Shown piece by piece: positions 1 through 64,000 of a DNA stretch of 64,000 nucleotides. The translations under genes were made by a program, and so were the position numbers. The first letter of the stretch is position 1. Every line of letters starts with the position of its first letter. A model generated the notes under the pieces. That model saw only the letters and a program-made list of their open reading frames with translations, was not told where the DNA came from and searched no databases. Source of the stretch: Limisalsivibrio acetivorans (lineage in GTDB: Bacteria; Chrysiogenota; Deferribacteres; Deferribacterales; Geovibrionaceae); the NCBI RefSeq assembly GCF_000421105.1, contig NZ_ATWF01000001.1:964930-1028929 (forward strand), given 5' to 3'.

Positions 1-809
1 TTATAGCGGAGACTGAGGCTGTAGCGGTCCTCTTTTCCTGTGGAGAAGTTTGTTATGATAAGCTCACGGTCGTAGTCCTTACCCTCCTCAACGTTGTATC
101 TGCTGAAGCGGTATATGATGCCGAATTTAGGGTTGCGCAGTGCTGTACGGAAGTTTGCACGGTAGAGGTCGTTCCTGTCTGTGTCGTATTCCGCATCCGC
201 TCCGGCGGTGAGGAGCATCCCTTTGTTGAGGGAAAAGTGCCTTGAAAGCCCTATCCCTGCGAGCTCCTGAACCACATCGTTATCGTCCGTCTCCTCCTTT
301 GTGTAGGAGATGAAACCGTTTGTATCCTTAACACCATTCAGGAAGAGCTTTGCTCCGTACATCCTGTCCCCAGTGTCACGGAAGGTTTCGTTGATGTGCC
401 TTCTATCCGTATCGTAATACTTCGGTGAGCCGGCAAATATTGTTGCACCAAAGTAGTATTCGGTCTTTATCTCAGCCTCAAATCCATCAAGGGTAAGAAG
501 GCTTTCGCCGAAATAGGGGAATCGGCCGAGCTTTAAAGAGACTGCATCCTCGAAGCCTTTATAGTGAAAATAGGCTGAGTATATGTCGCTTCTGTCCTCG
601 TCATCCTCAACGGCGTAGCGCCCGAAGAAGTTGAAATCGAGATACGGCTCTGCAAGCTCTGTGCTATCGAGGCGCAGATAGTTTTCCCATGAGGTTTCAT
701 TCTCATCGCCGCTTTGGAATTCCAGACCTGTGGAATACTCCCCGTTGAAGGTAATTGCATGGGCACTGAGGCTTAGAAGTATAATCAGCGGTATCAGTAT
801 GCGCTTCAT
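1..809 (-). CDS. Outer-membrane beta-barrel (porin) of cytochrome conduit, 3' end outside window
   Basis: The reading frame starts at the ATG at 809 and stays open to the window edge, giving about 269 residues of a longer protein. It begins with a signal peptide (MKRILIPLIILLSLSAHA), followed by alternating polar/aromatic short strands rich in Tyr, Phe, Asp and Arg, as in transmembrane beta-barrels. There is no heme motif. The start overlaps the stop of the upstream lipoprotein cytochrome (TAATG), with an AAGGGGG ribosome site inside that gene, so the two are translationally coupled. In porin-cytochrome complexes of Geobacter and Shewanella a beta-barrel lets outer-membrane cytochromes pass electrons across the membrane. 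I infer that role from position; no specific family was recognised. The C-terminal strand cannot be checked. Confidence 0.75.
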   Translation of the reverse strand, partial: MKRILIPLIILLSLSAHAITFNGEYSTGLEFQSGDENETSWENYLRLDSTELAEPYLDFNFFGRYAVEDDEDRSDIYSAYFHYKGFEDAVSLKLGRFPYFGESLLTLDGFEAEIKTEYYFGATIFAGSPKYYDTDRRHINETFRDTGDRMYGAKLFLNGVKDTNGFISYTKEETDDNDVVQELAGIGLSRHFSLNKGMLLTAGADAEYDTDRNDLYRANFRTALRNPKFGIIYRFSRYNVEEGKDYDRELIITNFSTGKEDRYSLSLRY

Positions 810-2968
810 TATTCAGCCCCCTTGAGATCCGCCAGCGACAGCTCGATGAGTTTTACAGCGTAGTCGAAGTTGTGGTTACCGCCACTGCGGTCGTTCTTTA
901 TGAAGTTGTAGTTGTAAGCCGCTCTGTTAAGGGAGAGAAGTGTTCCACCTTCGACACCTTCCGCCGCATAGTCACCCTTGACTGCGGTGTCTGTTGAAAG
1001 GCCTGCCTCTGTATTAATAGCCACCTTAAGCTCAGCCATCTTCGAGTTGAGCATATCGGTCTGCCCTGCATAGTCTATGTAGCCATCGGCGGTTATCTCA
1101 TCCACGATGATGCTGTGGCAGACATCGTTGCAGTAATCCGCTCTCCCTTCGTAGTCGTCACTGAAGGAGGCGTGGGTGGTGCCTTCGAGGCGTTTCATAT
1201 GGCAGTCGGTACATGTTGTGCCGGACTTTTTGTGGAAGGAGCGCAGGTTGCCAAGATCATCGCCGTACTCGTATCCACCCGTTCCCTCATACATCTCCGC
1301 CTGGGAATTGTGCACGATGTTTCCCACAGCAGGAAGGGTTTCCTCCGTTGCTCTGTGGCATTCGTAGCAGAGTGCGGATGCACCCGCATCAACGGTTTCT
1401 CCTGCCACAGACGTGCTGCCGTAGGCAAGGAGCTGGTGAGGATTATCACTTTCGCCGTGGGGATCGTGGCATGTGTCACAGCTTACCCCTTTGGGCTGTT
1501 CTATATCGGACGGTGCAATGTCCGTGCCGTAGATACCCGCCTTAAACCCTTGGGAAGTATGGCATTCTATACAGCTGTCGTTTTGTGCGGAACCCTCTGC
1601 GAGGTGTGCTTTGTCGTGGGAATCGGAGTATTCAAAGAAGTGCCCCTGCACTTCGTTACCCGTGTCGTGGCACACGAGGCATGCGCCGGAACCTGGAGAA
1701 ACCTCTGGCTCGTGGGTGAGCTCTGCGGAGCCTTCGATATCGGTTTCATAGGTGAATGCAGGACCGTGACACGCTTCGCATGTGACGCCCCTAGTGTGGG
1801 TGTGTGTTGTATTATCCGGCTCGGACCAGTCTGCTATGAGGTCATCGTGGCCGTAGGTGTTCGGGTGGTCATCGAGGGCATCGGCGTTCCTGTCCACAAA
1901 GAAGAAACCAGTGGTGTGACAGCGGTAGCACTCGGGATCGTCCGAACCCGCCACAGCCGCATAAGCCTGCCCATGGGCACTGGCTTCTACGGTGTCCGCA
2001 AGGTTTCTTAGTGTTTGCCTGCCGAAGTCATCGCCAAAGTCATCAACGTTCAGGGTGCCGTCGTGGCATTGACCGTAGCAGAAGGAATCTCCGCTGTGTT
2101 TCGCATAGGAGTAAGAGAGGGCGTGTATCCTCTTATCCTCGCTGTAAACATCACCTGCGGCGTCAACGGCTGTGAGCCTGATGGTGTAAAGACCCTGGGA
2201 TGTTGGGATGAAGGAACAGCTGTCTCCGCTGAGGACCATCTCCGTATAGGAGTTTTCGGGGTATGAAACCAGCTCCCAGTCCTGCAGTGTGTATGAGCTG
2301 TCCATTATATTCAGCACAACCTTCTCTCCGGCCTGAACAGAGGATATTCCCCTGTATCTGTCGGGGGTTATGTTCCCTGCGCCATCGTATAAGCTTTCCC
2401 CGGCCGATGCATAGCCCTCATAGCCGAGGGAGATTATACTCTTCTCCGGTATGCTCACCCTCTCCATACGATAACCCGCAAAGAACTCCATAGGGATATC
2501 TGCTTCAGCCGTGAGTGTGTTCCCGTTCCTCTCGGAATGGTAGGGAACAGGACTGCCGTTCAGGATTCCTGCTATCCCCAGCCTGCTGTAGCTCCCCCCC
2601 TCGTTCTGGAACATCTCCTCACTGTAGGGTATGCTTACCTCGGCATCGGCGAAGGTATTGGTCTGAGTGTCAAAATTGCTGTTAAAGCTTACTACATATC
2701 GATCGGAAACGGCGTTGTAGCCTTTTACGGCGTAGTCAGCTTCGGTCTTTTTGATATAGATTGTGTCCGCATCAAAACTCCCATTGAGGGAGAAGCCCTC
2801 GAATGCTCCGGAACCGGTGTAGCTTAGAGTGCCGTTATCCGGCACGGACACACTGATGACGTTTTCATCCTCCTCCGTTATGGAGGGTTTCAGGTCGTCA
2901 CTCCCTGAACAGGCGGTAAGAATAAGCAGGCCTGCGGCTGTTAATAAACCTTTGTGCAGCAGTTTCAT
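809..2968 (-). CDS. Outer-membrane multiheme c-type cytochrome lipoprotein (7 CXXCH + 2 CX3CH)
   Basis: This 719-residue protein has a lipoprotein signal peptide with lipobox LTAC (Cys20). Residues 30-290 have no heme sites and look beta-rich, including a PKD/Ig-like stretch near 205-285. Residues 297-618 hold seven CXXCH sites (C347, C397, C430, C466, C497, C534, C586) flanked by two expanded CX3CH sites (CYGQCH at 297, CNDVCH at 613). The lipid anchor and adjacency to a beta-barrel fit the surface or outer-membrane cytochrome of a porin-cytochrome conduit, comparable in role to OmcB of Geobacter; sequence homology to OmcB was not tested. The start is the ATG at 2968 with GGAG upstream, 3 bp after the preceding stop. 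The role in electron export is inferred. Confidence 0.85.
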   Translation of the reverse strand: MKLLHKGLLTAAGLLILTACSGSDDLKPSITEEDENVISVSVPDNGTLSYTGSGAFEGFSLNGSFDADTIYIKKTEADYAVKGYNAVSDRYVVSFNSNFDTQTNTFADAEVSIPYSEEMFQNEGGSYSRLGIAGILNGSPVPYHSERNGNTLTAEADIPMEFFAGYRMERVSIPEKSIISLGYEGYASAGESLYDGAGNITPDRYRGISSVQAGEKVVLNIMDSSYTLQDWELVSYPENSYTEMVLSGDSCSFIPTSQGLYTIRLTAVDAAGDVYSEDKRIHALSYSYAKHSGDSFCYGQCHDGTLNVDDFGDDFGRQTLRNLADTVEASAHGQAYAAVAGSDDPECYRCHTTGFFFVDRNADALDDHPNTYGHDDLIADWSEPDNTTHTHTRGVTCEACHGPAFTYETDIEGSAELTHEPEVSPGSGACLVCHDTGNEVQGHFFEYSDSHDKAHLAEGSAQNDSCIECHTSQGFKAGIYGTDIAPSDIEQPKGVSCDTCHDPHGESDNPHQLLAYGSTSVAGETVDAGASALCYECHRATEETLPAVGNIVHNSQAEMYEGTGGYEYGDDLGNLRSFHKKSGTTCTDCHMKRLEGTTHASFSDDYEGRADYCNDVCHSIIVDEITADGYIDYAGQTDMLNSKMAELKVAINTEAGLSTDTAVKGDYAAEGVEGGTLLSLNRAAYNYNFIKNDRSGGNHNFDYAVKLIELSLADLKGAE

Positions 2969-2971
2969 ATT

Positions 2972-3952
2972 CTATTCTCCATCCCCTTTGTGCTGTTCCA
3001 GCAGAAACTCAAGCAGGTAGGGGGTGCTTTCCTCATCGTGGCATTTATTACAGAAGTCTTCCCTGTTGTTTGTTGCTACATCAAGAAGCCCTTCGAAGTC
3101 TGAATAGTGGGTAAGATGACAGTCCGCACAGTCGAGTTCGTTATCCGTTCCGGGTATGGTAACGTTGTCCACCGGGTGAAAGCGTATGTAGCTCTGGGCG
3201 TGGTAGCCGTATTCCGGATCATCGGCGAAGTGGCACTGGGCACAGAGCTCCTCCACAGGGTTGCGCAGATGGGTCTTCTGGGTTGATTTATGGGGGGAGT
3301 GGCATATGGTGCAATACCCCTCCGCTGTGGGCATATGGACAATCTCTGCATTCTTCTTTTCTTTATTAAAGTCTTTATGGCAGTTCAGACAGGTGTCCGC
3401 AAAGGGCTCAACGGGTTTGAGGCTGTTCTCCTTTGTATGACAGGTGAAGCACTTCCCCTCTTTAACCGGTGTATGCACCCATTGCCCCATGAACTTGTCT
3501 CTGTGGCAGTTCACACAGTCGTTTATATTCTGGAAACGGTGACAGCGGCTGCAAATCTCCTCACGTTCAGGGCTTTCATGGAAGGAGCTCAGCTCCTCTG
3601 TCCAGTCACCGATAACCTGCGGTGATGCTACCTTGTTGATCTTAAGAATTTTTTCTGAATCCCCCTGGATTACTCTAATGGTGTTTTCACCCTGGGAGAG
3701 TTTGAGGATACTCATAAGCATGAAGGAACGAGTCTCATTGTCTGAGAAAAAAGGAATCATACGTTTATTGTATTCAACGCCGTTTATGCTTATAACTGCA
3801 TCATCGCCTGAATCGGAGCGGCCGACAACATGGACATCGCTCACAGCTGTGGTTTCACCCTCTCTGGGAAAGAATATCTCAAGCTCAGCAACGGCAGTGG
3901 CAGCTGTGAATGCGGTTATCAACATAGCTGTAATAAGTATGCCAAACCTCAT
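2972..3952 (-). CDS. Periplasmic octaheme c-type cytochrome with N-terminal beta domain
   Basis: This 326-residue protein has a signal peptide ending near AVA. Residues 24-110 resemble a beta-sandwich (Ig-like) domain without cysteines. Eight CXXCH sites follow at C134, C146, C168, C188, C214, C237, C275 and C301, many with a further His or Pro-His two to three residues downstream as in doubled-CXXCH cytochromes. It would sit in the periplasm or be tethered by the beta domain to the outer-membrane complex. Its start overlaps the previous stop as ATGA. Placed directly before the outer-membrane lipoprotein cytochrome, it is a good candidate for the periplasmic-side cytochrome of the porin-cytochrome complex (the OmaB position in Geobacter). 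That assignment is inference from gene order. Confidence 0.85.
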   Translation of the reverse strand: MRFGILITAMLITAFTAATAVAELEIFFPREGETTAVSDVHVVGRSDSGDDAVISINGVEYNKRMIPFFSDNETRSFMLMSILKLSQGENTIRVIQGDSEKILKINKVASPQVIGDWTEELSSFHESPEREEICSRCHRFQNINDCVNCHRDKFMGQWVHTPVKEGKCFTCHTKENSLKPVEPFADTCLNCHKDFNKEKKNAEIVHMPTAEGYCTICHSPHKSTQKTHLRNPVEELCAQCHFADDPEYGYHAQSYIRFHPVDNVTIPGTDNELDCADCHLTHYSDFEGLLDVATNNREDFCNKCHDEESTPYLLEFLLEQHKGDGE

Positions 3953-4758
3953 TTACCCTCCCCTTGCATCTTATTGAGATAGTATTCAAGCCTTTCCTTG
4001 TCCGGATACTCTTCCTTCATAGATTCCAGCATACCAGCACCCCTTTCCGCATCCCCCTGGAGGTATACTGAGATCGCTGTGAAAAACCGGCATTCTACGT
4101 TTGAACTGCAACTATCCAGAACCTTTTCCGCCCTGTCGGGGGCTTTAAGCCGCAGGTAGGTCTGGCCGAGAAGGAGAAGCCCCTTGTCATTAAGCTTGCC
4201 CACCTCGATCTTATCCAGCTCTTCCAGAGCCTTCATCCGCTCACCCTTCTTGGCGAGCATAAGGACAAAATTCATTTTGGGAACTATCCTGCGGAACTGT
4301 TCGCTCTGGAGCGCCTTCTCTCTGGCGTCCTTAAACTCACGGGGGCTAAGACCTCCGCTCAGGTAGCCCAGATGGATCCCTGTCATAAGGGTTATGCTGG
4401 ATGTTATCTCGCCTATAACATCGCCGTCTTTGATGAACAGCGCTCTGGGGAGCTCACCCTGAACATCTTCAGCGTGGAAAAGCTTCCCGCTGAGAACTGC
4501 ATCTTCGAAGATTTCCCTGCTCTCATCCATGGGTGCTGTGTCGATATAAACACAGGGTACATGGGGGTGAGAGGAGCACTCCGAATCGAACTCCGCCAGC
4601 AGGTTGAGGTCGAAGCGCTTGGAGCTATTGAATATGAGCACACCCTTATTCCCCTCAGGCATCGAGTAGTCCCCGAGAAGAGGCTCTGCAGCGGGGAGCT
4701 GTGCAAAAGCCGTCTGGACGGTCATAAGTATAAGGCACAGAAGGGTGGCTAGTCTCAC
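3949..4758 (-). CDS. Periplasmic thioredoxin-like/TPR protein of cytochrome operon
   Basis: This 269-residue protein has a signal peptide ending QTAFA. Residues 25-125 read like a thioredoxin-type fold (LIFNSS, then VPCVYIDT, then RALFIKDGDVIGEI) but lack a CXXC active site. Residues 150-265 contain helical TPR-like repeats (LDKIEVGKLNDKGLLLLGQTYLRL and following). The protein has no CXXCH. The start is GTG at 4758, overlapping the stop of the 28-heme cytochrome as GTGA, with AGGAGGAG upstream. Possible roles are assembly or docking of cytochromes, or handling apocytochrome thiols; none is shown by the sequence. I do not recognise a named family. Confidence 0.7.
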   Translation of the reverse strand: MRLATLLCLILMTVQTAFAQLPAAEPLLGDYSMPEGNKGVLIFNSSKRFDLNLLAEFDSECSSHPHVPCVYIDTAPMDESREIFEDAVLSGKLFHAEDVQGELPRALFIKDGDVIGEITSSITLMTGIHLGYLSGGLSPREFKDAREKALQSEQFRRIVPKMNFVLMLAKKGERMKALEELDKIEVGKLNDKGLLLLGQTYLRLKAPDRAEKVLDSCSSNVECRFFTAISVYLQGDAERGAGMLESMKEEYPDKERLEYYLNKMQGEGK

Positions 4759-7700
4759 TTCTTCTCCTCCTTAAGCTTCTGCAGGTTCTTCTGAATTATC
4801 AGCATATTCTGCAACACTTCCCTTTCCAGAAGCTTCTTGTTGCGCTCCTTACGGTATTTTTCGTCGTGGTATTTATTGAACAGCTCCTCGGATCGCTCAC
4901 CATGGCATATGCCGCAGAAGTTATCCCTCGTTTCCTGAATGAGGAAGCTGTTCTTATGGTCGCCGTCGATGTTTCCGGGGTATGTACCCTTATCCTGCTC
5001 GTTCCACACATGGGGGTTGTGGCAGGTCTGGCACGTTATACTCCCGTTTACGGACTTCTCGCCCATGTCGTCATACAGCCAGTCCTTAATCATAACCTTG
5101 AAGGGGAATATCTTGAAGATACTGCTGTGTTCCGCAATCTCGGGAATCTTCTTCTCGCCGAGTCCGTTTCTGTTGTGGCAGTCGGTGCAAATCCTTTCGG
5201 CGAAGGGCTTGTCTTCATCCACTTCAAAGGGCCACATGAGCTTTGTATTTTCATTGAAGTTGTGGGGCTTGTGGCATACGTAGCATGCATTCTGCTCGGC
5301 GAGTTTAGCGGTTTTTTCATCGATATACTCGATCCTCGCCATGTTGTGCTCGCTGAATGCCGAATCCTTCTGGTCCGCATGGCAGGTGAAGCAGAGGTTT
5401 TCGTCACCGCTCTCCCTGAGCATGCCTCTATCCGCTGAATGGGGCTCGTGGCACGTGGAGCATACAATCTTGCCGTTCTGGAGGAAGAGGTCGTGTTCCG
5501 ATGCCTTCTCATCCTCTATGTTCATCTTATGGCTTGTATTTATCGCTGTCTCGGAGGCTGTTTCGCCCTCCGTATGACAGCTCTTGCAGATCTTGTCGAA
5601 GTCTTCACCGTACTTCTTATCGAAGAGGTAGTAACCGCTGTTGTGAACGCTGTGGCATGCGCCGCATGTGTTCTGCTCAGCCAGAATCTCTTCATAACCG
5701 GCCTTCTTCTCGTACTTCTCGGGGTTATGTTTAGTTTCGGCGAAGTCCTTCATATCCTTGTGGCAGGCTATACAGGGGTTCTTCTCCTGCAGGAGCTTAT
5801 CCTCAAGGAAGCTGTTGCGGAAATCACCCTCGTCACCCTTTGCGGGGCCGTTCTTGTGGACGTTATGGCAGGTTCCGCAGTCGAGGCGGTATTCACCCTC
5901 ATGTTCGGTTAGCATATCCTCATAGCCTTCGGGATGTTCGATTACTCCGGTGGTGTGTCCGCCGGAAATGATCTTCTTCTTGCCGCTTCCATCCTCTCTG
6001 TGGCAGACATTGCAGTAATCCTTGTCCTCTTTATATGTGTACTTGATGGACATGATGTACTTCTCCGTCTCCGCCTTATGCACTGCGTGGCAGGACTGGC
6101 AGGCGGGATCGGTCTTCTTCTCTCTTATATCGTGGTCTGTGCCTGCAACATCCTTCTGGTTCTCGTGGCATGCGGAGCAGAAGCTGTCGAAATCGGAGTA
6201 TTCACCGCGCAGGAAATCACGGTCGATGGTTTCCTTCTTTGAGGGGGTGTGCGGGTTGTGACAGCTGATACAGGTGAACTTTCCATCCTCGTTAAGCTTG
6301 AACGCCTCGGGGAGTTTATCCTCGGGCACTACATCTGCAGGGTGGGAGTGCTCGCCTATGAGCATCTTCTCTGCGCTTCCCCCCTCTCTGTGGCAGTCGA
6401 GGCATCCATCATCCTCTTTTTTCACGAGCAGACGCTTGTTTGTGCTGTTATGCACCTGATGGCAGGAGAGACAGCTCTTATCAAGCTCCTTGCTTCCGTG
6501 GAGGGTCTTCTCTATCATCCTCTGCTCTTTGTGGCAGGTTATGCAGAGTTCGCCGTTCTTAGTATCCTGACGGAGGAAGTTTTTCTCTTTCGAATGCACA
6601 TCGTGGCATGTGGAGCAGTTTATATCCTTCTCCATGCTGTCCTTAGCAAGGATAGTGGAAAGGAATCTGTCCAGCAGACCGAAGATGGGGAGATCGCCGT
6701 AGTCTTTATCCTGCTTATCCTTTATCTCATCACCAATGGGGTGGTGGAACATTCTGCTGTTGAAGTATGTATCATCCGCAAGGTTTTGGTCGCTATGACA
6801 GCTCAGGCACGCCTTTGTGAGCATATCTTCATCGCCGGCGGGGAGCTCCATTGACCAGCCGTGGGGGCCGTGACAGCTTTCGCAAACACCCTTCTCTGCG
6901 GCGGTTTTGCCATCCTTGGTGCGGAAGTTTTTGATCTTCTCCATATTATGGGGGGTATCCAGAACCTTCTCCTGCTCGCTGTGGCATTCGAGGCATATGG
7001 TCTTGTCCGCACCCTTCTTTATGAGAAGGTTATCCGTTTTACCCTTGTGGGCAGAATGGCAGGTTGAGCATGTGAGGTTATGCTGTTCGCCGTATACGCC
7101 GCCCAACTTCTTTATCTCGTATACCTTTGCGGGGTCATCGTGTTTGACATTGACCGGATGCGTGAGGACGCCTTTTACGTACTCGGTGTCCTTGTATCTT
7201 ATCTTATCCTCATGGCAGACTGCGCATACTGCGGAGTTACCGAGTTTCTCGATAAGTATCTTCTCGCCGCCGGGGGAGTGGTTTGCGTGACAGCTTTCGC
7301 AGATAAGTTCGCCGTTTTTACCCATCCTTCCGCCGGTTTTCTCAAGCATTGACCTGATGGCGGCTTCGTTCTCCTCCGGCTTCTTCATGGAGTGGTTACC
7401 CGATTTCTTTGTCTGGTCCTCGTGGCAAGCCTTACAGAGCTCTGAATTAGGGTTCTCCATCCTCAAAAAGAGGCTTGTATTTATATCTTCACCCGTAGGA
7501 TCCTCTGTGGCGTGGGGTGTGTGGCATGTACGGCAGTTTAGCTTGCCGTCATCAAGGGGGAGCCTCTCGGGGATGTTCATGTGCTCGGGGATCTTCTCCG
7601 CAAGCTTATGCATATCGCCGGACCATACCTTGACACGGCTGTCCTCAACTGTACCGTTATGACAGCTGAAGCACATCTTATCGGCGGCGACCAGCTTCTC

Positions 7701-7868
7701 CTTCTGATAGTCTACAAGCTCGGTCCCTTTGAGGTCATACAGGAATTCGGGCATCCATTCGTAGTGACAGACTGCGCATTCCTTCGAGGAATCGGGCTTG
7801 GAGGCGGAGAATGCCGCCGTTGTGAATATAATTGTAATTATTGATAATAATACAAATACACGTTTCAT
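4755..7868 (-). CDS. Giant 28-heme periplasmic c-type cytochrome (doubled-CXXCH type)
   Basis: This 1037-residue protein has a signal peptide (cleavage near AFSA) and 28 canonical CXXCH sites, from C31 to C985, with no other domain. The sites alternate between CXXCH followed by xPH/xxH and CXXCH followed by E/D-Q, so about 14 diheme modules of roughly 70 residues are stacked in tandem, as in the doubled-CXXCH (cytochrome c3/NapC-like) families. The C-terminal 40 residues are heme-free, very basic and helical. It is soluble and exported, so a long heme wire spanning the periplasm between inner- and outer-membrane partners is the natural reading. The start ATG at 7868 overlaps the previous stop (TAATG) with a strong GGAGGTGA site. 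The wire role is inferred; the heme count is read directly. Confidence 0.92.
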   Translation of the reverse strand: MKRVFVLLSIITIIFTTAAFSASKPDSSKECAVCHYEWMPEFLYDLKGTELVDYQKEKLVAADKMCFSCHNGTVEDSRVKVWSGDMHKLAEKIPEHMNIPERLPLDDGKLNCRTCHTPHATEDPTGEDINTSLFLRMENPNSELCKACHEDQTKKSGNHSMKKPEENEAAIRSMLEKTGGRMGKNGELICESCHANHSPGGEKILIEKLGNSAVCAVCHEDKIRYKDTEYVKGVLTHPVNVKHDDPAKVYEIKKLGGVYGEQHNLTCSTCHSAHKGKTDNLLIKKGADKTICLECHSEQEKVLDTPHNMEKIKNFRTKDGKTAAEKGVCESCHGPHGWSMELPAGDEDMLTKACLSCHSDQNLADDTYFNSRMFHHPIGDEIKDKQDKDYGDLPIFGLLDRFLSTILAKDSMEKDINCSTCHDVHSKEKNFLRQDTKNGELCITCHKEQRMIEKTLHGSKELDKSCLSCHQVHNSTNKRLLVKKEDDGCLDCHREGGSAEKMLIGEHSHPADVVPEDKLPEAFKLNEDGKFTCISCHNPHTPSKKETIDRDFLRGEYSDFDSFCSACHENQKDVAGTDHDIREKKTDPACQSCHAVHKAETEKYIMSIKYTYKEDKDYCNVCHREDGSGKKKIISGGHTTGVIEHPEGYEDMLTEHEGEYRLDCGTCHNVHKNGPAKGDEGDFRNSFLEDKLLQEKNPCIACHKDMKDFAETKHNPEKYEKKAGYEEILAEQNTCGACHSVHNSGYYLFDKKYGEDFDKICKSCHTEGETASETAINTSHKMNIEDEKASEHDLFLQNGKIVCSTCHEPHSADRGMLRESGDENLCFTCHADQKDSAFSEHNMARIEYIDEKTAKLAEQNACYVCHKPHNFNENTKLMWPFEVDEDKPFAERICTDCHNRNGLGEKKIPEIAEHSSIFKIFPFKVMIKDWLYDDMGEKSVNGSITCQTCHNPHVWNEQDKGTYPGNIDGDHKNSFLIQETRDNFCGICHGERSEELFNKYHDEKYRKERNKKLLEREVLQNMLIIQKNLQKLKEEKK

Positions 7869-8719
7869 TATTTCACCTCCAGATGGAAGAGGTGAACCTT
7901 CTTCTCATAGGGATCCACAACCGCAAGGCTGTTACCCTTTATCCTAATATGTGTCGGGGAGCCGAATTCGAGACGGTTTCCTGAAGAATCCTTCAATACA
8001 CCTGCAAAGTCCGCATCCTCATCGAAGTACTGGATCACACCCGTAAATCCGTCCGCAACGAAAAGATTGTTTCCTTGCAGAGCTATACCCGTTGGGCGGT
8101 AGAATTCACCCGCTTTTATCCCCCAGCTCCCTACGAACTCGTAGAACCTGAGATCCGCAGTGATCTTCTGCACACGGGTGTTGATGACCTCGGATACGTG
8201 GAGAAGCCCCTTCTTATCGAAGGCCGCGGAGTAGGGATACCAGAAATTGAGCCTGTCCCTTCCGTATTTTCCGAGGCTCTTGACCACCTCACCGGTGGAG
8301 AGATTAAACTGGATAAGGCTGTGGTTGTCATTATCCGGAACGTACACCGAGCCCTCGTATGGGGCGGCATCGGTGGGGTCAAACTTCTCACCTGCGGTGT
8401 AGCTGGCAATCGTGTTGAGACTGCTGTTAAGAATCTCAAGTGATTCATCCGCACAGAGCATATAGAAATCACCCTGCCTTACTAGGCAGTTCCCCCCCCT
8501 TTCAAGGGTGGCTTTCTGCTCTTTGCCGTTATCTGAATATACGGTGTATGAGCCGTCGAAGGCATCATAAACACCGAGACCGTTGCTCTCGAAAACGGCA
8601 TCGGCGGGGGCACTCTTCTCCCCAAGCTCTATGGTTTTTATGAGCTTTGCGGAGTAGTCCGCCGCATAGGTGCTTAGTGCGAAAAGTAAAGCCGCTGCCG
8701 TCAGTACTGTTTTTCTCAC
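7868..8719 (-). CDS. Exported NHL-repeat beta-propeller protein
   Basis: I start this at GTG 8719 (MRKTVLTAAALLFALSTYA), because an AAAGGTGA ribosome site lies 6 nt upstream and the GTG falls one base after the preceding stop. A TTG at 8740 would add seven residues inside the upstream gene. The protein is about 283 residues with a signal peptide and repeated blades of the NHL type (YVPDNDNHSLIQFN, GLLHVSEVINTRVQKI, NLFVADGFTGVIQYF). Such six-bladed propellers are usually protein-binding scaffolds. It has no heme motif. Position between the membrane triheme cytochrome and the 28-heme cytochrome suggests it organises the periplasmic electron path; this is inference. Confidence 0.82.
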   Translation of the reverse strand: MRKTVLTAAALLFALSTYAADYSAKLIKTIELGEKSAPADAVFESNGLGVYDAFDGSYTVYSDNGKEQKATLERGGNCLVRQGDFYMLCADESLEILNSSLNTIASYTAGEKFDPTDAAPYEGSVYVPDNDNHSLIQFNLSTGEVVKSLGKYGRDRLNFWYPYSAAFDKKGLLHVSEVINTRVQKITADLRFYEFVGSWGIKAGEFYRPTGIALQGNNLFVADGFTGVIQYFDEDADFAGVLKDSSGNRLEFGSPTHIRIKGNSLAVVDPYEKKVHLFHLEVK

Positions 8720-8720
8720 G

Positions 8721-9554
8721 TTATTCACCTTTGGGTGCAAGGAATCCGGGGATTATAAACTTCTCGTATTTATTGATCATTCCTACAACTTCGTTTCCGA
8801 TGAGCTGGTCTATCCTCCTCTCTGCGTAGCCGAGCTTTTTATATGGGAGGTACGCCTCTTCATACTGTCCTGTGTGGCAGTCCTTGCATGTAACGCTGTT
8901 CTCCAGCTTGCTCATAGGCGCATGAAGCTCATCAAGCATGGAGGACTTCTCATTGCCGGAGAGACTTTCCGCTCCCTGGATCAATTCCGAAGCTGTATCT
9001 CTCATGCTGTCGGAGGAGTAAAGGATATTTGAGCCCGCCTCGTTTTGCACAGGGATGATCTTGTACTCGGGATCGCCGAGGAAGGCCTTTACATCCATAG
9101 ATGTTTTCCGTTCGCCGGTGATCTTGCTGTACCATTCAAAGTTTGCCCTCTGGCCGTTATCGACCTTGATATGGCATGTTTCGCATCCCATGAAGTAGGA
9201 GTGCATATTAAGGAAAGCTCTCGTCTCCTTCTTTGTACTGTGGGGGATATCGCCGTGGCATGATACGCAGAGGTTGTAGCTGTCATTCAGTTTGGCTTCC
9301 TCCAACTCATGGAAGGTGTATTTAGGGTGCGCTTCGGTGAAATTCCCATAACCCGCATCCTGCTTCTGCATATCCGTACCGTGCATCATCGCCTCATACT
9401 GGGCTGCACCCTTAGGTTCAGCGTGATGCTCGCCATGGTCCGCCTTATGCCAAAGGTGCATAACAAGGATGTTCACAAGATAGGCGGAGTAAAGAAGGAT
9501 CACTATACCGATAAGGCTGTATATTATTCTAAGGAATCTGCTTCTTCTGCTCAT
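8721..9554 (-). CDS. Membrane-anchored triheme c-type cytochrome
   Basis: This 277-residue protein has one N-terminal membrane helix (residues 10-32), preceded by an arginine-rich stretch, that remains as an anchor. Three CXXCH sites follow at C96, C124 and C223. The periplasmic part also has His-rich stretches (HLWHKADHGEHH) and several Met residues. The topology is that of quinol-oxidising NapC/NrfH-like anchors, though only three hemes are present and no clear NapC signature is seen. The start overlaps the cytochrome b gene (ATGA). It probably receives electrons from the b-type cytochrome upstream and passes them to the periplasmic cytochromes downstream. That direction is inferred from operon order. 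Confidence 0.82.
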   Translation of the reverse strand: MSRRSRFLRIIYSLIGIVILLYSAYLVNILVMHLWHKADHGEHHAEPKGAAQYEAMMHGTDMQKQDAGYGNFTEAHPKYTFHELEEAKLNDSYNLCVSCHGDIPHSTKKETRAFLNMHSYFMGCETCHIKVDNGQRANFEWYSKITGERKTSMDVKAFLGDPEYKIIPVQNEAGSNILYSSDSMRDTASELIQGAESLSGNEKSSMLDELHAPMSKLENSVTCKDCHTGQYEEAYLPYKKLGYAERRIDQLIGNEVVGMINKYEKFIIPGFLAPKGE

Positions 9555-10447
9555 TCGTCACTCCCGAACTGCTTGCTCTTGAGAAACTCTATCTGATCAC
9601 GCACCATCTTGACTTTCTGTTCATTGGTGAACTGCTCCGCCTCCTTCATCTTGTCCAGATCCACTATCTGGGATGGATCTTTTTCAGCTATACAGTTCAT
9701 CCGCTCCCACTCGAGGTAGTACTCATGCTTCATGATATGCTCCGGCAGGTATCCGGTTATGAAGAGGGGGGAAGCGGGGAATTTGTCGTAGTTTACGTGG
9801 GCGTTGTACATGTGCCATACGAAGATAACGCTCACTGCGAGCATAGCCTCGTCCGAGTGGGCGATGTAGCCGATATTGACAGCCCAGCCGGGGAGGAACA
9901 TCGCCGTCTCCTCGGGGAACCAGAGGAAAAGACCTGTGAGCCCGAGTACGGGAATACCCCAGAAAACCGCCCAGTAGTCAAACTTCTCTCTCCAGTAAAA
10001 CCGCTCGTGCTTCGGTCTTTGGTCCGTAATGAAGAGGGCGAACTTTACGAAGTCAAGGAAGTCTTTGATATCCTTGAGCCTCGGGAAGGTCGGTGAGTAG
10101 TATATGAATTGGATCATCTCCTTTATGGAGAAGTTTGATGTCTTCTTTGCTGGTATAATGTACAGCCTGAAAAGGTTCTTAAAGAGGTAGTACCAGTGGT
10201 AGAAGAACAGGCCGACCATAATCACACCGGCTACCCTGTGAATAAGCCTTGTGCTTGCAAGTCCGCCGAAGAGGCGGATTGTTGGCTCCGCCCAGTCGTA
10301 ATAGTGAAACTTGAGCGGGAAGCCTGTGAAAACCAGAAGAAGGAATGTGGTCATAAGTATATAGTGCTGGTTCTTCTGGGAAACCGTGAGCTTCCTGTAA
10401 TGACGCTCACCATTCTTTATCTTTATCATCGGGTATCTTCTTGTCAT
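9551..10447 (-). CDS. Inner-membrane b-type cytochrome (FdnI/HydC-like)
   Basis: This 298-residue integral membrane protein has about four hydrophobic helices and histidines placed as in the di-heme b subunits of formate dehydrogenase and Ni-Fe hydrogenase: H28, H70, H84, H197, H212 and H217. Loops carry RPKHERFYWREKFDYWA and the C-terminal 60 residues are charged and cytoplasmic. Such subunits exchange electrons with the quinone pool. It overlaps the upstream octaheme gene by ATGA with a GGGGG site upstream. In Geobacter, CbcL is a fusion of a multiheme c domain with this type of b domain, and CbcBA is a two-gene form; the octaheme/cytochrome b pair here looks like the same idea encoded as two genes. 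Confidence 0.85.
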   Translation of the reverse strand: MTRRYPMIKIKNGERHYRKLTVSQKNQHYILMTTFLLLVFTGFPLKFHYYDWAEPTIRLFGGLASTRLIHRVAGVIMVGLFFYHWYYLFKNLFRLYIIPAKKTSNFSIKEMIQFIYYSPTFPRLKDIKDFLDFVKFALFITDQRPKHERFYWREKFDYWAVFWGIPVLGLTGLFLWFPEETAMFLPGWAVNIGYIAHSDEAMLAVSVIFVWHMYNAHVNYDKFPASPLFITGYLPEHIMKHEYYLEWERMNCIAEKDPSQIVDLDKMKEAEQFTNEQKVKMVRDQIEFLKSKQFGSDE

Positions 10448-11505
10448 TTTGAATCCCCCTTCTGCTTGCCTTTGCGTCTCAGGCTGAAGTTCGGGAAGAT
10501 CTCCCTTATAAGTTCAAGTATGAGCAGACCCACGAGCGGGAAGAATACGCCGAGGGTAAGCACAGTGAAGGCAAGAGCAACGTAAAACTCGATGGGGTAC
10601 AGGTCCTTGTCTATCGCAACGTGCATCCGTATCTCGCCGAAGCCCTTTTTTGCTGTGGGGTGGCATCTTGGGTCCTGGCAGGTCTTGTACCGCTCTCCTT
10701 CGAAGATGGCACTTTCGGGGTTCTTCTGGCTCATAATGCGGTGGACCGAATCGCCGGTTTTAACGTGGCAGTCGATACATGTGGGTGCGTTCTCGAAGCC
10801 GAAGCCGATGGCCTTGCCGTGGAATGTGTCGAGATAGGTTCCTGCGGCATTCTTGAGCTTGTGTTTCTCCGCCATCTCCTGTTTGGAATGGCACTCGCTA
10901 CACGTTGCAATCGACGATTCATCGTGCTTCAGGTTTTTCATCCTATGGCTTACATGGTTGAAGAAGTATTTATAGTCTATGTTGTCTTCGTGGCAGGTCT
11001 CGCATTTGTTGTAGATCTCTGAAGGGTCCCTCGAATCGCTTATCTCATAAACTTCATCGGGGTTAAACCGGAAAACAGGGTTGTTGTGGCAGTCCTTGCA
11101 GTCTGGAAAATCTTCAACAATCTTAGCCCGGACATTGGGGTTCTCCGGGTTATGGATACTCTCCATAAGTGCCTTTTCCGCCTGCTTGTGGGAGAATGGC
11201 TTGGCCGAGCCCGCCTCAGTGATGTGACACTCTGTGGTACAGTTTACAGGTTCGGCTTCCTTGTGCGGTATCTCTTTGATATCTGTGTGACATCCGGAAC
11301 ATTTGACCCTGGTATGAACCGAGTGGTCGTATCTTTCGGAGTTCACATAGAAGACACGCAGTTCCCCTTCGTCACTAACCCTGCTGAGCCCGGGGTATTT
11401 GTGGCACATCATGCAGTTTTCGTCATCGGGGGTGAAAGTTTGGGCCCCTGCGGTAACTGCTGATATAAGGAGAGCCGTAATGAATAATGATTTAATAAAC
11501 CTCAT
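10444..11505 (-). CDS. Octaheme c-type cytochrome with C-terminal membrane anchor (6 CXXCH + CX3CH + CX4CH)
   Basis: First gene of the operon. I choose ATG at 11505, which has GGAG six bases upstream; an in-frame TTG at 11517 lies too close to that site. The protein has a signal peptide (MRFIKSLFITALLISAVTAGA), six CXXCH sites (CMMCH, CSGCH, CKDCH, CETCH, CSECH, CIDCH), one CX3CH (CTTECH) and one CX4CH (CQDPRCH), then one hydrophobic helix near residues 305-335 and a basic tail. It is therefore anchored in the inner membrane with hemes in the periplasm. It is coupled to cytochrome b. Together they probably form a quinol oxidase module feeding the periplasmic cytochromes. Expanded heme motifs may need attention from the heme lyase. 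Confidence 0.87.
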   Translation of the reverse strand: MRFIKSLFITALLISAVTAGAQTFTPDDENCMMCHKYPGLSRVSDEGELRVFYVNSERYDHSVHTRVKCSGCHTDIKEIPHKEAEPVNCTTECHITEAGSAKPFSHKQAEKALMESIHNPENPNVRAKIVEDFPDCKDCHNNPVFRFNPDEVYEISDSRDPSEIYNKCETCHEDNIDYKYFFNHVSHRMKNLKHDESSIATCSECHSKQEMAEKHKLKNAAGTYLDTFHGKAIGFGFENAPTCIDCHVKTGDSVHRIMSQKNPESAIFEGERYKTCQDPRCHPTAKKGFGEIRMHVAIDKDLYPIEFYVALAFTVLTLGVFFPLVGLLILELIREIFPNFSLRRKGKQKGDSK

Positions 11506-11517
11506 CTGCCGCTCCAA

Positions 11518-11956
11518 TGTATAAAATAAAAAGCTTCTAAGTTAATTACTATTTTCCTAATAGGTTAATATGTAATATTTGCAATGTCAACGGAAAGCGA
11601 CTGAAAATTCCCTGTATGACTAGATATATAGAAAGTTATATATTCCTAGTACTGTTAAATTATACAAAATAACTGTGTTATAATATTAATGCACCTATGA
11701 TATTTATGAATCATGTATAAATCATATAACTGTTTAGAGTTCATGATATTAATTTAGTTGCACACATAAACTGCCCTGAGCAGGGGTTTGGTGGAGGCCC
11801 GCCTGACATTTCAACACTCTTGCCTAGTTAATTAAAGATGAAATGCGATTACACAGTTCCGAATCGTTATCTACATAAAAATACCCATTTATTAACCTGG
11901 TTATTTTTTATCCGCGATGTTTTAATAGGATCAAACAACAGTATGGAGGTATTACT
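11518..11956. other. AT-rich divergent intergenic region
   Basis: About 440 bp separate the cytochrome operon from the DUF3795 gene. It is strongly AT-rich between 11520 and 11760. An imperfect dyad (ctagatatata / tatatattcctag) lies near 11620-11652. A GC-rich island near 11771-11805 has the palindrome CCCTGAGCAGGG and AGGCCCGCCT; its loops are too short for a terminator and I recognise no riboswitch. No convincing small gene is seen. Confidence 0.5.
11562..11590 (-). promoter_or_regulatory. Candidate promoter of cytochrome operon
   Basis: A perfect -35 hexamer TTGACA (11585-11590) is followed after 17 bp by TAACCT (11562-11567), a weak -10 that keeps the A and T at the conserved second and last positions. 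This would give a leader of about 50 nt before the ATG at 11505. The flanking sequence is very AT-rich and other -10-like strings occur, so the call is tentative. Confidence 0.4.
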
Positions 11957-12391
11957 ATGAATGAAAAAGTTAAGATGAGCTCACCCTGCGGGCTCCCCTG
12001 TTTCGCTTGTGTTATCCATCTTGCAAAATTCGATGACAAGATCAGGACGATGGTAGCTGACAAGCTTGGTATTCCGAAAGAGAAGGCAGAATGTGACGGA
12101 TGCCGCAACCACGAGGGGCACAATCCTGTTATTAACCCCAATCAGCAGTGTCAGATATATGCTTGTGCCAAGGATAAAGGTGTCGATTTCTGTTCATACT
12201 GCGATGAATTCCCCTGTGAGCGTTTTCAACCCTATGCGGATAAGGCCGATTTCCTCCCTCATAACACTAAGGTTTACAACCTCTGTCTCATTAAAAAGCA
12301 TGGCGCAGAGAAATGGGCCGATGAGATGGGTGAGAAGGTTTATCAGGATTACTTCTCCAAGACGATGGATTTCAATAACGTTATGTACTGA
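11957..12391 (+). CDS. DUF3795 family cysteine-rich protein
   Basis: This 144-residue protein has the cysteine pattern of DUF3795: SPCGLPCFAC near the N-terminus, CDGC, CQIYACAKDKGVDFCSYC and EFPCE. Ten or more cysteines suggest metal or Fe-S binding, but the function of the family is not established. The start ATG at 11957 has GGAGG seven bases upstream. It is a single gene, divergent from the cytochrome operon. Its stop codon lies inside a 21-bp direct repeat that is duplicated just downstream, followed by a palindrome-rich stretch ending in a terminator-like hairpin. Confidence 0.85.
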   Translation: MNEKVKMSSPCGLPCFACVIHLAKFDDKIRTMVADKLGIPKEKAECDGCRNHEGHNPVINPNQQCQIYACAKDKGVDFCSYCDEFPCERFQPYADKADFLPHNTKVYNLCLIKKHGAEKWADEMGEKVYQDYFSKTMDFNNVMY

Positions 12392-12435
12392 TTTAATCTA
12401 TGGAATTTTCATGGCTGATTTAATCTATGGAATTT
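12388..12435. repeat. 21-bp direct repeat, two copies, 27-bp period
   Basis: The string ctgatttaatctatggaattt occurs at 12388-12408 and exactly again at 12415-12435, separated by six bases. The first copy includes the stop codon of the DUF3795 gene. The second runs into an 11-bp inverted repeat. Confidence 0.9.
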
Positions 12436-12524
12436 CCCATCCATGGAAATTCCATTGTTGTTCGAGCGGGGAAACCCCGCTCTCTCGCACTTCCGGCTAC
12501 GTGAATTGAGCAAAGCCCAATTCA
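12427..12524. repeat. Chain of three palindromic stem-loops
   Basis: Three perfect inverted repeats follow each other. ATGGAATTTCC (12427-12437) pairs with 12445-12455 over a 7-nt loop. GAGCGGGG (12464-12471) pairs with CCCCGCTC (12475-12482) over AAA. TGAATTG (12502-12508) pairs with CAATTCA (12518-12524). A fourth hairpin, listed as a terminator, follows. The composition (GC-rich hairpins with AT-rich borders) resembles an interspersed palindromic element or MITE remnant, but only one copy is visible here. Confidence 0.65.
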
Positions 12525-12535
12525 ACTACGCCTTC

Positions 12536-12560
12536 AGGGCTTCCATCCTTGGAAGCCTTT
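12536..12560 (+). terminator. Rho-independent terminator after DUF3795 gene
   Basis: GGCTTCCA (12538-12545) pairs perfectly with TGGAAGCC (12550-12557) over TCCT and is followed by TTTT. It is the fourth hairpin in the palindrome chain. Confidence 0.6.
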
Positions 12561-12609
12561 TGTATATCAACCTTAATAGTTATCTACAATGTGAGTTTTT
12601 GAGGGGTTG

Positions 12610-12645
12610 TTAAGGGGTGGTTTGTTCCTAAAAAGCACCCCTTAA
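12610..12645. repeat. 10-bp perfect inverted repeat
   Basis: TTAAGGGGTG (12610-12619) pairs with CACCCCTTAA (12636-12645) over a 16-nt loop. A short T-rich stretch follows on the plus strand, so it could act as a weak terminator. No gene is nearby on that strand. Confidence 0.5.
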
Positions 12646-12666
12646 GTCTTTTCCATACATAATCAC

Positions 12667-12696
12667 ATTCGAAATAAGTTACTAATTATTTCGAAT
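12667..12696. repeat. 11-bp perfect AT-rich inverted repeat
   Basis: ATTCGAAATAA (12667-12677) pairs with TTATTTCGAAT (12686-12696) over an 8-nt spacer. It lies downstream of tRNA-Pro (minus strand) beyond its terminator. Function is unknown. Confidence 0.5.
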
Positions 12697-12711
12697 TTAG
12701 AGTATGTACGC

Positions 12712-12741
12712 AAAAAAACCGGCCAAAAAGGCCGGTTTTTT
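12712..12741 (-). terminator. Terminator of tRNA-Pro (works in both directions)
   Basis: AAAAAAACCGGCC, AAAAA, GGCCGGTTTTTT forms a perfect GC-rich stem flanked by A and T runs. It sits about 5 bp beyond the 3' end of tRNA-Pro on the minus strand and could also stop plus-strand transcription. Confidence 0.85.
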
Positions 12742-12745
12742 GTAA

Positions 12746-12819
12746 TCGGGGCGACTGGATTTGAACCAGCGACCACCTGTGCCCAAAACAGGCACGCTAC
12801 CAAGCTGCGCCACGCCCCG
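12746..12819 (-). tRNA. tRNA-Pro(UGG)
   Basis: The minus strand folds as a full cloverleaf. The 7-bp acceptor stem is CGGGGCG/CGCCCCG (12813-12819 with 12747-12753), the T-arm contains GGTTCAAATCC, and the anticodon arm is CCTGT-TTTGGGC-ACAGG, giving anticodon TGG. The discriminator base is A at 12746. The CCA end is not encoded, since TTAC follows. A consensus promoter precedes it and a strong terminator follows, so it is its own transcription unit. Confidence 0.95.
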
Positions 12820-12832
12820 AACGTGAACTGAA

Positions 12833-12861
12833 CTTATACAGCCCCAACGGGCTTATGTCAA
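12833..12861 (-). promoter_or_regulatory. Promoter of tRNA-Pro
   Basis: TTGACA (12856-12861) and TATAAG (12833-12838) are separated by exactly 17 bp. The predicted start lies about 7 bp before the mature tRNA 5' end. Confidence 0.85.
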
Positions 12862-12893
12862 TATTTATGAATTCCCTATGGTTCTGGTGGCAT

Positions 12894-12921
12894 AAAAAAA
12901 GCCGGGCATCAAACCCGGCTT
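12894..12921 (-). terminator. Terminator of korAB operon
   Basis: On the minus strand AAGCCGGG, a 7-nt loop and CCCGGCTT are followed by a run of seven T. It lies about 25 bp past the korB stop codon. Confidence 0.85.
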
Positions 12922-12943
12922 ATAGCTTTAATAGTCTGGTATT

Positions 12944-13777
12944 TTATCTGTGAGAGTTCAGCAGATCACGAACATCTCTCTTTTCAACCTTTGCCTTGGC
13001 AATCTCAGGGTGACGTGAGTTGTAGTCATCCTTTTCTTCTTTGTAGAAGAGGCCGAGGGGGAGTTTCTCACTCTCGGATACCAACTTCATCGCTGCACCC
13101 ATATCCGATGTGTCATGCTTCTCATCGATGTGGTAGACCTTCTCGTGGTAGTAATCGTACTGAAACTTACCGCCGAAGGTGACGCAGGGCTGGAGAACAT
13201 CTATATAGGCAAAGCCTTTGTGGTCCATAGCCTGCTGGATAAGCTCCGCCATCTGGTCTGAATCTGCGGAAAAGCTCCTTGCAACAAATGTCGCACCGCT
13301 TACAAGGGCGAGTGCAAGGGGGTTCATCTCACCATCCACAACGCCGAAGGGGGTTGACTTTGTGACAACGCCTTCCTTGTTTGTGGGTGATGCCTGACCC
13401 GTTGTGAGGCCGTAGACACGGTTGTTGTGCACGATGTATGTGAGGTCAACATTACGGCGCATGGCGTGGACAAAATGCCCGACACCCATACCGTAACCGT
13501 CGCCGTCACCGCCGTTTACAAGTACTGTCATCTCCGGGTTTGCAAGCTTTATTCCGGTAGCCACTGGGAGCGTACGCCCGTGCAGACCGTGGAGTGTATA
13601 CGCTTTAACATGGTTGCTCATCTTCCCCGAACATCCGATACCCGATACCAGAGCTGTCTGATAGGGCTGTCTGTCGGACTCGGAGAGGGCCTTCTTTATA
13701 CTGTTCCATATGGCGAAGTTCCCGCACCCGGGGCACCAGGAGGGGACGACTCCGGTATTATAATCCAATGGTTTCAT
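12944..13777 (-). CDS. korB: 2-oxoglutarate:ferredoxin oxidoreductase, beta subunit
   Basis: This 277-residue protein is the thiamine diphosphate-binding subunit. The N-terminal PSWCPGCGNF motif and the GGDGDGYGMG cofactor signature are present, with NNRVYGLTTGQASPT further on. With KorA it interconverts 2-oxoglutarate and succinyl-CoA using ferredoxin, in either the oxidative or the reductive TCA cycle. It overlaps korA by ATGA (13774-13777) and is followed by a strong terminator. Related 2-oxoacid oxidoreductases have similar sequences, so the exact 2-oxoacid is likely but not proven. The nearby glutamate synthase uses 2-oxoglutarate, which agrees with the assignment. Confidence 0.88.
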   Translation of the reverse strand: MKPLDYNTGVVPSWCPGCGNFAIWNSIKKALSESDRQPYQTALVSGIGCSGKMSNHVKAYTLHGLHGRTLPVATGIKLANPEMTVLVNGGDGDGYGMGVGHFVHAMRRNVDLTYIVHNNRVYGLTTGQASPTNKEGVVTKSTPFGVVDGEMNPLALALVSGATFVARSFSADSDQMAELIQQAMDHKGFAYIDVLQPCVTFGGKFQYDYYHEKVYHIDEKHDTSDMGAAMKLVSESEKLPLGLFYKEEKDDYNSRHPEIAKAKVEKRDVRDLLNSHR

Positions 13778-15462
13778 TTAGTCACCTCCTCAACGAACTC
13801 GAGTATCTCTTCCACAAAGAACGGCCTTCCATCATACTTGCGGAAGTTTTTCTCAATCTGAATCCCTGTGAATTCGGATATTATGGAGGCGAGCTGGCCG
13901 GTATAGTTGTTCTCCATAACGTATGCATTCTTATGCTTAAGCATCTCCTTAACCTTCTCCCAATCAAGGGGATAAACGCTGGGGAAATGGATAAAGTTGA
14001 ACTTGTCCGTATGCTTCATAGCCTCCAGGAGAGAGAGCTTAACAGAGCCCCATGTAACGAAGGTCATGGGTGCATCCATGTTGCCGATAAGCTGGGGATG
14101 GGGCATCTCATCGGGAAGTGTGTTCAGCTTACGGAAACGTCGCTCGGTGTGGGCTGTTTTCTCATGGGATTTATCCGTAACAAAGCCCTTCTCAGAATGC
14201 TCGTTGGAGGCGGCGATGTACAATCCGCCCGGGGTTCCGGGGATACTGCGCACACCTATACCGTTCTCCTTCTCCTTATATCTAGCGTGGTACTCGTTAG
14301 GGTTCTTTTCATCACCTTCAAAGATGAATCCCCTGTCCATATCACCAAGATCGGGCATATCCGTCACCATATAGTGGGATTCGGAGATGAACTTATCCAG
14401 TACGATGAATGCGGGTATTTGATACTTCTCCGCAATGTTGAATGCATCGAAGGTGAACTTGTAGCATTCCTCAAGGTCGCCGGGAGTGAAAACAGCTCTG
14501 ACAAACTCGCCCTGTGATGCGTTGAGGACGAATTTGAGATCCGCCTGCTCTGTCCATGTGGGCATTCCCGTAGCGGGTCCCGGTCTTTGGGATACAACGA
14601 GAACCAGCGGAACCTCAGTTATAGCGGCGAGGCCGAGACCTTCGTTCATGAGGCTGAAACCGCCGCCGGAGGTTCCTGTCATAGCCCTGGCGCCGGCAAA
14701 GGCAGCACCGATGGCCATATTAACGCCCGCTATCTCGTCCTCTGTATGTTTGGCGACTATTCCATAATCCCTGGCCGCCTTTGCTAAGTAGTGGAGTATG
14801 GAGCTTGCGGGAGTCATGGGGTATGTGCTGTAGAAGGTTACCCCCCCTGCGATGGCACCTATGGAAGAGGCGTCGTTTCCGCTCATGAAAAGGCCCCTGT
14901 CCGCCTCGGTGGGGTTTTTGCCGCAGGTTATCTCACACCGCTCGCTTACGGAGTCATAGCCTTTCTTGGCGGCATCTATATTCATATCCGCGATCTTCTC
15001 TTTGTATGCCTCTTTTATGAGCTTCTTGAGGTCATCAAAGGCAAGTCCCAGAACAGCCGCAGCGGCGCCGAGGGCGACCGTGTTCTGCATAATGTCCGGT
15101 CCGCCTATCTCTTTGACGATCTCCTTAAGGGGAACATTAACCTTTTTGCCCCCTGCATCATCTGCCTTTTTCAGGTTGTCGAAATCTCCGATGACAAAGG
15201 TTTCGTCATCGAATTCCTCACGCTCGAAACAGACATCGTGAAGAGCAACATAGATATCCTTTTTCTGGTAGGGAGAATAAACATCATCCTCACCGAAGGC
15301 TATCTGGTAGCAGTTGTATCCCCCCCGGATAAGCGAGGGATATTCCGGGTAGCCGTGTACCCTGTATCCCGTTTTCTTGAGAGCACGGGCAAACATAGGT
15401 CCGGCGGACATAATGCCTGTTCCTGCCGGTCCTCCGATTCTCCATGTGTAAACTTTGCTCAT
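13774..15462 (-). CDS. korA: 2-oxoglutarate:ferredoxin oxidoreductase, fused gamma-alpha subunit
   Basis: This 562-residue protein has an N-terminal gamma domain (residues 1-180, RIGGPAGTGIMSAGPMFARAL) fused to the alpha pyrimidine-binding domain (about 195-560, GNDASSIGAIAGGVTFYSTYPMTPASS and EDEIAGVNMAIGAAFAGARAMTGTSGGG). The two-subunit layout (gamma-alpha plus beta, without a ferredoxin subunit) is common for KGOR-type enzymes. The start ATG at 15462 has AAAGGAG upstream. It forms an operon with korB. The enzyme is oxygen-sensitive in most relatives, in keeping with an anaerobic or microaerobic host. Confidence 0.9.
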   Translation of the reverse strand: MSKVYTWRIGGPAGTGIMSAGPMFARALKKTGYRVHGYPEYPSLIRGGYNCYQIAFGEDDVYSPYQKKDIYVALHDVCFEREEFDDETFVIGDFDNLKKADDAGGKKVNVPLKEIVKEIGGPDIMQNTVALGAAAAVLGLAFDDLKKLIKEAYKEKIADMNIDAAKKGYDSVSERCEITCGKNPTEADRGLFMSGNDASSIGAIAGGVTFYSTYPMTPASSILHYLAKAARDYGIVAKHTEDEIAGVNMAIGAAFAGARAMTGTSGGGFSLMNEGLGLAAITEVPLVLVVSQRPGPATGMPTWTEQADLKFVLNASQGEFVRAVFTPGDLEECYKFTFDAFNIAEKYQIPAFIVLDKFISESHYMVTDMPDLGDMDRGFIFEGDEKNPNEYHARYKEKENGIGVRSIPGTPGGLYIAASNEHSEKGFVTDKSHEKTAHTERRFRKLNTLPDEMPHPQLIGNMDAPMTFVTWGSVKLSLLEAMKHTDKFNFIHFPSVYPLDWEKVKEMLKHKNAYVMENNYTGQLASIISEFTGIQIEKNFRKYDGRPFFVEEILEFVEEVTK

Positions 15463-15550
15463 GGTTACTCCTTTTTTTGTGCAGATTGCCTAATAAACGT
15501 CTGCAGAATAACTTTCGATTTAAATCACAACACTATTGTAACACATATAT

Positions 15551-16162
15551 TTATTTTTCAAGATCAACACTTGGAAGGCTCCAGTTTTTAATTATCGCCG
15601 TTACACGTAAAGAGAACACCACAGAGGCGGTTACTATCCCTGTGAGCCACTCTGTAACGCCTATTTCATAGAGGACACAGTAGAGAAACCCGCCCGCAAT
15701 CGATGCCAGAGCATAGATCTCCCTTGTGAGAACAAGTGGAATCTCCTGACGGAGAACATCACGGATCATACCTCCGAAGGTTCCTGTTATAACGCCAAGC
15801 ATGATGGAGCCGAGCCACCCCACATCGTGGGCTATGCCGACGGAAACACCCGTTACGGTGAAGACCCCAAGCCCCACAGCATCCATGACCAGAAAAAGCT
15901 TAAGCTTCTTCTCGAACTTGTCATGGAACTTGAAAACGAGGACAGCGCAGGTGACAGAAACGAGTATATAGTTGTAATCCTCGAAGAAGAACGGAGGTAC
16001 ATCACCCACAAGAACATCACGCACCGTTCCGCCACCAACAGCCGTAACTATGGCAAGAACCGCAACGCCGTAGATATCCATCCTCTTCTTAATCCCCGCA
16101 AGGCCCCCCGTTACACCGAAGGCCACGGTTCCGATCATATCCAGAAAATAAAATAGGCTCAT
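15551..16162 (-). CDS. TRIC/UPF0126 family membrane channel protein
   Basis: This 203-residue protein has about seven hydrophobic helices in two similar halves, each with the glycine-rich signature GGTVRDVL (GGGTVRDVLVGDVPP and GGMIRDVLRQEIP). This identifies the UPF0126 family (YadS/YicG), whose structures are trimeric cation channels like eukaryotic TRIC. It sits in the inner membrane. GGAG lies upstream of the ATG at 16162. It is a single gene, divergent from the YgbA-type gene with only 65 bp between them, so the Crp/Fnr-type box there might affect both. Confidence 0.88.
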   Translation of the reverse strand: MSLFYFLDMIGTVAFGVTGGLAGIKKRMDIYGVAVLAIVTAVGGGTVRDVLVGDVPPFFFEDYNYILVSVTCAVLVFKFHDKFEKKLKLFLVMDAVGLGVFTVTGVSVGIAHDVGWLGSIMLGVITGTFGGMIRDVLRQEIPLVLTREIYALASIAGGFLYCVLYEIGVTEWLTGIVTASVVFSLRVTAIIKNWSLPSVDLEK

Positions 16163-16179
16163 AGCTTTCTCCGAAAATA

Positions 16180-16220
16180 TTGATCCCGCTCAATCCTTTT
16201 GGATGAAAACAGTGTATATT
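16180..16220 (+). promoter_or_regulatory. Crp/Fnr-type box and -10 of the YgbA-type gene
   Basis: TTGATCCCGCTCAA (16180-16193) fits TTGA-N6-TCAA and differs at one position from the FNR/NNR consensus TTGAT-N4-ATCAA. A -10 hexamer TATATT lies at 16215-16220, which puts the start at about 16227-16228, the A of the ATG or one base before. The box is then centred at about -41, the class II activator position, and the mRNA would be leaderless. No good -35 is present, as expected for an activated promoter. Confidence 0.6.
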
Positions 16221-16227
16221 ATCTTTT

Positions 16228-16545
16228 ATGAAAAAGGAAAAGCGAATCAGGAAGGATGAGAAGATCCTCCGCAGGTTCATCCATACATATTGCCGTGAAA
16301 ACCACCTTAAACGAGGAACGGCGGAGAGAGAGCGGGGCTATTGCGCCGAATGCGCCGAGCTGCTCACCTACGCCCTGAAAAGGAACGAGAAGTGCCCCCT
16401 TGACCCGAAGCCGAAGTGCAAGGACTGCCACGTACACTGCTACAAGCCGGAGATGCGCTCAAGGATCAAAGAGGTAATGAAGTTCAGCGGGATATACCAT
16501 ATCAAACGGGGGCGGGTGGACTGGCTTATCCACTATTTTCTATAA
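16228..16545 (+). CDS. YgbA-like nitrous oxide-stimulated promoter family protein
   Basis: This 105-residue protein matches the YgbA_NO family (Pfam name: nitrous oxide-stimulated promoter) in layout: MKKEKRIRKDEKILRRFIHTYCRENH, then CAECAELLTYA, then CPLDPKPKCKDCHVHCYKPEMR, then a C-terminal GIYHIKRGRVDWLIHYFL. In enterobacteria ygbA is induced by nitric oxide. Six or more cysteines suggest Fe-S or zinc binding. No Shine-Dalgarno sequence precedes the ATG and the -10 ends seven bases before it, so a leaderless message is likely. The Crp/Fnr-type box upstream suggests control by an NO- or oxygen-responsive regulator. Confidence 0.85.
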   Translation: MKKEKRIRKDEKILRRFIHTYCRENHLKRGTAERERGYCAECAELLTYALKRNEKCPLDPKPKCKDCHVHCYKPEMRSRIKEVMKFSGIYHIKRGRVDWLIHYFL

Positions 16546-16549
16546 AACA

Positions 16550-16577
16550 TTGTAAACACTCCTGAACAGCTTATTTT
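16550..16577 (+). promoter_or_regulatory. Candidate promoter of small membrane peptide
   Basis: TTGTAA (16550-16555) and TATTTT (16572-16577) are 16 bp apart. The leader to the ATG at 16599 would be about 15 nt. Confidence 0.4.
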
Positions 16578-16598
16578 ACAGCTATAGGAGTGAACATC

Positions 16599-16679
16599 AT
16601 GAACAACGGCTTTCTCATCATTATGACAATCCTCGCCATGGCTCTTGCGGCCTACTTCTTCGGCGCATTCACCCAATAA
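16599..16679 (+). CDS. 26-residue single-span membrane peptide
   Basis: An ATG with a strong TAGGAG ribosome site eight bases upstream opens a 26-codon frame that begins MNNGFLIIMTILAMAL and ends AFTQ. Apart from two asparagines and the tail it is one hydrophobic helix with a GAYFF-like aromatic end. A promoter-like sequence precedes it and a hairpin follows. Small proteins of this kind often sit beside respiratory or transport complexes, but I recognise no family. The frame is short, so the evidence is the ribosome site, promoter and clean membrane helix. Confidence 0.6.
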   Translation: MNNGFLIIMTILAMALAAYFFGAFTQ

Positions 16680-16702
16680 AAAAGGCCGCCATAAAGGCGG
16701 CC
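16678..16702 (-). terminator. Terminator of glutamate synthase operon
   Basis: On the minus strand GGCCGCC, TTTAT, GGCGGCC is followed by six T. It lies 24 bp beyond the stop of the last glt gene. Confidence 0.85.
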
Positions 16703-16725
16703 GTAAGTCGTTATATCAAATCTGT

Positions 16726-19056
16726 TTAGCTTTCCATAAACTTCTGGAGATTGTCGTACATCTCCCAGACGCCGCAGGGGCAGACACCGGCACAGATGCC
16801 GCATCCTATACATTTGTCGGGATTGCTACGGTACTCGAATGTTCCGTCCGGATTCTCTATCCTGCTGATCGCCATAGTTGGGCAGACATCCTTACAGAAA
16901 GCACAGTCACGGCAGAAACCGCAGCTCATACAACGCTTGTCCTCGTCCTCTGCCTCCATCTCCTGAACGCTCTCCACGTTCATCGGGTGGTAGTACTCAT
17001 TCCTCACCTTATCCTGGGGGATGATGGGTGATTTGGCAAAATCGTCAAGGGGTTCGCCGTTCAAAAGCTTATCGATATTCATAGCAACCTTGCGTCCGTC
17101 ACCAAGTGCGTGGGTGAAAAGACCCTGCTTTATGGTATCTCCGGTGACGAAAACCTTCGGATTTGAGGGTGCCTGTAGACGCTCGTTCACCTTCATCATA
17201 CCCCTCTCGTCCAGATAGTTTCTGTCGAGGAAGGAGAGATCCGGGCGATCCCCCACGGAGATGATAACAGTGTCCGCCTCGAGGAGCGTGCCATCCTTGA
17301 GGTGAACACCCTTTTCGTCAACCTTCTCGGTAAATCGGGGCCAGAGTATCTTTGCACCAAGCTTTTTAGCGTGCTCAATCTCATGGTCGAAGGCGGCGGG
17401 CTTCTGTATATCAATGGCTGTAACCTCTTTGGCTCCAACCTGATAGGCTCCTATAATTACATCCATGGCGGCGTTACCCGCTCCGATAACCACAACCTTA
17501 TCGCCGATTGCCGGCTTCTTCCCTTTGTTGATCTCCTTGAGGAAATCGAGACCCTTAACAAGCCTTTCATGCCCCTCAAAGGGGATAACAACGGGATTAT
17601 GGGCTCCTACTGCAACCACAACTGCGTCGTAACCGCTTTGGAGCTCTTTGAATTTATCAGCATTGACGCGGCTCTTCGTGTGAACGTTTATGCCGGTGTC
17701 GAGTATTCTTTTTATCTCGGTCTCCAGTATCTCTCTGGAGAGCCTGTCTTCGGGGATAACCTGACGCAGCTTGCCACCTATAACATCGTCCGCCTCGTGG
17801 ATATCAACGGTGTAGCCCTTCATGCGCAGATGCCAAGCGGCTGTGAGGCCGGCAGCACCGGAACCTATAACGGCAACCTTGCGTCCGTTGTCCTCAGGAG
17901 GTGTGAAACCGGGGATGTCACGGCTCATTATCCCCAGCTCCTTGATACGCACAGGCGCATCCACATGGAGCCTTGTACACTCGTCCATACAGAGGTTCGG
18001 GCAAACCTGACCGCAGACGGAGGCGGGGAAGGGGCTGTAATCGAGAACAAGCCTCAGCGCCTCCTCTATCTTACCTTGACGGAGTAGTGCCACACGCTTC
18101 TGGGTGGGTATGTAAACGGGGCAGTTATATTCGCAGGGTGCGGAGTAGCGGGCGTTCTTCCACTCGGGGAACTTGAGCCTGTAGTCGCCGTTCTCCACGT
18201 AATCCGCCACATGGTAGTCCTCTGCAATGAGATCGCCGAAGATTCCTCCCTCGACCCATTTTCCTTGACGGAAATCCTTGATAGGCATGAGGGATTGTGT
18301 TGCTCTCTCCTCATAGGTCTTGGCAACGATCTTCTTCCACTGGTCCATATCGCTCAGTGTCTCAAGGTGCTCCGTCTTCTCTATCTTCTCAAGGAAGACC
18401 GGAAGACCTTTCAGAAGGTAGTCCTTGTCCGCATCGTCGAGATCGAGCATGTAAACGTCATCGGAAAGACCTTTTACATTACCCCTGACGTAAACGGTCC
18501 CACCCACCATACCTACACAGCTTCTATCGCCGAGTACGGAGGGTGCATCCTCGTAACCGAGTCCGCAGACGACACCGATACCGCCACCCATGAACTCGAA
18601 GCTGAAGGAGCCGACCTTCTTGAGAACCCAGAACTCGGGTGCGGAGAATTTCGGGTCGTATTTCATCAGTGCGCCGGAACGTGTACCTGCACGACCGGAG
18701 ACGTATATCTTACCGCTCGCCGCACAGTGCGCCGTGGTATCTCCGCCGTCACCCTTTATAATGATGTCGGCTCCTGCATTAAGCCAGCCCACATCCGCAG
18801 GGGCGGAGCCCTCCACAACGATCTCCGTTCCGGGCATACCCATGGAGCCGAGACGCTGACCGGGGTTTTTAACACGGAAGGTGAGCTTGGTTCCGTCCTC
18901 TGTCCACAGGGGACCGCCGATGTTGTGCTGACCTGAGGCGTCAACACCGAGCTCGGTTATACCTTTGTCCAGCTCGTCATATATGCTGTAAAGAAGCTTC
19001 TGGGTGGAAAGCCTCTTTCCGTCAACAATTCCTTTGATTTCTGCTTTATTACTCAT
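16726..19056 (-). CDS. Glutamate synthase subunit: GXGXG domain fused to GltD-like flavoprotein and ferredoxin
   Basis: This 776-residue protein joins three modules. Residues 1-225 are the GXGXG beta-helix domain that in large GltB forms the C-terminal part. Residues 300-690 are a GltD-like NAD(P)H:Fe-S oxidoreductase, with cysteines at 308, 312, 348, 352, 356 and 360, the FAD site GSGAAG near 398 and the NAD(P)H site GAGNAAMD near 545. The last 80 residues carry a ferredoxin with CMSCGFCRDCAFCKDVCP and CIGCGICAGVCP. The protein would pass electrons from NAD(P)H or ferredoxin to the FMN synthase subunit next door. It starts at ATG 19056, 12 bp after the synthase gene. The fusion of the GXGXG domain to a GltD-like chain is unusual. 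Confidence 0.88.
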   Translation of the reverse strand: MSNKAEIKGIVDGKRLSTQKLLYSIYDELDKGITELGVDASGQHNIGGPLWTEDGTKLTFRVKNPGQRLGSMGMPGTEIVVEGSAPADVGWLNAGADIIIKGDGGDTTAHCAASGKIYVSGRAGTRSGALMKYDPKFSAPEFWVLKKVGSFSFEFMGGGIGVVCGLGYEDAPSVLGDRSCVGMVGGTVYVRGNVKGLSDDVYMLDLDDADKDYLLKGLPVFLEKIEKTEHLETLSDMDQWKKIVAKTYEERATQSLMPIKDFRQGKWVEGGIFGDLIAEDYHVADYVENGDYRLKFPEWKNARYSAPCEYNCPVYIPTQKRVALLRQGKIEEALRLVLDYSPFPASVCGQVCPNLCMDECTRLHVDAPVRIKELGIMSRDIPGFTPPEDNGRKVAVIGSGAAGLTAAWHLRMKGYTVDIHEADDVIGGKLRQVIPEDRLSREILETEIKRILDTGINVHTKSRVNADKFKELQSGYDAVVVAVGAHNPVVIPFEGHERLVKGLDFLKEINKGKKPAIGDKVVVIGAGNAAMDVIIGAYQVGAKEVTAIDIQKPAAFDHEIEHAKKLGAKILWPRFTEKVDEKGVHLKDGTLLEADTVIISVGDRPDLSFLDRNYLDERGMMKVNERLQAPSNPKVFVTGDTIKQGLFTHALGDGRKVAMNIDKLLNGEPLDDFAKSPIIPQDKVRNEYYHPMNVESVQEMEAEDEDKRCMSCGFCRDCAFCKDVCPTMAISRIENPDGTFEYRSNPDKCIGCGICAGVCPCGVWEMYDNLQKFMES

Positions 19057-19068
19057 ACTGTCACCCCC

Positions 19069-20712
19069 TTAGCACGCATACTGGATATTCAGCCTGTCCG
19101 CCACCGCCTTGTCTTCACTGATAAGGCAGTCCGAACGTCCCACGGGTAGGGAGCTGTTTCCGATGGGTGCGAGGAGCTTTTTAAGCTCATAATCCACGCT
19201 GAGGAAGTAGTTCACAATATTCTCAGCGGCCTTGTCTATATCCAGCCTCTTAACGAGGGTGGGGTTCTGGGTACAGATCCCCACGGGGCAAAGGCCGGTG
19301 TTGCAGGCGTTGCATTTGCCCCTGTCGTTACCAACACATCCGGCGAGCTGGAGCATGAGCTTTCCTGTAAAGATTCCGTTTGCACCCAGGGCGATGGATT
19401 TGAAGGCATCTGCGGCGAGGTTCCAGTTCTGCCCCATTCCGCCAGCCGCCCAAAGGGGTATCTGGGACTGCTTACCTTGATGGGTTGCCGCATTGTAGCA
19501 GTCACGCAGTTTGGATATAACCGGATGACCGGTGTGGTCGAGGGATATCTCGTTTGCCGCACCCGTTCCGCCGGATATACCGTCCAGGAAGAAACCACCC
19601 ACGATGTTGTAGGGATCTCTGAGGAGGTTGTTGTACACCGATACGCTTGTGGAGCTTGCGGCAACCTTGATTGCCACGGGAACCTTGAAGCGGAAGGCGG
19701 AGTTGAAGGATAGGAACATCTTCTGAACACTCTCCTCAATGGAGTAAAGCCCCTGATGGTTGGGGGGGCTGAGTAGATCTGCCTTCGGAACGCCCCTGAT
19801 TTCCTGGATGTGGCTCGCCACCTTCTTCGCCTGAAGCAGACCTCCGTCACCGGGCTTTGCACCCTGCCCGATCTTGATGAGAACCCCTGCGGGATCTTCA
19901 GTCATCTTGGGCATGGCGTTGATGATCCGGTTCCAGCCGAAGTGGCCGGAGGCTATCTGCAGGATAGTATACTTAAGGTACTTCGACTGAAGCAGTCTCA
20001 CGGGGACACCCCCCTCGCCGCTACACATCCTGATCGGTATGCCAGCCTCCTCGTTGAGATAGGCTGTGGCGATGGACATAGCCTCCCACATGCGCCATGA
20101 GAGTGCGCCGATGGACATATCACCGATGATGATCGGGTATATCCAGTTAACAGGGGGAAGCATCGTTTTATCAAGGGTGAGCTTGCCGTCCTTAACGTTA
20201 ATGGGAAGCTCTCCGGGGGGGAGAACACGCCCGAAGGGTGCAAGCATATCGAAGGTGTGCCTTGAGGCGTCAAGTGAGGGGTCTGTCATCTGGGAGATGC
20301 GCCCCACCCTGATCTTGTCAAGGGTCCTTTCACCGGTGGAGAGGTTCGCACGCCCTCCCCTCTTGTATGGGTCCGCCAGTGCGCCCCTGTATTTTATGGC
20401 AAAACGGCTGTCCTCGTTTCTAACAGGCTTGATGGCGCTGTTGGGACAGACACGTTCGCAGATACCGCAACCGCGGCAGTATTTATATGTATCCACCGTC
20501 TGCTTGATGATGGGTATCGCTTTGAACTCAACCTTCGGTTCGGGGGTGAGATGGTCGCTCACCACCTTTCTTCGCTTCTCTATACCGGCGTGGATCGCCT
20601 CAAAGGGGCACGCCGCAACACAGCTGCCGCACATGGTGCAGCGCTCTGTGTTATAATCCAGTTGCCAGTCCAGATCGTCTCTGGAGATCTGGTTTACCTT
20701 CATTGTTGCCAT
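19069..20712 (-). CDS. gltB: Glutamate synthase FMN-binding subunit with N-terminal ferredoxin domain
   Basis: This 547-residue protein has an N-terminal two-cluster ferredoxin (CTMCGSCVAACP and CRGCGICERVCP, residues 25-90) and the FMN/Fe-S synthase domain (about 140-520), with GQGAKPGDGGLL, SPPNHQGLYSIEE, SGGTGAA and a 3Fe-4S-type cysteine stretch (CVGNDRGKCNACNTGLCP). This is the archaeal/anaerobe-type stand-alone synthase domain that aminates 2-oxoglutarate with ammonia from the amidotransferase subunit. It starts at ATG 20712 with GGAGG seven bases upstream and overlaps the amidotransferase gene by 13 bp. Confidence 0.92.
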   Translation of the reverse strand: MATMKVNQISRDDLDWQLDYNTERCTMCGSCVAACPFEAIHAGIEKRRKVVSDHLTPEPKVEFKAIPIIKQTVDTYKYCRGCGICERVCPNSAIKPVRNEDSRFAIKYRGALADPYKRGGRANLSTGERTLDKIRVGRISQMTDPSLDASRHTFDMLAPFGRVLPPGELPINVKDGKLTLDKTMLPPVNWIYPIIIGDMSIGALSWRMWEAMSIATAYLNEEAGIPIRMCSGEGGVPVRLLQSKYLKYTILQIASGHFGWNRIINAMPKMTEDPAGVLIKIGQGAKPGDGGLLQAKKVASHIQEIRGVPKADLLSPPNHQGLYSIEESVQKMFLSFNSAFRFKVPVAIKVAASSTSVSVYNNLLRDPYNIVGGFFLDGISGGTGAANEISLDHTGHPVISKLRDCYNAATHQGKQSQIPLWAAGGMGQNWNLAADAFKSIALGANGIFTGKLMLQLAGCVGNDRGKCNACNTGLCPVGICTQNPTLVKRLDIDKAAENIVNYFLSVDYELKKLLAPIGNSSLPVGRSDCLISEDKAVADRLNIQYAC

Positions 20713-21806
20713 CTGTGCACCTCCAGATCGTTCGTTACAACCACCGTCTCACGCTCGTTGGTGTAGATATCCTTATCCCACTCCCTGTCGGGAAGGACCT
20801 CGTTGATGCCTGTTACCTCGGAGGTGATTATGACGGTATCATCCGTTCTACCCACAACCACGGGGCGAAGCTTCTTCGCATCGCAGGTGTTGAAAACGGT
20901 TCCATCGGGGAGAACGCCGATGATCGTATTGGGACCATTTATCTCGAGATGCGCCAGTGATGAGCGGATCCTGAGGAGGACGTCTGAATCCTCTCTCCCC
21001 TCAAGCTGATCAAAGGGGAGGGGTGTTATGGTGTGCTTGAAATACTCAAGGGGCCAGCCGAGCTCCTTGTGTATATAGTGAAGGGTGTACAGGAAGCACT
21101 GGGAATCGGATTCGAAGCCAATGTACCCTTTATTGAGCCCCTTCTGGAAGTTCATGTTCTTCTCGTAGAAGGTGTTCTCTCCGTTTGCGAGAGCTGTATA
21201 GCCCTGAAGGAAGAAGGGATGGGCCGCATAGCGGACGATGTCGTAGTTCGTATTCTGACGGCACTGGGCTGTTATGATCCTCGCCGTGAACTCCTCGTCC
21301 TCCTCCCAGAGGCCGAAGTATTCGCCGATGTCGGTGGGGTCACCGATCTCTTTAAGGGTTATAACATCGGGCCAGAAGGAATAGATATACCCTGCCTCCT
21401 GCTCCTCAAGGGCCTCACGGATCTTGAGCCTTGTGTCCACCAGGAGCTGTTCCTTCTCCTCCTGGGGAGCGTATTTGTAGCTCTTGGGGTACTGAAGTAT
21501 CTGGAAAACGTAGTTCGGCATGGGCTCGATATTAAGCCCGGGCCTGTCATTGATTTCAGGGGACCACTGCATGGAGCGGATAAAACCCTCTTTGTGGAGG
21601 ATCTCCTCCGCCGTAGCCATACCGTCATCGGTACAGGCCATGGACAATATGGGGAGTTCCTTATAATCTTCGAAACGCCCTCCAAGATCCTGCATGACCA
21701 TGGCGAAGCCTGAATTGTCATGCCCTTTTTGCTGCGAACGCATTAGAGTGAGAGCCTTTGAAGGGTGTATAAATCCCTTCGATTTGATAGCTCCGATTCT
21801 GCACAT
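20700..21806 (-). CDS. Glutamate synthase glutamine amidotransferase (class II) subunit
   Basis: This 368-residue protein starts MCRIGAIKSKG, so Cys2 becomes the N-terminal nucleophile of a class II (Ntn) amidotransferase, with KGHDNSGFAM near residue 32. It hydrolyses glutamine and hands ammonia to the synthase subunit. In most bacteria this is the N-terminal domain of GltB; here it is a separate gene, as in archaea and some anaerobes. It is the first structural gene of the operon, preceded by a leader of about 145 nt with a possible leader peptide. GGGAGG lies upstream of the ATG at 21806. Confidence 0.9.
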   Translation of the reverse strand: MCRIGAIKSKGFIHPSKALTLMRSQQKGHDNSGFAMVMQDLGGRFEDYKELPILSMACTDDGMATAEEILHKEGFIRSMQWSPEINDRPGLNIEPMPNYVFQILQYPKSYKYAPQEEKEQLLVDTRLKIREALEEQEAGYIYSFWPDVITLKEIGDPTDIGEYFGLWEEDEEFTARIITAQCRQNTNYDIVRYAAHPFFLQGYTALANGENTFYEKNMNFQKGLNKGYIGFESDSQCFLYTLHYIHKELGWPLEYFKHTITPLPFDQLEGREDSDVLLRIRSSLAHLEINGPNTIIGVLPDGTVFNTCDAKKLRPVVVGRTDDTVIITSEVTGINEVLPDREWDKDIYTNERETVVVTNDLEVHRWQQ

Positions 21807-21809
21807 AGT

Positions 21810-21887
21810 TCAACCTCCCAGGAGACCAAAAAACCCGCAATGCCCCTTCCGGGTCCTCAGCCTCAAAAAAAGTAACCGCTTATCCAT
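21810..21887 (-). CDS. Possible 25-residue leader peptide of glt operon
   Basis: An ATG at 21887 opens a 25-codon frame (begins MDKRLLFLRLRTRKG, ends FFGLLGG) that stops three bases before the amidotransferase ATG. It overlaps the hairpin and T-run at 21828-21854 and contains the ribosome site of the next gene near its end. No clear Shine-Dalgarno sequence precedes it, which lowers confidence. If translated it could couple ribosome movement to the hairpin. It is not obviously enriched in glutamate or glutamine codons. Confidence 0.3.
   Translation of the reverse strand: MDKRLLFLRLRTRKGHCGFFGLLGG
21828..21854 (-). terminator. Possible attenuator hairpin in glt leader
   Basis: On the minus strand ACCCG and CGGGT enclose a 12-nt loop and run directly into six T. 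It lies between the promoter and the first gene, where it could end transcription early. The stem is only five base pairs. Confidence 0.35.
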
Positions 21888-21958
21888 CAGGGATTTATAC
21901 GCAGTTTATTAAGATTTTGTGAAACGATTGAGCATAATGTTTTATATTAAACTTATAC

Positions 21959-21987
21959 CTTATAATATAAGACAGGCCGCCTGTCAA
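21959..21987 (-). promoter_or_regulatory. Promoter of glutamate synthase operon
   Basis: TTGACA (21982-21987) and TATAAG (21959-21964) are spaced by exactly 17 bp. The leader to the ATG at 21806 would be about 145 nt. Confidence 0.8.
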
Positions 21988-22002
21988 TACTCAGAATGAC
22001 AG
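21971..22002. promoter_or_regulatory. Candidate operator dyads at glt promoter
   Basis: GACAGG (21971-21976) and CCTGTC (21980-21985) form a dyad lying across the spacer and -35. CTGTCA (21981-21986) also pairs with TGACAG (21997-22002). Three half-sites of one type around the -35 suggest a repressor or regulator site. The regulator is unknown. Confidence 0.45.
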
Positions 22003-22055
22003 GTAATAAACGTAATATAAATGTTAATCCTAGATTTTAAGGGCGTATAGCCTTA

Positions 22056-23276
22056 TTATCCTAGAAGGAGACGGGTCTGCTGATAGTGCTCATCGGCCAG
22101 GGCCTTGATACGCATTATCTGACTGGCGTTCATCTCAAGGCCGGACTTCTTCAGAAATGTCTGCGCCGCATCCTCATTTTCCATGCTGTAATACCTGTGA
22201 AGTATCTTAGCCATACGCAGGGTTCTCGCCTCCACAGGGTACTTGCATTTTGCAGGCTCATCCTGAAACTGAACGGGGAGATAAAACTCCGGCTTGAACT
22301 TCCATTTCTTGAGCATGGCAACGGTGGCGCTCTTCTGATTCGCCTCAGCCAGCTTCAGGTTCTCCTCCATCATACCCTCCCCCATCTCCTCATCGGAGAG
22401 GTAATCGGAGATGATCGCAAGGAGGAAGATAAGCCCCAGCTTGTGGATCATACCGATGGAGAACATCAGACCGTTTGATGCTGATTTCATCGTATCGGCA
22501 ACAACATGGGCTATGGAGGCTGTACGGAGTGAATCCTCCACTGCCTGATTGATCTGTTCATGGTAAAGAAGGTCTTTATTATTTGCCAGGGAGCGGTTGA
22601 TATAGTTAATAAGGAACATCTTGATATTCACAGTGCCCACTCTGACTATGGCGCTCTCTATATCCTTGATATTCCCGTATACTCCGCTGAAATGAACCGA
22701 GTTTGACATCTTTATGAGACCAGCGTGGATACCCGGATCAAGCCTTGTCATAAGGGCTATCTCCTGCAGGCTGACATCATCCTCCTCAAGGGCCGGAAGC
22801 ATCTGGAAGGCGATATCCCGCTTTATAGGCAGAATGATATCCCCCTTTTCGAGGATACGTTTTATATAATCAAAGATCGGCTCCTTAGGCCTCTCATCCC
22901 GCATCGCCGCCTCTAGGGACTTGCACAGACGGTTTGCAACCATAACCTGTTCAAAGGGGCGGATAAGCTGACCGTGGTACATGATCTCGTAGTTTTTATG
23001 CATAAAATACTTATCCAGATCACGATCACCCAGGATCATAAAAAGGTCCTGCTTATCCTCGTCGATGGTGTAGCTGAGCTTCTGGAAGCCGAGGAACTCA
23101 TTGCGATCCAGAAGAACCACAAAGACGTTCTTTATGCTTCTAGTCTCCATCAGCCTGCGAAACCCCCTTGTGAAAAAAGAGAAGGGTTCATGGTCGATTC
23201 GCAGCAGCTCAAGCATTGCGCTGTAATAATTAAGTACCTTCCTGTCTGAGCAGATCAGTAGTGATTTCGTTGCCAT
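22056..23276 (-). CDS. HDOD domain signalling protein
   Basis: This 406-residue protein has an N-terminal part (1-130) with a receiver-like alternating fold but no clear phospho-acceptor set, then an HDOD domain (about 150-350; ILPIKRDIAFQMLPALEE, IKMSNSVHFSG, VRVGTVNIKMFLINY, FSIGMIHKLG). HDOD proteins lack HD hydrolase residues and act in signalling output. It lies 45 bp downstream of a histidine kinase on the same strand and probably forms an operon with it, so the kinase may address the N-terminal domain. The target process is unknown. Confidence 0.82.
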   Translation of the reverse strand: MATKSLLICSDRKVLNYYSAMLELLRIDHEPFSFFTRGFRRLMETRSIKNVFVVLLDRNEFLGFQKLSYTIDEDKQDLFMILGDRDLDKYFMHKNYEIMYHGQLIRPFEQVMVANRLCKSLEAAMRDERPKEPIFDYIKRILEKGDIILPIKRDIAFQMLPALEEDDVSLQEIALMTRLDPGIHAGLIKMSNSVHFSGVYGNIKDIESAIVRVGTVNIKMFLINYINRSLANNKDLLYHEQINQAVEDSLRTASIAHVVADTMKSASNGLMFSIGMIHKLGLIFLLAIISDYLSDEEMGEGMMEENLKLAEANQKSATVAMLKKWKFKPEFYLPVQFQDEPAKCKYPVEARTLRMAKILHRYYSMENEDAAQTFLKKSGLEMNASQIMRIKALADEHYQQTRLLLG

Positions 23277-23321
23277 TCATCAAACCCTGGTTGTGTTTAT
23301 TTACTTATCAGAAAGATGTAT

Positions 23322-25358
23322 TCAGATACCTTCAAGCTCGATTCGGAAAAGAGCCCCTTTTTCGGTATTCTTCGCTCTGAGGAAGCCGCCCATGCTCCCC
23401 TCTATAATAACCTTGGACATATAAAGCCCGATACCGGTTCCCTGCCCCTCCTCCTTTGTTGTGAAGTAGGGTTCAAAGATCCTGTCTATTATATCGTCAT
23501 GTATCCCGCCGGCATTATCCTCAATCTCAGCAACTACCATACGGTTTTCGTAAAAAAGCCTGATACTTATGCCTGCACCATCTATACCTGTGGACTGGAA
23601 CGCATCCTTGGAGTTGCTGAGAATGTTAAGGATCACCTGGGAATACTCGCTGGGGTAACCCACTGTTCTTAAATCCCTTTCGGCCTGGACATCTATGGAT
23701 ATATGGTTCTCTTCAAAGTCGGACTGCAAAAGGGAGAGGGCCTGCTGAACAGCGTCCATAACGAGGAACTCCTGCTTCTCCTTGTTCTCCTTAAAAAAGT
23801 TGCGGAAATCGTCTATTGTGGAGCTCATCTGCCCCACAAGCTTCTCCACCCGCTTAATGATCCCCCCGAGCTTCTCCTCGCTGAGCTCACCAGCATCACG
23901 GATATACTTCAGCTCAAAGAATGCAAGATTAAGAGCATTAAGTGGCTGTCTCCACTGGTGGGCGATGTTTCCGAGCATCTCCCCCATGGCAGCGAGCTTG
24001 CTCTGCTGTATAAGGAGCCTGCTCTGTTCCATGTTACGGGATACCTCCTCCCGCACACGCTCCTCCATATCGCTGTAGAGCTTCATAAGCTCCGTCTGCA
24101 TCTCCTGCCTGTCCAGAACGTTTACGAAGATCTCGCTCACTACGGTGAGCAGGGAGATAATATCATCATCCCAGCTCCGTTCCCTGTTTTCGCAGGATAA
24201 TATGATAAAACCGCTGCTCTCCCCCTCCTTGATCATGGGGATAACAGCGCAGGAGGATATGCCCAGCTGACGTATGAATTCCCTCTCGTAATCTGAATCT
24301 ATCCGGTACTCCTCAACGGAAAACATGTTTATTATCTCCCGCCTGTCCAGCTTGCGCCGGAACAGCTCCATCTCCCGCAGCGAGAAATTATCGAGCTTCT
24401 CCATAATGGAGCCTGTCCCCTCGTTGCACCATTCATGGGTTATCCAGGCACGCATGTTGCCCCAGTCTACCCGGCATACACAGCACCTGTCCGCATCCAC
24501 AAAGGTTCCCACACTCTCCATGGCACGGCTCATACCCTTGTCGATCTCATCGGAGGAGAGGTTTATAAACCCAGCGGAGATCTCCATTATCTGCTGTTCG
24601 AACCAGAGGCGGTTCTGTATATCGAGTTCAGCATTAACCCATGTTGTTATATCGTTAAAGACGGAGAGTATGCCGATGGTATCATCCTCGCTCCGGCGCA
24701 GGGTGCTCTTTGTTACATCAAACCAGCGGAATTCCCCCGTGGAATTGATGAATACGGTCTCCACAAAGCTTACCCGCGGAACGCTCCCCCCCAGAAGCTC
24801 GATATCACCTCTGGTGTTGCGCTCCACCTCCTCTTCGCCGAAGATGTCCTCGTCCTTCTTGCCGATTATCCATGAAAAATCCCGGACACCGATGAGATCA
24901 AGAAAGCTCCGGTTGCACCCCATATAACACAGGTCCGTATCCTTCCAGGCTATGGCCGCCGGAAGCCTGTCCAGAACCATCTGAAGAAGCCTGGAATAGG
25001 AAAGATCTGCGGAGTACTGGCTATGGGTATCACGCTCACGCAGGATCCCTTCATACCTTACTATCCGGCCGGTTTTATCACGTTCGGCGGCGAGGGTTTC
25101 ATCCACGGCAACCTCTTCATAGCTGCCGCACAGCAGAACATTCGGTATCTCCTCCGCAATGCCGCTCTCACACTTCTTCCGGATAAAGTCCCACCTAGAT
25201 TCGTCTTGATAGAGGGATGAAATATGCCTCCCCTCCAGTTCTTCGAAGGCAACACCAAGAAGACGCTCTATACCGCCGTCTGCAGATGTTATCCTCCCCT
25301 GTGGGTCGAGTTCGTAAAAAACTTCCTTGGAAAGTGCCTTAATCCTCTCGCTTGGCAT
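23322..25358 (-). CDS. PAS/GAF sensor histidine kinase
   Basis: I favour ATG 25358, which has GGAG nine bases upstream; an in-frame TTG at 25379 would add seven residues. No membrane helix is evident. In order the protein has a PAS domain (15-120), a second PAS (about 130-250), a GAF domain (about 260-430), a short coiled coil, then a HisKA-like segment with the phospho-acceptor IAHQWRQPLNAL and an HATPase domain with ILNILSNSKDAF, DNAGGI and GQGTGIGLYMSK. HxWRQPL-type kinases are often redox- or metabolite-responsive. It is cytoplasmic and followed by the HDOD gene. The input signal is not evident. Confidence 0.88.
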   Translation of the reverse strand: MPSERIKALSKEVFYELDPQGRITSADGGIERLLGVAFEELEGRHISSLYQDESRWDFIRKKCESGIAEEIPNVLLCGSYEEVAVDETLAAERDKTGRIVRYEGILRERDTHSQYSADLSYSRLLQMVLDRLPAAIAWKDTDLCYMGCNRSFLDLIGVRDFSWIIGKKDEDIFGEEEVERNTRGDIELLGGSVPRVSFVETVFINSTGEFRWFDVTKSTLRRSEDDTIGILSVFNDITTWVNAELDIQNRLWFEQQIMEISAGFINLSSDEIDKGMSRAMESVGTFVDADRCCVCRVDWGNMRAWITHEWCNEGTGSIMEKLDNFSLREMELFRRKLDRREIINMFSVEEYRIDSDYEREFIRQLGISSCAVIPMIKEGESSGFIILSCENRERSWDDDIISLLTVVSEIFVNVLDRQEMQTELMKLYSDMEERVREEVSRNMEQSRLLIQQSKLAAMGEMLGNIAHQWRQPLNALNLAFFELKYIRDAGELSEEKLGGIIKRVEKLVGQMSSTIDDFRNFFKENKEKQEFLVMDAVQQALSLLQSDFEENHISIDVQAERDLRTVGYPSEYSQVILNILSNSKDAFQSTGIDGAGISIRLFYENRMVVAEIEDNAGGIHDDIIDRIFEPYFTTKEEGQGTGIGLYMSKVIIEGSMGGFLRAKNTEKGALFRIELEGI

Positions 25359-25446
25359 GGGAATCCGCTCCGTTATCAAATTATCCTATGAACCGATAAT
25401 ACACCGAAATATTAATGATTTCAAAATTATATGCTAACATAAAACC

Positions 25447-25884
25447 ATGTGCGCAGGACTGCATTTTAAAAACGGACAAAATTCAGATGCATTTACAGTG
25501 TATTTTGCCAATCCTAAGGCTGTTGTTCTCTACATCGACCAGAGTGGAAGCTCCGGCAAAGCAGCCTGGGGGCGAAGGAACAGGGAGGAGATGGAGAGGT
25601 CCTCCATACCCGTTACAGGATGGGCGAGGATTGAGAGCGTTAAAGAGGGGAAATGGAACCGCTTCAAGCCTGAAAAGATCTTTATTAAACCGCTGAGCTA
25701 CATGGAAAAGGATGCACAAAAGAACTCATGTTGGTTCGAGCTGGCAGAGAAAGAGTACATAGCGGCCCTGCTTATAAGGGAGGAAACAAGGAACACCGCT
25801 TACATTATCACAGTCCCCACTCCACAGGAGTTTGCACACATCCACCACCGATGGCCGATGATACTCAATAAAGAATTCACATGA
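25447..25884 (+). CDS. Compact SRAP/HMCES-like protein
   Basis: This 145-residue protein begins MCAG, placing Cys2 at the mature N-terminus as in SRAP proteins (HMCES/YedK), which crosslink to abasic sites in single-stranded DNA. Other family marks can be aligned: WARIESV where NARSET is usual, CWFEL where GF/WFEW is usual (the catalytic Glu), and HIHHRWPMIL for the conserved H-R-P motif. The usual Asn of NAR appears as Trp, and the protein is well short of the usual 200-230 residues. It has no Shine-Dalgarno site, and a TATGCT -10-like string 12 bp before the ATG suggests a nearly leaderless message. The identification is by motif, so it is moderate. Confidence 0.55.
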   Translation: MCAGLHFKNGQNSDAFTVYFANPKAVVLYIDQSGSSGKAAWGRRNREEMERSSIPVTGWARIESVKEGKWNRFKPEKIFIKPLSYMEKDAQKNSCWFELAEKEYIAALLIREETRNTAYIITVPTPQEFAHIHHRWPMILNKEFT

Positions 25885-25947
25885 CATTTTACATAAATCA
25901 ATATATAAGGAATGCTGAATATTAAACATAACGAACGGAGGGTCATT

Positions 25948-26913
25948 ATGAATGAAGCATGCGAAACGCCCAACAGACTCCAGAATTTCCCCATAACCCT
26001 TTTTGCCACTGTTATGGGTCTAACGGGGCTTGCCATTGCGCTACTGCGGTTCGAACACATCCTGCATATCCAGACATACGCCGGAAAACCGCTTCTATAC
26101 CTCATAACAGTATGGTTCTTCTTCCTTCTTTTCGTATACCTGCTCAAGCTTTCAAAGTATCCCCAAGAGGTTAAGCATGAGTTTGCCCATCCGATAAAGA
26201 TAAACTTCTTCCCCACCATATCCATATCGCTCCTGCTTCTGAGCATCGGATACGAGGGTGTTTCGGACAGCTTCAGCTCTGTTCTGTGGTACTCCGGAAG
26301 CATAATACACATCATTTTCACCATGACCATACTTAACATCTGGTTTTTCAAGGATTTCAAACTCCAGACAAAGAACCCCGCATGGTTCATCCCCGTGGTG
26401 GGAAACATTCTCGTTCCCATAGCCGGAGTGAATCACGCCAGCCCGGAGATCAGCTGGTTTTTCTTCTCCATAGGTCTCGTGCTGTGGATAGTTCTCCTCG
26501 CCATCACCATATACAGGATAGTATTCCATGAACAGCTTATGGCGAAGTTCATGCCCACACTCTTCATTCTGATAGCACCCCCCGCTGTGGGCTTCATCGC
26601 ATATATAAAACTGACATCATCCCTTGACCCCTTCTCAAGGATACTATACTACTTCGGCCTGTTCACCACACTCATGCTCTTCACAATGTTCCGCAACATA
26701 ACAAGGATCCCCTTCTTTGTTTCATGGTGGGCATACACATTCCCCATGGATGCGGCAACAATCTCCACACTGCTGATGTTTAAGGTGACCAAGCTGGTAT
26801 TCTTCAAATACCTTGCGATAGTTTTCCTTATTATAACGATATCTGTGATTTTGGTGGTTCTGGCAAAAACCGCAAGAGCGGCGGTGCGTGGTGAGATATG
26901 TGTTCCGGAATAG
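25948..26913 (+). CDS. TDT/SLAC1 family transporter (TehA-like)
   Basis: I start at ATG 25948, five bases after a GGAGGG site; an upstream in-frame ATG at 25912 has no such site. The protein is about 321 residues with ten hydrophobic helices and the family opening RLQNFPITLFATVMGLTGLAIAL. TDT proteins are anion channels or carriers for tellurite, C4-dicarboxylates, sulfite or chloride. Substrate cannot be told from the sequence. It is convergent with the PAS/GGDEF/EAL gene, with a gap of only 4 bp. Confidence 0.85.
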   Translation: MNEACETPNRLQNFPITLFATVMGLTGLAIALLRFEHILHIQTYAGKPLLYLITVWFFFLLFVYLLKLSKYPQEVKHEFAHPIKINFFPTISISLLLLSIGYEGVSDSFSSVLWYSGSIIHIIFTMTILNIWFFKDFKLQTKNPAWFIPVVGNILVPIAGVNHASPEISWFFFSIGLVLWIVLLAITIYRIVFHEQLMAKFMPTLFILIAPPAVGFIAYIKLTSSLDPFSRILYYFGLFTTLMLFTMFRNITRIPFFVSWWAYTFPMDAATISTLLMFKVTKLVFFKYLAIVFLIITISVILVVLAKTARAAVRGEICVPE

Positions 26914-26917
26914 ACTG

Positions 26918-29680
26918 TTAGGGGGTTATGGAGCCCTTCAGGAGGAGATCATCGATCGCAGGCCTGGGCATGGGTTTGCTGAAGTAGTACCCCTGAAACT
27001 CGTGGCACCCTTCACCACGGAGAAACTGGGCCTGCTCCGCCGTTTCCACACCCTCTGCTGTAACCTTAAGGTTCAGGCTGAGCGCTAGGGAGATTATAGC
27101 TCTGGTTATGGCTATATCATCGTTATCGTTTGGGATATCCATAACGAAGGATCTATCCACTTTAAGCGTGTCAATGGGGAAGCGTTTAAGATAACTGAGG
27201 GAGGAATAGCCCGTTCCGAAGTCGTCCACGGCAACTTTTATCCCCATCTCCTTAAGCTTAAGGAGGGTCTTTGCCGCACTCTCGGGGTTCTGCATAACAG
27301 TGCTTTCGGTTATCTCAACCTCGATCATCTTCATGCTTACCTCGTTCCTGAGACACTCATCGGAGATAAGCTTACCCAGATTCTCATGGTTGAACTGCTT
27401 TGCGGAGAGGTTCAACGATACACGCATATCCTCAAGCCCCATGGCGCACCACTCATAAAGATCCCTGGCACATTGGCGTACAACCCATCGACCTATGGGG
27501 ATTATCATACCGTTATCCTCCGCAAGGGGTATAAACTCCCCCGGAGAAACAAAGCCCAGAGTTGGGCTTATCCATCTTATGAGAGCTTCAACGCTCTTGA
27601 TCCGGCCCGTGGCAGAATCCACCCTCGGCTGGTAGTGAAGAACAAACTCATCGCATTTCTCCACTGCACGCCTGAGTGCTGTTTCAAGCTTTAGCCTCTC
27701 CACTGCCTTCTGGTTCATATCCGCACTGAAGAACCCAAGACCCGCCCTGTTGCTGTCTTTTGCAAAGGTCATCGCTGTATCGGCGTTTACAAAAAGCTTG
27801 TCTGCGGTTTTGCCATCATCGGGGTACATGGTTATGCCGCAAGTTGCAGTGAGAAACACCTCGTTGTCATCAACAACAAAGCTTTTATCAAAGCTTGCAA
27901 GGACACCCTTCATCCTGGTGGCGGCATCGGTAGGGTCCTTCACCCTTTTCATGATAAAGGCAAACTCATCACCGCCCACCCTCGCAACGGTATCCGACTT
28001 CTTCATCATACCAAGCATCCGCCCTGCGGCTTCCTTGATAACGGCATCCCCCTGGGAGTGGCCGAAGTTGTCGTTTATATACTTAAACCCGTCCAGATCA
28101 AGGTAGGCAACGGCAATGCAAAGGGATTCGGCTTCCGCCTCTTCAATGGCCAGGGTAAGCCTTTCATTGAGCAGGGTTCTATTGGGCAGGTCCGTAAGCG
28201 TATCGTAATGCTCAAGATACTGCAGATACTGTTCGGACTCCTTCATCTTTGTTATGTCGCTGAACACACCGATGAAGTTTGTGGGTTCACCGTATTTATC
28301 ACGAACAACGCTTATGGAGGTCCATTTAGGATAGAGCTTACCATCCTTGCGCCTGTCCCATATCTCGCCACGCCAATGACCCTCTTTAAGCACAGCATCC
28401 CACATTCGGCGGTAGAACTCCTGATCGTGCTTTCCAGACTTCATTACTCGAGGATTGCGACCTATGATCTCGCTTCTGGCATACCCTGTAATCTCCGTGA
28501 AAGCACGGTTCACATCAACAATATCCCCTTTCTTGTCGGTGATCATGATAGCTTCACTGCTGTTCTCGAAGACATCGGCGGCTAGGCGGAGGTAGCTCTG
28601 GTAGAGCCTGTTATCCGTTATATCCTCCATGTATATATAGAGCTCCCCAAGGTCGTTCATGGGAACTATATTGCAGGAGTACACCTTATCTCCGGCCTCA
28701 ATCTCATCCTTGCGGCTCTTACCATCTCGCAGGGATGCCTCAAGGAGACGGTTATCAAATATTGTCAGTGGTTTATCTTCGGGATGGCCGATCTTATTCA
28801 AGAGATCTTTGCCTGAATGATTGCTGTAGTTCAACTTCCCCGCAGTGTTTATCCGCATGATGGGATTCGGGTTTCCTTCGGGGAATCGTGCGAGTATCTC
28901 AAGCTGGTGCATCAGGCTCCGCCTTTCGCTAACGTCACGAACAACAAACAGCCTGTAGGTGTTCTCCCTGCAGTCCACCTCTTTTATATTCAGATCCGCA
29001 TAGAAGATCTTGCCGTTACTGCCGAGACACTTTACATCGCTGAGTGCGAAACTGCGGGAGGCGGGGTTCTGGAAAAATCTCTCAAGCTTCCCCCACTCCT
29101 CATGATGAAAAAGATCTTCTACTTCAATAGTTCCAGGATCTTCATCAATGGCAAAAAGTACCTTGAAATTATAATTTGTTCTTATGAGTCTGCCCGCTCT
29201 GTCCACAAGGGCAAGACCGTCGGATATCCCTTCATAAACTGCGCTCAGCTCCTCAAGGGAACGTTCCGCTTCACCCACCTTTTCATCAACAAGCCTGTCC
29301 AGCTCTTCATTCATTTCTTCGAGCTGTTTCTGGGCAAGGATCCTTCGTGTTACATCGTGTATGTATACAATGTAGCCGGCATCATGGGTACTGTTAAGAA
29401 GTTCGTAGTATCGTCCGTCACAGTTATGGAATACATATCTGCCGCCGAAGAGCTCTTCTAAACTGCCACTGCTCAGCTTCTCCTTGAATACGCCCGCCAT
29501 GCAGGGGGGGAGGACATCATAAACAGGCTTATCCGAAGAATCCCCGTTTGTTTCGGCAAGCTCAGTAAAACGTGAGTTCCCGCCGAGGAACACACCCTCC
29601 GCACTCATCACAAAGGCGGGGGCGGGTATACTCTCCATAAGCTCTTTCATTCGTTTTAGATGATGCTCTCTTCCCTGCAA
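26918..29680 (-). CDS. PAS/GGDEF/EAL c-di-GMP signalling protein
   Basis: The start is TTG 29680 with GGAG six bases upstream; the next ATG, ten codons on, has no ribosome site. The 920-residue protein has no membrane helix. PAS-type domains occupy about 1-480 (including FENSSEAIMITDKKGDIVDVNRAF), followed by GGDEF (RVGGDEFAFIM, intact; the I-site RxxD is KKSD, so product inhibition may be lost) and EAL (EALIRW, NLSAKQF, DDFGTGYSS, EGVETAEQ, all intact). It can be expected to make and/or degrade c-di-GMP. It follows the heme chemoreceptor gene by 9 bp, so a common redox signal is plausible. Confidence 0.9.
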   Translation of the reverse strand: MQGREHHLKRMKELMESIPAPAFVMSAEGVFLGGNSRFTELAETNGDSSDKPVYDVLPPCMAGVFKEKLSSGSLEELFGGRYVFHNCDGRYYELLNSTHDAGYIVYIHDVTRRILAQKQLEEMNEELDRLVDEKVGEAERSLEELSAVYEGISDGLALVDRAGRLIRTNYNFKVLFAIDEDPGTIEVEDLFHHEEWGKLERFFQNPASRSFALSDVKCLGSNGKIFYADLNIKEVDCRENTYRLFVVRDVSERRSLMHQLEILARFPEGNPNPIMRINTAGKLNYSNHSGKDLLNKIGHPEDKPLTIFDNRLLEASLRDGKSRKDEIEAGDKVYSCNIVPMNDLGELYIYMEDITDNRLYQSYLRLAADVFENSSEAIMITDKKGDIVDVNRAFTEITGYARSEIIGRNPRVMKSGKHDQEFYRRMWDAVLKEGHWRGEIWDRRKDGKLYPKWTSISVVRDKYGEPTNFIGVFSDITKMKESEQYLQYLEHYDTLTDLPNRTLLNERLTLAIEEAEAESLCIAVAYLDLDGFKYINDNFGHSQGDAVIKEAAGRMLGMMKKSDTVARVGGDEFAFIMKRVKDPTDAATRMKGVLASFDKSFVVDDNEVFLTATCGITMYPDDGKTADKLFVNADTAMTFAKDSNRAGLGFFSADMNQKAVERLKLETALRRAVEKCDEFVLHYQPRVDSATGRIKSVEALIRWISPTLGFVSPGEFIPLAEDNGMIIPIGRWVVRQCARDLYEWCAMGLEDMRVSLNLSAKQFNHENLGKLISDECLRNEVSMKMIEVEITESTVMQNPESAAKTLLKLKEMGIKVAVDDFGTGYSSLSYLKRFPIDTLKVDRSFVMDIPNDNDDIAITRAIISLALSLNLKVTAEGVETAEQAQFLRGEGCHEFQGYYFSKPMPRPAIDDLLLKGSITP

Positions 29681-29689
29681 AGAATTCTC

Positions 29690-31405
29690 CTAAAGCTTAA
29701 ACTTATTCACTATGGTCTGAAGCTCTGCCGCAAGTACAGAGAGCTGCTCCACAGCCTCTGCGGACTCGGAAGCGGCTACTGAGTTATCCTTAGTAACCTG
29801 TGATATATTCTCGATGCTCTCTGTCATCATCGCAGTTGCGGAGGCCTGCTCATCCGTTGCTCTGGCGATGAGGGCTACCTCACTAGTAACAGTTTCGTTC
29901 TTTGACAGCATATCATCAAGGGAGATCTTGGCAAGCTCCGCCTTCTTCTGCCCCTCTTCGACCTGCTCGACACCCTCCAGCATACTCGCAACCGCACCGC
30001 CGGTATCCGCCTGTATATTCTGGATCATCTCTGTGATCTCTTTGGTGGCGGTCACTGTCTTCTCTGCAAGCTTGCGAACCTCATCGGCAACAACTGCGAA
30101 GCCACGGCCGTGTTCACCCGCTCTTGCAGCTTCTATGGCGGCATTGAGCGCAAGAAGGTTTGTCTGGTCCGCTATCTCATCGATTACCTTAATAATCTCG
30201 CCTATCTGTTCGCTGGATTTCCCAAGCTCTCGCACGGTCTGCTCAGCCTCGGTAACAGTGGAGGCGATTCGCTGCATCATCTCTCTGGTTTCTTCAACTA
30301 TACGGTGGCTCTCAAGGACAGAATCCCTTGCTCCGTCCGCATTCTGCTTTACGTTTCCTGCGTTTTGGGCGACCTCTGCCACAGTTGCGTTAACCTCTTC
30401 CACTGCAGAAGCTGTGCTGGCCGCCTGTTCCGCCTGATCCTCAGCCCCCTTGGCTATATGCTCCGATGTGCTAGAGAGCTCTGCGGATGTTGAGGCGAGG
30501 TTGTTTATGGATTCCACAACCTTGTTAAGCGCTTCACTGACATCTTCGCTCATCTTATTGATATTCTTACGTACTTCACCAATTTCGTCATGTTTTTTCA
30601 CCGGCAAACGTTCGCTGAAATCACCGTCCGCCATCTTTTCAAGTACATCGTTAACACCATGGAGGGGGTGGAAGATGAAGCGGTTGTTTATGTATATGAG
30701 TAGAATAATAAGAACGGCTATAACCGCCAGCAGGGCGATATAACTGCTAATGGCCTGGGAACGTACCGTAGCGAGCAGTTTGTCCATGGGGAGGATGATC
30801 TCGTAGGCTCCGTGCACCTCTCCAGCCTTCCAGTTCTCCATCTTAACCCCTGTGGGGTCAAGCCCCTCGGAGTTCCCCCAAAGCTCTTCGGAGCGTGCCG
30901 GATCGCCATGGCAGATGAGGCATTCCTCCGTAAGGCGCACAGCCTTGTAATACCTGATAACGTTCTCTTCTTTATCGATAATATAGTGTTCAGGGGTAGG
31001 CCCGCTTCCCGTATCCCTCTCCTTCAGTATGGATAGTGCTTTAAGATCCGTCTCGTTGGGGGTATTCACAGGATTTCTGGGGGATATCTTTGGAACCTTA
31101 AGGTTAACCCCTATCTCCTCCGCCTTGTTCCTTAGAACTGCCATGGAGACGGCGATGGGCACTGTGTAGAGGAACTTGTCATCAATATCACTCATCGCCT
31201 CTTCAAAATCGAAGATACCCTTCTTCGTCATCTCAGAGACAATCTCACGAACACCTTCGGCCTCTACAACAAGGGCTCTCGCCTTGTCTACTTCCAGTGT
31301 TATCCAGTCGTTCTTCTGCTTGTAATAGTTTGCAAGGAAAAGAATACTCATGCCTATGAGGACAGTTAAAGATATAAGGAGGGAGATTTTATGGCTTATT
31401 TTCAT
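29690..31405 (-). CDS. Methyl-accepting chemotaxis protein with periplasmic c-heme (Tll0287/DUF3365-like) domain
   Basis: This 571-residue protein has two membrane helices (about 7-26 and 222-245). The periplasmic region between them carries one CXXCH (CLICH, residues 162-166) in the setting typical of the DUF3365/Tll0287 heme-PAS fold ([14 protein letters not shown], then [24 protein letters not shown]). HAMP and the cytoplasmic signalling domain follow, with the hairpin tip [22 protein letters not shown]. The receptor should feed redox or ligand state to the chemotaxis kinase. It is first in an operon with the PAS/GGDEF/EAL gene. Confidence 0.9.
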
Positions 31406-31571
31406 ACCTTACCCCGGATTCGTTAAGATAGGATATTCTAGCACCTTCGTCCGAAATAACAAGTGTGTGCTATCCATATCTAACGATAAAATAACGGATA
31501 AATAAAAGAGAACCGAAACACTCCGTTAATATGATATTACCAGCGTTATCACCATCACACAAACGAAAGTT

Positions 31572-32753
31572 CTATTTCTTTTTGAGAACAGCAAGGCTCT
31601 CCACATGGTAGGTATGGGGAAACATATCATAGAAATCCATGGACTCTATGGTGTATAAATCCCTCAGACGTCCTGCATCCCTCGCCATAGTTGCGGGGTT
31701 GCACGATACATAAACAAGTCTATTTGCACCTGATCTTTTAATGTAGTCAAGGGTTTTTCGGCTCAGTCCCGTCCTGGGAGGATCCACAAAGATCGTGTCC
31801 GGCCTTTCACTGTACCTGTTCAAGAAACGGTCCACATCCGAAGCTGTCCATTCTACGTTTTCAAGCCCTGTGGTCCTGGCAAGGCGTACAGCCTCCTTTG
31901 AAACCTCTACGGCATCCACATGCCTGTAGTTCTTCGCAAGTCCAAGGGTAAAGAAACCAGACCCGCAGAAGAGCTCAAGGGCTCTCTCACCCTCTCCTGC
32001 AGCCTCAACACCCCCCTTCTGGAGATGCAGACCCAGTATGCCATTGCTCTGGAGGAATGTTTCAAAACCGGCCCTCTGTCTCCCCATGGGGGTATTTATA
32101 TCGAGGAGATCGGTTCCCATCCGGTATTCGTTGAAAACGATGCCGTCAAAGGCGCAGAAGACGATATCGTGGGTACAGGTCCCCTTCATATGGGCGATGG
32201 TCTCACCCTCGCAGTTTTCCACGGCGTAAAGATCATAATCACCGCAACAGCGGTTTTTCTCGGCGAAAAGCTTCGCTTTCTGCACTAGATCGCTTTTGGT
32301 AACGGGGCAGTCATCAATGGGTATAAAGTCGTTGGTGCGAAAGGCGTAAAAACCTATGCGCCCATCCTGAACCTTGAAGGTTATCCGGCAGCGGTAGCCG
32401 AGATCTTCCCCCGTGTATGAACCTATCTCGGGGATCTCAAGCCCGCCCCTCTCGAAGGCCTCCCTGATGAAACGCATCTTTATTCTGCGCTGTTCCTCTA
32501 TGTCGATATGGCCGAAGAGGCACCCGCCGCACCGCCCTACATGGGGGCAGTGGGGCTCTTTCACCCTTTTATCCGAGGGTGTCACAACATCTATCAGACG
32601 GCAGAAAGCCATCTTCTTCTTTTCCTCGATAACCTCAGCTTCAACCCTGTCACCCTCAACGGTGAAAGGTATAAATGCGGCTCTGCCGTCGGGGAGTTCA
32701 CCCACGCCATACCCGCCGTAGGCAGTATCTCTTATGTCTGTTGTGAATCTCAT
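31572..32753 (-). CDS. rlmD: 23S rRNA (uracil-C5)-methyltransferase, RlmD/RumA type
   Basis: This 393-residue protein has an N-terminal TRAM-like domain (residues 1-60), four cysteines for a 4Fe-4S cluster (C..CGRCGGC region near 70-78 and one further on), the SAM domain with ALELFCGSGFFTLGLA, the FVDPPRTGLS motif and the catalytic VSCNPATMARD loop. It methylates uridine in 23S rRNA at the U1939-type site; RlmC-type specificity cannot be excluded. It overlaps the following methyltransferase gene upstream by ATGA (32750-32753). Confidence 0.87.
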   Translation of the reverse strand: MRFTTDIRDTAYGGYGVGELPDGRAAFIPFTVEGDRVEAEVIEEKKKMAFCRLIDVVTPSDKRVKEPHCPHVGRCGGCLFGHIDIEEQRRIKMRFIREAFERGGLEIPEIGSYTGEDLGYRCRITFKVQDGRIGFYAFRTNDFIPIDDCPVTKSDLVQKAKLFAEKNRCCGDYDLYAVENCEGETIAHMKGTCTHDIVFCAFDGIVFNEYRMGTDLLDINTPMGRQRAGFETFLQSNGILGLHLQKGGVEAAGEGERALELFCGSGFFTLGLAKNYRHVDAVEVSKEAVRLARTTGLENVEWTASDVDRFLNRYSERPDTIFVDPPRTGLSRKTLDYIKRSGANRLVYVSCNPATMARDAGRLRDLYTIESMDFYDMFPHTYHVESLAVLKKK

Positions 32754-33457
32754 TCCCCGAGTATCCTCCTCATCTCAGATGTGTATACACCATTCTCACG
32801 CTGGATCAACGGAGGCTCAACCCTGAGCTCCGGCCTGCCCCCCTTGCGAAACTCTATCAGAGCAAGCACAGCAGGGGTATCGATACTGTTATGACAAAGC
32901 CTGAGCCTTTTCGGTTCGAGATTATTCTCCCGCCCAATAACAAACATGTAGGGCAACAGATCCGCATCTATGCAGATAAACATGCTTCCTTTGTTCCTCA
33001 GCCTGCTTCGGACAAAACGGAAGATATCCGCCGGTTCCATGGATACTGTGAACCTTGCCTTCAGCTCCTCTTCACCCTCCGGAACCCTTCCAGTGGAGGG
33101 ATCTCTGTAAGGGGGATTGCACACTGCAGCGTCGAAGGGTTCATCCGGGACGTAGTCTCTGACATCACCCTGCACGGTCTTCACTATACCATCAAGCCCG
33201 TTAACTCTAACTGTCTCCTCAAGACACCCGTAAAGACCACTCTGGAGCTCAAGGGAGATGATATCCGTATAACCGTAAATGGAAGCCAGCACAGCGGAGA
33301 TAACACCGCTTCCTGCGCCGATATCGATTATTCTGCTGTCTCTGGATGAAGATACAAAATCAGCCAGAATCAGGGAGTCCACAGAGAACCTGTAGCCTCT
33401 CTCAGGCTGGCAGATGAGCAGTTCTGGTTTGATGATGGATGTGAGCGTTCTGTTCAT
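32750..33457 (-). CDS. TrmN6/YfiC-like tRNA N6-adenine methyltransferase
   Basis: This 235-residue protein opens with LLICQPERGYRFSVDSLILADF, the YfiC/TrmN6 signature, followed by the SAM site IDIGAGSGVISAVLA and the amino-methylating motif VCNPPYRDP. E. coli TrmN6 modifies A37 of tRNA-Val1. It forms a two-gene unit with the RlmD-type gene and begins just after the ATP synthase operon terminator. The tRNA target in this organism is not known. Confidence 0.85.
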   Translation of the reverse strand: MNRTLTSIIKPELLICQPERGYRFSVDSLILADFVSSSRDSRIIDIGAGSGVISAVLASIYGYTDIISLELQSGLYGCLEETVRVNGLDGIVKTVQGDVRDYVPDEPFDAAVCNPPYRDPSTGRVPEGEEELKARFTVSMEPADIFRFVRSRLRNKGSMFICIDADLLPYMFVIGRENNLEPKRLRLCHNSIDTPAVLALIEFRKGGRPELRVEPPLIQRENGVYTSEMRRILGE

Positions 33458-33466
33458 TTAAGCTCT

Positions 33467-33496
33467 AAAAAAAAGGGAGGGCCATCAGACCCTCCC
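33467..33496 (-). terminator. Terminator of ATP synthase operon
   Basis: On the minus strand GGGAGGG, an 8-nt loop and CCCTCCC are followed by eight T. It lies 25 bp after the atpC stop. Confidence 0.9.
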
Positions 33497-33520
33497 CCGA
33501 TATATTTGCTAAGTTTATTA

Positions 33521-33937
33521 TTACTTGTAGCGCTCGGCGATATCGATACGGGTAAGCTCCACCTTGAGTTTTACCTCCATGTTTCTGAAGTTCTCTGCGT
33601 CCTGCTGACGCTCATCCTTCAGAGCCTTTTCGGCATTAAGCTTTCTTTCGATAGCTTCCTCAAGGTTGATCTCACGGCCGAGCTCCGCTGCGTCTGCCAG
33701 AACAATAACCTTGTCGGCGCTGACCTCAATGAGTCCGCCACCTTCAATGGCAATATATTCCAGCTGCCCGCCTTTCCTATACGCCATCTCGCCCACACGA
33801 AGAGCGGAAAGGAGTGCCGCGTGGCCGGGAAGGATACCAAGATCACCTTCTACACCGGGCACGATCACCTCTTCCACATCCTCAGAGAGGAGCTGACGCT
33901 CAGGAGTAACAAGCTCCAGCCTAATGGTATCAGCCAT
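33521..33937 (-). CDS. atpC: F1Fo ATP synthase epsilon subunit
   Basis: This 138-residue protein has the beta-sandwich (MADTIRLELVTPERQLLSEDVEEV, GDLGILPGHAALLSAL) and a C-terminal helical hairpin. It belongs to the central stalk and can inhibit ATP hydrolysis. It is the last gene of the atp operon, 2 bp after atpD, and a strong terminator follows. Confidence 0.95.
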   Translation of the reverse strand: MADTIRLELVTPERQLLSEDVEEVIVPGVEGDLGILPGHAALLSALRVGEMAYRKGGQLEYIAIEGGGLIEVSADKVIVLADAAELGREINLEEAIERKLNAEKALKDERQQDAENFRNMEVKLKVELTRIDIAERYK

Positions 33938-33939
33938 GA

Positions 33940-35386
<1,447 letters not shown>

Positions 35387-35447
35387 TATATTCATTTGAG
35401 AAGGCCTGTATAAGCCCTTTCGTAAACTTTTTATCAGCCCTTTCTTA

Positions 35448-36311
35448 TTAACCGTTGAGTGCCTCTGCACCGTTAACGATATCCAGAATCTCATTGGTAA
35501 TGGCCGCCTGACGTGCCTTGTTGTAAGTAAGCGTGAGCTTTCCGATCATCTCGGAAGCGTTTCTGGAGGCGTTGTCCATAGCCATCATCCTCGCACCGTG
35601 CTCTCCTGCAACGGATTCAAGCAGTGCACTGAATATCTTGAAACGGATGTATCTGGGCATCAGTTCGTTTAGAAGCATCTCTGGCTTGGGCTCGTAGATG
35701 TACTCAACAAGCTGCTCTTCCTCTTTGGATTCTTCAACACCAAGGGGGAGGAGCTTCTCTGTAACGGGAACCTGAAGAGCCGTTGAACGGAACTCGTTGT
35801 AGAGGAGGTGAACCTCGTCTACCTTCTCGTTCAGGTAATTGTCCATGGCAACCTCGGCGATGTTTTTCGCATCGCTGAAAAGTACCTTGCCCGCAAGATC
35901 AATATGCTTGTCCAGAATCTCGTGCTCTTTTCTCTTAAAGAACTCGAAGGTCTTCTTACCAATGCAGATTACTTTAATCTCCCTGCCCTGATATTTTTCC
36001 ACAAACCTTTGAGCCGCTTTAATAACGTTACTGTTGAAAGCACCGCAGAGACCTTTGTCGCTTGTCACGGCAATGAGGCAGACGGGCCCGTTTCCGTCCC
36101 TTTCCGCAAGGAAGGGGTGGAGCTCGGGATTAGTCCTTTTGGAGACGTTGTCCACCATCTCTCCGATCTTCTTAGCGAAGGGCTTGGCAGACTCCATGGC
36201 ATCCTGAGCACGGCGCATCTTCGCCGCAGACACCATCTTCATCGCCTTGGTGATCTTCTGGGTGTTTTTAACAGAGCTTATTTTTCGTTTAATATCTCTG
36301 GTTCCAGCCAT
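35448..36311 (-). CDS. atpG: F1Fo ATP synthase gamma subunit
   Basis: This 287-residue rotor shaft protein has the N-terminal helix MAGTRDIKRKISSVKNTQKIT, the TSDKGLCGAFN motif and the C-terminal NASEMIGKLTLTYNKARQAAIT helix. Gene order alpha-gamma-beta is standard. Confidence 0.96.
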   Translation of the reverse strand: MAGTRDIKRKISSVKNTQKITKAMKMVSAAKMRRAQDAMESAKPFAKKIGEMVDNVSKRTNPELHPFLAERDGNGPVCLIAVTSDKGLCGAFNSNVIKAAQRFVEKYQGREIKVICIGKKTFEFFKRKEHEILDKHIDLAGKVLFSDAKNIAEVAMDNYLNEKVDEVHLLYNEFRSTALQVPVTEKLLPLGVEESKEEEQLVEYIYEPKPEMLLNELMPRYIRFKIFSALLESVAGEHGARMMAMDNASRNASEMIGKLTLTYNKARQAAITNEILDIVNGAEALNG

Positions 36312-36324
36312 TTAAAAGGCCCCC

Positions 36325-37836
36325 TTAGCCTGCGGAGAAGATCTTCTTGAATTCTTCGATTGCTTCTTCAATCTTCTTTGTGAGCTCGTCGGAGAGCTTC
36401 TTCTTCTCTCTAATCTCATCGACGATCTCTGATTTATTGCTCTTAACGTAGTTTGCAAGCTCTTTCTCGAATCTGCCGATATCATCAACCTTGATATCAT
36501 CAAGGAAGCCGTTAACACCGGCGTAGATTCCGATAATCTGCTCAACAACATCTGCGGGAACGTACTGTCCCTGCTTGAGAATCTCAACGAGACGCTCACC
36601 CCTCTTGAGCTGTGCCTGGGTGGCTGCGTCAAGGTCGCTACCGAACTGGGCGAAGGCCGCAAGCTCACGGTACTGGGCGAGGTCAAGCCTGAGTCGTCCT
36701 GCAACCTGCTTCATAGCCTTGATCTGTGCAGAACCACCAACCCTTGAAACGGAGAGACCAACGTTAACCGCAGGTCTTACACCGGAATAGAAGAGGTCGG
36801 TCTCAAGATATATCTGTCCGTCTGTAATTGAAATAACGTTTGTGGGGATGTACGCAGAAACGTCACCCGCCTGGGTTTCGATGATAGGAAGCGCTGTGAG
36901 TGAACCGCCACCCTTCGCATCACTGAACTTCGCCGCACGCTCAAGGAGACGTGAGTGAAGGTAGAAAACGTCACCGGGGAATGCTTCACGACCGGGAGGT
37001 CTTCTAAGAAGCAGGGACATCTGACGATATGCAGTGGCCTGCTTGGAAAGGTCATCATATATACAGAGTGCGTGGCCGCCTCTGTCTCTGAAATACTCAC
37101 CCATGGATGTTCCTGCAAGGGGAGCGATGAACTGCAGAGGTGCAGGGTCGGAAGCGGAAGCGGAAACGACGATGGTATAGTCCATGGCGCCGTGTTTCTC
37201 GAGTACGTCTACCACCCTTGCAACGGTGGAGCGCTTCTGACCGATGGCGACATAAACGCAGATAACGTTCTGTCCCTTCTGGTTTATTATTGTATCGATG
37301 GCAACGGCTGTTTTACCCGTCTGACGGTCACCAATGATAAGCTCTCTCTGTCCTCTACCGATGGGGATCATAGAGTCGATAGCTTTGATACCAGTCTGGA
37401 GAGGTTCGTGAACAGGCTGTCTGTCAACGATACCGGGAGCGATCTTCTCGATCTGGTCGATCATCTCCGCTTCGATGGGTCCTTTTCCGTCGATGGGCTG
37501 TCCAAGGGGGTTAACAACACGTCCCACAAGGGCCTTGCCAACCGGTACTGAGGCAATGTTGCCCGTACGCTTGACGGTGTCGCCCTCACCGATGTGGTCA
37601 TAGTCACCCATAATAACGATACCAACGTTGTCTTCCTCAAGGTTGAAGACGATTCCGTATACCCCTCCGGGAAGCTCAACAAGCTCACCAGCCATAGCAT
37701 TCTCAAGACCATAAACCTTTGCGATACCGTCACCTGCGGAGATGATGGTACCAACTTCTTCCATCTCGACCTTCTGGTCGAAATTCTTGATCTGGTCCCT
37801 TATGATCTGGCTTATTTCTTCAGCTTTGATCTGCAT
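36325..37836 (-). CDS. atpA: F1Fo ATP synthase alpha subunit
   Basis: This 503-residue non-catalytic nucleotide-binding subunit has the Walker A GDRQTGKT, the [21 protein letters not shown] stretch and the [17 protein letters not shown] motif. Its length matches the family. Confidence 0.97.
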
Positions 37837-37875
37837 CAGCCAAACTCCTTAAAATGTTTATCTTCTATATTCTTA

Positions 37876-38415
37876 TCAGGAGATCAATTGATCTCTGAGT
37901 TTATCCATTTGTCCTTTGATGCTTGCGTCGTACTGCGTACTGCCGATCTTGGCAATCACACCGCCGATGATTTCTGCATCAACCGTTTCCTCAAGGCTTA
38001 TCTTTTTGCCTGCCGCTTTGCCTAGAGCCTCTTTGAGGCCGTTTCTGGAATCCTCATCAAGCTCTGCCGCTGTGCGGATATATGCAGCAGCCTCACCCTT
38101 TTCATCCATGATTATATATTTAAGATGGTCCCTGATCTCCTCGATGAACTCGAGCCTGTTCTTCTCAGCAAGGAGCTTAAGGAAGGTATGAGCAAACTCA
38201 CTCAGGCCGCCTTTATCCTTGATACTGTCAACAACAGCCATCTTCTCGGTTTTGGATATGAGGGGATTTTTAAGAAAGGCTTCAAAATCGCTGCTGGTTT
38301 TCTTTATACTAACAATACCAGAGAGATCTTCCAGAACAGATTCTGTGTTCCCCTGCTCCTTTGCCTCAAGGAATAGAGCCGAAGCATAGCGTCTGGCAAT
38401 TACATTCGCTTTCAA
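37876..38415 (-). CDS. atpH: F1Fo ATP synthase delta subunit
   Basis: This 179-residue stator protein has the family opening ARRYASALFLEAKE and the closing GGVIAKIGSTQYDASIKGQM. The start is a TTG at 38415 with GAGGTG five bases upstream, overlapping the atpF stop (TTGA), so translation is coupled. Confidence 0.93.
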   Translation of the reverse strand: MKANVIARRYASALFLEAKEQGNTESVLEDLSGIVSIKKTSSDFEAFLKNPLISKTEKMAVVDSIKDKGGLSEFAHTFLKLLAEKNRLEFIEEIRDHLKYIIMDEKGEAAAYIRTAAELDEDSRNGLKEALGKAAGKKISLEETVDAEIIGGVIAKIGSTQYDASIKGQMDKLRDQLIS

Positions 38416-38990
38416 TTGCTCACCTCTATCTTCTTAATGTATGAGTCAAGGATCTCCTTCTGCTTTGCAGCACTGAGCTCCTTGCCTATCTTTGCCTGCG
38501 CAGCTTCGAGAGCGGCGAGAACTGCATCCTTTCTTATTTCCTGGGATGCCTTTTTAATGTCTGAGTCGATCCTCTTCTCAGCAAGTTCCTGCATCTTGCT
38601 TATCTGCTTTTCAGCATCCTCAAGGATCTCCTTCTTCTCGGCTTCGGCTGTCTGGAGTGCGTTTTGCTTCATCTTCTCCAGATCCGCTTCGTAGCCTTTC
38701 ATTTTGATCTCGTAGTTGGTAATCTCGGTCCTGGCGTTCTCACTGGCCTCTTCTGCGTCTTTTATGCTTTTTTCCACTTCCTCGCTTCTCTTATCGAGGT
38801 AGTTAAGCAGGGGCTTCTTAAGCAGGTATATTAAAACCCCGGCAAATATAGCGAAAACAAGCAGCCTCTGGAAAAAGTTAGCCCAGAGAGCCCCCCAGTC
38901 CACAGCGTGGGAATCTCCACCTGTGGCCGCAAAAGCCGCGCCAGTGGTCATGACAAGCAGTAACGCAAGGATCAGAAAAGTCCTTTTCAC
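38412..38990 (-). CDS. atpF: F1Fo ATP synthase b subunit with N-terminal signal-like segment
   Basis: This 192-residue protein begins at GTG 38990 (AGGGGG upstream) with an apparent cleavable signal (MKRTFLILALLLVMTTGAAFA), then a second helix (FFQRLLVFAIFAGVLIYLL) and a long charged coiled coil. This extended b form is known in several deltaproteobacterial and related lineages. It pairs with b' as the peripheral stalk. Confidence 0.9.
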   Translation of the reverse strand: MKRTFLILALLLVMTTGAAFAATGGDSHAVDWGALWANFFQRLLVFAIFAGVLIYLLKKPLLNYLDKRSEEVEKSIKDAEEASENARTEITNYEIKMKGYEADLEKMKQNALQTAEAEKKEILEDAEKQISKMQELAEKRIDSDIKKASQEIRKDAVLAALEAAQAKIGKELSAAKQKEILDSYIKKIEVSN

Positions 38991-38999
38991 ATGAACCCC

Positions 39000-39422
39000 C
39001 TAAGCGGATTTAAGTACTTTATCTACAATAAGTTCGGAAAGCTCGGCAACCATGCCGTCCACCTGCTCTTTGGCTTTGGATTTCTCAGCCTCAAGCTCTT
39101 CGGCGGCTGAAGCTATCTTAGCATCAACCTCTTTCTTCGCCTGCTCAATCCTTTCGGCAGCCTCTTTGGAAGCTTCCTCACGGATTTTGCGGTGGTGCTC
39201 AGCAAGCTCCGCCCTCATTTCATTCATCTTCTCAGTGTATTCAGCCTTGCTCTTCTCTACCTTTGCACGAAGGCTTTCAGCCTCCCCAACAAGAGAGCTC
39301 ACCTTGGAATCACGTTTTTCAACGGTGGCTATGGTGGGGTCGATAATCATCTTCTTTGCAAGAAAGACTATGAGCAGAAACTGAACGATCTGAATGACAA
39401 CAGTAAAGTCGACGTATACCAT
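39000..39422 (-). CDS. F1Fo ATP synthase b' subunit
   Basis: This 140-residue protein has one N-terminal membrane helix (VVIQIVQFLLIVFLAKKMII) and a long Glu/Lys/Ala coiled coil. It is the first gene of the operon and, with the neighbouring b gene, makes a heterodimeric stalk of the type seen in photosynthetic bacteria and several other phyla. Subunits a and c are not in the operon. Confidence 0.9.
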   Translation of the reverse strand: MVYVDFTVVIQIVQFLLIVFLAKKMIIDPTIATVEKRDSKVSSLVGEAESLRAKVEKSKAEYTEKMNEMRAELAEHHRKIREEASKEAAERIEQAKKEVDAKIASAAEELEAEKSKAKEQVDGMVAELSELIVDKVLKSA

Positions 39423-39507
39423 TTATGACCTCTTAGAAAAGTTTATAACCCTTATGGAATGAGGAGTTTTAACACACCAAAACTGTATACAGTGTACAGC
39501 TCGATGG

Positions 39508-39536
39508 AAGGTATCAAAACTTGATTCCCTTGTCAA
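39508..39536 (-). promoter_or_regulatory. Candidate promoter of atp operon
   Basis: TTGACA (39531-39536) and TACCTT (39508-39513) are 17 bp apart, with a leader of about 79 nt. A 10-bp palindrome CTGTATACAG (39483-39492) falls in the leader. Confidence 0.55.
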
Positions 39537-39895
39537 TACAATTTATTACGCAGAAAAACGACTTCCAACCAGTGTTATAATTTTATCTTATTTCATTAAT
39601 ACTTTTGCCTATGAAATTTCATCAGTCTTTACAATTTTTTCCCCATTGGTGAACTAAAAGGAATATGTAAAATTTGTTTCCAAATATATGTTTATGATTT
39701 CAAATTTAAAACAGAGCGGGAGCCTTTCTAAGACCCTTCAAGCATGACAACATACCACCATACAACTATATTGTAAAATCCAAAATTATTTAAACAGAAT
39801 ACCAGTAAGATGGGTATTGATACGCCACTTCAGTCAAGGTAATATCTTATCAACAGGCTTTGCAAAAACGATCAGGAACATTTTAATAATTTTTC

Positions 39896-39904
39896 TGTTA
39901 TAAT
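39896..39904 (+). promoter_or_regulatory. Extended -10 promoter of diguanylate cyclase gene
   Basis: TGTTATAAT gives a perfect TATAAT with the TGn extension. The -35 region is poor, as is common for extended -10 promoters. The leader to the ATG at 39959 is about 48 nt. Confidence 0.55.
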
Positions 39905-39958
39905 CAATATTAAAGAACTAGAAGCCTCTATAAAATAATATGATTCCGGGTAGTTATA

Positions 39959-41146
39959 ATGGCCGATGAAAGACTGGACGATGTATCGTCGAAGTTAAGC
40001 ACAATAATACAATCGCTCCTGCGCAGAATGGCGGACAGGAAGGTTAGCCTCACAAAGGAGAACCTCCACGAGTTTCTCTATGACGACACAGCCTTCCGCA
40101 ACCTTATAGATGAGATACCATGCGCTACGGACTTCGGTAATAAAACCGAGATCCTCGAATATCTGGCTCCCCTGAAAGGTTACGTCCATGAACAGGATAT
40201 TAACCGCGTAGAGAAGATGCTTTTCGACAAGCAGACACCCTTTGACGAGGTTGTTGTCGAGCTCCTGAACCTGCTTAGCAGACATATTTTCAAAACCGGC
40301 GACAGAATGAACAAGCTTAATGTCATTATGGAAAAGCTCTTCACAAAGCTACTCTCAACACAAGATAAAATGACTATCAGCCTCGCAGATAATATCCGGT
40401 TCGTTGAAAACGATATAAGCAGCGACAGAGTCATCCTCGGCGAGGCCAAGGATATCGAAAACCTCCTTGATACCGATGAAGGCTTCGACAGCATCAAGGA
40501 ATCCTTCGACAAGTTCCTTAAAACCTATGACAGCAAGGTAGACACAAAACAGGAGCATTTTGAGGGTTTGAATAAGGACCTCAACGACATTGAATCGGAG
40601 CTTGAGGCGTACAAGCACGAAGTGGACAAGCTCAAAAATCACCTCCAGAAATACCGCACAGAATCGATTACCGACCATCTCACTGGGCTGTTTAACAGGA
40701 AGTACCTTGAGATTAAGCTGAGCGAAGAAGCGGAACGCTTCGGGCGTCACGGTGAGCCCTTCTGCATGGTTATGCTCGATATCGATGACTTCAAGCATAT
40801 TAATGACACCTACGGTCACCTCATCGGGGACCAGGTGCTTAAGCATATTGCCCGAATCGTTAAGGAATCCGTGCGCAAGACCGATTTCGCATTCCGCTAC
40901 GGAGGCGAAGAGTTCACCTTCATGCTGCTGAACGCAAACCTTGAGAACTCATGCAAGATAGCCGAGCAGATCAGAGAGAAGGTTGAATCCACAAACTTCG
41001 CAATAAAGGACAACAGCTTCAACGTTACCGTAACCATGGGGGTTGCTCAATACCAGAAGGATGAAGAACCTGAGTCCGTTCTGGACAGGGCGGACAAAAA
41101 CCTCTATGCGGGGAAGCAGAGCGGTAAAAACAAAGTAATCGGCTAA
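39959..41146 (+). CDS. Diguanylate cyclase (GGDEF) with N-terminal helical domain
   Basis: This 395-residue soluble protein has an all-helical N-terminal region (1-185), a coiled coil (about 185-225) and a GGDEF domain with TDHLTGLFNRKY, the active site RYGGEEFTFML and an intact I-site RKTD five residues before it. It should make c-di-GMP and be product-inhibited. The N-terminal sensor region is not recognised. The ribosome site is weak. It is monocistronic. Confidence 0.9.
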   Translation: MADERLDDVSSKLSTIIQSLLRRMADRKVSLTKENLHEFLYDDTAFRNLIDEIPCATDFGNKTEILEYLAPLKGYVHEQDINRVEKMLFDKQTPFDEVVVELLNLLSRHIFKTGDRMNKLNVIMEKLFTKLLSTQDKMTISLADNIRFVENDISSDRVILGEAKDIENLLDTDEGFDSIKESFDKFLKTYDSKVDTKQEHFEGLNKDLNDIESELEAYKHEVDKLKNHLQKYRTESITDHLTGLFNRKYLEIKLSEEAERFGRHGEPFCMVMLDIDDFKHINDTYGHLIGDQVLKHIARIVKESVRKTDFAFRYGGEEFTFMLLNANLENSCKIAEQIREKVESTNFAIKDNSFNVTVTMGVAQYQKDEEPESVLDRADKNLYAGKQSGKNKVIG

Positions 41147-41244
41147 GGGGGCTGGTCTCGGGGGCTGGGCAGGGATACCTCAGTGGTTGAATGAGGCGCA
41201 ACGCACGCTGGTTGGGCTGTACGTGATAACTCAGAATATGTGGG

Positions 41245-41286
41245 CTGACCACGAGGGATATATGCAGTGCCGACCTCGTTTACTGA
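41245..41286. repeat. 42-bp direct repeat, copy 1
   Basis: Starts ctgaccacgagggatatatg and ends gacctcgtttactga. It is identical to the copy at 41376-41417, 131 bp downstream. It contains an internal 6-bp inverted repeat. Confidence 0.95.
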
Positions 41287-41375
41287 CCACAGCTGAGATT
41301 GCAAGCTAGCCAAGAAGACTACTCTCTAGGGATGCATGCGAATTGAGACACGTGACTGACAACGACTATACCAGT

Positions 41376-41417
41376 CTGACCACGAGGGATATATGCAGTG
41401 CCGACCTCGTTTACTGA
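41376..41417. repeat. 42-bp direct repeat, copy 2
   Basis: Identical to the copy at 41245-41286. The sequence between the copies (89 bp) is not repeated. Confidence 0.95.
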
Positions 41418-41448
41418 AGGGGCAGGCCGCTCTTCCTACAGAGAATAC

Positions 41449-42261
41449 TCAGCGGATTACCATACCGTCCCTGGAACAGATTACTGAGGAAAACTCCCTC
41501 TTTGCCCTGATATTCATTTCATCCAAAAGAACATCGTCATAGTCCGGATTATGGTGGTACAGTATCAGATTCTCAACCTTCGCTCTCTTTGCAAACTCCG
41601 CACCCTGGACATAGGTGGAGTGCCCCCACCCCTCCTTGGGAATACCGTCACGGTTTCCTTCGTAGTCCTCCGGCAGGTATGTGGTATCAAAGATAAAGTT
41701 GTTGCACTTGTATGCAAACTCCACAAGGAAGTCGTCCACGTCCGTTCCGTGCTCATAGTCCGTGGCGAAGAGAGTAACCCTTTCACCATCATCTATCTTG
41801 TACATGAGGCTCCCGTTAGGATGATTCCCCTCGGCGCTTGTTATCTTAACATTGCCGAACTGGAAGCAGTGCCCTCCCCTGATAAGGTTTATGCGTATGG
41901 TCGCCTTTAGCATAGACCGGGGAATGGGAAAAAACGGCGGATTAAACAGCACCTTCAGAAAGTCCTTGCTGTGAAGGGTGCTTTTATCCTCTAAATACAA
42001 AAAGATCGTCTTGTTCTCGTTATAGAAAGGGGTGAAGATCGGAAGTCCGGCTATATGATCCCAATGAAGATGGGTTAGAAATATATGATACTCTTTGAAA
42101 TTCTGATGAGTGTTAAGCTGGAAAAGGCCAGTGCCGCCATCTATGACAATACAGCGGTCATCCCCCACAGGAGCTGTGAGGCAGGGTGTGTTGCCGCCAT
42201 ACTTTACGTATCTGCTGCCGGAAACCGGGAGTGTGCCCCTTGTTCCGAGAAAACGAATCAT
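41449..42261 (-). CDS. Metallo-beta-lactamase fold hydrolase
   Basis: This 270-residue protein has the metal site THLHWDHIAG, an upstream VIDGGTG strand, HPNGS, an aspartate in ATDYEHG and a late histidine in ILYHHNPDYDD, matching MBL-fold phosphodiesterases of the RNase Z/PhnP/cyclic-nucleotide type. The substrate is not evident. Its start overlaps the stop of the upstream ATPase-like gene (TAATG), so the two proteins are made together and probably act in one pathway. Confidence 0.85.
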   Translation of the reverse strand: MIRFLGTRGTLPVSGSRYVKYGGNTPCLTAPVGDDRCIVIDGGTGLFQLNTHQNFKEYHIFLTHLHWDHIAGLPIFTPFYNENKTIFLYLEDKSTLHSKDFLKVLFNPPFFPIPRSMLKATIRINLIRGGHCFQFGNVKITSAEGNHPNGSLMYKIDDGERVTLFATDYEHGTDVDDFLVEFAYKCNNFIFDTTYLPEDYEGNRDGIPKEGWGHSTYVQGAEFAKRAKVENLILYHHNPDYDDVLLDEMNIRAKREFSSVICSRDGMVIR

Positions 42262-43073
42262 TAGAACCTCTTAATGAGCTCCACCCTTGTGCCGGATGAG
42301 TTGTAGTTCACCTCATCGAAGTACATTCTCGTTATGAGGATCCCTCTGCCGTGGAGTTTCAACAGACCCTCCTGCATGGTGGGATCGGGGATTGTGTCCA
42401 CATCAAAACCGCCCCCCTCGTCCTCAAGGGATATTCTGACACCTTCGGAGCTGATACTGTAGGTAAAAATCACCTTCCTGCCGGAAATTGTTTTATCCGA
42501 CAGCCTCTCGTTTATAAGCTCGTAGTATGTACCCTCCTCGGTGGCATTCAACTTGTCATCACCGGATATGTTCAGGTTACCGTGCTCAATGGAGTTTGTA
42601 AGCATCTCCGCAAGCCCTATCCTGATCTTTTCAAGCGACTGAAAATCGAGGAAGTACACAAACTCCTTCGTCAATATATAAACGATGCGCTCTACATTAA
42701 ATATATCATTGCTTATATGAAAAACCTTGTCCATATGAACAGGCCGGACCGAAGGCAGGCAGTTTTCAAGTACACCGCCATGGCACACAGCATCCACAAG
42801 GTAGCGGAGCTGGATATGGTCAAAACTCCCGTCCACAACCATCAGATCGTCAAGCTTTGAGTTCTCTTCAGAGGCGATATAACAAACCGGTGTATCACGC
42901 AGACTGCTGTCCTTTGTTTTATCAAGTTCATCAGTAATAAATACAACTATAGAAACATCGTACTCAAAGGAGCTGCCCATATAGTCCACAAGCTCGAAAC
43001 GCTCCTCTTCGCAAAAATCCCTCAGCCTCTCCAAGAAGTTGCTATTATTAATAAAACATGCTATCTTCTTCAT
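42261..43073 (-). CDS. RsbW/anti-sigma-like ATP-binding protein
   Basis: This 270-residue protein has an N-terminal receiver-like region (1-100) without a clear aspartate pocket and a C-terminal GHKL ATPase domain of the RsbW/SpoIIAB type: AEMLTNSIEHGN (N box), LEDEGGGFD (G1) and LHGRGILITRMYFDE (G2). Such proteins phosphorylate anti-sigma antagonists or bind partner proteins. No sigma factor or STAS antagonist is adjacent. It is coupled to the MBL hydrolase gene. A role in partner-switch signalling is inferred. Confidence 0.82.
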   Translation of the reverse strand: MKKIACFINNSNFLERLRDFCEEERFELVDYMGSSFEYDVSIVVFITDELDKTKDSSLRDTPVCYIASEENSKLDDLMVVDGSFDHIQLRYLVDAVCHGGVLENCLPSVRPVHMDKVFHISNDIFNVERIVYILTKEFVYFLDFQSLEKIRIGLAEMLTNSIEHGNLNISGDDKLNATEEGTYYELINERLSDKTISGRKVIFTYSISSEGVRISLEDEGGGFDVDTIPDPTMQEGLLKLHGRGILITRMYFDEVNYNSSGTRVELIKRF

Positions 43074-43140
43074 AGATGGAGTATAGCATAGTTTTCTTAG
43101 AAATAAATAAAAATTAATTTCAAAGCAATGGAGTTTGTTT

Positions 43141-44568
43141 TTGATAAGCAGAACAATTTTCAGGGATTACGACATCCGGGGGAAGGTTCCCGGGGATCTT
43201 TCCCCGGAGGACGCAGTTCTTATCGCAAACGCCTTCGCCCATAAGCTGAGAGAGGAGTTCGGAGGGCGCAAGTGTACCCTTGCCGTGGGTATGGATGTAC
43301 GACCAACATCACCCGAACTGCGTGACAGTGCCGTAAAAGGTATACTGGACGCCGGCTGCGATGCCCTTAAACTCGGCGTATGCCCCTCCCCACTTACCTA
43401 CTTCGCTGCCCATTACCATAAACTCGACGGCTACATCATGATAACCGGAAGCCACAACCCCCCTGAATACAACGGCATAAAGCTGGGAAGCGTAAATACA
43501 GTTTATCATACAGACGCAATACTAAACCTGAGAAACGATATTATCACACTCGGCCACCGCAAGGAAAGATTCACCGGAACCCAGAAAAGCATCGACATAA
43601 CAAAGGACTACGCCGACTGGTGCGAGGAACACTTCCGTAAGCTCCAATCAGACATATCCAAGCTGAGCCGAAAACCGAAGGTTGTTCTCGATGCAGGGAA
43701 CGGAGCCGCCTCAAGGATAGCCCCGGAGGTATTCAGGAGAACCGGCTGTGACGTTGTACCCCTATACTGCGAGGAGGACGGCACATTCCCTAACCACCAC
43801 CCAGACCCCACAGTGGACGAGAATCTGGCAGATGCCGTTAAAATCATGGACAAAGAAGATGCCGACTTCGTCGCCGCCTATGATGGCGATGCGGATCGCA
43901 TAGTTATCGCCCTCCCCGGCGGCAAAGTTATAAGGGGTGACATTCTTCTTGGTATCTTCGCAAGGGATCTCCTCAGGAAGGAACCCGGCTCTGCTGTTGT
44001 TGGAGATGTAAAAGCCTCCGATGCCCTATATGATATGATAGCAGACTGCGGAGGCAGGGGGATCATGTGGAAATCGGGGCATTCGATGATAAAGGTGAAG
44101 ATGGGTGAGGAGAAGGCACTGTTAGCCGGCGAGACCAGCGCCCATATATTCTTCGGCGACAGGTATTTCGGATTCGATGACGCCGTCTATGCATCCCTGC
44201 GATTTCTGGAGATCTACGTAAACGCCCTCAGCTCCGGCGAAGTGTCTGATGCCTCTGGACTTCTGGAGGGCTTAACAAAATATGTCAACACTCCTGAACT
44301 ACGCCTCGAGTGTGGTGAAGAGGAGAAGGTTGAGATCACCGAAAAGCTGAAGCGGGTCTTCACAGATGAAAGCTTTCAGGAATGGAACGGCATTCGTGAG
44401 GTAAACTGTGTGGACGGTATCCGTGTACGCTTCGAAAGGGGCTGGGGGCTTGTTCGACCAAGCAACACCCAGGCGGTTATCGTCTTCCGTTTCGAAGCAC
44501 TGGACGAAGAAAGCCTCAATAACTATATTGCCCTCTTTGAGAAAGAAGCGGAGCGCAGGATTGTATAA
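43141..44568 (+). CDS. Phosphomannomutase/phosphoglucomutase
   Basis: I start at TTG 43141, seven bases after GGAG; a TTG at 43135 is too close to the site. The protein (about 475 residues) reads MISRTIFRDYDIRGK at the start, then the phosphoserine loop ITGSHNPPEYNG, the metal loop YDGDADR, the sugar loop (AGETSAH) and the phosphate loop VRPSNTQAV. It interconverts hexose 1- and 6-phosphates for lipopolysaccharide or exopolysaccharide precursors. Its stop overlaps the start of ispG by 8 bp. Confidence 0.92.
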   Translation: MISRTIFRDYDIRGKVPGDLSPEDAVLIANAFAHKLREEFGGRKCTLAVGMDVRPTSPELRDSAVKGILDAGCDALKLGVCPSPLTYFAAHYHKLDGYIMITGSHNPPEYNGIKLGSVNTVYHTDAILNLRNDIITLGHRKERFTGTQKSIDITKDYADWCEEHFRKLQSDISKLSRKPKVVLDAGNGAASRIAPEVFRRTGCDVVPLYCEEDGTFPNHHPDPTVDENLADAVKIMDKEDADFVAAYDGDADRIVIALPGGKVIRGDILLGIFARDLLRKEPGSAVVGDVKASDALYDMIADCGGRGIMWKSGHSMIKVKMGEEKALLAGETSAHIFFGDRYFGFDDAVYASLRFLEIYVNALSSGEVSDASGLLEGLTKYVNTPELRLECGEEEKVEITEKLKRVFTDESFQEWNGIREVNCVDGIRVRFERGWGLVRPSNTQAVIVFRFEALDEESLNNYIALFEKEAERRIV

Positions 44569-45619
44569 GAGAGAAGAAACAAAACAGATAAATGTGGGCG
44601 GAGTAGCCGTTGGCGGAGGCGCACCCGTCAGTATCCAGTCTATGACCAACACCGACACAAGGGATGCCGAAGCTACCTTAAAACAGATACACGCCCTTGA
44701 GGATGCGGGATGCGAGATTATACGTGTGGCCGTGCCGGATATGGAGGCTGCCGGCCGTATACGCACCATAAGGGACAATATAGCTATCCCCCTCATCGCG
44801 GACATTCATTTCGATCATAAACTCGCCCTGACCTCCGTCGAGAACGGGGCGGACTGCATACGGATAAACCCCGGCAATATTGGAAGCGAAGAGAAGGTTG
44901 TGCGTGTTCTTGACGCATGCAGAGCAAACGGAAGCTCCATTCGCATCGGCGTAAACTCCGGCTCGGTGGAGAAGGAGCTTGTAAAGCAGTACGGCGTGTG
45001 CGCAGAATCCCTAGTTATATCTGCATCTAGGCATGTAGAGCTTTTCGAGAAACACGGTTTCACAGATTTCAAGGTCTCTCTGAAAGGGAGTAACGTCCCC
45101 CTCAGTATTGAGGCGTACAGGCAGTTTGCCGAACAATACCCCTACCCTCTGCACATTGGGATAACCGAGGCCGGAACACTCTTTTCAGGGACAGTTAAAT
45201 CATCCGCAGGCATCGGCGCCATCCTATCCCTAGGTATTGGGGATACCCTGCGTGTTTCCCTCACCGGGGATCCGGTTCAGGAGGTCCGTGTGGGATGGGA
45301 GATTCTCAAGAGTATGGGACTTCGCAGAAGGGGCCCTGAGGTGATTTCGTGCCCCACCTGCGGACGTGCTGAGATAGACCTCATAACCCTTGCAGAGAAC
45401 GTGCAGGAGAGTCTTAAAGAGTTCAGAGACTACTTCACCGTTGCCGTTATGGGTTGCCCAGTAAACGGGCCCGGCGAGGCGAAGGAAGCGGACTACGGCA
45501 TAGCAGGAGGCAAAGGGCAGGGACTCCTCTTCAAGAAAGGAAATATCATAAGTAAGGTTCCCGAAGGGAGGCTTCTGGAGTCTCTGACCGATATGTTAAA
45601 AGCTGAAGGCCTCAGCTGA
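44561..45619 (+). CDS. ispG: 4-hydroxy-3-methylbut-2-enyl diphosphate synthase (flavodoxin/ferredoxin)
   Basis: I start at TTG 44561, seven bases after GGAG and inside the end of the phosphomannomutase gene, giving 352 residues, the usual size. Motifs include SIQSMTNTDTRD, ADIHFDHKLAL, RINPGNIG, KVSLKGSNV, and the 4Fe-4S ligands SCPTCGR and MGCPVNGPGEA. It catalyses the sixth step of the MEP isoprenoid pathway. The frame continues open upstream but that part overlaps the mutase and is not expected to be translated. Confidence 0.95.
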   Translation: MYKREETKQINVGGVAVGGGAPVSIQSMTNTDTRDAEATLKQIHALEDAGCEIIRVAVPDMEAAGRIRTIRDNIAIPLIADIHFDHKLALTSVENGADCIRINPGNIGSEEKVVRVLDACRANGSSIRIGVNSGSVEKELVKQYGVCAESLVISASRHVELFEKHGFTDFKVSLKGSNVPLSIEAYRQFAEQYPYPLHIGITEAGTLFSGTVKSSAGIGAILSLGIGDTLRVSLTGDPVQEVRVGWEILKSMGLRRRGPEVISCPTCGRAEIDLITLAENVQESLKEFRDYFTVAVMGCPVNGPGEAKEADYGIAGGKGQGLLFKKGNIISKVPEGRLLESLTDMLKAEGLS

Positions 45620-45772
45620 AAGTATTCACCGTCAACAATTATATATTTATCGGAATATAAGTATTGTCTGACATTGTTTTGCAATTTTTCTCTGGCATCG
45701 CTTGATTAATAATGATACTCTGCCCAATTCATTAGCTCATATTATGACAACCTCAGGAGTGTTTCTGTACCT

Positions 45773-48337
45773 ATGAAAAGCATCAGGCATTACGTAATCG
45801 CTGCATCCATTCTGACAAGTCTTCTAATGTTTGCAGGTGTTTACGGTCTTGCCGCAGCCCTTTATAACCGTATGCTCGTAAACTATGCCGAGGAAACCTC
45901 AAATATCCTTATGCGGCAGGCCTTCAATGCCCTATATATGGGTATGGAAAGAGGGTTCACACGCTCTGAACTTGAAGATATCGTCAAAGGGATAACCGAG
46001 AGTTACAGCGAAACCGGTATAGCCATAGAGATATACCGTGGAAAACCCGTCGAAAAGCAGTTTGGCGAGATAGCCGAACCCCAGCCGGATAACGCTGTGA
46101 GCACTGCGATGCAAACGGGCAGATCCACCAGTATAAACAGGAACAATCTTATAGTTGAGGTACTCCCCGTTAAGGCAGAGCAGGAGTGCCTTGTCTGCCA
46201 TAACGATGCCGAGGTCGGCGATGTCCTCGGAGTAATCCGCACCGAGCAGAGCCTTGAGAGCCTTAATAAGGAAGCGATGGAAAACTTCTTCTTCGTCCTC
46301 CTGGCCGTTCTTCCACTCCCTCTCATAGCGGGAATCGCTTCCTCCTGGGTTCTGAATAATAAAATACACAGTTCCATCAATACATTCCACAACGCAATAA
46401 AGAGCATCTCCTCCATGGAGGACTTCGAAAATCTCAAGCTTAAGAACGATAGCGAGGGCTTTAAGGAGATAAACCTCATAATGGATCAGCTTGAGGTGCT
46501 TGCCAAACGTCTTCGAAGCATTGCAACCGATAAAACCCTCCTGCAGTTCCAGATAAGGCTCATGGAGAAGCTGGTGATAACGGCGGAATCTATCTCCGAC
46601 TGGGAGGGGTACATCAAGGAGCTTATGAAGGAGCTGAACGAAGTAGTTGAGATTTCGGCTCTTTTCGCCGCATTCAAGCATGGGGACGGGTATGAACTGA
46701 ACGTGTTCTGGATGAAAAACCCCACCCGTGAGCTTCGCACGAACCTTGAGGAGTCCATATACGAGGTATGTATCCGAAAGGAGCTTATAGAGCAGCTTAA
46801 GGATAAAACCATACGGCATCACGTCGTTGAGATATCCGAAAACATGCCCTATGCCGACAAGGGAACTATTGTAAAACAGCTCAGCACCCAGTCATTCATA
46901 GAAGAAAGGGTCGGAAACATTATCGGAGCTGGAATATACAGCCCCCTAATAGAAAACCACGACCGTGCCCTTATCATAGAAAGCACACTCAGCACACTTA
47001 TGAACGTAATCGGCTCAGTAAGGGCTATCAACAGTTACACGAGGGATGTCGAGTTTTACGCCACAAGGGATCCCCTCACCAATCTACACAACCAGAGGAT
47101 GTTCTGGGATCTCCTCCGTGCGGAAACGAAGCGTGCGGAGAGGCATGGAACATGTTTCTCCCTCGTAGTTATAGATTTTGACAACTTCAAGCTCATCAAT
47201 GATGTTTACGGCCATGCCTTCGGAGACAAACTCCTCCAGCAGTTTGCTGAAACCCTAAGAAGCTGCAGCCGTGAAGAGGACATAATGGCTAGGTACGGGG
47301 GCGACGAGTTCACGCTGATGCTCCCAGAAACCGACAGTGATCAGGCCTACACCGTTGTAAAAAGACTAAAGGAGAGCCTGGACACCGTCTCGGTAACTGC
47401 CCCGGACGGGAAGCATATCAAGGCTACTACCTCCATCGGTATCGCCTCATACCCCTCCCACGCAGGTGAGGATAAGAAGCTTTTCCTCGTTGCCAGCAAT
47501 ATGATGTACAAAGCAAAACGTGAGGGGAAAAACAGGATATCCATACCCACCGGCGATGATATTATGGATGCCCTCAAGCAGGAGGGTGAAAAGAACCAGA
47601 TTATACTCGAAGCCCTTGAAAAGAATACACTAATACCCTATTTCCACCCGATTATGCTCCTTGGAGACATGAGCGTTCAGGTTCATGAGCTTCTTATGCG
47701 CATACCCGTGGGGGACAAGATTATGGCTGCGGGGGAGTTCATCGCCGATGCAGAGAGCATGGGCGTTATGCACAGGCTTGATATATGCCTTATGGAAAAG
47801 GCTTTTGTAAAAATAAATGAGTGCGGTTACAAGGGTCTGCTCTTCATAAACCTTTCACCCAAATCCCTTGTTATTGATGAATTCGTTCCCAACATCCTTG
47901 ATCTTGTCAATAGGTATGAGATTGATAAATCCAAGATAGTATTTGAGATAACCGAGCGGGAAACAGTGCGCAACATCTCTTCTCTGCAGAAGTTTATTCT
48001 GGATCTCAAGAAGGAGGGCTTCATGTTCGCCATAGACGATTTCGGCTCCGGCTTCTCCTCCTTCCACTACGTTAAGATGTTCCCCATCGACTACATTAAG
48101 ATCGAAGGTGATTTCATTAAAAACCTTCTAAACGATGAAGTTGATATGGCGTTTGTGAAGAGTGCGCTGACCCTGGCAAGGGAGCTTAATATCAAGACCG
48201 TGGCGGAGTTCGTGGAGAATGCTGAGATTCTGAAATCGCTCCACGATATGGGCGTTGACTACGCCCAGGGATTCTATATCGATAAACCGATGCCTGAACT
48301 CCTTGCCACGGGTACGGTAAAAAAGGAACTTTGCTGA
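45773..48337 (+). CDS. Membrane GGDEF/EAL protein with periplasmic c-heme motif
   Basis: This 854-residue protein has two membrane helices (about 7-30 and 170-192) enclosing a periplasmic domain with one CXXCH (CLVCH, 139-143; context ECLVCHNDAEVGDVLGVI). A HAMP-like and GAF-like cytoplasmic stretch follows (200-420), then GGDEF (ARYGGDEFTLML, intact) and EAL. The EAL triad reads ELL (VHELLMR), but the key Glu, NLSPKS, EITERE, IDDFGSGFSS and the second Glu in VAEFVEN remain, so phosphodiesterase activity is possible. A redox or heme-ligand signal controlling c-di-GMP is a fair inference. AGGAG lies 13 bp from the ATG, which is far. Confidence 0.88.
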   Translation: MKSIRHYVIAASILTSLLMFAGVYGLAAALYNRMLVNYAEETSNILMRQAFNALYMGMERGFTRSELEDIVKGITESYSETGIAIEIYRGKPVEKQFGEIAEPQPDNAVSTAMQTGRSTSINRNNLIVEVLPVKAEQECLVCHNDAEVGDVLGVIRTEQSLESLNKEAMENFFFVLLAVLPLPLIAGIASSWVLNNKIHSSINTFHNAIKSISSMEDFENLKLKNDSEGFKEINLIMDQLEVLAKRLRSIATDKTLLQFQIRLMEKLVITAESISDWEGYIKELMKELNEVVEISALFAAFKHGDGYELNVFWMKNPTRELRTNLEESIYEVCIRKELIEQLKDKTIRHHVVEISENMPYADKGTIVKQLSTQSFIEERVGNIIGAGIYSPLIENHDRALIIESTLSTLMNVIGSVRAINSYTRDVEFYATRDPLTNLHNQRMFWDLLRAETKRAERHGTCFSLVVIDFDNFKLINDVYGHAFGDKLLQQFAETLRSCSREEDIMARYGGDEFTLMLPETDSDQAYTVVKRLKESLDTVSVTAPDGKHIKATTSIGIASYPSHAGEDKKLFLVASNMMYKAKREGKNRISIPTGDDIMDALKQEGEKNQIILEALEKNTLIPYFHPIMLLGDMSVQVHELLMRIPVGDKIMAAGEFIADAESMGVMHRLDICLMEKAFVKINECGYKGLLFINLSPKSLVIDEFVPNILDLVNRYEIDKSKIVFEITERETVRNISSLQKFILDLKKEGFMFAIDDFGSGFSSFHYVKMFPIDYIKIEGDFIKNLLNDEVDMAFVKSALTLARELNIKTVAEFVENAEILKSLHDMGVDYAQGFYIDKPMPELLATGTVKKELC

Positions 48338-48338
48338 A

Positions 48339-48836
48339 TTAAGCCCTGTTCAGCCTATCCATAAGGTGTTCGTAGGTATCATAAACCGCTTCTGGGATAC
48401 TCTCTCCGCTCTCCTCGCTCAACCTGAGCCCTTCGCTTAGAGCCGCTATAAGCCTCTGGTTTTCCGAGCCGGAGGGGGAAAGATCCTCTATAAGATCCAT
48501 CAGCCTGTCCGATGTTTCCTCAACGCTGAAATACCCGCCGGATAGAACCTGTTCTGCGGCCCTGTCCATCTCCTCCTCCATGCTGAGCTCATCGCCATCG
48601 CCGAAGGAGAAGCCGTCCATATCCCCTGTTTCGAGCTCTTCGTAACGGTTCCATGCCTCTGCCTGCTCCAGGAACATGCGGGAAGTCTGCCCTGCGAGAT
48701 CACGCAGGATATCCTTATCCCCCACAGCCATGGAGAGTAGTTCATCAAAGCCCGAGGCCTCGTCTGTTTTTTCCGGCTTCCTGTTCTCCTGTAAGGAGTC
48801 AGGTGTACTGTTAAGAGGGGGTATCCTCATATCCAT
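48339..48836 (-). CDS. Hypothetical acidic protein
   Basis: I start at ATG 48836 with a GAGGTG site eight bases upstream; the frame extends further upstream but without a ribosome site. The product is about 165 residues, very acidic and mostly helical (FDELLSMAVGDKDILRDLAG, EAVYDTYEHLMDRLNRA), with a Pro-rich beginning. It has no signal, membrane helix or cysteine cluster. It ends one base after the stop of the convergent GGDEF/EAL gene. I do not recognise a family. Confidence 0.65.
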   Translation of the reverse strand: MDMRIPPLNSTPDSLQENRKPEKTDEASGFDELLSMAVGDKDILRDLAGQTSRMFLEQAEAWNRYEELETGDMDGFSFGDGDELSMEEEMDRAAEQVLSGGYFSVEETSDRLMDLIEDLSPSGSENQRLIAALSEGLRLSEESGESIPEAVYDTYEHLMDRLNRA

Positions 48837-48903
48837 AACACACCTCGTGTTCCATATCGGAAATACTGTCAAATTCCCCTGCCGCATTTATTAAGAGGGA
48901 GAT

Positions 48904-48990
48904 CCCGAAACCGCGCCGAAACGGGCTTTTCCCCTGCGGCGATCGATCCTATCGACGATCACGGCGGTGATCTTTAAGGTTTTTTTAAAA
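48904..48990 (+). other. Hairpin cluster upstream of CRP-type regulator
   Basis: CCCG/CGGG around 48904-48926 runs into CTTTT, and GATCAC (48957-48962) pairs with GTGATC (48967-48972), soon followed by TTTAAGGTTTTTTT. Both look like terminators on the plus strand, though no plus-strand gene ends here. The second dyad has the half-site order opposite to a CRP site. A role as a terminator for read-through or a regulator site is possible. Confidence 0.35.
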
Positions 48991-49000
48991 AACTATTTCA

Positions 49001-49029
49001 TTGAAAAAACAAACGATAAAAGCTATCAT
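49001..49029 (+). promoter_or_regulatory. Promoter of CRP-type regulator gene
   Basis: TTGAAA (49001-49006) and TATCAT (49024-49029) are separated by 17 bp. The leader is about 28 nt and contains GAGGT before the ATG. Confidence 0.7.
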
Positions 49030-49063
49030 TGGCACACATTTAAACAAGGTATGAGGTATACAG

Positions 49064-49729
49064 ATGAACATTCCCTCCGAGCTTAAAAACGTAAGCCTTT
49101 TTAGAGACATACAGATGGACAAGATCGAAAAGCTTGCCAAGAACCTCAAAACCAAGTCCTATGAAAAAGAGGAAACGGTTCTTTACAAGGGGGATCCGGG
49201 AACGGATCTCTGCATCGTGCTAAACGGCTCTTTCAGGGGTGTTCTCATAGATGAGGACGGGGACGAGATTCTGCTATACCGCTTCCGTAAGTACGATTTC
49301 TTCGGTGAGTTCAGTCTCATAGACCAAAAGGAAAGGGCCGGAAACATAATCGCCGATGAGGATTCAATCCTTCTTAAGATAGGGCGTGAGCCCTTTTTCC
49401 GTATGGTTCACGAGGAACCGAAGCTCGCCATAGCCATGATGTGCGTTCTGACAGAGAGACTACGCAAGGCGGATGAGCTCATAGAATCCCTGGCATTCCT
49501 CAACGTCAAAGACCGGATAATGAAACAGCTGTATGAGTTTGCCCTCGATTCCGGAGAGAAAGCGGGGCAGTATTACCGCATTCGCAAGTTCACCCATCAG
49601 GAGATATCCTCCATGATCGGCGCCTCAAGGGAATCGGTTACCAAATGTCTCAAGATTCTTAATATCGAAGGGATGATAAAGATCAAAGGTGATTCCTTCT
49701 ACGTTAAGGAGCCTTGTCACCTTTACTGA
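49064..49729 (+). CDS. Crp/Fnr family transcription regulator, CRP-like recognition helix
   Basis: This 221-residue protein has a cyclic-nucleotide-binding beta-barrel (1-115; LYKGDPGTDLCIVLNGSF, FFGEFSLID), a long dimer helix, and a winged helix with FTHQEISSMIGASRESVTKCL. The recognition helix has R189, E190 and K194 where E. coli CRP has R180, E181 and R185, so a TGTGA-type half-site is expected rather than the FNR TTGAT. No N-terminal cysteine cluster for an oxygen-sensing Fe-S centre is present. The effector is unknown. Confidence 0.9.
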   Translation: MNIPSELKNVSLFRDIQMDKIEKLAKNLKTKSYEKEETVLYKGDPGTDLCIVLNGSFRGVLIDEDGDEILLYRFRKYDFFGEFSLIDQKERAGNIIADEDSILLKIGREPFFRMVHEEPKLAIAMMCVLTERLRKADELIESLAFLNVKDRIMKQLYEFALDSGEKAGQYYRIRKFTHQEISSMIGASRESVTKCLKILNIEGMIKIKGDSFYVKEPCHLY

Positions 49730-49892
49730 ACTTCTTCTCCTCAAAGTGCAGACAGCGTATGCCCGAGCTCTTAAAAACCTCCACAGAAGGCATCGCCTTT
49801 GACTTAAAGCCAAGCCTGTCACAGCCGTGGGGCATCTCCGGCTCCCATGTAACAAAGTAGTGTACGCATCTATAACAGTTTATCCTTTCCAA
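49704..49892 (-). CDS. Small conserved cysteine-containing protein
   Basis: This 62-residue protein starts at TTG 49892 with AAGGGTG upstream; there is no ATG option. The sequence CYRCVHYFVTWEPEMPHGCD, then GFKSKAMPSVEVFKSSGIRC and LHFEEKK, is typical of a small family with four cysteines and a conserved GFKS/PS..VF..SG core that I have seen in various proteobacteria without assigned function. Zinc binding is likely from the Cys pairs. It overlaps the end of the regulator gene by 26 bp in convergent orientation. Confidence 0.65.
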   Translation of the reverse strand: MERINCYRCVHYFVTWEPEMPHGCDRLGFKSKAMPSVEVFKSSGIRCLHFEEKKFSKGDKAP

Positions 49893-49965
49893 TTTCGCAC
49901 CCTTGAAGTCTGCTTAACACACATGTATATTATTTATTCGGATAACTAAAATCAAGGGGTAAGGA

Positions 49966-51894
49966 ATGTTTGCAGAATACTGTGACAATATGCATAAAGC
50001 GGCAGCTGAAAAGCTTCCTGCAGAGATTGAAGAGGCCAAGGCAGAAGCGGAACAGCTCTGGCTAATGGAAAACAAGACGTACGACAACTTTATTAAACCT
50101 CTCGAGGAGCGTGGGGCAAGGCTTAACGAGCTGTTCTTCCCCATATCCCATCTTAACTCGGTAAACAACGATGAAGAGAGCCAGAGGATATACGCAGAGG
50201 CTCTCCCCCTTCTCACCGACTACTCCACATGGTTCACCCAGCATTCTGGGATCATGCAGGGGGTTAAGGAGGTGGCTATCCACGAGGATCTCTCCCCCTC
50301 CCGTAAAAAGGTTATCGACGACATGCTCACAGAGTTCCGGCTTGGGGGCGTTGATCTGCCCGAGGAGAAGAAGAAGCGTGTCAAAGATATAAAGCTTCGC
50401 CTCAGCGAGCTTGGCAACAGCTTCTTCCAGAACCTCCTCAACGCCACTGGCGAGTTTGAGATGAAGGTGACGGATCCTGAAAACGTGGAAGGTATGCCCG
50501 AGAGCGAGCTGATGAGCGCAAAATGTGATGACGGATGGGTATTCACACTCCAGATGCCCAGTTACCTGGCATATATGACCTACGGCCCTAACCGTAAGAT
50601 GCGTGAGAAGCTCTACAGAGCTTACACCACAAGAGCACCCGAGAACGGCGACATCATTGAGGAGATCCTCACACTGCGCCACGAGCTCGCCCAGCTCATC
50701 GGCCTTAACGACTACCGTGAGTTCTCCCTTGCCACGAAAACAGCGGAGAAGCCCGCAGATGTGGTGGAATTTCTCCGCTACCTCCTCTCAAGATCCGAGG
50801 AGCAGGCGTTCAACGAGGCGGGTGATATGGTAAAGTTCTCAGGGCTCGAGGATTTCTCCGCATGGGATGCCATGTACTGGTCGGAGAAGTACAAGAAGCA
50901 CCTGTACAGCTTCGATGAGGAGGAGTACAGACCCTATTTCGAGAAGAACAATGTTGTTGAAGGGCTTTTCACCTTCCTTGAGAAACTTTTCGGTCTCGGC
51001 TTCACAAAGCCGGATGTACCCGTATGGCATGAAAACGTGCTCGTCTACGACCTTGTACGAAGCGGAAAACCCTTCGCAAGACTTTACATTGATCTCGAAT
51101 CACGGAAGGAGAAGCGTGACGGTGCCTGGATGAACAACTGGCAGACGCACCACACATACAATGGCGAAACCGTTCCGGCGACTGCTGTGGTCGTTGCAAA
51201 CTTCCCCCCTGCCAAGGGGGACAGCCCCTCACTCCTGCGCCACAGGGATGTAGTCACCCTCTTCCACGAGATGGGTCACGCCCTCCAGCACCTCTGCAGT
51301 GAGGTGGATGAGGCCTCCGTAAGCGGAGTTAACGGAGTTGAGTGGGATGCTGTGGAGTTCCCCTCCCAGTTCCTAGAGCTCTTCGCCTATGAAGAGGAGG
51401 TACTCAGGATATTTGCCAGGCATTACAAAACGGGTGAAACCATCACACCGGAGATGATAGAGAAGCTGAAGGCCGTAAGGGACTACCACTCTGCCATGCA
51501 GATGGTGCGCCAGATAGAGTTTGGTCTCTTCGATATGGCGATACACGAAAAGCCCCACAGCCAGGGGGATATACAGGAAGTACTCGATAAGATCAGGGAA
51601 CACACTGCACCAATCAAACCCCCTGCATATAACAAGTTTCAGCACGGCTTTGCCCACATATTCGCCGGCGGATACGCCGCAGGCTACTACAGCTACAAAT
51701 GGGCGGAAAGGCTCAGTGCAGATGCATTTCTGCAGTTCAGGAAGGCAGGAATCATGGATCCGAAGCTGGCCGAAGGATACTACGAGCATATCCTCAAGAA
51801 GGGTGGAAGCGACAACGCTATGAAGCTCTTCAAGGAGTTCACAGGCAGGGAGCCGAGCAGCGATGCACTCCTTGAGGTTAACGGAATAAGATAA
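49966..51894 (+). CDS. M3 family oligopeptidase (oligopeptidase A-like)
   Basis: This 642-residue cytoplasmic metallopeptidase has the zinc motif TLFHEMGHALQHL, a downstream glutamate (EFPSQFLELF) and the family C-terminal FQHGFAHIFAGGYAAGYYSY. M3A enzymes degrade short peptides, including cleaved signal peptides. The ATG at 49966 has AAGGGGTAAGG upstream. It is monocistronic. A 13-bp tandem repeat (gaataagataaca) covers its last codons and the next bases. Confidence 0.9.
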   Translation: MFAEYCDNMHKAAAEKLPAEIEEAKAEAEQLWLMENKTYDNFIKPLEERGARLNELFFPISHLNSVNNDEESQRIYAEALPLLTDYSTWFTQHSGIMQGVKEVAIHEDLSPSRKKVIDDMLTEFRLGGVDLPEEKKKRVKDIKLRLSELGNSFFQNLLNATGEFEMKVTDPENVEGMPESELMSAKCDDGWVFTLQMPSYLAYMTYGPNRKMREKLYRAYTTRAPENGDIIEEILTLRHELAQLIGLNDYREFSLATKTAEKPADVVEFLRYLLSRSEEQAFNEAGDMVKFSGLEDFSAWDAMYWSEKYKKHLYSFDEEEYRPYFEKNNVVEGLFTFLEKLFGLGFTKPDVPVWHENVLVYDLVRSGKPFARLYIDLESRKEKRDGAWMNNWQTHHTYNGETVPATAVVVANFPPAKGDSPSLLRHRDVVTLFHEMGHALQHLCSEVDEASVSGVNGVEWDAVEFPSQFLELFAYEEEVLRIFARHYKTGETITPEMIEKLKAVRDYHSAMQMVRQIEFGLFDMAIHEKPHSQGDIQEVLDKIREHTAPIKPPAYNKFQHGFAHIFAGGYAAGYYSYKWAERLSADAFLQFRKAGIMDPKLAEGYYEHILKKGGSDNAMKLFKEFTGREPSSDALLEVNGIR

Positions 51895-52000
51895 CACTGA
51901 ATAAGATAACAACGGGGGGGCTTAAGGCCCCCTCGACTTATCGTCTTTTCCGGCACTACGGCAAGGGAAAGAACGTTATAACCATTATCGCAATTAACCC

Positions 52001-53323
52001 TCACCCCTGAGAACGTATATAGGCATCCACATCGAATTTTCGCTTTAGACCGTTGTAGTTCATATAGCGGACCTTGCCGAAGATCTCCCGCTCCTTCCAC
52101 GGCCGGTCATGCTTGCCGAAGCACCATAGAACGCCTGTGAACCCGTTGGGATCACGCCCGTCCAGATGGTATTTATCGTTGAGGTATATGGCCGCTTTAT
52201 AGGCTTCTTCGGCGGACTCACTCCATTCGATTATCTTCTTACCCCAATACATACGCATGTAGCCGTGCATCTTTCCGGTACGCTTCATCTCAAGCTGGGC
52301 GGCGTTCCATGCGGGATCGTGGGTGTCGCAGTTCTCCAGCTGTTCGAGGGTATACAGGTACTCCCGCATATCCCCCTCATGTGCTTTGAGGGTATCCTGA
52401 GCCCACCCCGGTAGAGCATTAAGGCTGTCGTAGTCTGGATTATAGAATGCCATGTTCACAGCCAGCTCACGGCGAACTATGAGCTCCTCAAGAAATGCTG
52501 GTGAACCCTCTTTCCCCTTCGCTTCCAGGGCTATCTCGAGGGGAGAGATCTGGCCAAAGTGCAGGTATGGGCTAAGCCCGCTCACAGCACCGGAATTCGG
52601 ATCGTTGCGCTCTTCATCGTACTGGTGCAGTACATTCTCAATAAAATAATCGAGCCTCTCCTTCGCATGGGAGTATCCACCCTTACAACCCGCTACTGGC
52701 TCTACGCTTCTGTCAAGCTCGAGCGTGTCCAGCAGTCCATCAAGGTGCTCGCTATCAAAATCGTTACCATCAAAAGGGTTCTTCAAATCAATAACTGGGG
52801 GCTTCTCCATAAAATAGTCGAGGAGTTTATTAATCTTAGGGCGAATGGTGTAGGCTCCATACTCCTCCTTACCCGAGGCGGACTCCACGGGCACAACAAC
52901 ATCGCTCTCCACCTGCACCACCGGACAGACGGCCCTATCCCCAACGTTCCTTCGCCACTCCCTCTGAATGCGCAGATAACCACGCTCGCAGACTATCATC
53001 GCTGCCTCATCCTCAAAGCTCAGAACCACCTCATCGGGGGAACCAAGCCTAACCACAAGGGGGATACCCCTCTCCTTCAATGCCGCTTCGAGTTCCATGA
53101 GCCCCTCAAGCATAAAGGAATAATGCCTCATGTTTGCCCCGGGGAAGTTCTCCGTAACCCCGAATACCGCCAGAACGGGAAGCCCCTTCGAGTTGGCCTG
53201 ATGGACGGCATATTCGAGGGCGTGGTTGAAATGCGCCCTCTGGGACTGCTGTATCCATAAAAGGACGTATTTTCCGCTCATTTCACCTTTATTAAGTACC
53301 TGAATCCGATCTTTTCCAGACAT
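52001..53323 (-). CDS. phrB: Class II deoxyribodipyrimidine photolyase
   Basis: I start at ATG 53323 with CAGGAGG upstream, giving 440 residues; the frame is open further but without a ribosome site. The antenna/alpha-beta domain is followed by the FAD domain with VSGLSPYLHFGQISPLEIAL, the NAAQLEMKRTGKMHGYMRMYW stretch and LDGRDPNGFTGVLWCFGKHDRPW, all typical of class II CPD photolyases. It repairs UV pyrimidine dimers with light. It is divergent from metH, 84 bp apart. Confidence 0.93.
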   Translation of the reverse strand: MSGKDRIQVLNKGEMSGKYVLLWIQQSQRAHFNHALEYAVHQANSKGLPVLAVFGVTENFPGANMRHYSFMLEGLMELEAALKERGIPLVVRLGSPDEVVLSFEDEAAMIVCERGYLRIQREWRRNVGDRAVCPVVQVESDVVVPVESASGKEEYGAYTIRPKINKLLDYFMEKPPVIDLKNPFDGNDFDSEHLDGLLDTLELDRSVEPVAGCKGGYSHAKERLDYFIENVLHQYDEERNDPNSGAVSGLSPYLHFGQISPLEIALEAKGKEGSPAFLEELIVRRELAVNMAFYNPDYDSLNALPGWAQDTLKAHEGDMREYLYTLEQLENCDTHDPAWNAAQLEMKRTGKMHGYMRMYWGKKIIEWSESAEEAYKAAIYLNDKYHLDGRDPNGFTGVLWCFGKHDRPWKEREIFGKVRYMNYNGLKRKFDVDAYIRSQG

Positions 53324-53349
53324 AAAGCCTCCTGAAGGACTATAAACCG

Positions 53350-53378
53350 TTGCCGAAAGGGCTGTGTCAGTGTAGATT
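53350..53378 (+). promoter_or_regulatory. Promoter of metH
   Basis: TTGCCG (53350-53355) and TAGATT (53373-53378) are spaced by 17 bp. The leader to the ATG at 53408 is only about 23 nt, so there is no room for a riboswitch. Confidence 0.5.
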
Positions 53379-53407
53379 ACTCCACACAAAATTAAAAGGT
53401 TGGGATT

Positions 53408-56400
53408 ATGTTCAGAAAGTACGCATCAGAGAATATTGTTATCTTCGACGGAGCGATGGGAACATCGATCCAGAATTTTGATATAGACGATTCCGTCTGG
53501 CAGGACAAGGCGGGGTGCAGCGAATGGCTTAACGTGGCCGCACCGGAGATCGTCGAAGCAATACACCGGAGCTACTTCAAGGCGGGTGCCGATGTTGTGG
53601 AGACAAACACCTTCGGCGGAACCGAGCTTGTTATGAAGGAATACGGCCTCGAGGATCGTGTCGATGAGCTGAACCTTGAGGGCGCCAGGATCGCAAGGCG
53701 TGTGGCGGACGAATTCGGCAAGTTCTGTGCCGGCTCCATAGGCCCCGGAACGAAGCTCCCCTCCCTTGGTCAGATAAGCTTCGATGATCTGCGCTTGATG
53801 TACGGCCGGCAATGCGAAAAGCTCATAGAGGGGGGTGTGGACCTCCTTATTATAGAGACCTGTCAGGATCTTCTACAGATCAAGGCGGCGGTTAACGGAG
53901 CGATGGATGCCAAAGAAAGTATGGGAAGCGATCTCCCCGTCATGGTATCCATAACCGTTGAGAGCACCGGAAGCATGCTCATGGGAACGGATCTTACCGC
54001 TGTCTGCGCCGTTCTGCGTGATTACCCCCTCTACTCCGTGGGGCTTAACTGCGCAACGGGTCCAGATATGATGTTCGGGCCGCTCAAAACCATATCCGAA
54101 GGCTGGGACAGGGATATATCCTGCATACCCAACGCAGGCCTGCCGGAGAATATCGGCGGAAAAACCGTCTACAGCATGACACCGGAAAAGCTTGCAACCA
54201 TAGTATCCCAGCTCATGGACAAATACCCCGTAAACATAATCGGCGGATGCTGTGGAACCACGCCGGAACATATTCAGGCACTCCGCAAGATGGCGAACGG
54301 ACGCAGACGGAACGAGCCCTCGCCCATAGACTATCAGGGAACATGTGCAAGCCTGTACTCCGCCATGAACCTCAGCCAGTCACCAGCCCCCGGACTCATA
54401 GGGGAGCGTGCCAACGCCAACGGAAGCAAGGCTTTCCGTGAGCTTCTTCTGGCCGAGGATTTCGACGGCATGCTCGCCGTTGCAAGAAATCAGGAGGCGG
54501 AGGGAGCACACTTCATCGATGCCTGCGTAGCCTACGCTGGTAGGGATGAGGCGAAGGATATGAAACGCTTCATGTTCGATCTGAACAAGAGCGTAACCGT
54601 ACCCGTTGTTATCGATTCCACAGAGCCTGATGTGCTTGAAACCGCCATGAAGCTCTATGGCGGAAAACCTGTCATAAACTCCATAAACTACGAGGACGGC
54701 GGAGAAAAACTGCACACAATCCTCAAGCTTATAAAACGCATGCCCGCTGCAAGCATCGCCCTCACCATAAACGAAGAGGGTATGGCGATGACTGCCGACG
54801 AGAAATTCGATACAGCGAAACGCCTCTACGATGTATGGACCGGAGAATATTCCCTCCCGCCGGAGGATCTTATAATAGACCCCCTAACCTTCTCCATAGG
54901 AAGCGGGGACGAAAAGCTTAAGAATGCGGCTCTGGCGACACTGGAGGCGATAAGACGCATTAAGGCGGAACTCCCCGGTGCAAAGACGGTTCTCGGGCTT
55001 AGCAACGTATCCTTCGGCCTCTCCAAGGAGAGCCGCCCCGTGCTTAACTCCGTATTCCTCCATGAGGCCGTTGAGGCCGGGCTGGATATGGCCATCGTGC
55101 ACGCCAGCAAGATTCTACCCCCCGCCGCCATTGATTATGAGGACAGAAAACTATCCCTAGCCCTCATAAACGGTGAGGATAATGCGCTCACAGAATTCAT
55201 AGAACACTTCCAGAACCGTGAGGGGATCGTTAAAGAGGCGGAGCCCGAAGATCTCAGCGATGAGGAGCGACTCGAAAGGAAAATAATGGGAGGGGAAAAG
55301 AAAGGACTCGAAGAGGTTCTGGATACCCTCATGGAGACCCATCCCCCCATCGATATAATCAACAACCTTATGCTCCCCGCCATGCAGAAGATCGGGGATC
55401 TATTCGGTGAGGGTAAGATGCTTCTCCCCTTCGTTCTCCAGTCCGCGGAGGTCATGAAGCAGGGGGTCAAACACCTTGAACCCTTCATGGAACGCAAGGA
55501 AGGGGACACGAGGGGTAAGATTGTCCTCGCCACTGTGAAGGGTGATGTCCACGACATAGGTAAGAACCTCGTGGAGATAATCCTCTCCAACAACGGCTAC
55601 ACGGTGCATAACCTGGGCATCAAGGTTCCCGTGGAGGAAATGATCGAAAGCGCAATCAAGGAAGGTGCGGATGCCATCGGCATGAGCGGTCTGCTAGTTA
55701 AGTCCACGGTTATCATGAAGGAGAATATCGAGGAGCTTAAGCGTCAGGGGCTTGATACAAAGATAATGCTCGGCGGTGCGGCACTGACTAAGAACTTTGT
55801 CGAGGATCAGTGCGATACGGTTATGCCCGGCAAGGTTTTCTATTGCCGTGATGCCTTCGATGCCCTCAAGGTGCTGGACGGCTCGGCAGAAGCCGCACCG
55901 AAGCCTGAGAAGAAATCATACCCCAAACCACCATCGGCGGCTGCGGAAAAAACGCCCATACATCACGACCAGATACCCGAAGCCCCCTTTCTAGGAACGA
56001 AGGTGGAGTTTGATATAGACCCCCATGAAGTGGGACGCTACCTAAACCGGCAACTCCTCTTCTCCTCACGCTGGTCATACAAGAAGAAAGGGCTCAGCAC
56101 AGAACAGTATGCAGATATGATGGATACGGAGATAATGCCTGAGTTTGATAAGGCGTGGAAGACCGTAATGGAGAAATCCCTGCTGAACCCCGCAGTCACC
56201 TACGGATACTTCCCCTGCAAATCAAGGGGGGACAGCCTTGATGTGTACTCCGAAGACAAGTCAGAGGTGATCAAAACCTTCGAATTCCCCCGTCAGAAGG
56301 GGGGCGCCGAGCTCTGCCTTGCGGACTACTTCTCCCCTGATAGTTTTGATCTGCTCCCTCTCCAGCTGGTAACCATAGGTAGAAAGCCCGAGGAGTTCTG

Positions 56401-56758
56401 CAAAAAGCTGTACGAAGAGGACAACTACAAGCGGTACTACATATACCACGGCTTGTTTGTTGAACTCACCGAGGCGCTTGCGGAATACTGGCATAAGGTT
56501 ATGCGCTCCCAGATGGATATAGACAAGAGGGACGCAAAGACCCCCGACGGTATAATCGGCATGCAGTATCAGGGGAAGCGCTACAGCTTCGGATACCCCG
56601 CCTGCCCCGATCTTATGGGTAATGCAGACATAGCCGAGATGCTTGAGGCTGATATCCTCGGAATCTCTGTGACAGAGAACGGCGAGATGGTTCCCGAATT
56701 CTCCACATCGGCAATTATCGTACATAATGATGCCGCAAGATACTTTAACGTAAGGTAG
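53408..56758 (+). CDS. metH: Cobalamin-dependent methionine synthase
   Basis: This 1116-residue protein carries all modules. The homocysteine domain (1-310) has IFDGAMGTSIQ and the zinc cysteines in NCATG and GGCCGTTPEH. The methyltetrahydrofolate domain (about 325-580) has GERANANGSKAF. The B12 domain (about 610-830) has DVHDIGKNLV and GMSGLLVKST. The activation domain (about 860-1116) has GYFPCKSRGD and YSFGYPACPDL. It regenerates methionine from homocysteine. It is slightly shorter than the E. coli enzyme (1227). It is monocistronic. Confidence 0.96.
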   Translation: MFRKYASENIVIFDGAMGTSIQNFDIDDSVWQDKAGCSEWLNVAAPEIVEAIHRSYFKAGADVVETNTFGGTELVMKEYGLEDRVDELNLEGARIARRVADEFGKFCAGSIGPGTKLPSLGQISFDDLRLMYGRQCEKLIEGGVDLLIIETCQDLLQIKAAVNGAMDAKESMGSDLPVMVSITVESTGSMLMGTDLTAVCAVLRDYPLYSVGLNCATGPDMMFGPLKTISEGWDRDISCIPNAGLPENIGGKTVYSMTPEKLATIVSQLMDKYPVNIIGGCCGTTPEHIQALRKMANGRRRNEPSPIDYQGTCASLYSAMNLSQSPAPGLIGERANANGSKAFRELLLAEDFDGMLAVARNQEAEGAHFIDACVAYAGRDEAKDMKRFMFDLNKSVTVPVVIDSTEPDVLETAMKLYGGKPVINSINYEDGGEKLHTILKLIKRMPAASIALTINEEGMAMTADEKFDTAKRLYDVWTGEYSLPPEDLIIDPLTFSIGSGDEKLKNAALATLEAIRRIKAELPGAKTVLGLSNVSFGLSKESRPVLNSVFLHEAVEAGLDMAIVHASKILPPAAIDYEDRKLSLALINGEDNALTEFIEHFQNREGIVKEAEPEDLSDEERLERKIMGGEKKGLEEVLDTLMETHPPIDIINNLMLPAMQKIGDLFGEGKMLLPFVLQSAEVMKQGVKHLEPFMERKEGDTRGKIVLATVKGDVHDIGKNLVEIILSNNGYTVHNLGIKVPVEEMIESAIKEGADAIGMSGLLVKSTVIMKENIEELKRQGLDTKIMLGGAALTKNFVEDQCDTVMPGKVFYCRDAFDALKVLDGSAEAAPKPEKKSYPKPPSAAAEKTPIHHDQIPEAPFLGTKVEFDIDPHEVGRYLNRQLLFSSRWSYKKKGLSTEQYADMMDTEIMPEFDKAWKTVMEKSLLNPAVTYGYFPCKSRGDSLDVYSEDKSEVIKTFEFPRQKGGAELCLADYFSPDSFDLLPLQLVTIGRKPEEFCKKLYEEDNYKRYYIYHGLFVELTEALAEYWHKVMRSQMDIDKRDAKTPDGIIGMQYQGKRYSFGYPACPDLMGNADIAEMLEADILGISVTENGEMVPEFSTSAIIVHNDAARYFNVR

Positions 56759-56822
56759 ATGTATATTAAAAAGACCAGAATAGTCTTAATATGTATTGAC
56801 TTGTAAAAAATCTTTAGATAGG

Positions 56823-56850
56823 TTGAAGTGTGTTTTTGAGGTGTTATACT
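56823..56850 (+). promoter_or_regulatory. Promoter of superoxide reductase gene
   Basis: TTGAAG (56823-56828) and TATACT (56845-56850) are spaced by 16 bp. A strong AAAAAGGAGGA ribosome site precedes the ATG. Confidence 0.6.
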
Positions 56851-56886
56851 TATAGAGTATGATTAAGCCAAAAAGGAGGATACATT

Positions 56887-57276
56887 ATGGCTATTGGAGA
56901 TTTTGTAAAAACTGCTGATTTCAAAAGTGAAAAACACGTACCCGTTGTAGAGGTTCCCGCAGGCGTCAAGAAGGGCGAGGCCTTTGATGTAACCGTTTCT
57001 ATCGGTAAAGAGATCGCTCACCCAAACACCACCGAGCACTTCATCGCATGGATCTCTCTTTACTTCAAGCCCGCTGACGGCGGCGTTGTTAGCCATCTCG
57101 CAAAATTCGACTATATGGCCCACGGCGAAAGCACAAAGGGTGCAAACGAAGGCCCCGCTCACACTGAGCCCTACTCCGTAGCAAAGATCAAGCTCGATGA
57201 GCCCGGTACCCTCGTTGCTGTTAGCTACTGTAACATCCACGGTCTCTGGGAAGGCTCTGCGGAAGTTAAATTCTAA
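56887..57276 (+). CDS. Superoxide reductase (neelaredoxin type, class II)
   Basis: This 129-residue protein lacks the N-terminal desulforedoxin domain. It has the iron ligands of the SOR centre: H17 in EKHVP, H45 in IAHPN, H51 in TEHF, then C115 and H118 in SYCNIHGLW. It reduces superoxide to peroxide without making oxygen, a typical defence in anaerobes. It is monocistronic, with codon use and ribosome site of a highly expressed gene, and ends in a strong terminator. Confidence 0.95.
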   Translation: MAIGDFVKTADFKSEKHVPVVEVPAGVKKGEAFDVTVSIGKEIAHPNTTEHFIAWISLYFKPADGGVVSHLAKFDYMAHGESTKGANEGPAHTEPYSVAKIKLDEPGTLVAVSYCNIHGLWEGSAEVKF

Positions 57277-57307
57277 TATTTCAATAAAATTTATATATGA
57301 TTGATAA

Positions 57308-57332
57308 GGCGGGATAACACCCGCCTTTTTTT
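57308..57332 (+). terminator. Terminator of superoxide reductase gene
   Basis: GGCGGG (57308-57313) and CCCGCC (57320-57325) over six bases, followed by seven T. Confidence 0.9.
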
Positions 57333-57385
57333 ATACCTAAATCGAGCATATGTTCATATGCTACAAAATACCTAGTATTTTTATA

Positions 57386-57414
57386 TTGACACCCGTTGCC
57401 AAAAGTTTTATACG
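57386..57414 (+). promoter_or_regulatory. Promoter of feoAB
   Basis: TTGACA (57386-57391) and TATACG (57409-57414) are spaced by 17 bp. The leader is about 48 nt. Confidence 0.75.
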
Positions 57415-57438
57415 TCTAACTATCTTCAGAGCGCTAAA

Positions 57439-57457
57439 GATAAACATTTTCATTTAT
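57439..57457 (+). promoter_or_regulatory. Candidate Fur box before feoA
   Basis: The 19 bases at 57439-57457 (GATAAACATTTTCATTTAT) match the classic Fur box at 12 of 19 positions. They lie downstream of the predicted start, just before the GGAGG ribosome site. The position would block transcription or translation. Confidence 0.4.
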
Positions 57458-57468
57458 GGAGGAACTTA

Positions 57469-57705
57469 ATGGATAAGTGTCTCAGGCTTATGCAGTCCGG
57501 CGAAAAAGGAAGGATAAGCAGAATTGAAGGACATGGTGAAGTCGCACGCAGGATCAGAGATATGGGTGTAGGCGTGGGTTGTCTTGTTAAGATAGTGGGC
57601 AGGGCTCCCCTGAAGGATCCTGTTGCAATAAAGGTGAATAACAACACGATCACCCTCCGCAATAACGAGGCTGATTACATCTTTGTGGAGGATGCAGAGT
57701 TATGA
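57469..57705 (+). CDS. feoA: Ferrous iron transport accessory protein FeoA
   Basis: This 78-residue SH3-like protein has the family core GEKGRISRIEGHGEVARRI, MGVGVGCLVKIVGRAPL and DPVAIKVNNNTITLR. It supports FeoB. A strong promoter and GGAGG precede it, and it overlaps feoB by ATGA. Confidence 0.93.
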   Translation: MDKCLRLMQSGEKGRISRIEGHGEVARRIRDMGVGVGCLVKIVGRAPLKDPVAIKVNNNTITLRNNEADYIFVEDAEL

Positions 57706-59822
57706 GAACCATTAAAGCTGCACTGGCAGGCAACCCCAATGCAGGGAAAACCACACTCTTCAACGCCGTTGCTGGTACAAGATACCATGTTGCAAACTAC
57801 CCCGGCGTCACCGTGGAGAAGAAGGAAGCTACCATCTCTCAGGAAGACTGTCAGATTATACTCACAGACCTCCCCGGAACATACTCACTTACGGCATACT
57901 CCCTCGAAGAGGTTGTGGCCAGAGACTTCATAACCATAGACAGCCCCGATGTTGTTGTTGATGTTCTGGATGCTTCTAACCTTGAACGAAACCTGTACCT
58001 CGCCGTTCAGCTCCTTGAGCTTGGAGCTCCCATAATATTCGCACTCAACATGGTGGACATGCTTGAGAAACGGAATATAACCATAGATGACAAGAAGCTG
58101 AGCGAAGCCTTCGGTGCTCCTGTTGTACGCACCGTGGCAAAGGATGGAACCGGGAAAAAGGAGTTGCTTGAAGCTATTATGCAGTCCTCCAACACCGGTG
58201 TCCGGAAGGATTTCGAGATATCCTACGGGCCGGACCTCGACCCGGCCATCGATGATATGGTCGCACTCATAAAGGAAAACTCATTCTTTACGGATCTTTA
58301 CCCCGCCAGATGGACAGCTGTTAAGTACCTCGAAGAGGATGAAAAGGTACTTGAGAGGGGTGCGGCCATTCCGGAAGTGCACGAGAAACTCAAGGAGATC
58401 ACAGCAAAGGTTGAAAAACACCTCAAAACAACGCTGAATACATACCCCGAGGTTGTTATTGCGGACTACCGCTACGGCTTCGTAAACGCTGCCCTTCGCG
58501 ATGTAATAAAGCGGGACAACAACACCTTCGACCGAGTGGAGGTTTCCGACAAGGTGGACAGGGTTCTCACCCACCGCCTCTTCGGTCCTATCATCATGCT
58601 CGGTATTATATACGGTATTTATAAATTCACCTTCACGGCGAGCGAATACCCCGTGGGGTGGCTGGAAACGATCTTCGGCTGGATGGGGGACTTCTTCACC
58701 AGGGTTCTGCCCGACGGCCTTTTACAGTCGCTCATCGTATCGGGGATTATAGACGGTGTCGGCGGTGTTCTGGGATTCACCCCCCTAATACTTTTCATGT
58801 TCTTTGTAATCGCCATTCTTGAGGATTCGGGTTACATGTCCCGTATCGCATACATGCTCGACCGTGTCTTCCGCTCCTTCGGCATGCAGGGAAGCTCCGT
58901 TGTTCCCTATATAGTATCGGGCGGAATCGCAGGCGGATGTGCAGTACCCGGTGTTATGGCGGCCAGAACCATCAAGGGTGACAAGGAGCGTCTCCTGACG
59001 ATACTCACCGCACCCTTCATGCCCTGCGGTGCAAAGATACCCGTTTACGCCCTTCTCATAGGAGCATTCTACCCCGGAGACAAGGGGCTCGCCATGCTCG
59101 GCATAACCCTGCTCAGCTGGCTCCTTGCACTCATCTCCGCTTTCGTGCTGAGCAAAACCGTGGTCAAGGGTGAGAACTCCGCCTTCGTTATGGAGTTGCC
59201 CCCGTACCGCTTCCCCACACTCAGAGGTCTGCTGATCCACGCATGGGAGCGTACCTGGATGTATATCAAGAAGGCGGGTACGTTTATCCTCGCAATATCC
59301 ATACTACTCTGGGCACTGATGACCTTCCCTGGCCTCCCAGAGGACAAAGTTCAGGAATATGAAACAAGAGCCGCAGCAGCACAGACCGAAGAGGCGCAGA
59401 CAGAAGTATACAGGGAGATGTCCAGAGAGGAGCTCAAGGGAACCGTTGCGGGAACCATCGGCTCCAGCCTGGAACCCGTAACAAAGTATGCAGGCTTTGA
59501 CTGGAAAACCAACATCGCACTCATAGGTGGTATTGCAGCCAAAGAGGTTATCGTATCCACCCTTGGAACGGCGCACTCCCTCGGTGAGGTCGATATGGAG
59601 GAATCAACATCACTCTCCCAAAAGCTTAAGAACGACCCCGACTGGACAGGTGCAAACGCCCTCGCGCTCGTGGTGTTTGTAATGCTCTATGCACCCTGCT
59701 TCATCACGATTATCGCCATAAGGAAGGAAACCGGTTCATGGGGCTGGCCAGCCTTTACATTAGTGAGCTACACGGTCATAGCTTATGTGGGCGCAGTTGC
59801 GGTGTACTCTGTATTCTCATAG
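57702..59822 (+). CDS. feoB: Ferrous iron transporter FeoB
   Basis: This 706-residue protein has an N-terminal G domain (GNPNAGKTTLFN, DLPGTYSL, NMVD), a helical spacer (about 165-260) and a membrane domain with two nucleoside-transporter-like gate halves (LEDSGYMSRIAYMLD with CAVPG and the second with GGIAAKEVIVSTLG). It imports Fe(II) at the inner membrane, which fits the large heme demand of this cell. A terminator follows. Confidence 0.95.
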   Translation: MRTIKAALAGNPNAGKTTLFNAVAGTRYHVANYPGVTVEKKEATISQEDCQIILTDLPGTYSLTAYSLEEVVARDFITIDSPDVVVDVLDASNLERNLYLAVQLLELGAPIIFALNMVDMLEKRNITIDDKKLSEAFGAPVVRTVAKDGTGKKELLEAIMQSSNTGVRKDFEISYGPDLDPAIDDMVALIKENSFFTDLYPARWTAVKYLEEDEKVLERGAAIPEVHEKLKEITAKVEKHLKTTLNTYPEVVIADYRYGFVNAALRDVIKRDNNTFDRVEVSDKVDRVLTHRLFGPIIMLGIIYGIYKFTFTASEYPVGWLETIFGWMGDFFTRVLPDGLLQSLIVSGIIDGVGGVLGFTPLILFMFFVIAILEDSGYMSRIAYMLDRVFRSFGMQGSSVVPYIVSGGIAGGCAVPGVMAARTIKGDKERLLTILTAPFMPCGAKIPVYALLIGAFYPGDKGLAMLGITLLSWLLALISAFVLSKTVVKGENSAFVMELPPYRFPTLRGLLIHAWERTWMYIKKAGTFILAISILLWALMTFPGLPEDKVQEYETRAAAAQTEEAQTEVYREMSREELKGTVAGTIGSSLEPVTKYAGFDWKTNIALIGGIAAKEVIVSTLGTAHSLGEVDMEESTSLSQKLKNDPDWTGANALALVVFVMLYAPCFITIIAIRKETGSWGWPAFTLVSYTVIAYVGAVAVYSVFS

Positions 59823-59847
59823 TTTAGAGGATCTCAATTAATAGAAT

Positions 59848-59879
59848 GGGGTGCTTCCTGCGGGGGGCACCCTTTTTTT
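59848..59879 (+). terminator. Terminator of feoAB
   Basis: GGGTGC (59849-59854) pairs with GCACCC (59867-59872) over a G-rich loop and is followed by seven T. Confidence 0.85.
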
Positions 59880-59924
59880 ATGCTGAGTTTTAATAGAAAA
59901 GGCTGGACGGATAGTACAAAAAAA

Positions 59925-62582
59925 TCAGGCGAGCATACTGCGGGCTTTCTCAAGGTTTCGGATAACTAGCCTTGTGTTGGGATGGTCCTCACCTAGGCTT
60001 GTTTCGATAAGCTCCAGAGCCCTTTCAAAGAGGGATACGGACTCCTCTGTCTCACCCCTTCTGTAAAGAACCTCGCCAAGATTATTAAGACTCGTTGCAG
60101 TTACAGGGTGCTCACCAAGGCTCTCCTCACGGATATTCAGAGCCTCCCTGTAAAGCTTCTCCGCCTCGGCGAATTCCCCTCTCCTGCTTATGACGTAGGC
60201 GAGGTTGTTCATCTCCGTTGCTGTTTCGGGATGTTTATCCCCAAGGCTTGCCAGACTAGCCTCTAGAGCGCCTCTAAAGATTTCCTCTGCCTCATCATAA
60301 TCCCCTTTGCGAAACTTGAGGGAGGCGAGGTTTGCCAGACCAGTAAGGGTGCTGGGGTGCAGCTTTCCTAGGGTCTTCTCCTTAATCTCAATAGCCTTTT
60401 CGTAAAGGGGCTCAGCCCTTTCGTATTCACCTTTGCAGTAAAGCACGTAGCCGAGGTTATTATAGAAGGCGGCAGTCAGCGGATGCCCTTCACCCTCTCG
60501 ACCCTCTTTAGCCTCTAACGCTCTGTGGAAAAGGGGTTCTGCGGTGTCGTAATCACCTTTACGGAAGAAGAAGAAGGCAAGCCTGCTTATGCTTCTGGCT
60601 GTATCGGGATGGTCCCCTCCGAGAACCTTCTCGTTGGTCTCCAGTATCTCTCTGTAGACTTCCTCAGCCTCGTCAAACTCCTTCAGCTTCTCAAGGACAC
60701 CTGCGTAATCCTCCATCGCTTTGAGCGTATCCTTATGGTCATCTCCGAGCCTCTGTTTATGAAGCCTTGCGTTTCGCTCGGCAACGACCTTTGCCTCCTC
60801 GAGATCACCGCTCTTTATGGCGAGGTCCGTCATCTTCTGGAGCAGCTTGAGTGTATCGGGATGATCCGGCCCATCGGCATCCCCTTTGGTTTCGATGGTC
60901 TTCTCCATCAACTCCTTAGCGGATTTATAATCACCCTGTGCGGCATATAGGGAGGCAAGGCGGCTCTGTGTCTTGAGGGTTTCATCATCCTCAGGCCCGT
61001 TCAGCTTCTCCTTGATGTTTACCACACGCTTAAGCAGGGGCTCAGCGCTGTCATACTCCTCAACATGGAAGTACATTCTGGCGAGCCTTTCGATGCTTCT
61101 GGCGGTGTAGGGGTGTATGAGACCCATGATCCCCTTGAGGTACTCCACAATATCCCTGTGCAGGGTTATCCAGAAGCCCATCTTGTCGCCGGAGAAGAAC
61201 TTTTCATGGTGGTCCAGAAACCATTCGGTGAAGCCTTCACCATCCAGTACTGACTTTGCATGGGTGTAGGCCTCACGGAATGTCACGAAGAATTCCTCGT
61301 TAAGAAAGCCGGGGTTAAGCTTCTCCAGCTTTTTGTTGTAGTAGTTGAAGAGGGAGAAATGGATGTTGTCCTTCTGATCGCCGTTCATTCCGGCGTACAT
61401 CTCCTCGCTGAATGTCCGGTTTATGACAGAATAGCCAAGACCCGCATCCCCCTTAACAACCGGGAGACGCAGAAAGTCCTCGAAGGTAAAGCCCACACCC
61501 TCGGGTATGAACTCATCTATCATATACTTGTAGAGCTCCTTATCAAAACACCCCGCAACGGAGAGAACCCTTGCAAGCTCTGCTTCGTAGTCCATGAAAA
61601 CGGCTGTGTAGAGCATAAGTATCTCGTTCTTTCCATGCTCCACATCATCGGGCTCGGGCTCTCTCCCCTCTCCCTCAGCCATTAATCTGAGAGTGTCCGC
61701 AATAACGTTGAGAAGAAGCGGACTGCCGGCTGAGGATGCGAATATCGCCTTCTTCAGTTCGCCCCCCTTCAGCCCCTTCTCTTTGAGGACTGCAGAGGCC
61801 TCCGCTTCGTTAAGAGGAGGCATATTAAACAGCTCAAAGGGTCCCTCAAAGCCGGACTCCTTCCACTGGAAAACATCACGCCCGCCGATAACAAAGAGCA
61901 CTCCAGGGAGCCTTTCGGCAAGCTCCATAAGCCAGCGGCCACGCTTTGCCCTGGAAGGGCTTGAGTCCTCATCGTAAAGATATTCCGCAGAATCTATGAA
62001 GAATACAGCCTCGGAACCGTCAAGGGATCTCTGGAGGTCCTTTGCCCATAGAGACGGAAGGCTCTTCCTGAGCTGTTCCGGTGATTTTTCAAGCATAGCG
62101 TTGAAGAGCTCTCCACCGCCGCTTTTCCACCAGTTCTCTACATCCTTCCGGTTGTTCTCAACGGCGGAATATACCTTGGCAACGAACTCGCTTCCGCTGG
62201 TTCCGGGCATGCCGAGGATCTGGGTGAGCACACGACTGGTGGAGCAGAGCCTTAGGTTCCGGTCCAACTTCTTCTTTGAATTGGTTCTAACTAGATAGAG
62301 GGCGTAGCCTATATCGAAGGATGGAAAGCCGAGCTTGAATCTTTTGATAAGCTCACCCCTCAGGGCGAGCAGAGCCATCTCCTGATCGGTGGCGGAGGGT
62401 ACCGCAAAATCGAGATACACATTGGGCGTACCTGCGCGCTCATCTGCGAGACGTTCCCGCAGATGGTTAAGAAGGGTGCTTTTTCCGCTCCCCTCTTCAC
62501 CTTTAACGGCAAGGACTCCCCCTTCGGGGAGCATCTCGAAGAATTTCTGTGCATAAAGCTTGAAAAATGCCGGCGATTCCAT
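59925..62582 (-). CDS. STAND-type P-loop NTPase with kinesin-light-chain TPR array
   Basis: This 885-residue soluble protein has an N-terminal P-loop ATPase (1-330; Walker A GEEGSGKST at about 27-35, Walker B AVFFIDSAE, a sensor-like VIGGRD), a winged-helix-like linker (330-470), then about nine 42-residue TPRs of kinesin-light-chain type (from HPYTARSIERLA near 515 to HPNTRLVIRNLE), each with GDHPDTA-like and YDEAEELYREAL-like turns. This is the layout of STAND signalling ATPases. It follows an M16 peptidase gene by 16 bp. No effector domain is recognised at either end. Function is unknown. Confidence 0.82.
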   Translation of the reverse strand: MESPAFFKLYAQKFFEMLPEGGVLAVKGEEGSGKSTLLNHLRERLADERAGTPNVYLDFAVPSATDQEMALLALRGELIKRFKLGFPSFDIGYALYLVRTNSKKKLDRNLRLCSTSRVLTQILGMPGTSGSEFVAKVYSAVENNRKDVENWWKSGGGELFNAMLEKSPEQLRKSLPSLWAKDLQRSLDGSEAVFFIDSAEYLYDEDSSPSRAKRGRWLMELAERLPGVLFVIGGRDVFQWKESGFEGPFELFNMPPLNEAEASAVLKEKGLKGGELKKAIFASSAGSPLLLNVIADTLRLMAEGEGREPEPDDVEHGKNEILMLYTAVFMDYEAELARVLSVAGCFDKELYKYMIDEFIPEGVGFTFEDFLRLPVVKGDAGLGYSVINRTFSEEMYAGMNGDQKDNIHFSLFNYYNKKLEKLNPGFLNEEFFVTFREAYTHAKSVLDGEGFTEWFLDHHEKFFSGDKMGFWITLHRDIVEYLKGIMGLIHPYTARSIERLARMYFHVEEYDSAEPLLKRVVNIKEKLNGPEDDETLKTQSRLASLYAAQGDYKSAKELMEKTIETKGDADGPDHPDTLKLLQKMTDLAIKSGDLEEAKVVAERNARLHKQRLGDDHKDTLKAMEDYAGVLEKLKEFDEAEEVYREILETNEKVLGGDHPDTARSISRLAFFFFRKGDYDTAEPLFHRALEAKEGREGEGHPLTAAFYNNLGYVLYCKGEYERAEPLYEKAIEIKEKTLGKLHPSTLTGLANLASLKFRKGDYDEAEEIFRGALEASLASLGDKHPETATEMNNLAYVISRRGEFAEAEKLYREALNIREESLGEHPVTATSLNNLGEVLYRRGETEESVSLFERALELIETSLGEDHPNTRLVIRNLEKARSMLA

Positions 62583-62598
62583 CGGTAGTCTATCCTTA

Positions 62599-63885
62599 TT
62601 AACCCCCGGGGAGGGTTCTTACATCGATATACTTACCTGAGAATACCTTATTTGCCGCCTTTAGTATATCCCCACTCTCCACAGAACTGATTTTTTCCAG
62701 AAAATCATGGTAGTAGGCGGGGATTCCGAGGGTGTAGGAATATCCGATATCCCTTGCCTCGCTGGAGCTTCGCTCCCTCTGGAAGGCTGTCTGGCTCTTC
62801 AGCCTGTTCTTAGCTCTCTCTATGCTTTTCTCGCCTATATATTCCCCGAGTTCCGGAATAAAGGAATCCAGATACCTAACAACCTCGTCACTCTTCCCTT
62901 CACTGCAGGTATAGGTGAATATGAATGAACCCCCATGCTTAAGGCCCAGATAGCCTGCATTAATGGAGTTCACGATGCCCAGCTCGTGCTTGAGCTTTGA
63001 ATTAAGCACAGAGAATTCACCACCAGCGATAATCTCGGAGAGCACCTCAAAGGAATAGAGCATATCCGTTTCAACATCGGGTGCGGGGTATGCCACAACA
63101 CCATACTCCTGGCTAACACCACGCTCGAAGGTTTTTACGATATTACCCTGCAGTCCCCTGTTCGCCTCGCCGGAGTAGCGACTGCCGGCCCCCTCCTTAT
63201 CATCCCTTTCAAAGTATTTAACGGCGAGCTTGAGGGCCTCTTTCTTATCCATATCACCCGCAATAACGAGTGTCATGTTCTCCGGATGGTAGTAGTGATT
63301 GTAGTAATCAAGGAGCTGTTCCCTTGTGAAGGAGAGCACGTTCTCCTCGGTTCCGATAACCTCACGCTCGTAGGGGGAGGACTTGAAAAGCTCCCTGTAA
63401 AGATAGACCCACATGTCATAGGTGGGCCTGTCAAACTTGCGCTTTATTTCCTGAACAACAACGGGCTTCTCCTTCTCGATCTCCTCTGGAAGGAACTTCG
63501 CATCGAACAGCATCTCGCTGAGGACATTAAAGGCTGTCTCGGCGTTCTTTGATGGCATAGTGATATAGTAGAAGGTGTAGTCCTTGCTGGTGGCGGCGTT
63601 CATGCTTCCGCCGGAGCTCTCAACCGTTCTGTCTATATCACCGGGTTCGAAGGATTTCGTTCCCTTGAAAACCATGTGCTCAAGGAAATGGGAGATCCCG
63701 TTGTTCTTATCGTTCTCATTCACCGCACCTGTTTTCATCCATACCTGAACAGAAGCCACCTTCATATCCGGCATATTGCGGTAAACAACATCAATTCCGT
63801 TTTTCAGTTCAAATCTTTCCACTGACGCGTTCAATACAGACCCCGTTAAAATTATGAGCCAGAACGTCAGGAGGATTACTCTCAT
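62599..63885 (-). CDS. M16 family zinc peptidase
   Basis: This 428-residue protein has an N-terminal signal-type segment and the inverted zinc motif HFLEH with the distal Glu in KEKPVVVQEIKR. The C-terminal half is the non-catalytic M16 repeat. It is of the processing-peptidase/PqqL type and likely periplasmic. Its start overlaps the stop of the preceding gene (ATGA), so it belongs to a longer operon entering from the right edge, and the STAND-type gene follows. Confidence 0.9.
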   Translation of the reverse strand: MRVILLTFWLIILTGSVLNASVERFELKNGIDVVYRNMPDMKVASVQVWMKTGAVNENDKNNGISHFLEHMVFKGTKSFEPGDIDRTVESSGGSMNAATSKDYTFYYITMPSKNAETAFNVLSEMLFDAKFLPEEIEKEKPVVVQEIKRKFDRPTYDMWVYLYRELFKSSPYEREVIGTEENVLSFTREQLLDYYNHYYHPENMTLVIAGDMDKKEALKLAVKYFERDDKEGAGSRYSGEANRGLQGNIVKTFERGVSQEYGVVAYPAPDVETDMLYSFEVLSEIIAGGEFSVLNSKLKHELGIVNSINAGYLGLKHGGSFIFTYTCSEGKSDEVVRYLDSFIPELGEYIGEKSIERAKNRLKSQTAFQRERSSSEARDIGYSYTLGIPAYYHDFLEKISSVESGDILKAANKVFSGKYIDVRTLPGG

Positions 63886-64000
63886 CCCTTTACCTCGTAT
63901 CTGTCCGCCACTGTGGCAAACATCTCTATTATTACGTTGAAGGGAACCAGAGAATCAATCTCTTCGTTTCTGGCGGATTCCATGAACCTGTCGTAGTTTT
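63882..64000 (-). CDS. 3' end of an upstream gene, cut by window edge
   Basis: The minus frame from the edge to TGA at 63882 encodes the last 38 residues of a protein (ending VIIEMFATVADRYEVKG). It overlaps the M16 start by ATGA, so it is a real, coupled gene. Too little is present to name it. Confidence 0.75.
   Translation of the reverse strand, partial: NYDRFMESARNEEIDSLVPFNVIIEMFATVADRYEVKG

Follow-up and report, generated by a model that had tools for sequence, protein, structure and literature searches.

By what route could electrons pass from the quinone pool of Limisalsivibrio acetivorans to acceptors outside the cell? This organism belongs to the family Geovibrionaceae/Denitrovibrionaceae (order Deferribacterales, phylum Deferribacterota), and of the named genomes, those of the Denitrovibrio, Seleniivibrio and Geovibrio type stand closest to it. 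Together with Geovibrio ferrireducens, it is named among the Fe(III) reducers of the order in PMC13186404. The route of Fe(III) reduction in Deferribacterota is described as unresolved in PMC6896113, and searches with Geobacter and Shewanella markers gave little. The question is raised by a stretch of 64,000 nucleotides (positions 964930-1028929 of a 2.97 Mb genome; hereafter, the window), which encodes a series of multiheme cytochromes at its left end.

The first-pass annotation had described these genes as a coupled nine-gene operon, complete from inner to outer membrane and closed by a beta-barrel gene. The coupling was confirmed: all nine ORFs (A-I) lie on the minus strand, and every junction from position 11505 to the left edge is an overlap or a gap of at most 3 bp. 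The proposed end was not, as reading the genome leftward revealed two further genes, J and K, after the barrel. Hence, the operon comprises 11 genes (A-K), all on the minus strand and nine of them inside the window, and reaches 2,030 bp to the left of window position 1 (Table 1). Translational coupling spans the entire operon. The earlier count of 56 c-heme motifs in the window was reproduced (8 in A, 3 in C, 28 in E, 8 in G, and 9 in H). Of these motifs, 52 are CXXCH, while A adds one CX3CH and one CX4CH and H adds two CX3CH. The four non-standard motifs recur without exception in the aligned homologues, which makes them credible heme sites. With J and K included, the operon carries 71 c-heme motifs. 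A search for a sigma-54 promoter upstream of A found none, and sigma-70-type sites at the locus were not above chance.

Table 1. Predicted products and coordinates of the operon (A-K) and of the gene downstream of it (L). Positions are those of the window; negative positions lie to the left of its first letter.
Gene	Predicted product	Position	Strand	Features
A	Periplasmic octaheme c-type cytochrome, C-terminal transmembrane helix	10444..11505	-	6 CXXCH + CX3CH + CX4CH
B	Cytochrome b membrane subunit, Ni_hydr_CYTB / FdnI type	9551..10447	-	PF01292
C	Triheme c-type cytochrome, N-terminal membrane anchor	8721..9554	-	3 CXXCH
D	Exported NHL-repeat beta-propeller	7868..8719	-	Pfam NHL, E 1.2e-5
E	28-heme periplasmic cytochrome	4755..7868	-	28 CXXCH
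F	Exported protein, C-terminal TPR repeats	3949..4758	-	TPR profile matches
G	Periplasmic octaheme cytochrome, MtrA/DmsE-like	2972..3952	-	8 motifs
H	Lipoprotein cytochrome, 9 hemes	809..2968	-	7 CXXCH + 2 CX3CH; lipobox LLILTAC
I	Outer-membrane beta-barrel, 407 aa	1..809 in the window, on to -414	-	Completed from the genome
J	7-heme lipoprotein, 188 aa	-437 to -1003	-	22-bp gap after I
K	8-heme lipoprotein, 337 aa	-1017 to -2030	-	13-bp gap after J
L	16-heme lipoprotein, 1,146 aa	-2882 to -6322	-	About 850 bp downstream of K

The order of components read from the window alone (a quinone-side octaheme/cytochrome b pair, a membrane triheme cytochrome, an NHL propeller, a 28-heme cytochrome, a thioredoxin-like/TPR protein, an octaheme cytochrome, a lipoprotein cytochrome, and a barrel) was borne out by closer analysis, with the exception of one half of F. 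At the inner membrane, B matched Pfam PF01292 (E 2.9e-11), with FdnI as its closest PDB match (1kqf_C, E 1.3e-13). Its histidines 28, 70, 84, 197, and 212 are invariant in 19 sequences, Chloroflexota among them. B has two b-heme histidine pairs and adjoins the membrane-anchored multiheme c subunit A both in Deferribacterota and in Chloroflexota, where A relatives with seven hemes sit beside B in metagenome-assembled genomes. This shared adjacency points to A-B as a quinol:cytochrome c module of the CbcA-CbcB type with a wide distribution, and A would most likely be, by analogy, a candidate CbcA-like quinol-oxidase subunit. Plasmid-borne copies of B were searched for and none were found. In C, the three CXXCH motifs behind the N-terminal anchor and four other histidines are invariant in 14 homologues, and the protein weakly resembles octaheme tetrathionate reductase (1sp3). 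D, identified as a propeller by its NHL match, probably starts at the GTG at 8719 rather than at the TTG at 8740, and it holds the same position in the members of the order that carry the core of the operon.

In the predicted periplasmic set, E has about 36 residues per heme, and its count of 28 motifs recurs unchanged in each of the 11 complete homologues (36-54% identity). Searched against the PDB, its sequence came closest to MtrA from the Mtr complex (6r2q_A; E 4.4e-16), and its score against TIGR03508 (decaheme MtrA/DmsE) was 154.6 bits, under the cut-off of 192.2 bits. An AlphaFold2 model of E built from 12 sequences had a pLDDT of 45, too low to read its shape. The periplasm is 200-250 Å wide. 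The decaheme MtrA is estimated to measure about 100 Å at its longest (PMC5566968); by analogy, at that pitch the 28 hemes of E could span most of the periplasm, making E a candidate periplasm-spanning wire. G also has MtrA as its closest PDB match (6r2q_A, E 1.6e-14) and scored 54.8 bits against TIGR03508, again under the 192.2-bit cut-off. F is the least conserved of the gene set. Its TPR half is backed by profile matches. The thioredoxin-like label of its N-terminal half found no support: the resemblance is by eye, a search for a thioredoxin profile match to F gave none, and the invariant cysteines form CX7C rather than CXXC.

At the outer membrane, extension of the gene cut by the left edge of the window gave a complete ORF that ends in SIDF, with a C-terminal Phe. 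Its AlphaFold2 model, based on eight homologues, has 22 strands and a mean pLDDT of 79, in agreement with the earlier call, and on this model I is an outer-membrane beta-barrel. The closest structural resemblance of the model is to TonB-dependent receptors, which are likewise 22-stranded (VIA-align Z of about 21, 3.6 Å over 335 residues). These receptors make up most of the VIA-align matches listed for I, among which MtrB is absent; Foldseek returned MtrB (6r2q_B) as a weaker match, at rank 47 with an E value of 1.3e-6. A cytochrome resembling J adjoins each barrel resembling I that was found (25 of 25 loci), and for the distant I/J pairs tested, homology was supported by profile comparison. 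J has the densest heme packing, about 24 residues per heme. Elsewhere in the phylum, sister I/J pairs lie next to genes for exported molybdenum or flavin enzymes. Lipoboxes are visible in the sequences of H, J, and K. H, which is about 36-40% identical within the family, is a probable surface cytochrome, judging from sequence. L probably lies outside the transcript.

The conserved histidines provided insights into what these cytochromes do. Beyond the heme motifs, E has 27 further invariant histidines, J has seven to its seven motifs, and H has nine to its nine (invariant in seven homologues). A has 9-10 other conserved histidines besides its eight motifs, which are invariant in 13 homologues, while G (11 homologues) and K each have seven to their eight. 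The extra histidines thus roughly match the heme counts, a pattern that points to carriers rather than catalysts. CXXCK was not found in the operon genes of the window, so that nothing points to a catalytic heme of the nitrite-reductase kind. A small triheme shuttle of the PpcA type was not found when the host genome was searched with Pfam Cytochrome_C7; the smallest match was a 132-aa tetraheme ORF within a 142-aa open frame, beside a TAT-type protein. This result fits a fixed wire without proving one, as tetrahemes could shuttle.

Based on these findings, we consider it likely that the operon encodes a trans-envelope conduit for quinol-linked respiration with extracellular acceptors. We infer the placement of the subunits, their association in complexes, the direction of electron flow, and the acceptor as follows. 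Menaquinol would be oxidised by B and the membrane-anchored octaheme A, probably together with the triheme C. Electrons would then enter the 28-heme E, which may bridge much or all of the periplasm, with the octaheme G assisting it in this family. The 7-heme lipoprotein J, held in barrel I, would form the wire across the outer membrane, from which H and K, and perhaps L, would pass electrons outside the cell. Fe(III) or Mn(IV) minerals, electrodes, or humics are the putative acceptors, and D and F may serve as scaffold or assembly factors.

The same conduit might instead run inward, carrying electrons from extracellular donors (minerals, partner cells, or a cathode) through the barrel and then E into the quinone pool in support of autotrophy. 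Wires with bis-histidine hemes are neutral as to direction, a CbcBA complex has been proposed to work in reverse in a sulfate-reducing partner of methane oxidisers (PMC10553843), and a reversible TCA cycle for CO2 fixation is common in the order (PMC13186404). However, the relatives are known for the dissimilatory reduction of Fe(III) or Mn(IV) and for reducing nitrate, and we regard inward flow as quite improbable.

The outward conduit was next compared with the distribution of its genes. Both halves of the operon, about 10 kb apart, occur in 9 of 12 genomes of the family. The full A-K order was recovered in six other family genomes whose loci were inspected, one of which has a shortened NHL call, and in three more B and the barrel are either about 10 kb apart on one contig or both present. 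Conservation of this gene order across genera excludes a chance arrangement. The core A-E was found in most families of the order. Relatives in Deferribacter, Deferrivibrio, and Flexistipes keep A-E, and most of them F and G, with H-K absent. In those families, the I profile had no match and the J profile had weak, distant matches in two Flexistipes-family genomes only. One genome (G038) displayed a different arrangement: A-E is followed directly by I, J, a short lipoprotein cytochrome, and then a 13-heme lipoprotein. F, G, and H are absent there, so that the cluster encodes no large periplasmic multiheme other than E. An apparent loss of J from G038 was rejected, as the gene is present and masked by an opposite-strand ORF. 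Likewise, a second genome (G025) was rejected as an independent F-K module: it has lost A-D, and its E is cut to 11 of the 28 hemes. This remnant is 93% identical to its counterpart in a sister genome and adjoins unrelated genes, which reflects either natural loss of the 5′ end or an error in the assembly. Collectively, the conservation pattern suggests that I-J is a constant outer-membrane pair and A-E a constant inner part, with G, F, and H variable.

The distribution also bears on whether the operon is one system at all. A-G could be a relay to periplasmic nitrogen or sulfur reductases, with H-K a separately acquired outer-membrane module sharing the transcript, as might be read from the relatives that have A-E (and mostly F and G) without H-K and from the weak match of C to the tetrathionate reductase. 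This is highly unlikely in our judgement, as the barrel and J directly follow E in G038, the whole operon is translationally coupled, and no catalytic subunit or CXXCK is encoded in it. That the surface cytochromes are themselves the reductase of a specific soluble or particulate compound (e.g., Se, As, or S) rather than a route to bulk minerals is just as unlikely: the family does include Seleniivibrio and sulfur-reducing Geovibrio, and sister I/J pairs do have molybdenum or flavin enzymes as neighbours, but the operon encodes no such enzyme and the conserved histidines of H suffice for six-coordination of all its hemes.

A respiratory conduit to extracellular acceptors therefore remains our preferred reading, and possession of its genes is a separate matter from phenotype. 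Denitrovibrio acetiphilus carries the full operon, and a test of whether it reduces Fe(III) was not feasible (PMC3035293); Deferribacter desulfuricans carries the core, and Fe(III) reduction was not demonstrated for it (PMC13186404). These cases indicate that the presence of the operon alone does not predict an Fe(III)-reducing phenotype.

How distinct is this system? The first-pass annotation had seen in the joining of all parts at one locus a candidate for a distinct system, with Geobacter as the yardstick. The co-location is real, and an outer-membrane barrel, modelled with 22 strands, is indeed encoded beside multiheme cytochromes as in porin-cytochrome systems. Uniqueness did not hold, given PCC3, mto operons with MtoC, and a core already published, and Geobacter was a poor choice of reference for a host in the Deferribacterota. 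The published core is a 19-gene cluster of Deferribacter (DEFDS_0741-60, FHQ18_02900-02990), reported as a candidate or remnant metal-reduction system in the sections of PMC6896113 and PMC13186404 that concern it. It has the same A-E order, the 28-heme protein, and homologues of F and G (loci L047-L050). Unlike the operon, it is without genes of the I, H, J, and K types, and has instead a 13-heme cytochrome, a second NHL lipoprotein, a two-component system, and tetrahemes. Those same sections do not describe the barrel pair or the complete family version, and we found no description of this gene set with the I-J pair in the open-licence literature.

Among other systems, PCC3 of Fe(II)-oxidising bacteria likewise has its parts in one cluster: a putative di-heme-b protein lies in the inner membrane, a large multiheme (median of 21 hemes) in the periplasm, and a porin is joined by an extracellular multiheme. 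A wire across the full envelope is proposed by the authors (PMC5566968). It differs in having porins of up to 42 strands, no separate membrane-anchored octaheme or triheme, and an inner-membrane protein with two WX3HX13H motifs, whereas B has one HX13H (His70-His84) and one HX14H (His197-His212) with no Trp. MtrCAB and MtoAB-MtoC share with the proposed conduit a barrel with an embedded cytochrome and surface multihemes; in some bacteria the mto operon also encodes MtoC, a cytochrome of the inner membrane (PMC5566968), and E and G resemble MtrA by sequence. MtrA is a decaheme, however, whereas here a 7-heme lipoprotein of 188 aa stands beside the barrel, which has 22 predicted strands and top structural matches other than MtrB. 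Geobacter Cbc5 (cbcEDCBA) and CbcBA are similar by plan in joining multiheme c and cytochrome b subunits on menaquinol with further c-type subunits (PMC11434368); Cbc5 as described is without a barrel or surface cytochrome, and A of the operon has eight hemes. The Uet pathway of Tenderiales and Gallionella also combines a porin, multihemes, and NHL-repeat proteins, but where the operon has a 28-heme protein it has an undecaheme and separate trihemes, and a peptidylprolyl isomerase takes the place of the TPR protein (PMC10734462). Complete inner-to-outer-membrane clusters are thus already known, and this gene set with its barrel pair is an unusually complete variant.

A bolder form of our proposal is that A-B-C, E, and I-J-K-H make up a single shuttle-free complex of about 70 c-hemes, and that I-J founds a porin-cytochrome family specific to Deferribacterota that also serves exported molybdenum or flavin enzymes. 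We put this forward tentatively, as possible though rather unlikely. These findings have implications for the understanding of extracellular respiration in this phylum. The operon offers a complete, gene-by-gene candidate pathway that is conserved in most of one family and whose core recurs in most of the order's families. Should E bridge the periplasm, it would also provide a test of conduction across the full envelope without mobile periplasmic cytochromes.

The product of gene L, a lipoprotein gene lying beyond the eleven-gene cytochrome operon (A-K), contained DUF7151 repeats and displayed a weak match to the OmcA/MtrC family. A similar gene comes after the lipoprotein cytochrome genes J-K in another family (L112), suggesting that gene L is part of the conduit. 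The cytochrome locus has copies of an intergenic repeat on both sides, with a 99% identical copy beyond gene L. This repeat had 57 matches genome-wide, at 80-100% identity.

The sister genome G025 keeps F-K but has lost genes A-D, and its 28-heme cytochrome E is missing the first 17 hemes; GGDEF-type genes adjoin the shortened operon. This is either a natural truncation or an assembly fault.

Two other members of the order each encoded a single protein of 660-700 aa that joins a cytochrome b resembling B to a c domain with 11 or 6 hemes, an arrangement reminiscent of CbcL-type fusions. In the published Deferribacter cluster, three tetraheme genes are followed by a gene for a 794-aa protein (equivalents in L047 and L048). 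This protein had no match in Pfam or NCBIfam, and may be the outer-membrane component in place of barrel I.

Coordinates of the features (G000, own genome; negative positions, left of the window)
Feature	Position	Remarks
Gene L	window -2882 to -6322 = L002:13608-17048	1,146-aa lipoprotein, 16 hemes
Intergenic repeat	window 12405-12560	~150 bp; inverted-repeat content
Further repeat copies	G000:C1:958374-958516; G000:C1:957216-957356	
Shortened operon, G025	L108:12596-13930	
B-like cytochrome b/multiheme c fusions	L022:301-2280; L024:295-2385	
794-aa protein	L049:17209-19593	
Divergent I/J-type pair, own genome	L117:1673-6461, from C1:8500-20000	beside exported oxidoreductase

Divergent I/J-type pairs, each composed of a 450-510-aa barrel and a small 5-6-heme cytochrome, occur in several copies in each of the Geovibrio-type, Mucispirillum-type and Denitrovibrio genomes and the genome that holds the window. 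Exported molybdopterin or flavin oxidoreductases adjoin such pairs (L117, L123, L124, L125 and L114). These pairs look like a Deferribacterota porin-cytochrome family wiring different extracellular reductases.

Follow-up and report, generated by a model that had tools for sequence, protein, structure and literature searches.

Among the systems closest to the locus described here is the HcpR1 regulon of Desulfuromonas and Geobacter, in which, according to the available sections of PMC1274295, the hcp regulator is a Crp/Fnr protein without the Fnr cysteines, hcp is the core target, nitrate/nitrite genes are extra targets, and the motif is wyTTGACnnnnGTCAArw. The same sections give TTGATnnnnATCAA as the motif of DNR, whose regulon is described in Pseudomonas, and of FNR, and they associate Ser-Glu or Pro-Glu at recognition positions 180/181 with motifs of the TTGA type (PMC1274295). 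In E. coli and Salmonella, ygbA, a gene of the PF11756 family, is placed there under NO-linked control via the repressor NsrR. Leaderless mRNAs, with an AUG at or near the 5' end, a -10 element just before the start codon and no Shine-Dalgarno sequence, occur in bacteria and archaea; for the archaeal ones, the part of PMC10783764 available to us speaks of a 5' leader shorter than 8 nt.

We analyzed a stretch of 64,000 nucleotides from Limisalsivibrio acetivorans, referred to as the window, together with the genome it belongs to (G000) and related genomes. In our judgment, positions 16180-16228 are likely to constitute a class II activator promoter of a DNR/HcpR1-like nitrosative-stress/nitrate regulon, which starts a leaderless or near-leaderless ygbA mRNA (Table 1). 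The box, the -10 hexamer, their spacing, the ORF, the conservation, the regulon copies, the regulator gene and the missing Shine-Dalgarno come from the sequence and its comparison, and from these we infer the binding protein, the signal, the start site and leaderless translation at ygbA. Under the favored reading, NO or nitrite would probably switch on the hcp-linked regulator, which would bind TTGA-N6-TCAA at -41.5, substituting for a -35 element, and recruit RNA polymerase to TATATT in class II fashion. Transcription would then begin at the ygbA ATG or within about 5 nt of it, and the leaderless or nearly leaderless mRNA would be translated via recognition of its 5'-terminal AUG.

Table 1. 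Positions of the features discussed, in window coordinates or, where a contig is given (C1), in those of genome G000.
Feature	Coordinates	Strand	Remarks
Crp/Fnr (DNR/HcpR-type) box TTGATCCCGCTCAA	16180-16193	+	predicted; centre 16186.5, -41.5 relative to 16228
-10 hexamer TATATT	16215-16220	+	predicted; 21 bp 3' of the box
Predicted transcription start	16226-16229	+	likeliest A at 16228; inferred from the -10 (about 7 bp)
ygbA (YgbA_NO, PF11756), 105 aa	16228-16545; ATG 16228-16230	+	predicted leaderless mRNA
Gly_transporter-domain membrane protein (PF03458), 203 aa	15551-16162	-	divergent neighbour of ygbA
Second Crp/Fnr-family regulator	49064-49729	+	CRP-like recognition residues R-E, helix read by eye
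Box before hcp	C1:928208-928221		between hcp and the divergent 215-aa Crp/Fnr regulator gene
DNR/HcpR1-like Crp/Fnr regulator, 215 aa	C1:928224-928868		divergent from hcp; PF00027+PF13545
P79, 79-80-aa Cys-rich protein	C1:1463324-1463560	-	relatives are loci L182-L261
Box before P79 (79-aa Cys-rich gene)	C1:1463618
Box before DUF1858+SBP_bac_6 gene	C1:319351		gene heads the GTPase/ABC cluster
Box between NapH-like and phospholipase-D-like genes	C1:955869-955882		phospholipase-D-like name by eye; -10-like hexamers on both sides

Promoter elements and the predicted 5' end of the ygbA message

The ORF at 16228-16545 matches PF11756 (E 4.7e-22, 78.8 bits against a cut-off of 25) and NCBIfam NF007714 (108.9 bits, cut-off 88). 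The long ORFs in 12944-16162, of which two resemble oxidoreductases and the third is the Gly_transporter gene, are on the minus strand, and ygbA thus very probably needs a promoter of its own. A first-pass annotation had proposed TTGA-N6-TCAA near -41 with TATATT in place and neither a -35 element nor a ribosome site, and each of these elements was borne out. The palindrome centre falls near the class II position of -41.5, as counted from a start that is itself predicted, and the -10 stands at class II spacing (spacer 21) with the -35 missing; a search of 15900-16700 gave no sigma-70 pair, where 1.1 were expected. An alternative -10, TATTAT at 16217-16222, overlaps TATATT. The sole purine within 16222-16229 is 16228, and with a class II box and the 21- or 22-bp spacer assigned to 32 of the 33 training sites (see below), the start is expected at about 16227-16229.

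No Shine-Dalgarno match of at least 4 precedes the ygbA ATG in G000, the longest being 3, and the frame upstream of it contains no ATG, GTG or TTG as far back as the nearest stop. The gene is thereby without the two features, a Shine-Dalgarno and an upstream in-frame start, whose absence marks a leaderless candidate. Within a mechanically derived set of 47 non-overlapping window ORFs of at least 100 aa, 41 have a Shine-Dalgarno at one possible start. In the predicted fold of the ygbA message, nt 1-8 are unpaired, with an overall z of -1.47.

Besides G000, ygbA is a single gene in G001, G004 and G007, the four genomes belonging to two genera (g1 and g2), and the box holds the same position relative to ygbA in all three. 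The distance from box to ATG is 48, 49, 49 and 50 nt in G000, G001, G004 and G007, respectively, with no Shine-Dalgarno in any of them, and the columns conserved across these loci include the box ends, the -10 region and the coding start. The -10 is ambiguous in G001 and G004 (spacer 20 or 23), for a leader of about 0-4 nt, and in G007 the possible leader reaches about 5 nt; G004 has two additional in-frame ATGs further 5', within the predicted promoter. The best prediction is therefore an mRNA that is leaderless or carries an ultra-short leader, about 0-5 nt in the four genomes. The leaderless message suggested earlier from one sequence has been strengthened by the distance of 48-50 nt and the missing Shine-Dalgarno in four genomes of two genera, while remaining a prediction.

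An ATG at the predicted transcription start is no proof of leaderless translation, since an ATG also lies 47-48 nt past the box, at that very place, in the hcp 5' regions of G002, G005 and G008 (L045, L046 and L049). In G002 and G005, this ATG shares the reading frame of hcp, and in G008 a stop follows one codon later; the likely hcp start in these three genomes is further downstream and has a Shine-Dalgarno. The arrangement looks similar in G010 and G011. This ATG is possibly a second leaderless start, or a coincidence.

Two further ORFs of the window were recorded as observations in their own right. The 145-aa ORF at 25447-25884 (plus strand) is without Shine-Dalgarno and has TAACAT 6 nt 5' of its ATG, and could be a leaderless gene. 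At 16600-16680 (plus strand), a tiny hydrophobic 26-aa ORF (MNNGFLII...), found by reading, follows a Shine-Dalgarno-like TAGGAG and may encode a small membrane protein; it is flanked by ygbA and by an inverted repeat, GGCCGCC...GGCGGCC.

Genes sharing the box and a candidate regulator

The box scans were run for TTGA-N6-TCAA with zero mismatches. By count, the box is close to chance: one was observed in the window against 1.43 expected, and 43 in G000 against 36 in the reversed control, and the box by itself was accordingly rejected as evidence. Together with TANNNT at class II spacing, it occurs 17 times in G000 against 4 in the control, with slight or no excess in the sister genomes (e.g., G006, 19 against 26; G005, 11 against 12; G008, 14 against 8). 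The addition of an ATG gave 30 matches in 12 genomes against 18 in the controls, so that box, -10 and ATG somewhere in a genome are weak evidence, and this combination was rejected as a genome-wide leaderless signature. A model of box and -10 was trained on 33 hand-chosen sites of other genomes, five of which head operons ending in ygbA (spacer 21 bp in 17, 22 bp in 15 and 20 bp in one; the tie-break of the script prefers 21-22). This model puts 16180 at the top of the window with a combined score of 19.7, the next distinct site scoring 4.65, and among 20 Markov-simulated windows there was one with a higher-scoring site (22.2). On its own, the G000 ygbA box reaches 10.9, less than any of the 33 training boxes (16.9-22.5), from which the model itself is built. 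Given box counts near chance, the case rests on context: the predicted ygbA box stands out from chance through its conserved position at ygbA and through the copies before hcp and related genes. We regard this box as very probably real as a DNA switch.

In G000, 42 of the 43 boxes were annotated, the window's own lying outside the scanned set; four were judged promoter-like and many others are inside ORFs. According to the first-pass annotation, its reading would fall if the genome held no other copy of the box, and a genome-wide search before hcp, nor or nrf genes was proposed as a check. In the same genome, hcp, P79 and the SBP operon do each have a box with similar -10 spacing in front of them, and boxes before these three recur in the sister genomes. 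The three G000 genes have the box, the similarly spaced -10 and then a leader with a Shine-Dalgarno, their box-to-start-codon distance being 71-74 nt versus 48 for ygbA.

Among the hcp copies read, 12 of 13 have the box. In the first 10, nine have it 71-86 nt before the ATG used, and the second copy of G002 (C5) is without it; in G001, G004 and G007 (L050, L052 and L053), it lies at 77-78 nt. The remaining three of the 16 Prismane matches (L047, L054 and L058) have no box before them and have a different N-terminus, CODH-like by eye. P79 has the box in all 11 family genomes compared, 66-298 nt before the start; in G008, which is not among these 11, a box at C10:155471 precedes the P79 copy at 155538. 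The box also stands before hemerythrin and NIT-domain chemoreceptor genes in G001, G004 and G007 (with profile searches for the copies in G004) and before a NarG-like operon, named by reading, in G004 and G007. These genes agree with the nitrosative-stress or anaerobic regulon suspected from the ygbA promoter at first pass. In genera g1 and g2, the 22 other box-linked genes measured all start 62-298 nt from the box and show a Shine-Dalgarno match of 4-7, versus none of the four ygbA genes.

As side observations on the boxes, the P79 distance is 298 nt in G004 (L144) and 187 nt in G007 (L145), whereas the remaining family genomes listed have 66-112 nt; our impression, and only that, is that DNA has been inserted into these leaders. 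In G000, the box at C1:550346-550359 has a class II -10, with a 449-aa gene 166 nt on and a divergent 257-aa gene 26 nt away. The one at C1:621781 lies 52 nt before a 261-aa gene with a Shine-Dalgarno-like GAGG and has no -10 at class II spacing. Further boxes in or near intergenic places are those at C1:1822530 and C1:2018209.

The candidate regulator is the 215-aa protein encoded divergently from hcp. All 12 family genomes have an orthologue, with 50-67% identity in the 11 besides G000. Compared by sequence with solved structures, it matches DNR best (3dkw, E 7.2e-28), with CRP next (1.7e-19). By reading, it is without the N-terminal Fnr cysteine cluster, its cysteines occurring only at LECC, EDC and KLC. 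In its recognition helix, TPETFSR, P-E aligns to R-E of CRP, which fits the scheme for TTGA motifs in the available part of PMC1274295. As in DNR/HcpR1-type systems, the regulator gene is linked to hcp in G000, with the box between the two. A like helix is found beside hcp in G012 and G013, and by coordinates the two genes are divergent in G001, G004 and G007; in genera g3 and g4, the regulator lies away from hcp, again by coordinates. The best match to DNR, the missing Fnr cysteines and the P-E helix make this a DNR/HcpR1-like protein with NO or nitrite as the likely signal, which it would sense. The Fnr/Dnr/HcpR-like activator implied by the earlier annotation has thus gained a candidate gene, predicted to be DNR-like, without Fnr cysteines and divergent from hcp across a box.

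Operon-end ygbA and the P79-linked gene cluster

PF11756 is present in 24 of the 59 genomes searched, G000 included; the ygbA starts were read by eye for five loci (L017, L020, L025, L029 and L039). A box lies ahead of the ygbA transcription unit in 23 of these 24 genomes. In the 24th, G013, the unit is interrupted by a contig end: the SBP-GTPase-ABC-P79 piece has a box and ygbA is on a separate contig. Outside the single-gene loci of g1 and g2, ygbA is the terminal gene of an operon, SBP-GTPase-ABC-ygbA in the eight genomes of g3 and g4 and SBP-GTPase-ABC-P79-ygbA in 11 genomes of other families. TTGA-N6-TCAA stands before SBP in all 19 ygbA-ending operons, of four or five genes. The operon-end position is probably the older state.

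P79 and YgbA co-occur in the same 24 of the 44 genomes searched for both and are both absent from the same 20. No match of P79 to Pfam or NCBIfam was found at E 0.001. Scanning named genomes yielded 225 relatives; the 80 best were retained and come from Deltaproteobacteria, Tissierellia, Bacteroidales, Spirochaetes, Cloacimonadota and other groups, and the nearest named record among the matches listed is a Deferribacterales MAG (71%). In the stretches around the best 80 of 225, the SBP, GTPase and ABC genes adjoin P79 in 59, part of them in four more and none in 17; hcp is present in 33 of the 80 and a TTGA box before SBP in 18. A model search for ygbA in these 80 stretches, many of which ended at contig ends, gave none. 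The predicted SBP-GTPase-ABC-P79 set thus recurs across many phyla, often beside hcp.

The GTPase belongs to the cobW/HypB/UreG family and the DUF1858-SBP has no evident export signal. A role in metal-cluster assembly or repair beside Hcp is a guess, surmised from the GTPase family. Tentatively, and with considerable doubt, we suggest that DUF1858-SBP, the HypB/UreG-like GTPase, the ABC-type ATPase, P79 and YgbA may form a five-gene hcp-linked system through which anaerobes assemble or repair the metal cluster of Hcp, or of other iron-sulfur proteins damaged by NO; leaderless ygbA would then allow one part to be synthesized when nitrosative stress impairs ordinary initiation. Our literature searches found nothing linking hybrid cluster protein with DUF1858 or pairing hydroxylamine reductase with CobW.

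Alternative readings and relation to described systems

The class II promoter might be real and the transcription start lie further upstream, or a short unstructured leader might be translated without a Shine-Dalgarno (e.g., through S1), in which case the message would not be truly leaderless. The -10 alternatives, up to 3 bp apart, and the possible leaders of 1-5 nt in G001, G004 and G007 speak for this, but the absence of a sigma-70 pair from 15900-16700 and the box-to-ATG distance of 48-50 nt in 4/4 genomes speak against it, and we hold this reading to be unlikely. Less probable still is that the box is recognized by a different regulator, whether an Fnr-like oxygen sensor or the CRP-like one of 49064-49729, the signal being anoxia or carbon status instead of NO. 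It is true that TTGATnnnnATCAA is named as the consensus FNR box in the available part of PMC1274295; however, only two HTH_Crp_2 proteins of G000 are above the cut-off, the hcp-linked regulator and that of 49064-49729 (a third match is below it), and by reading neither has an N-terminal Fnr cysteine cluster. The latter protein was judged unlikely as the reader of the TTGA box, given its CRP-like R-E residues, whereas the hcp-linked regulator fits TTGA.

The box might also serve or repress the divergent Gly_transporter-domain gene, with the spacing to ygbA incidental, considering that G001, G004 and G007 likewise have a comparable 203-aa gene in divergent position. In G004, however, this gene is 415 nt from the box and ygbA is kept at 49 nt, so the box goes with ygbA; in G000, the box lies 31 nt from the ATG of the divergent gene, and a class II start would land inside that gene; and the box heads ygbA operons in 19 other genomes. 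As a promoter of the Gly_transporter gene, the box was rejected on spacing and on G004, and we consider this whole reading highly improbable. Equally little weight is given to a chance palindrome next to a chance AT-rich hexamer: the near-chance counts in window and genome and the one better simulated window in 20 would allow it, but the position is kept in two genera and the box precedes the ygbA units of nearly all YgbA genomes (23/24). As the likely reading, we retain the class II activator promoter with a leaderless or near-leaderless ygbA message.

This reading predicts a compact DNR/HcpR-type nitrosative-stress regulon in Deferribacterales and places ygbA, whose function is little known, under an activator-type site instead of NsrR. 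It also offers a natural comparison, the same gene behind the same type of box as an operon-end gene versus a leaderless single gene, and by connecting YgbA with P79 and with an hcp-linked cluster present in many anaerobes, it makes the role of YgbA testable. Our search for literature on Deferribacteres with Fnr and hybrid cluster protein returned none. Within the literature searched, the kind of promoter and regulon is already known; the novelty lies in its place, in ygbA as a target and in the predicted leaderless form.

With the HcpR1 regulon, the locus shares a Crp/Fnr regulator of hcp without Fnr cysteines, the wyTTGACnnnnGTCAArw type of motif, hcp as a target and nitrate-related additions. 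It differs in that the available sections of PMC1274295 name ygbA only under NsrR, whereas here the box is found on ygbA, P79, SBP-GTPase-ABC, hemerythrin and the NIT chemoreceptor, and in another phylum. The Pseudomonas DNR regulon resembles it in the motif (PMC1274295, available part), in the structure match to 3dkw and in the PETFSR helix common to both regulators; unlike that regulon, the targets found here are genes of the hcp/ygbA type. The ygbA of E. coli and Salmonella is of the same family and likewise NO-linked, but there NsrR acts as a repressor, and here the site occupies the place of an activator (-41.5). Finally, the predicted message is like the leaderless mRNAs of bacteria and archaea in its AUG at or near the 5' end, its -10 just before the start codon and its lack of a Shine-Dalgarno; in contrast to leaderless mRNAs elsewhere, ygbA is the exception in its own surroundings, where most window genes (41/47) have a Shine-Dalgarno and the other regulon members (22/22) have leaders.
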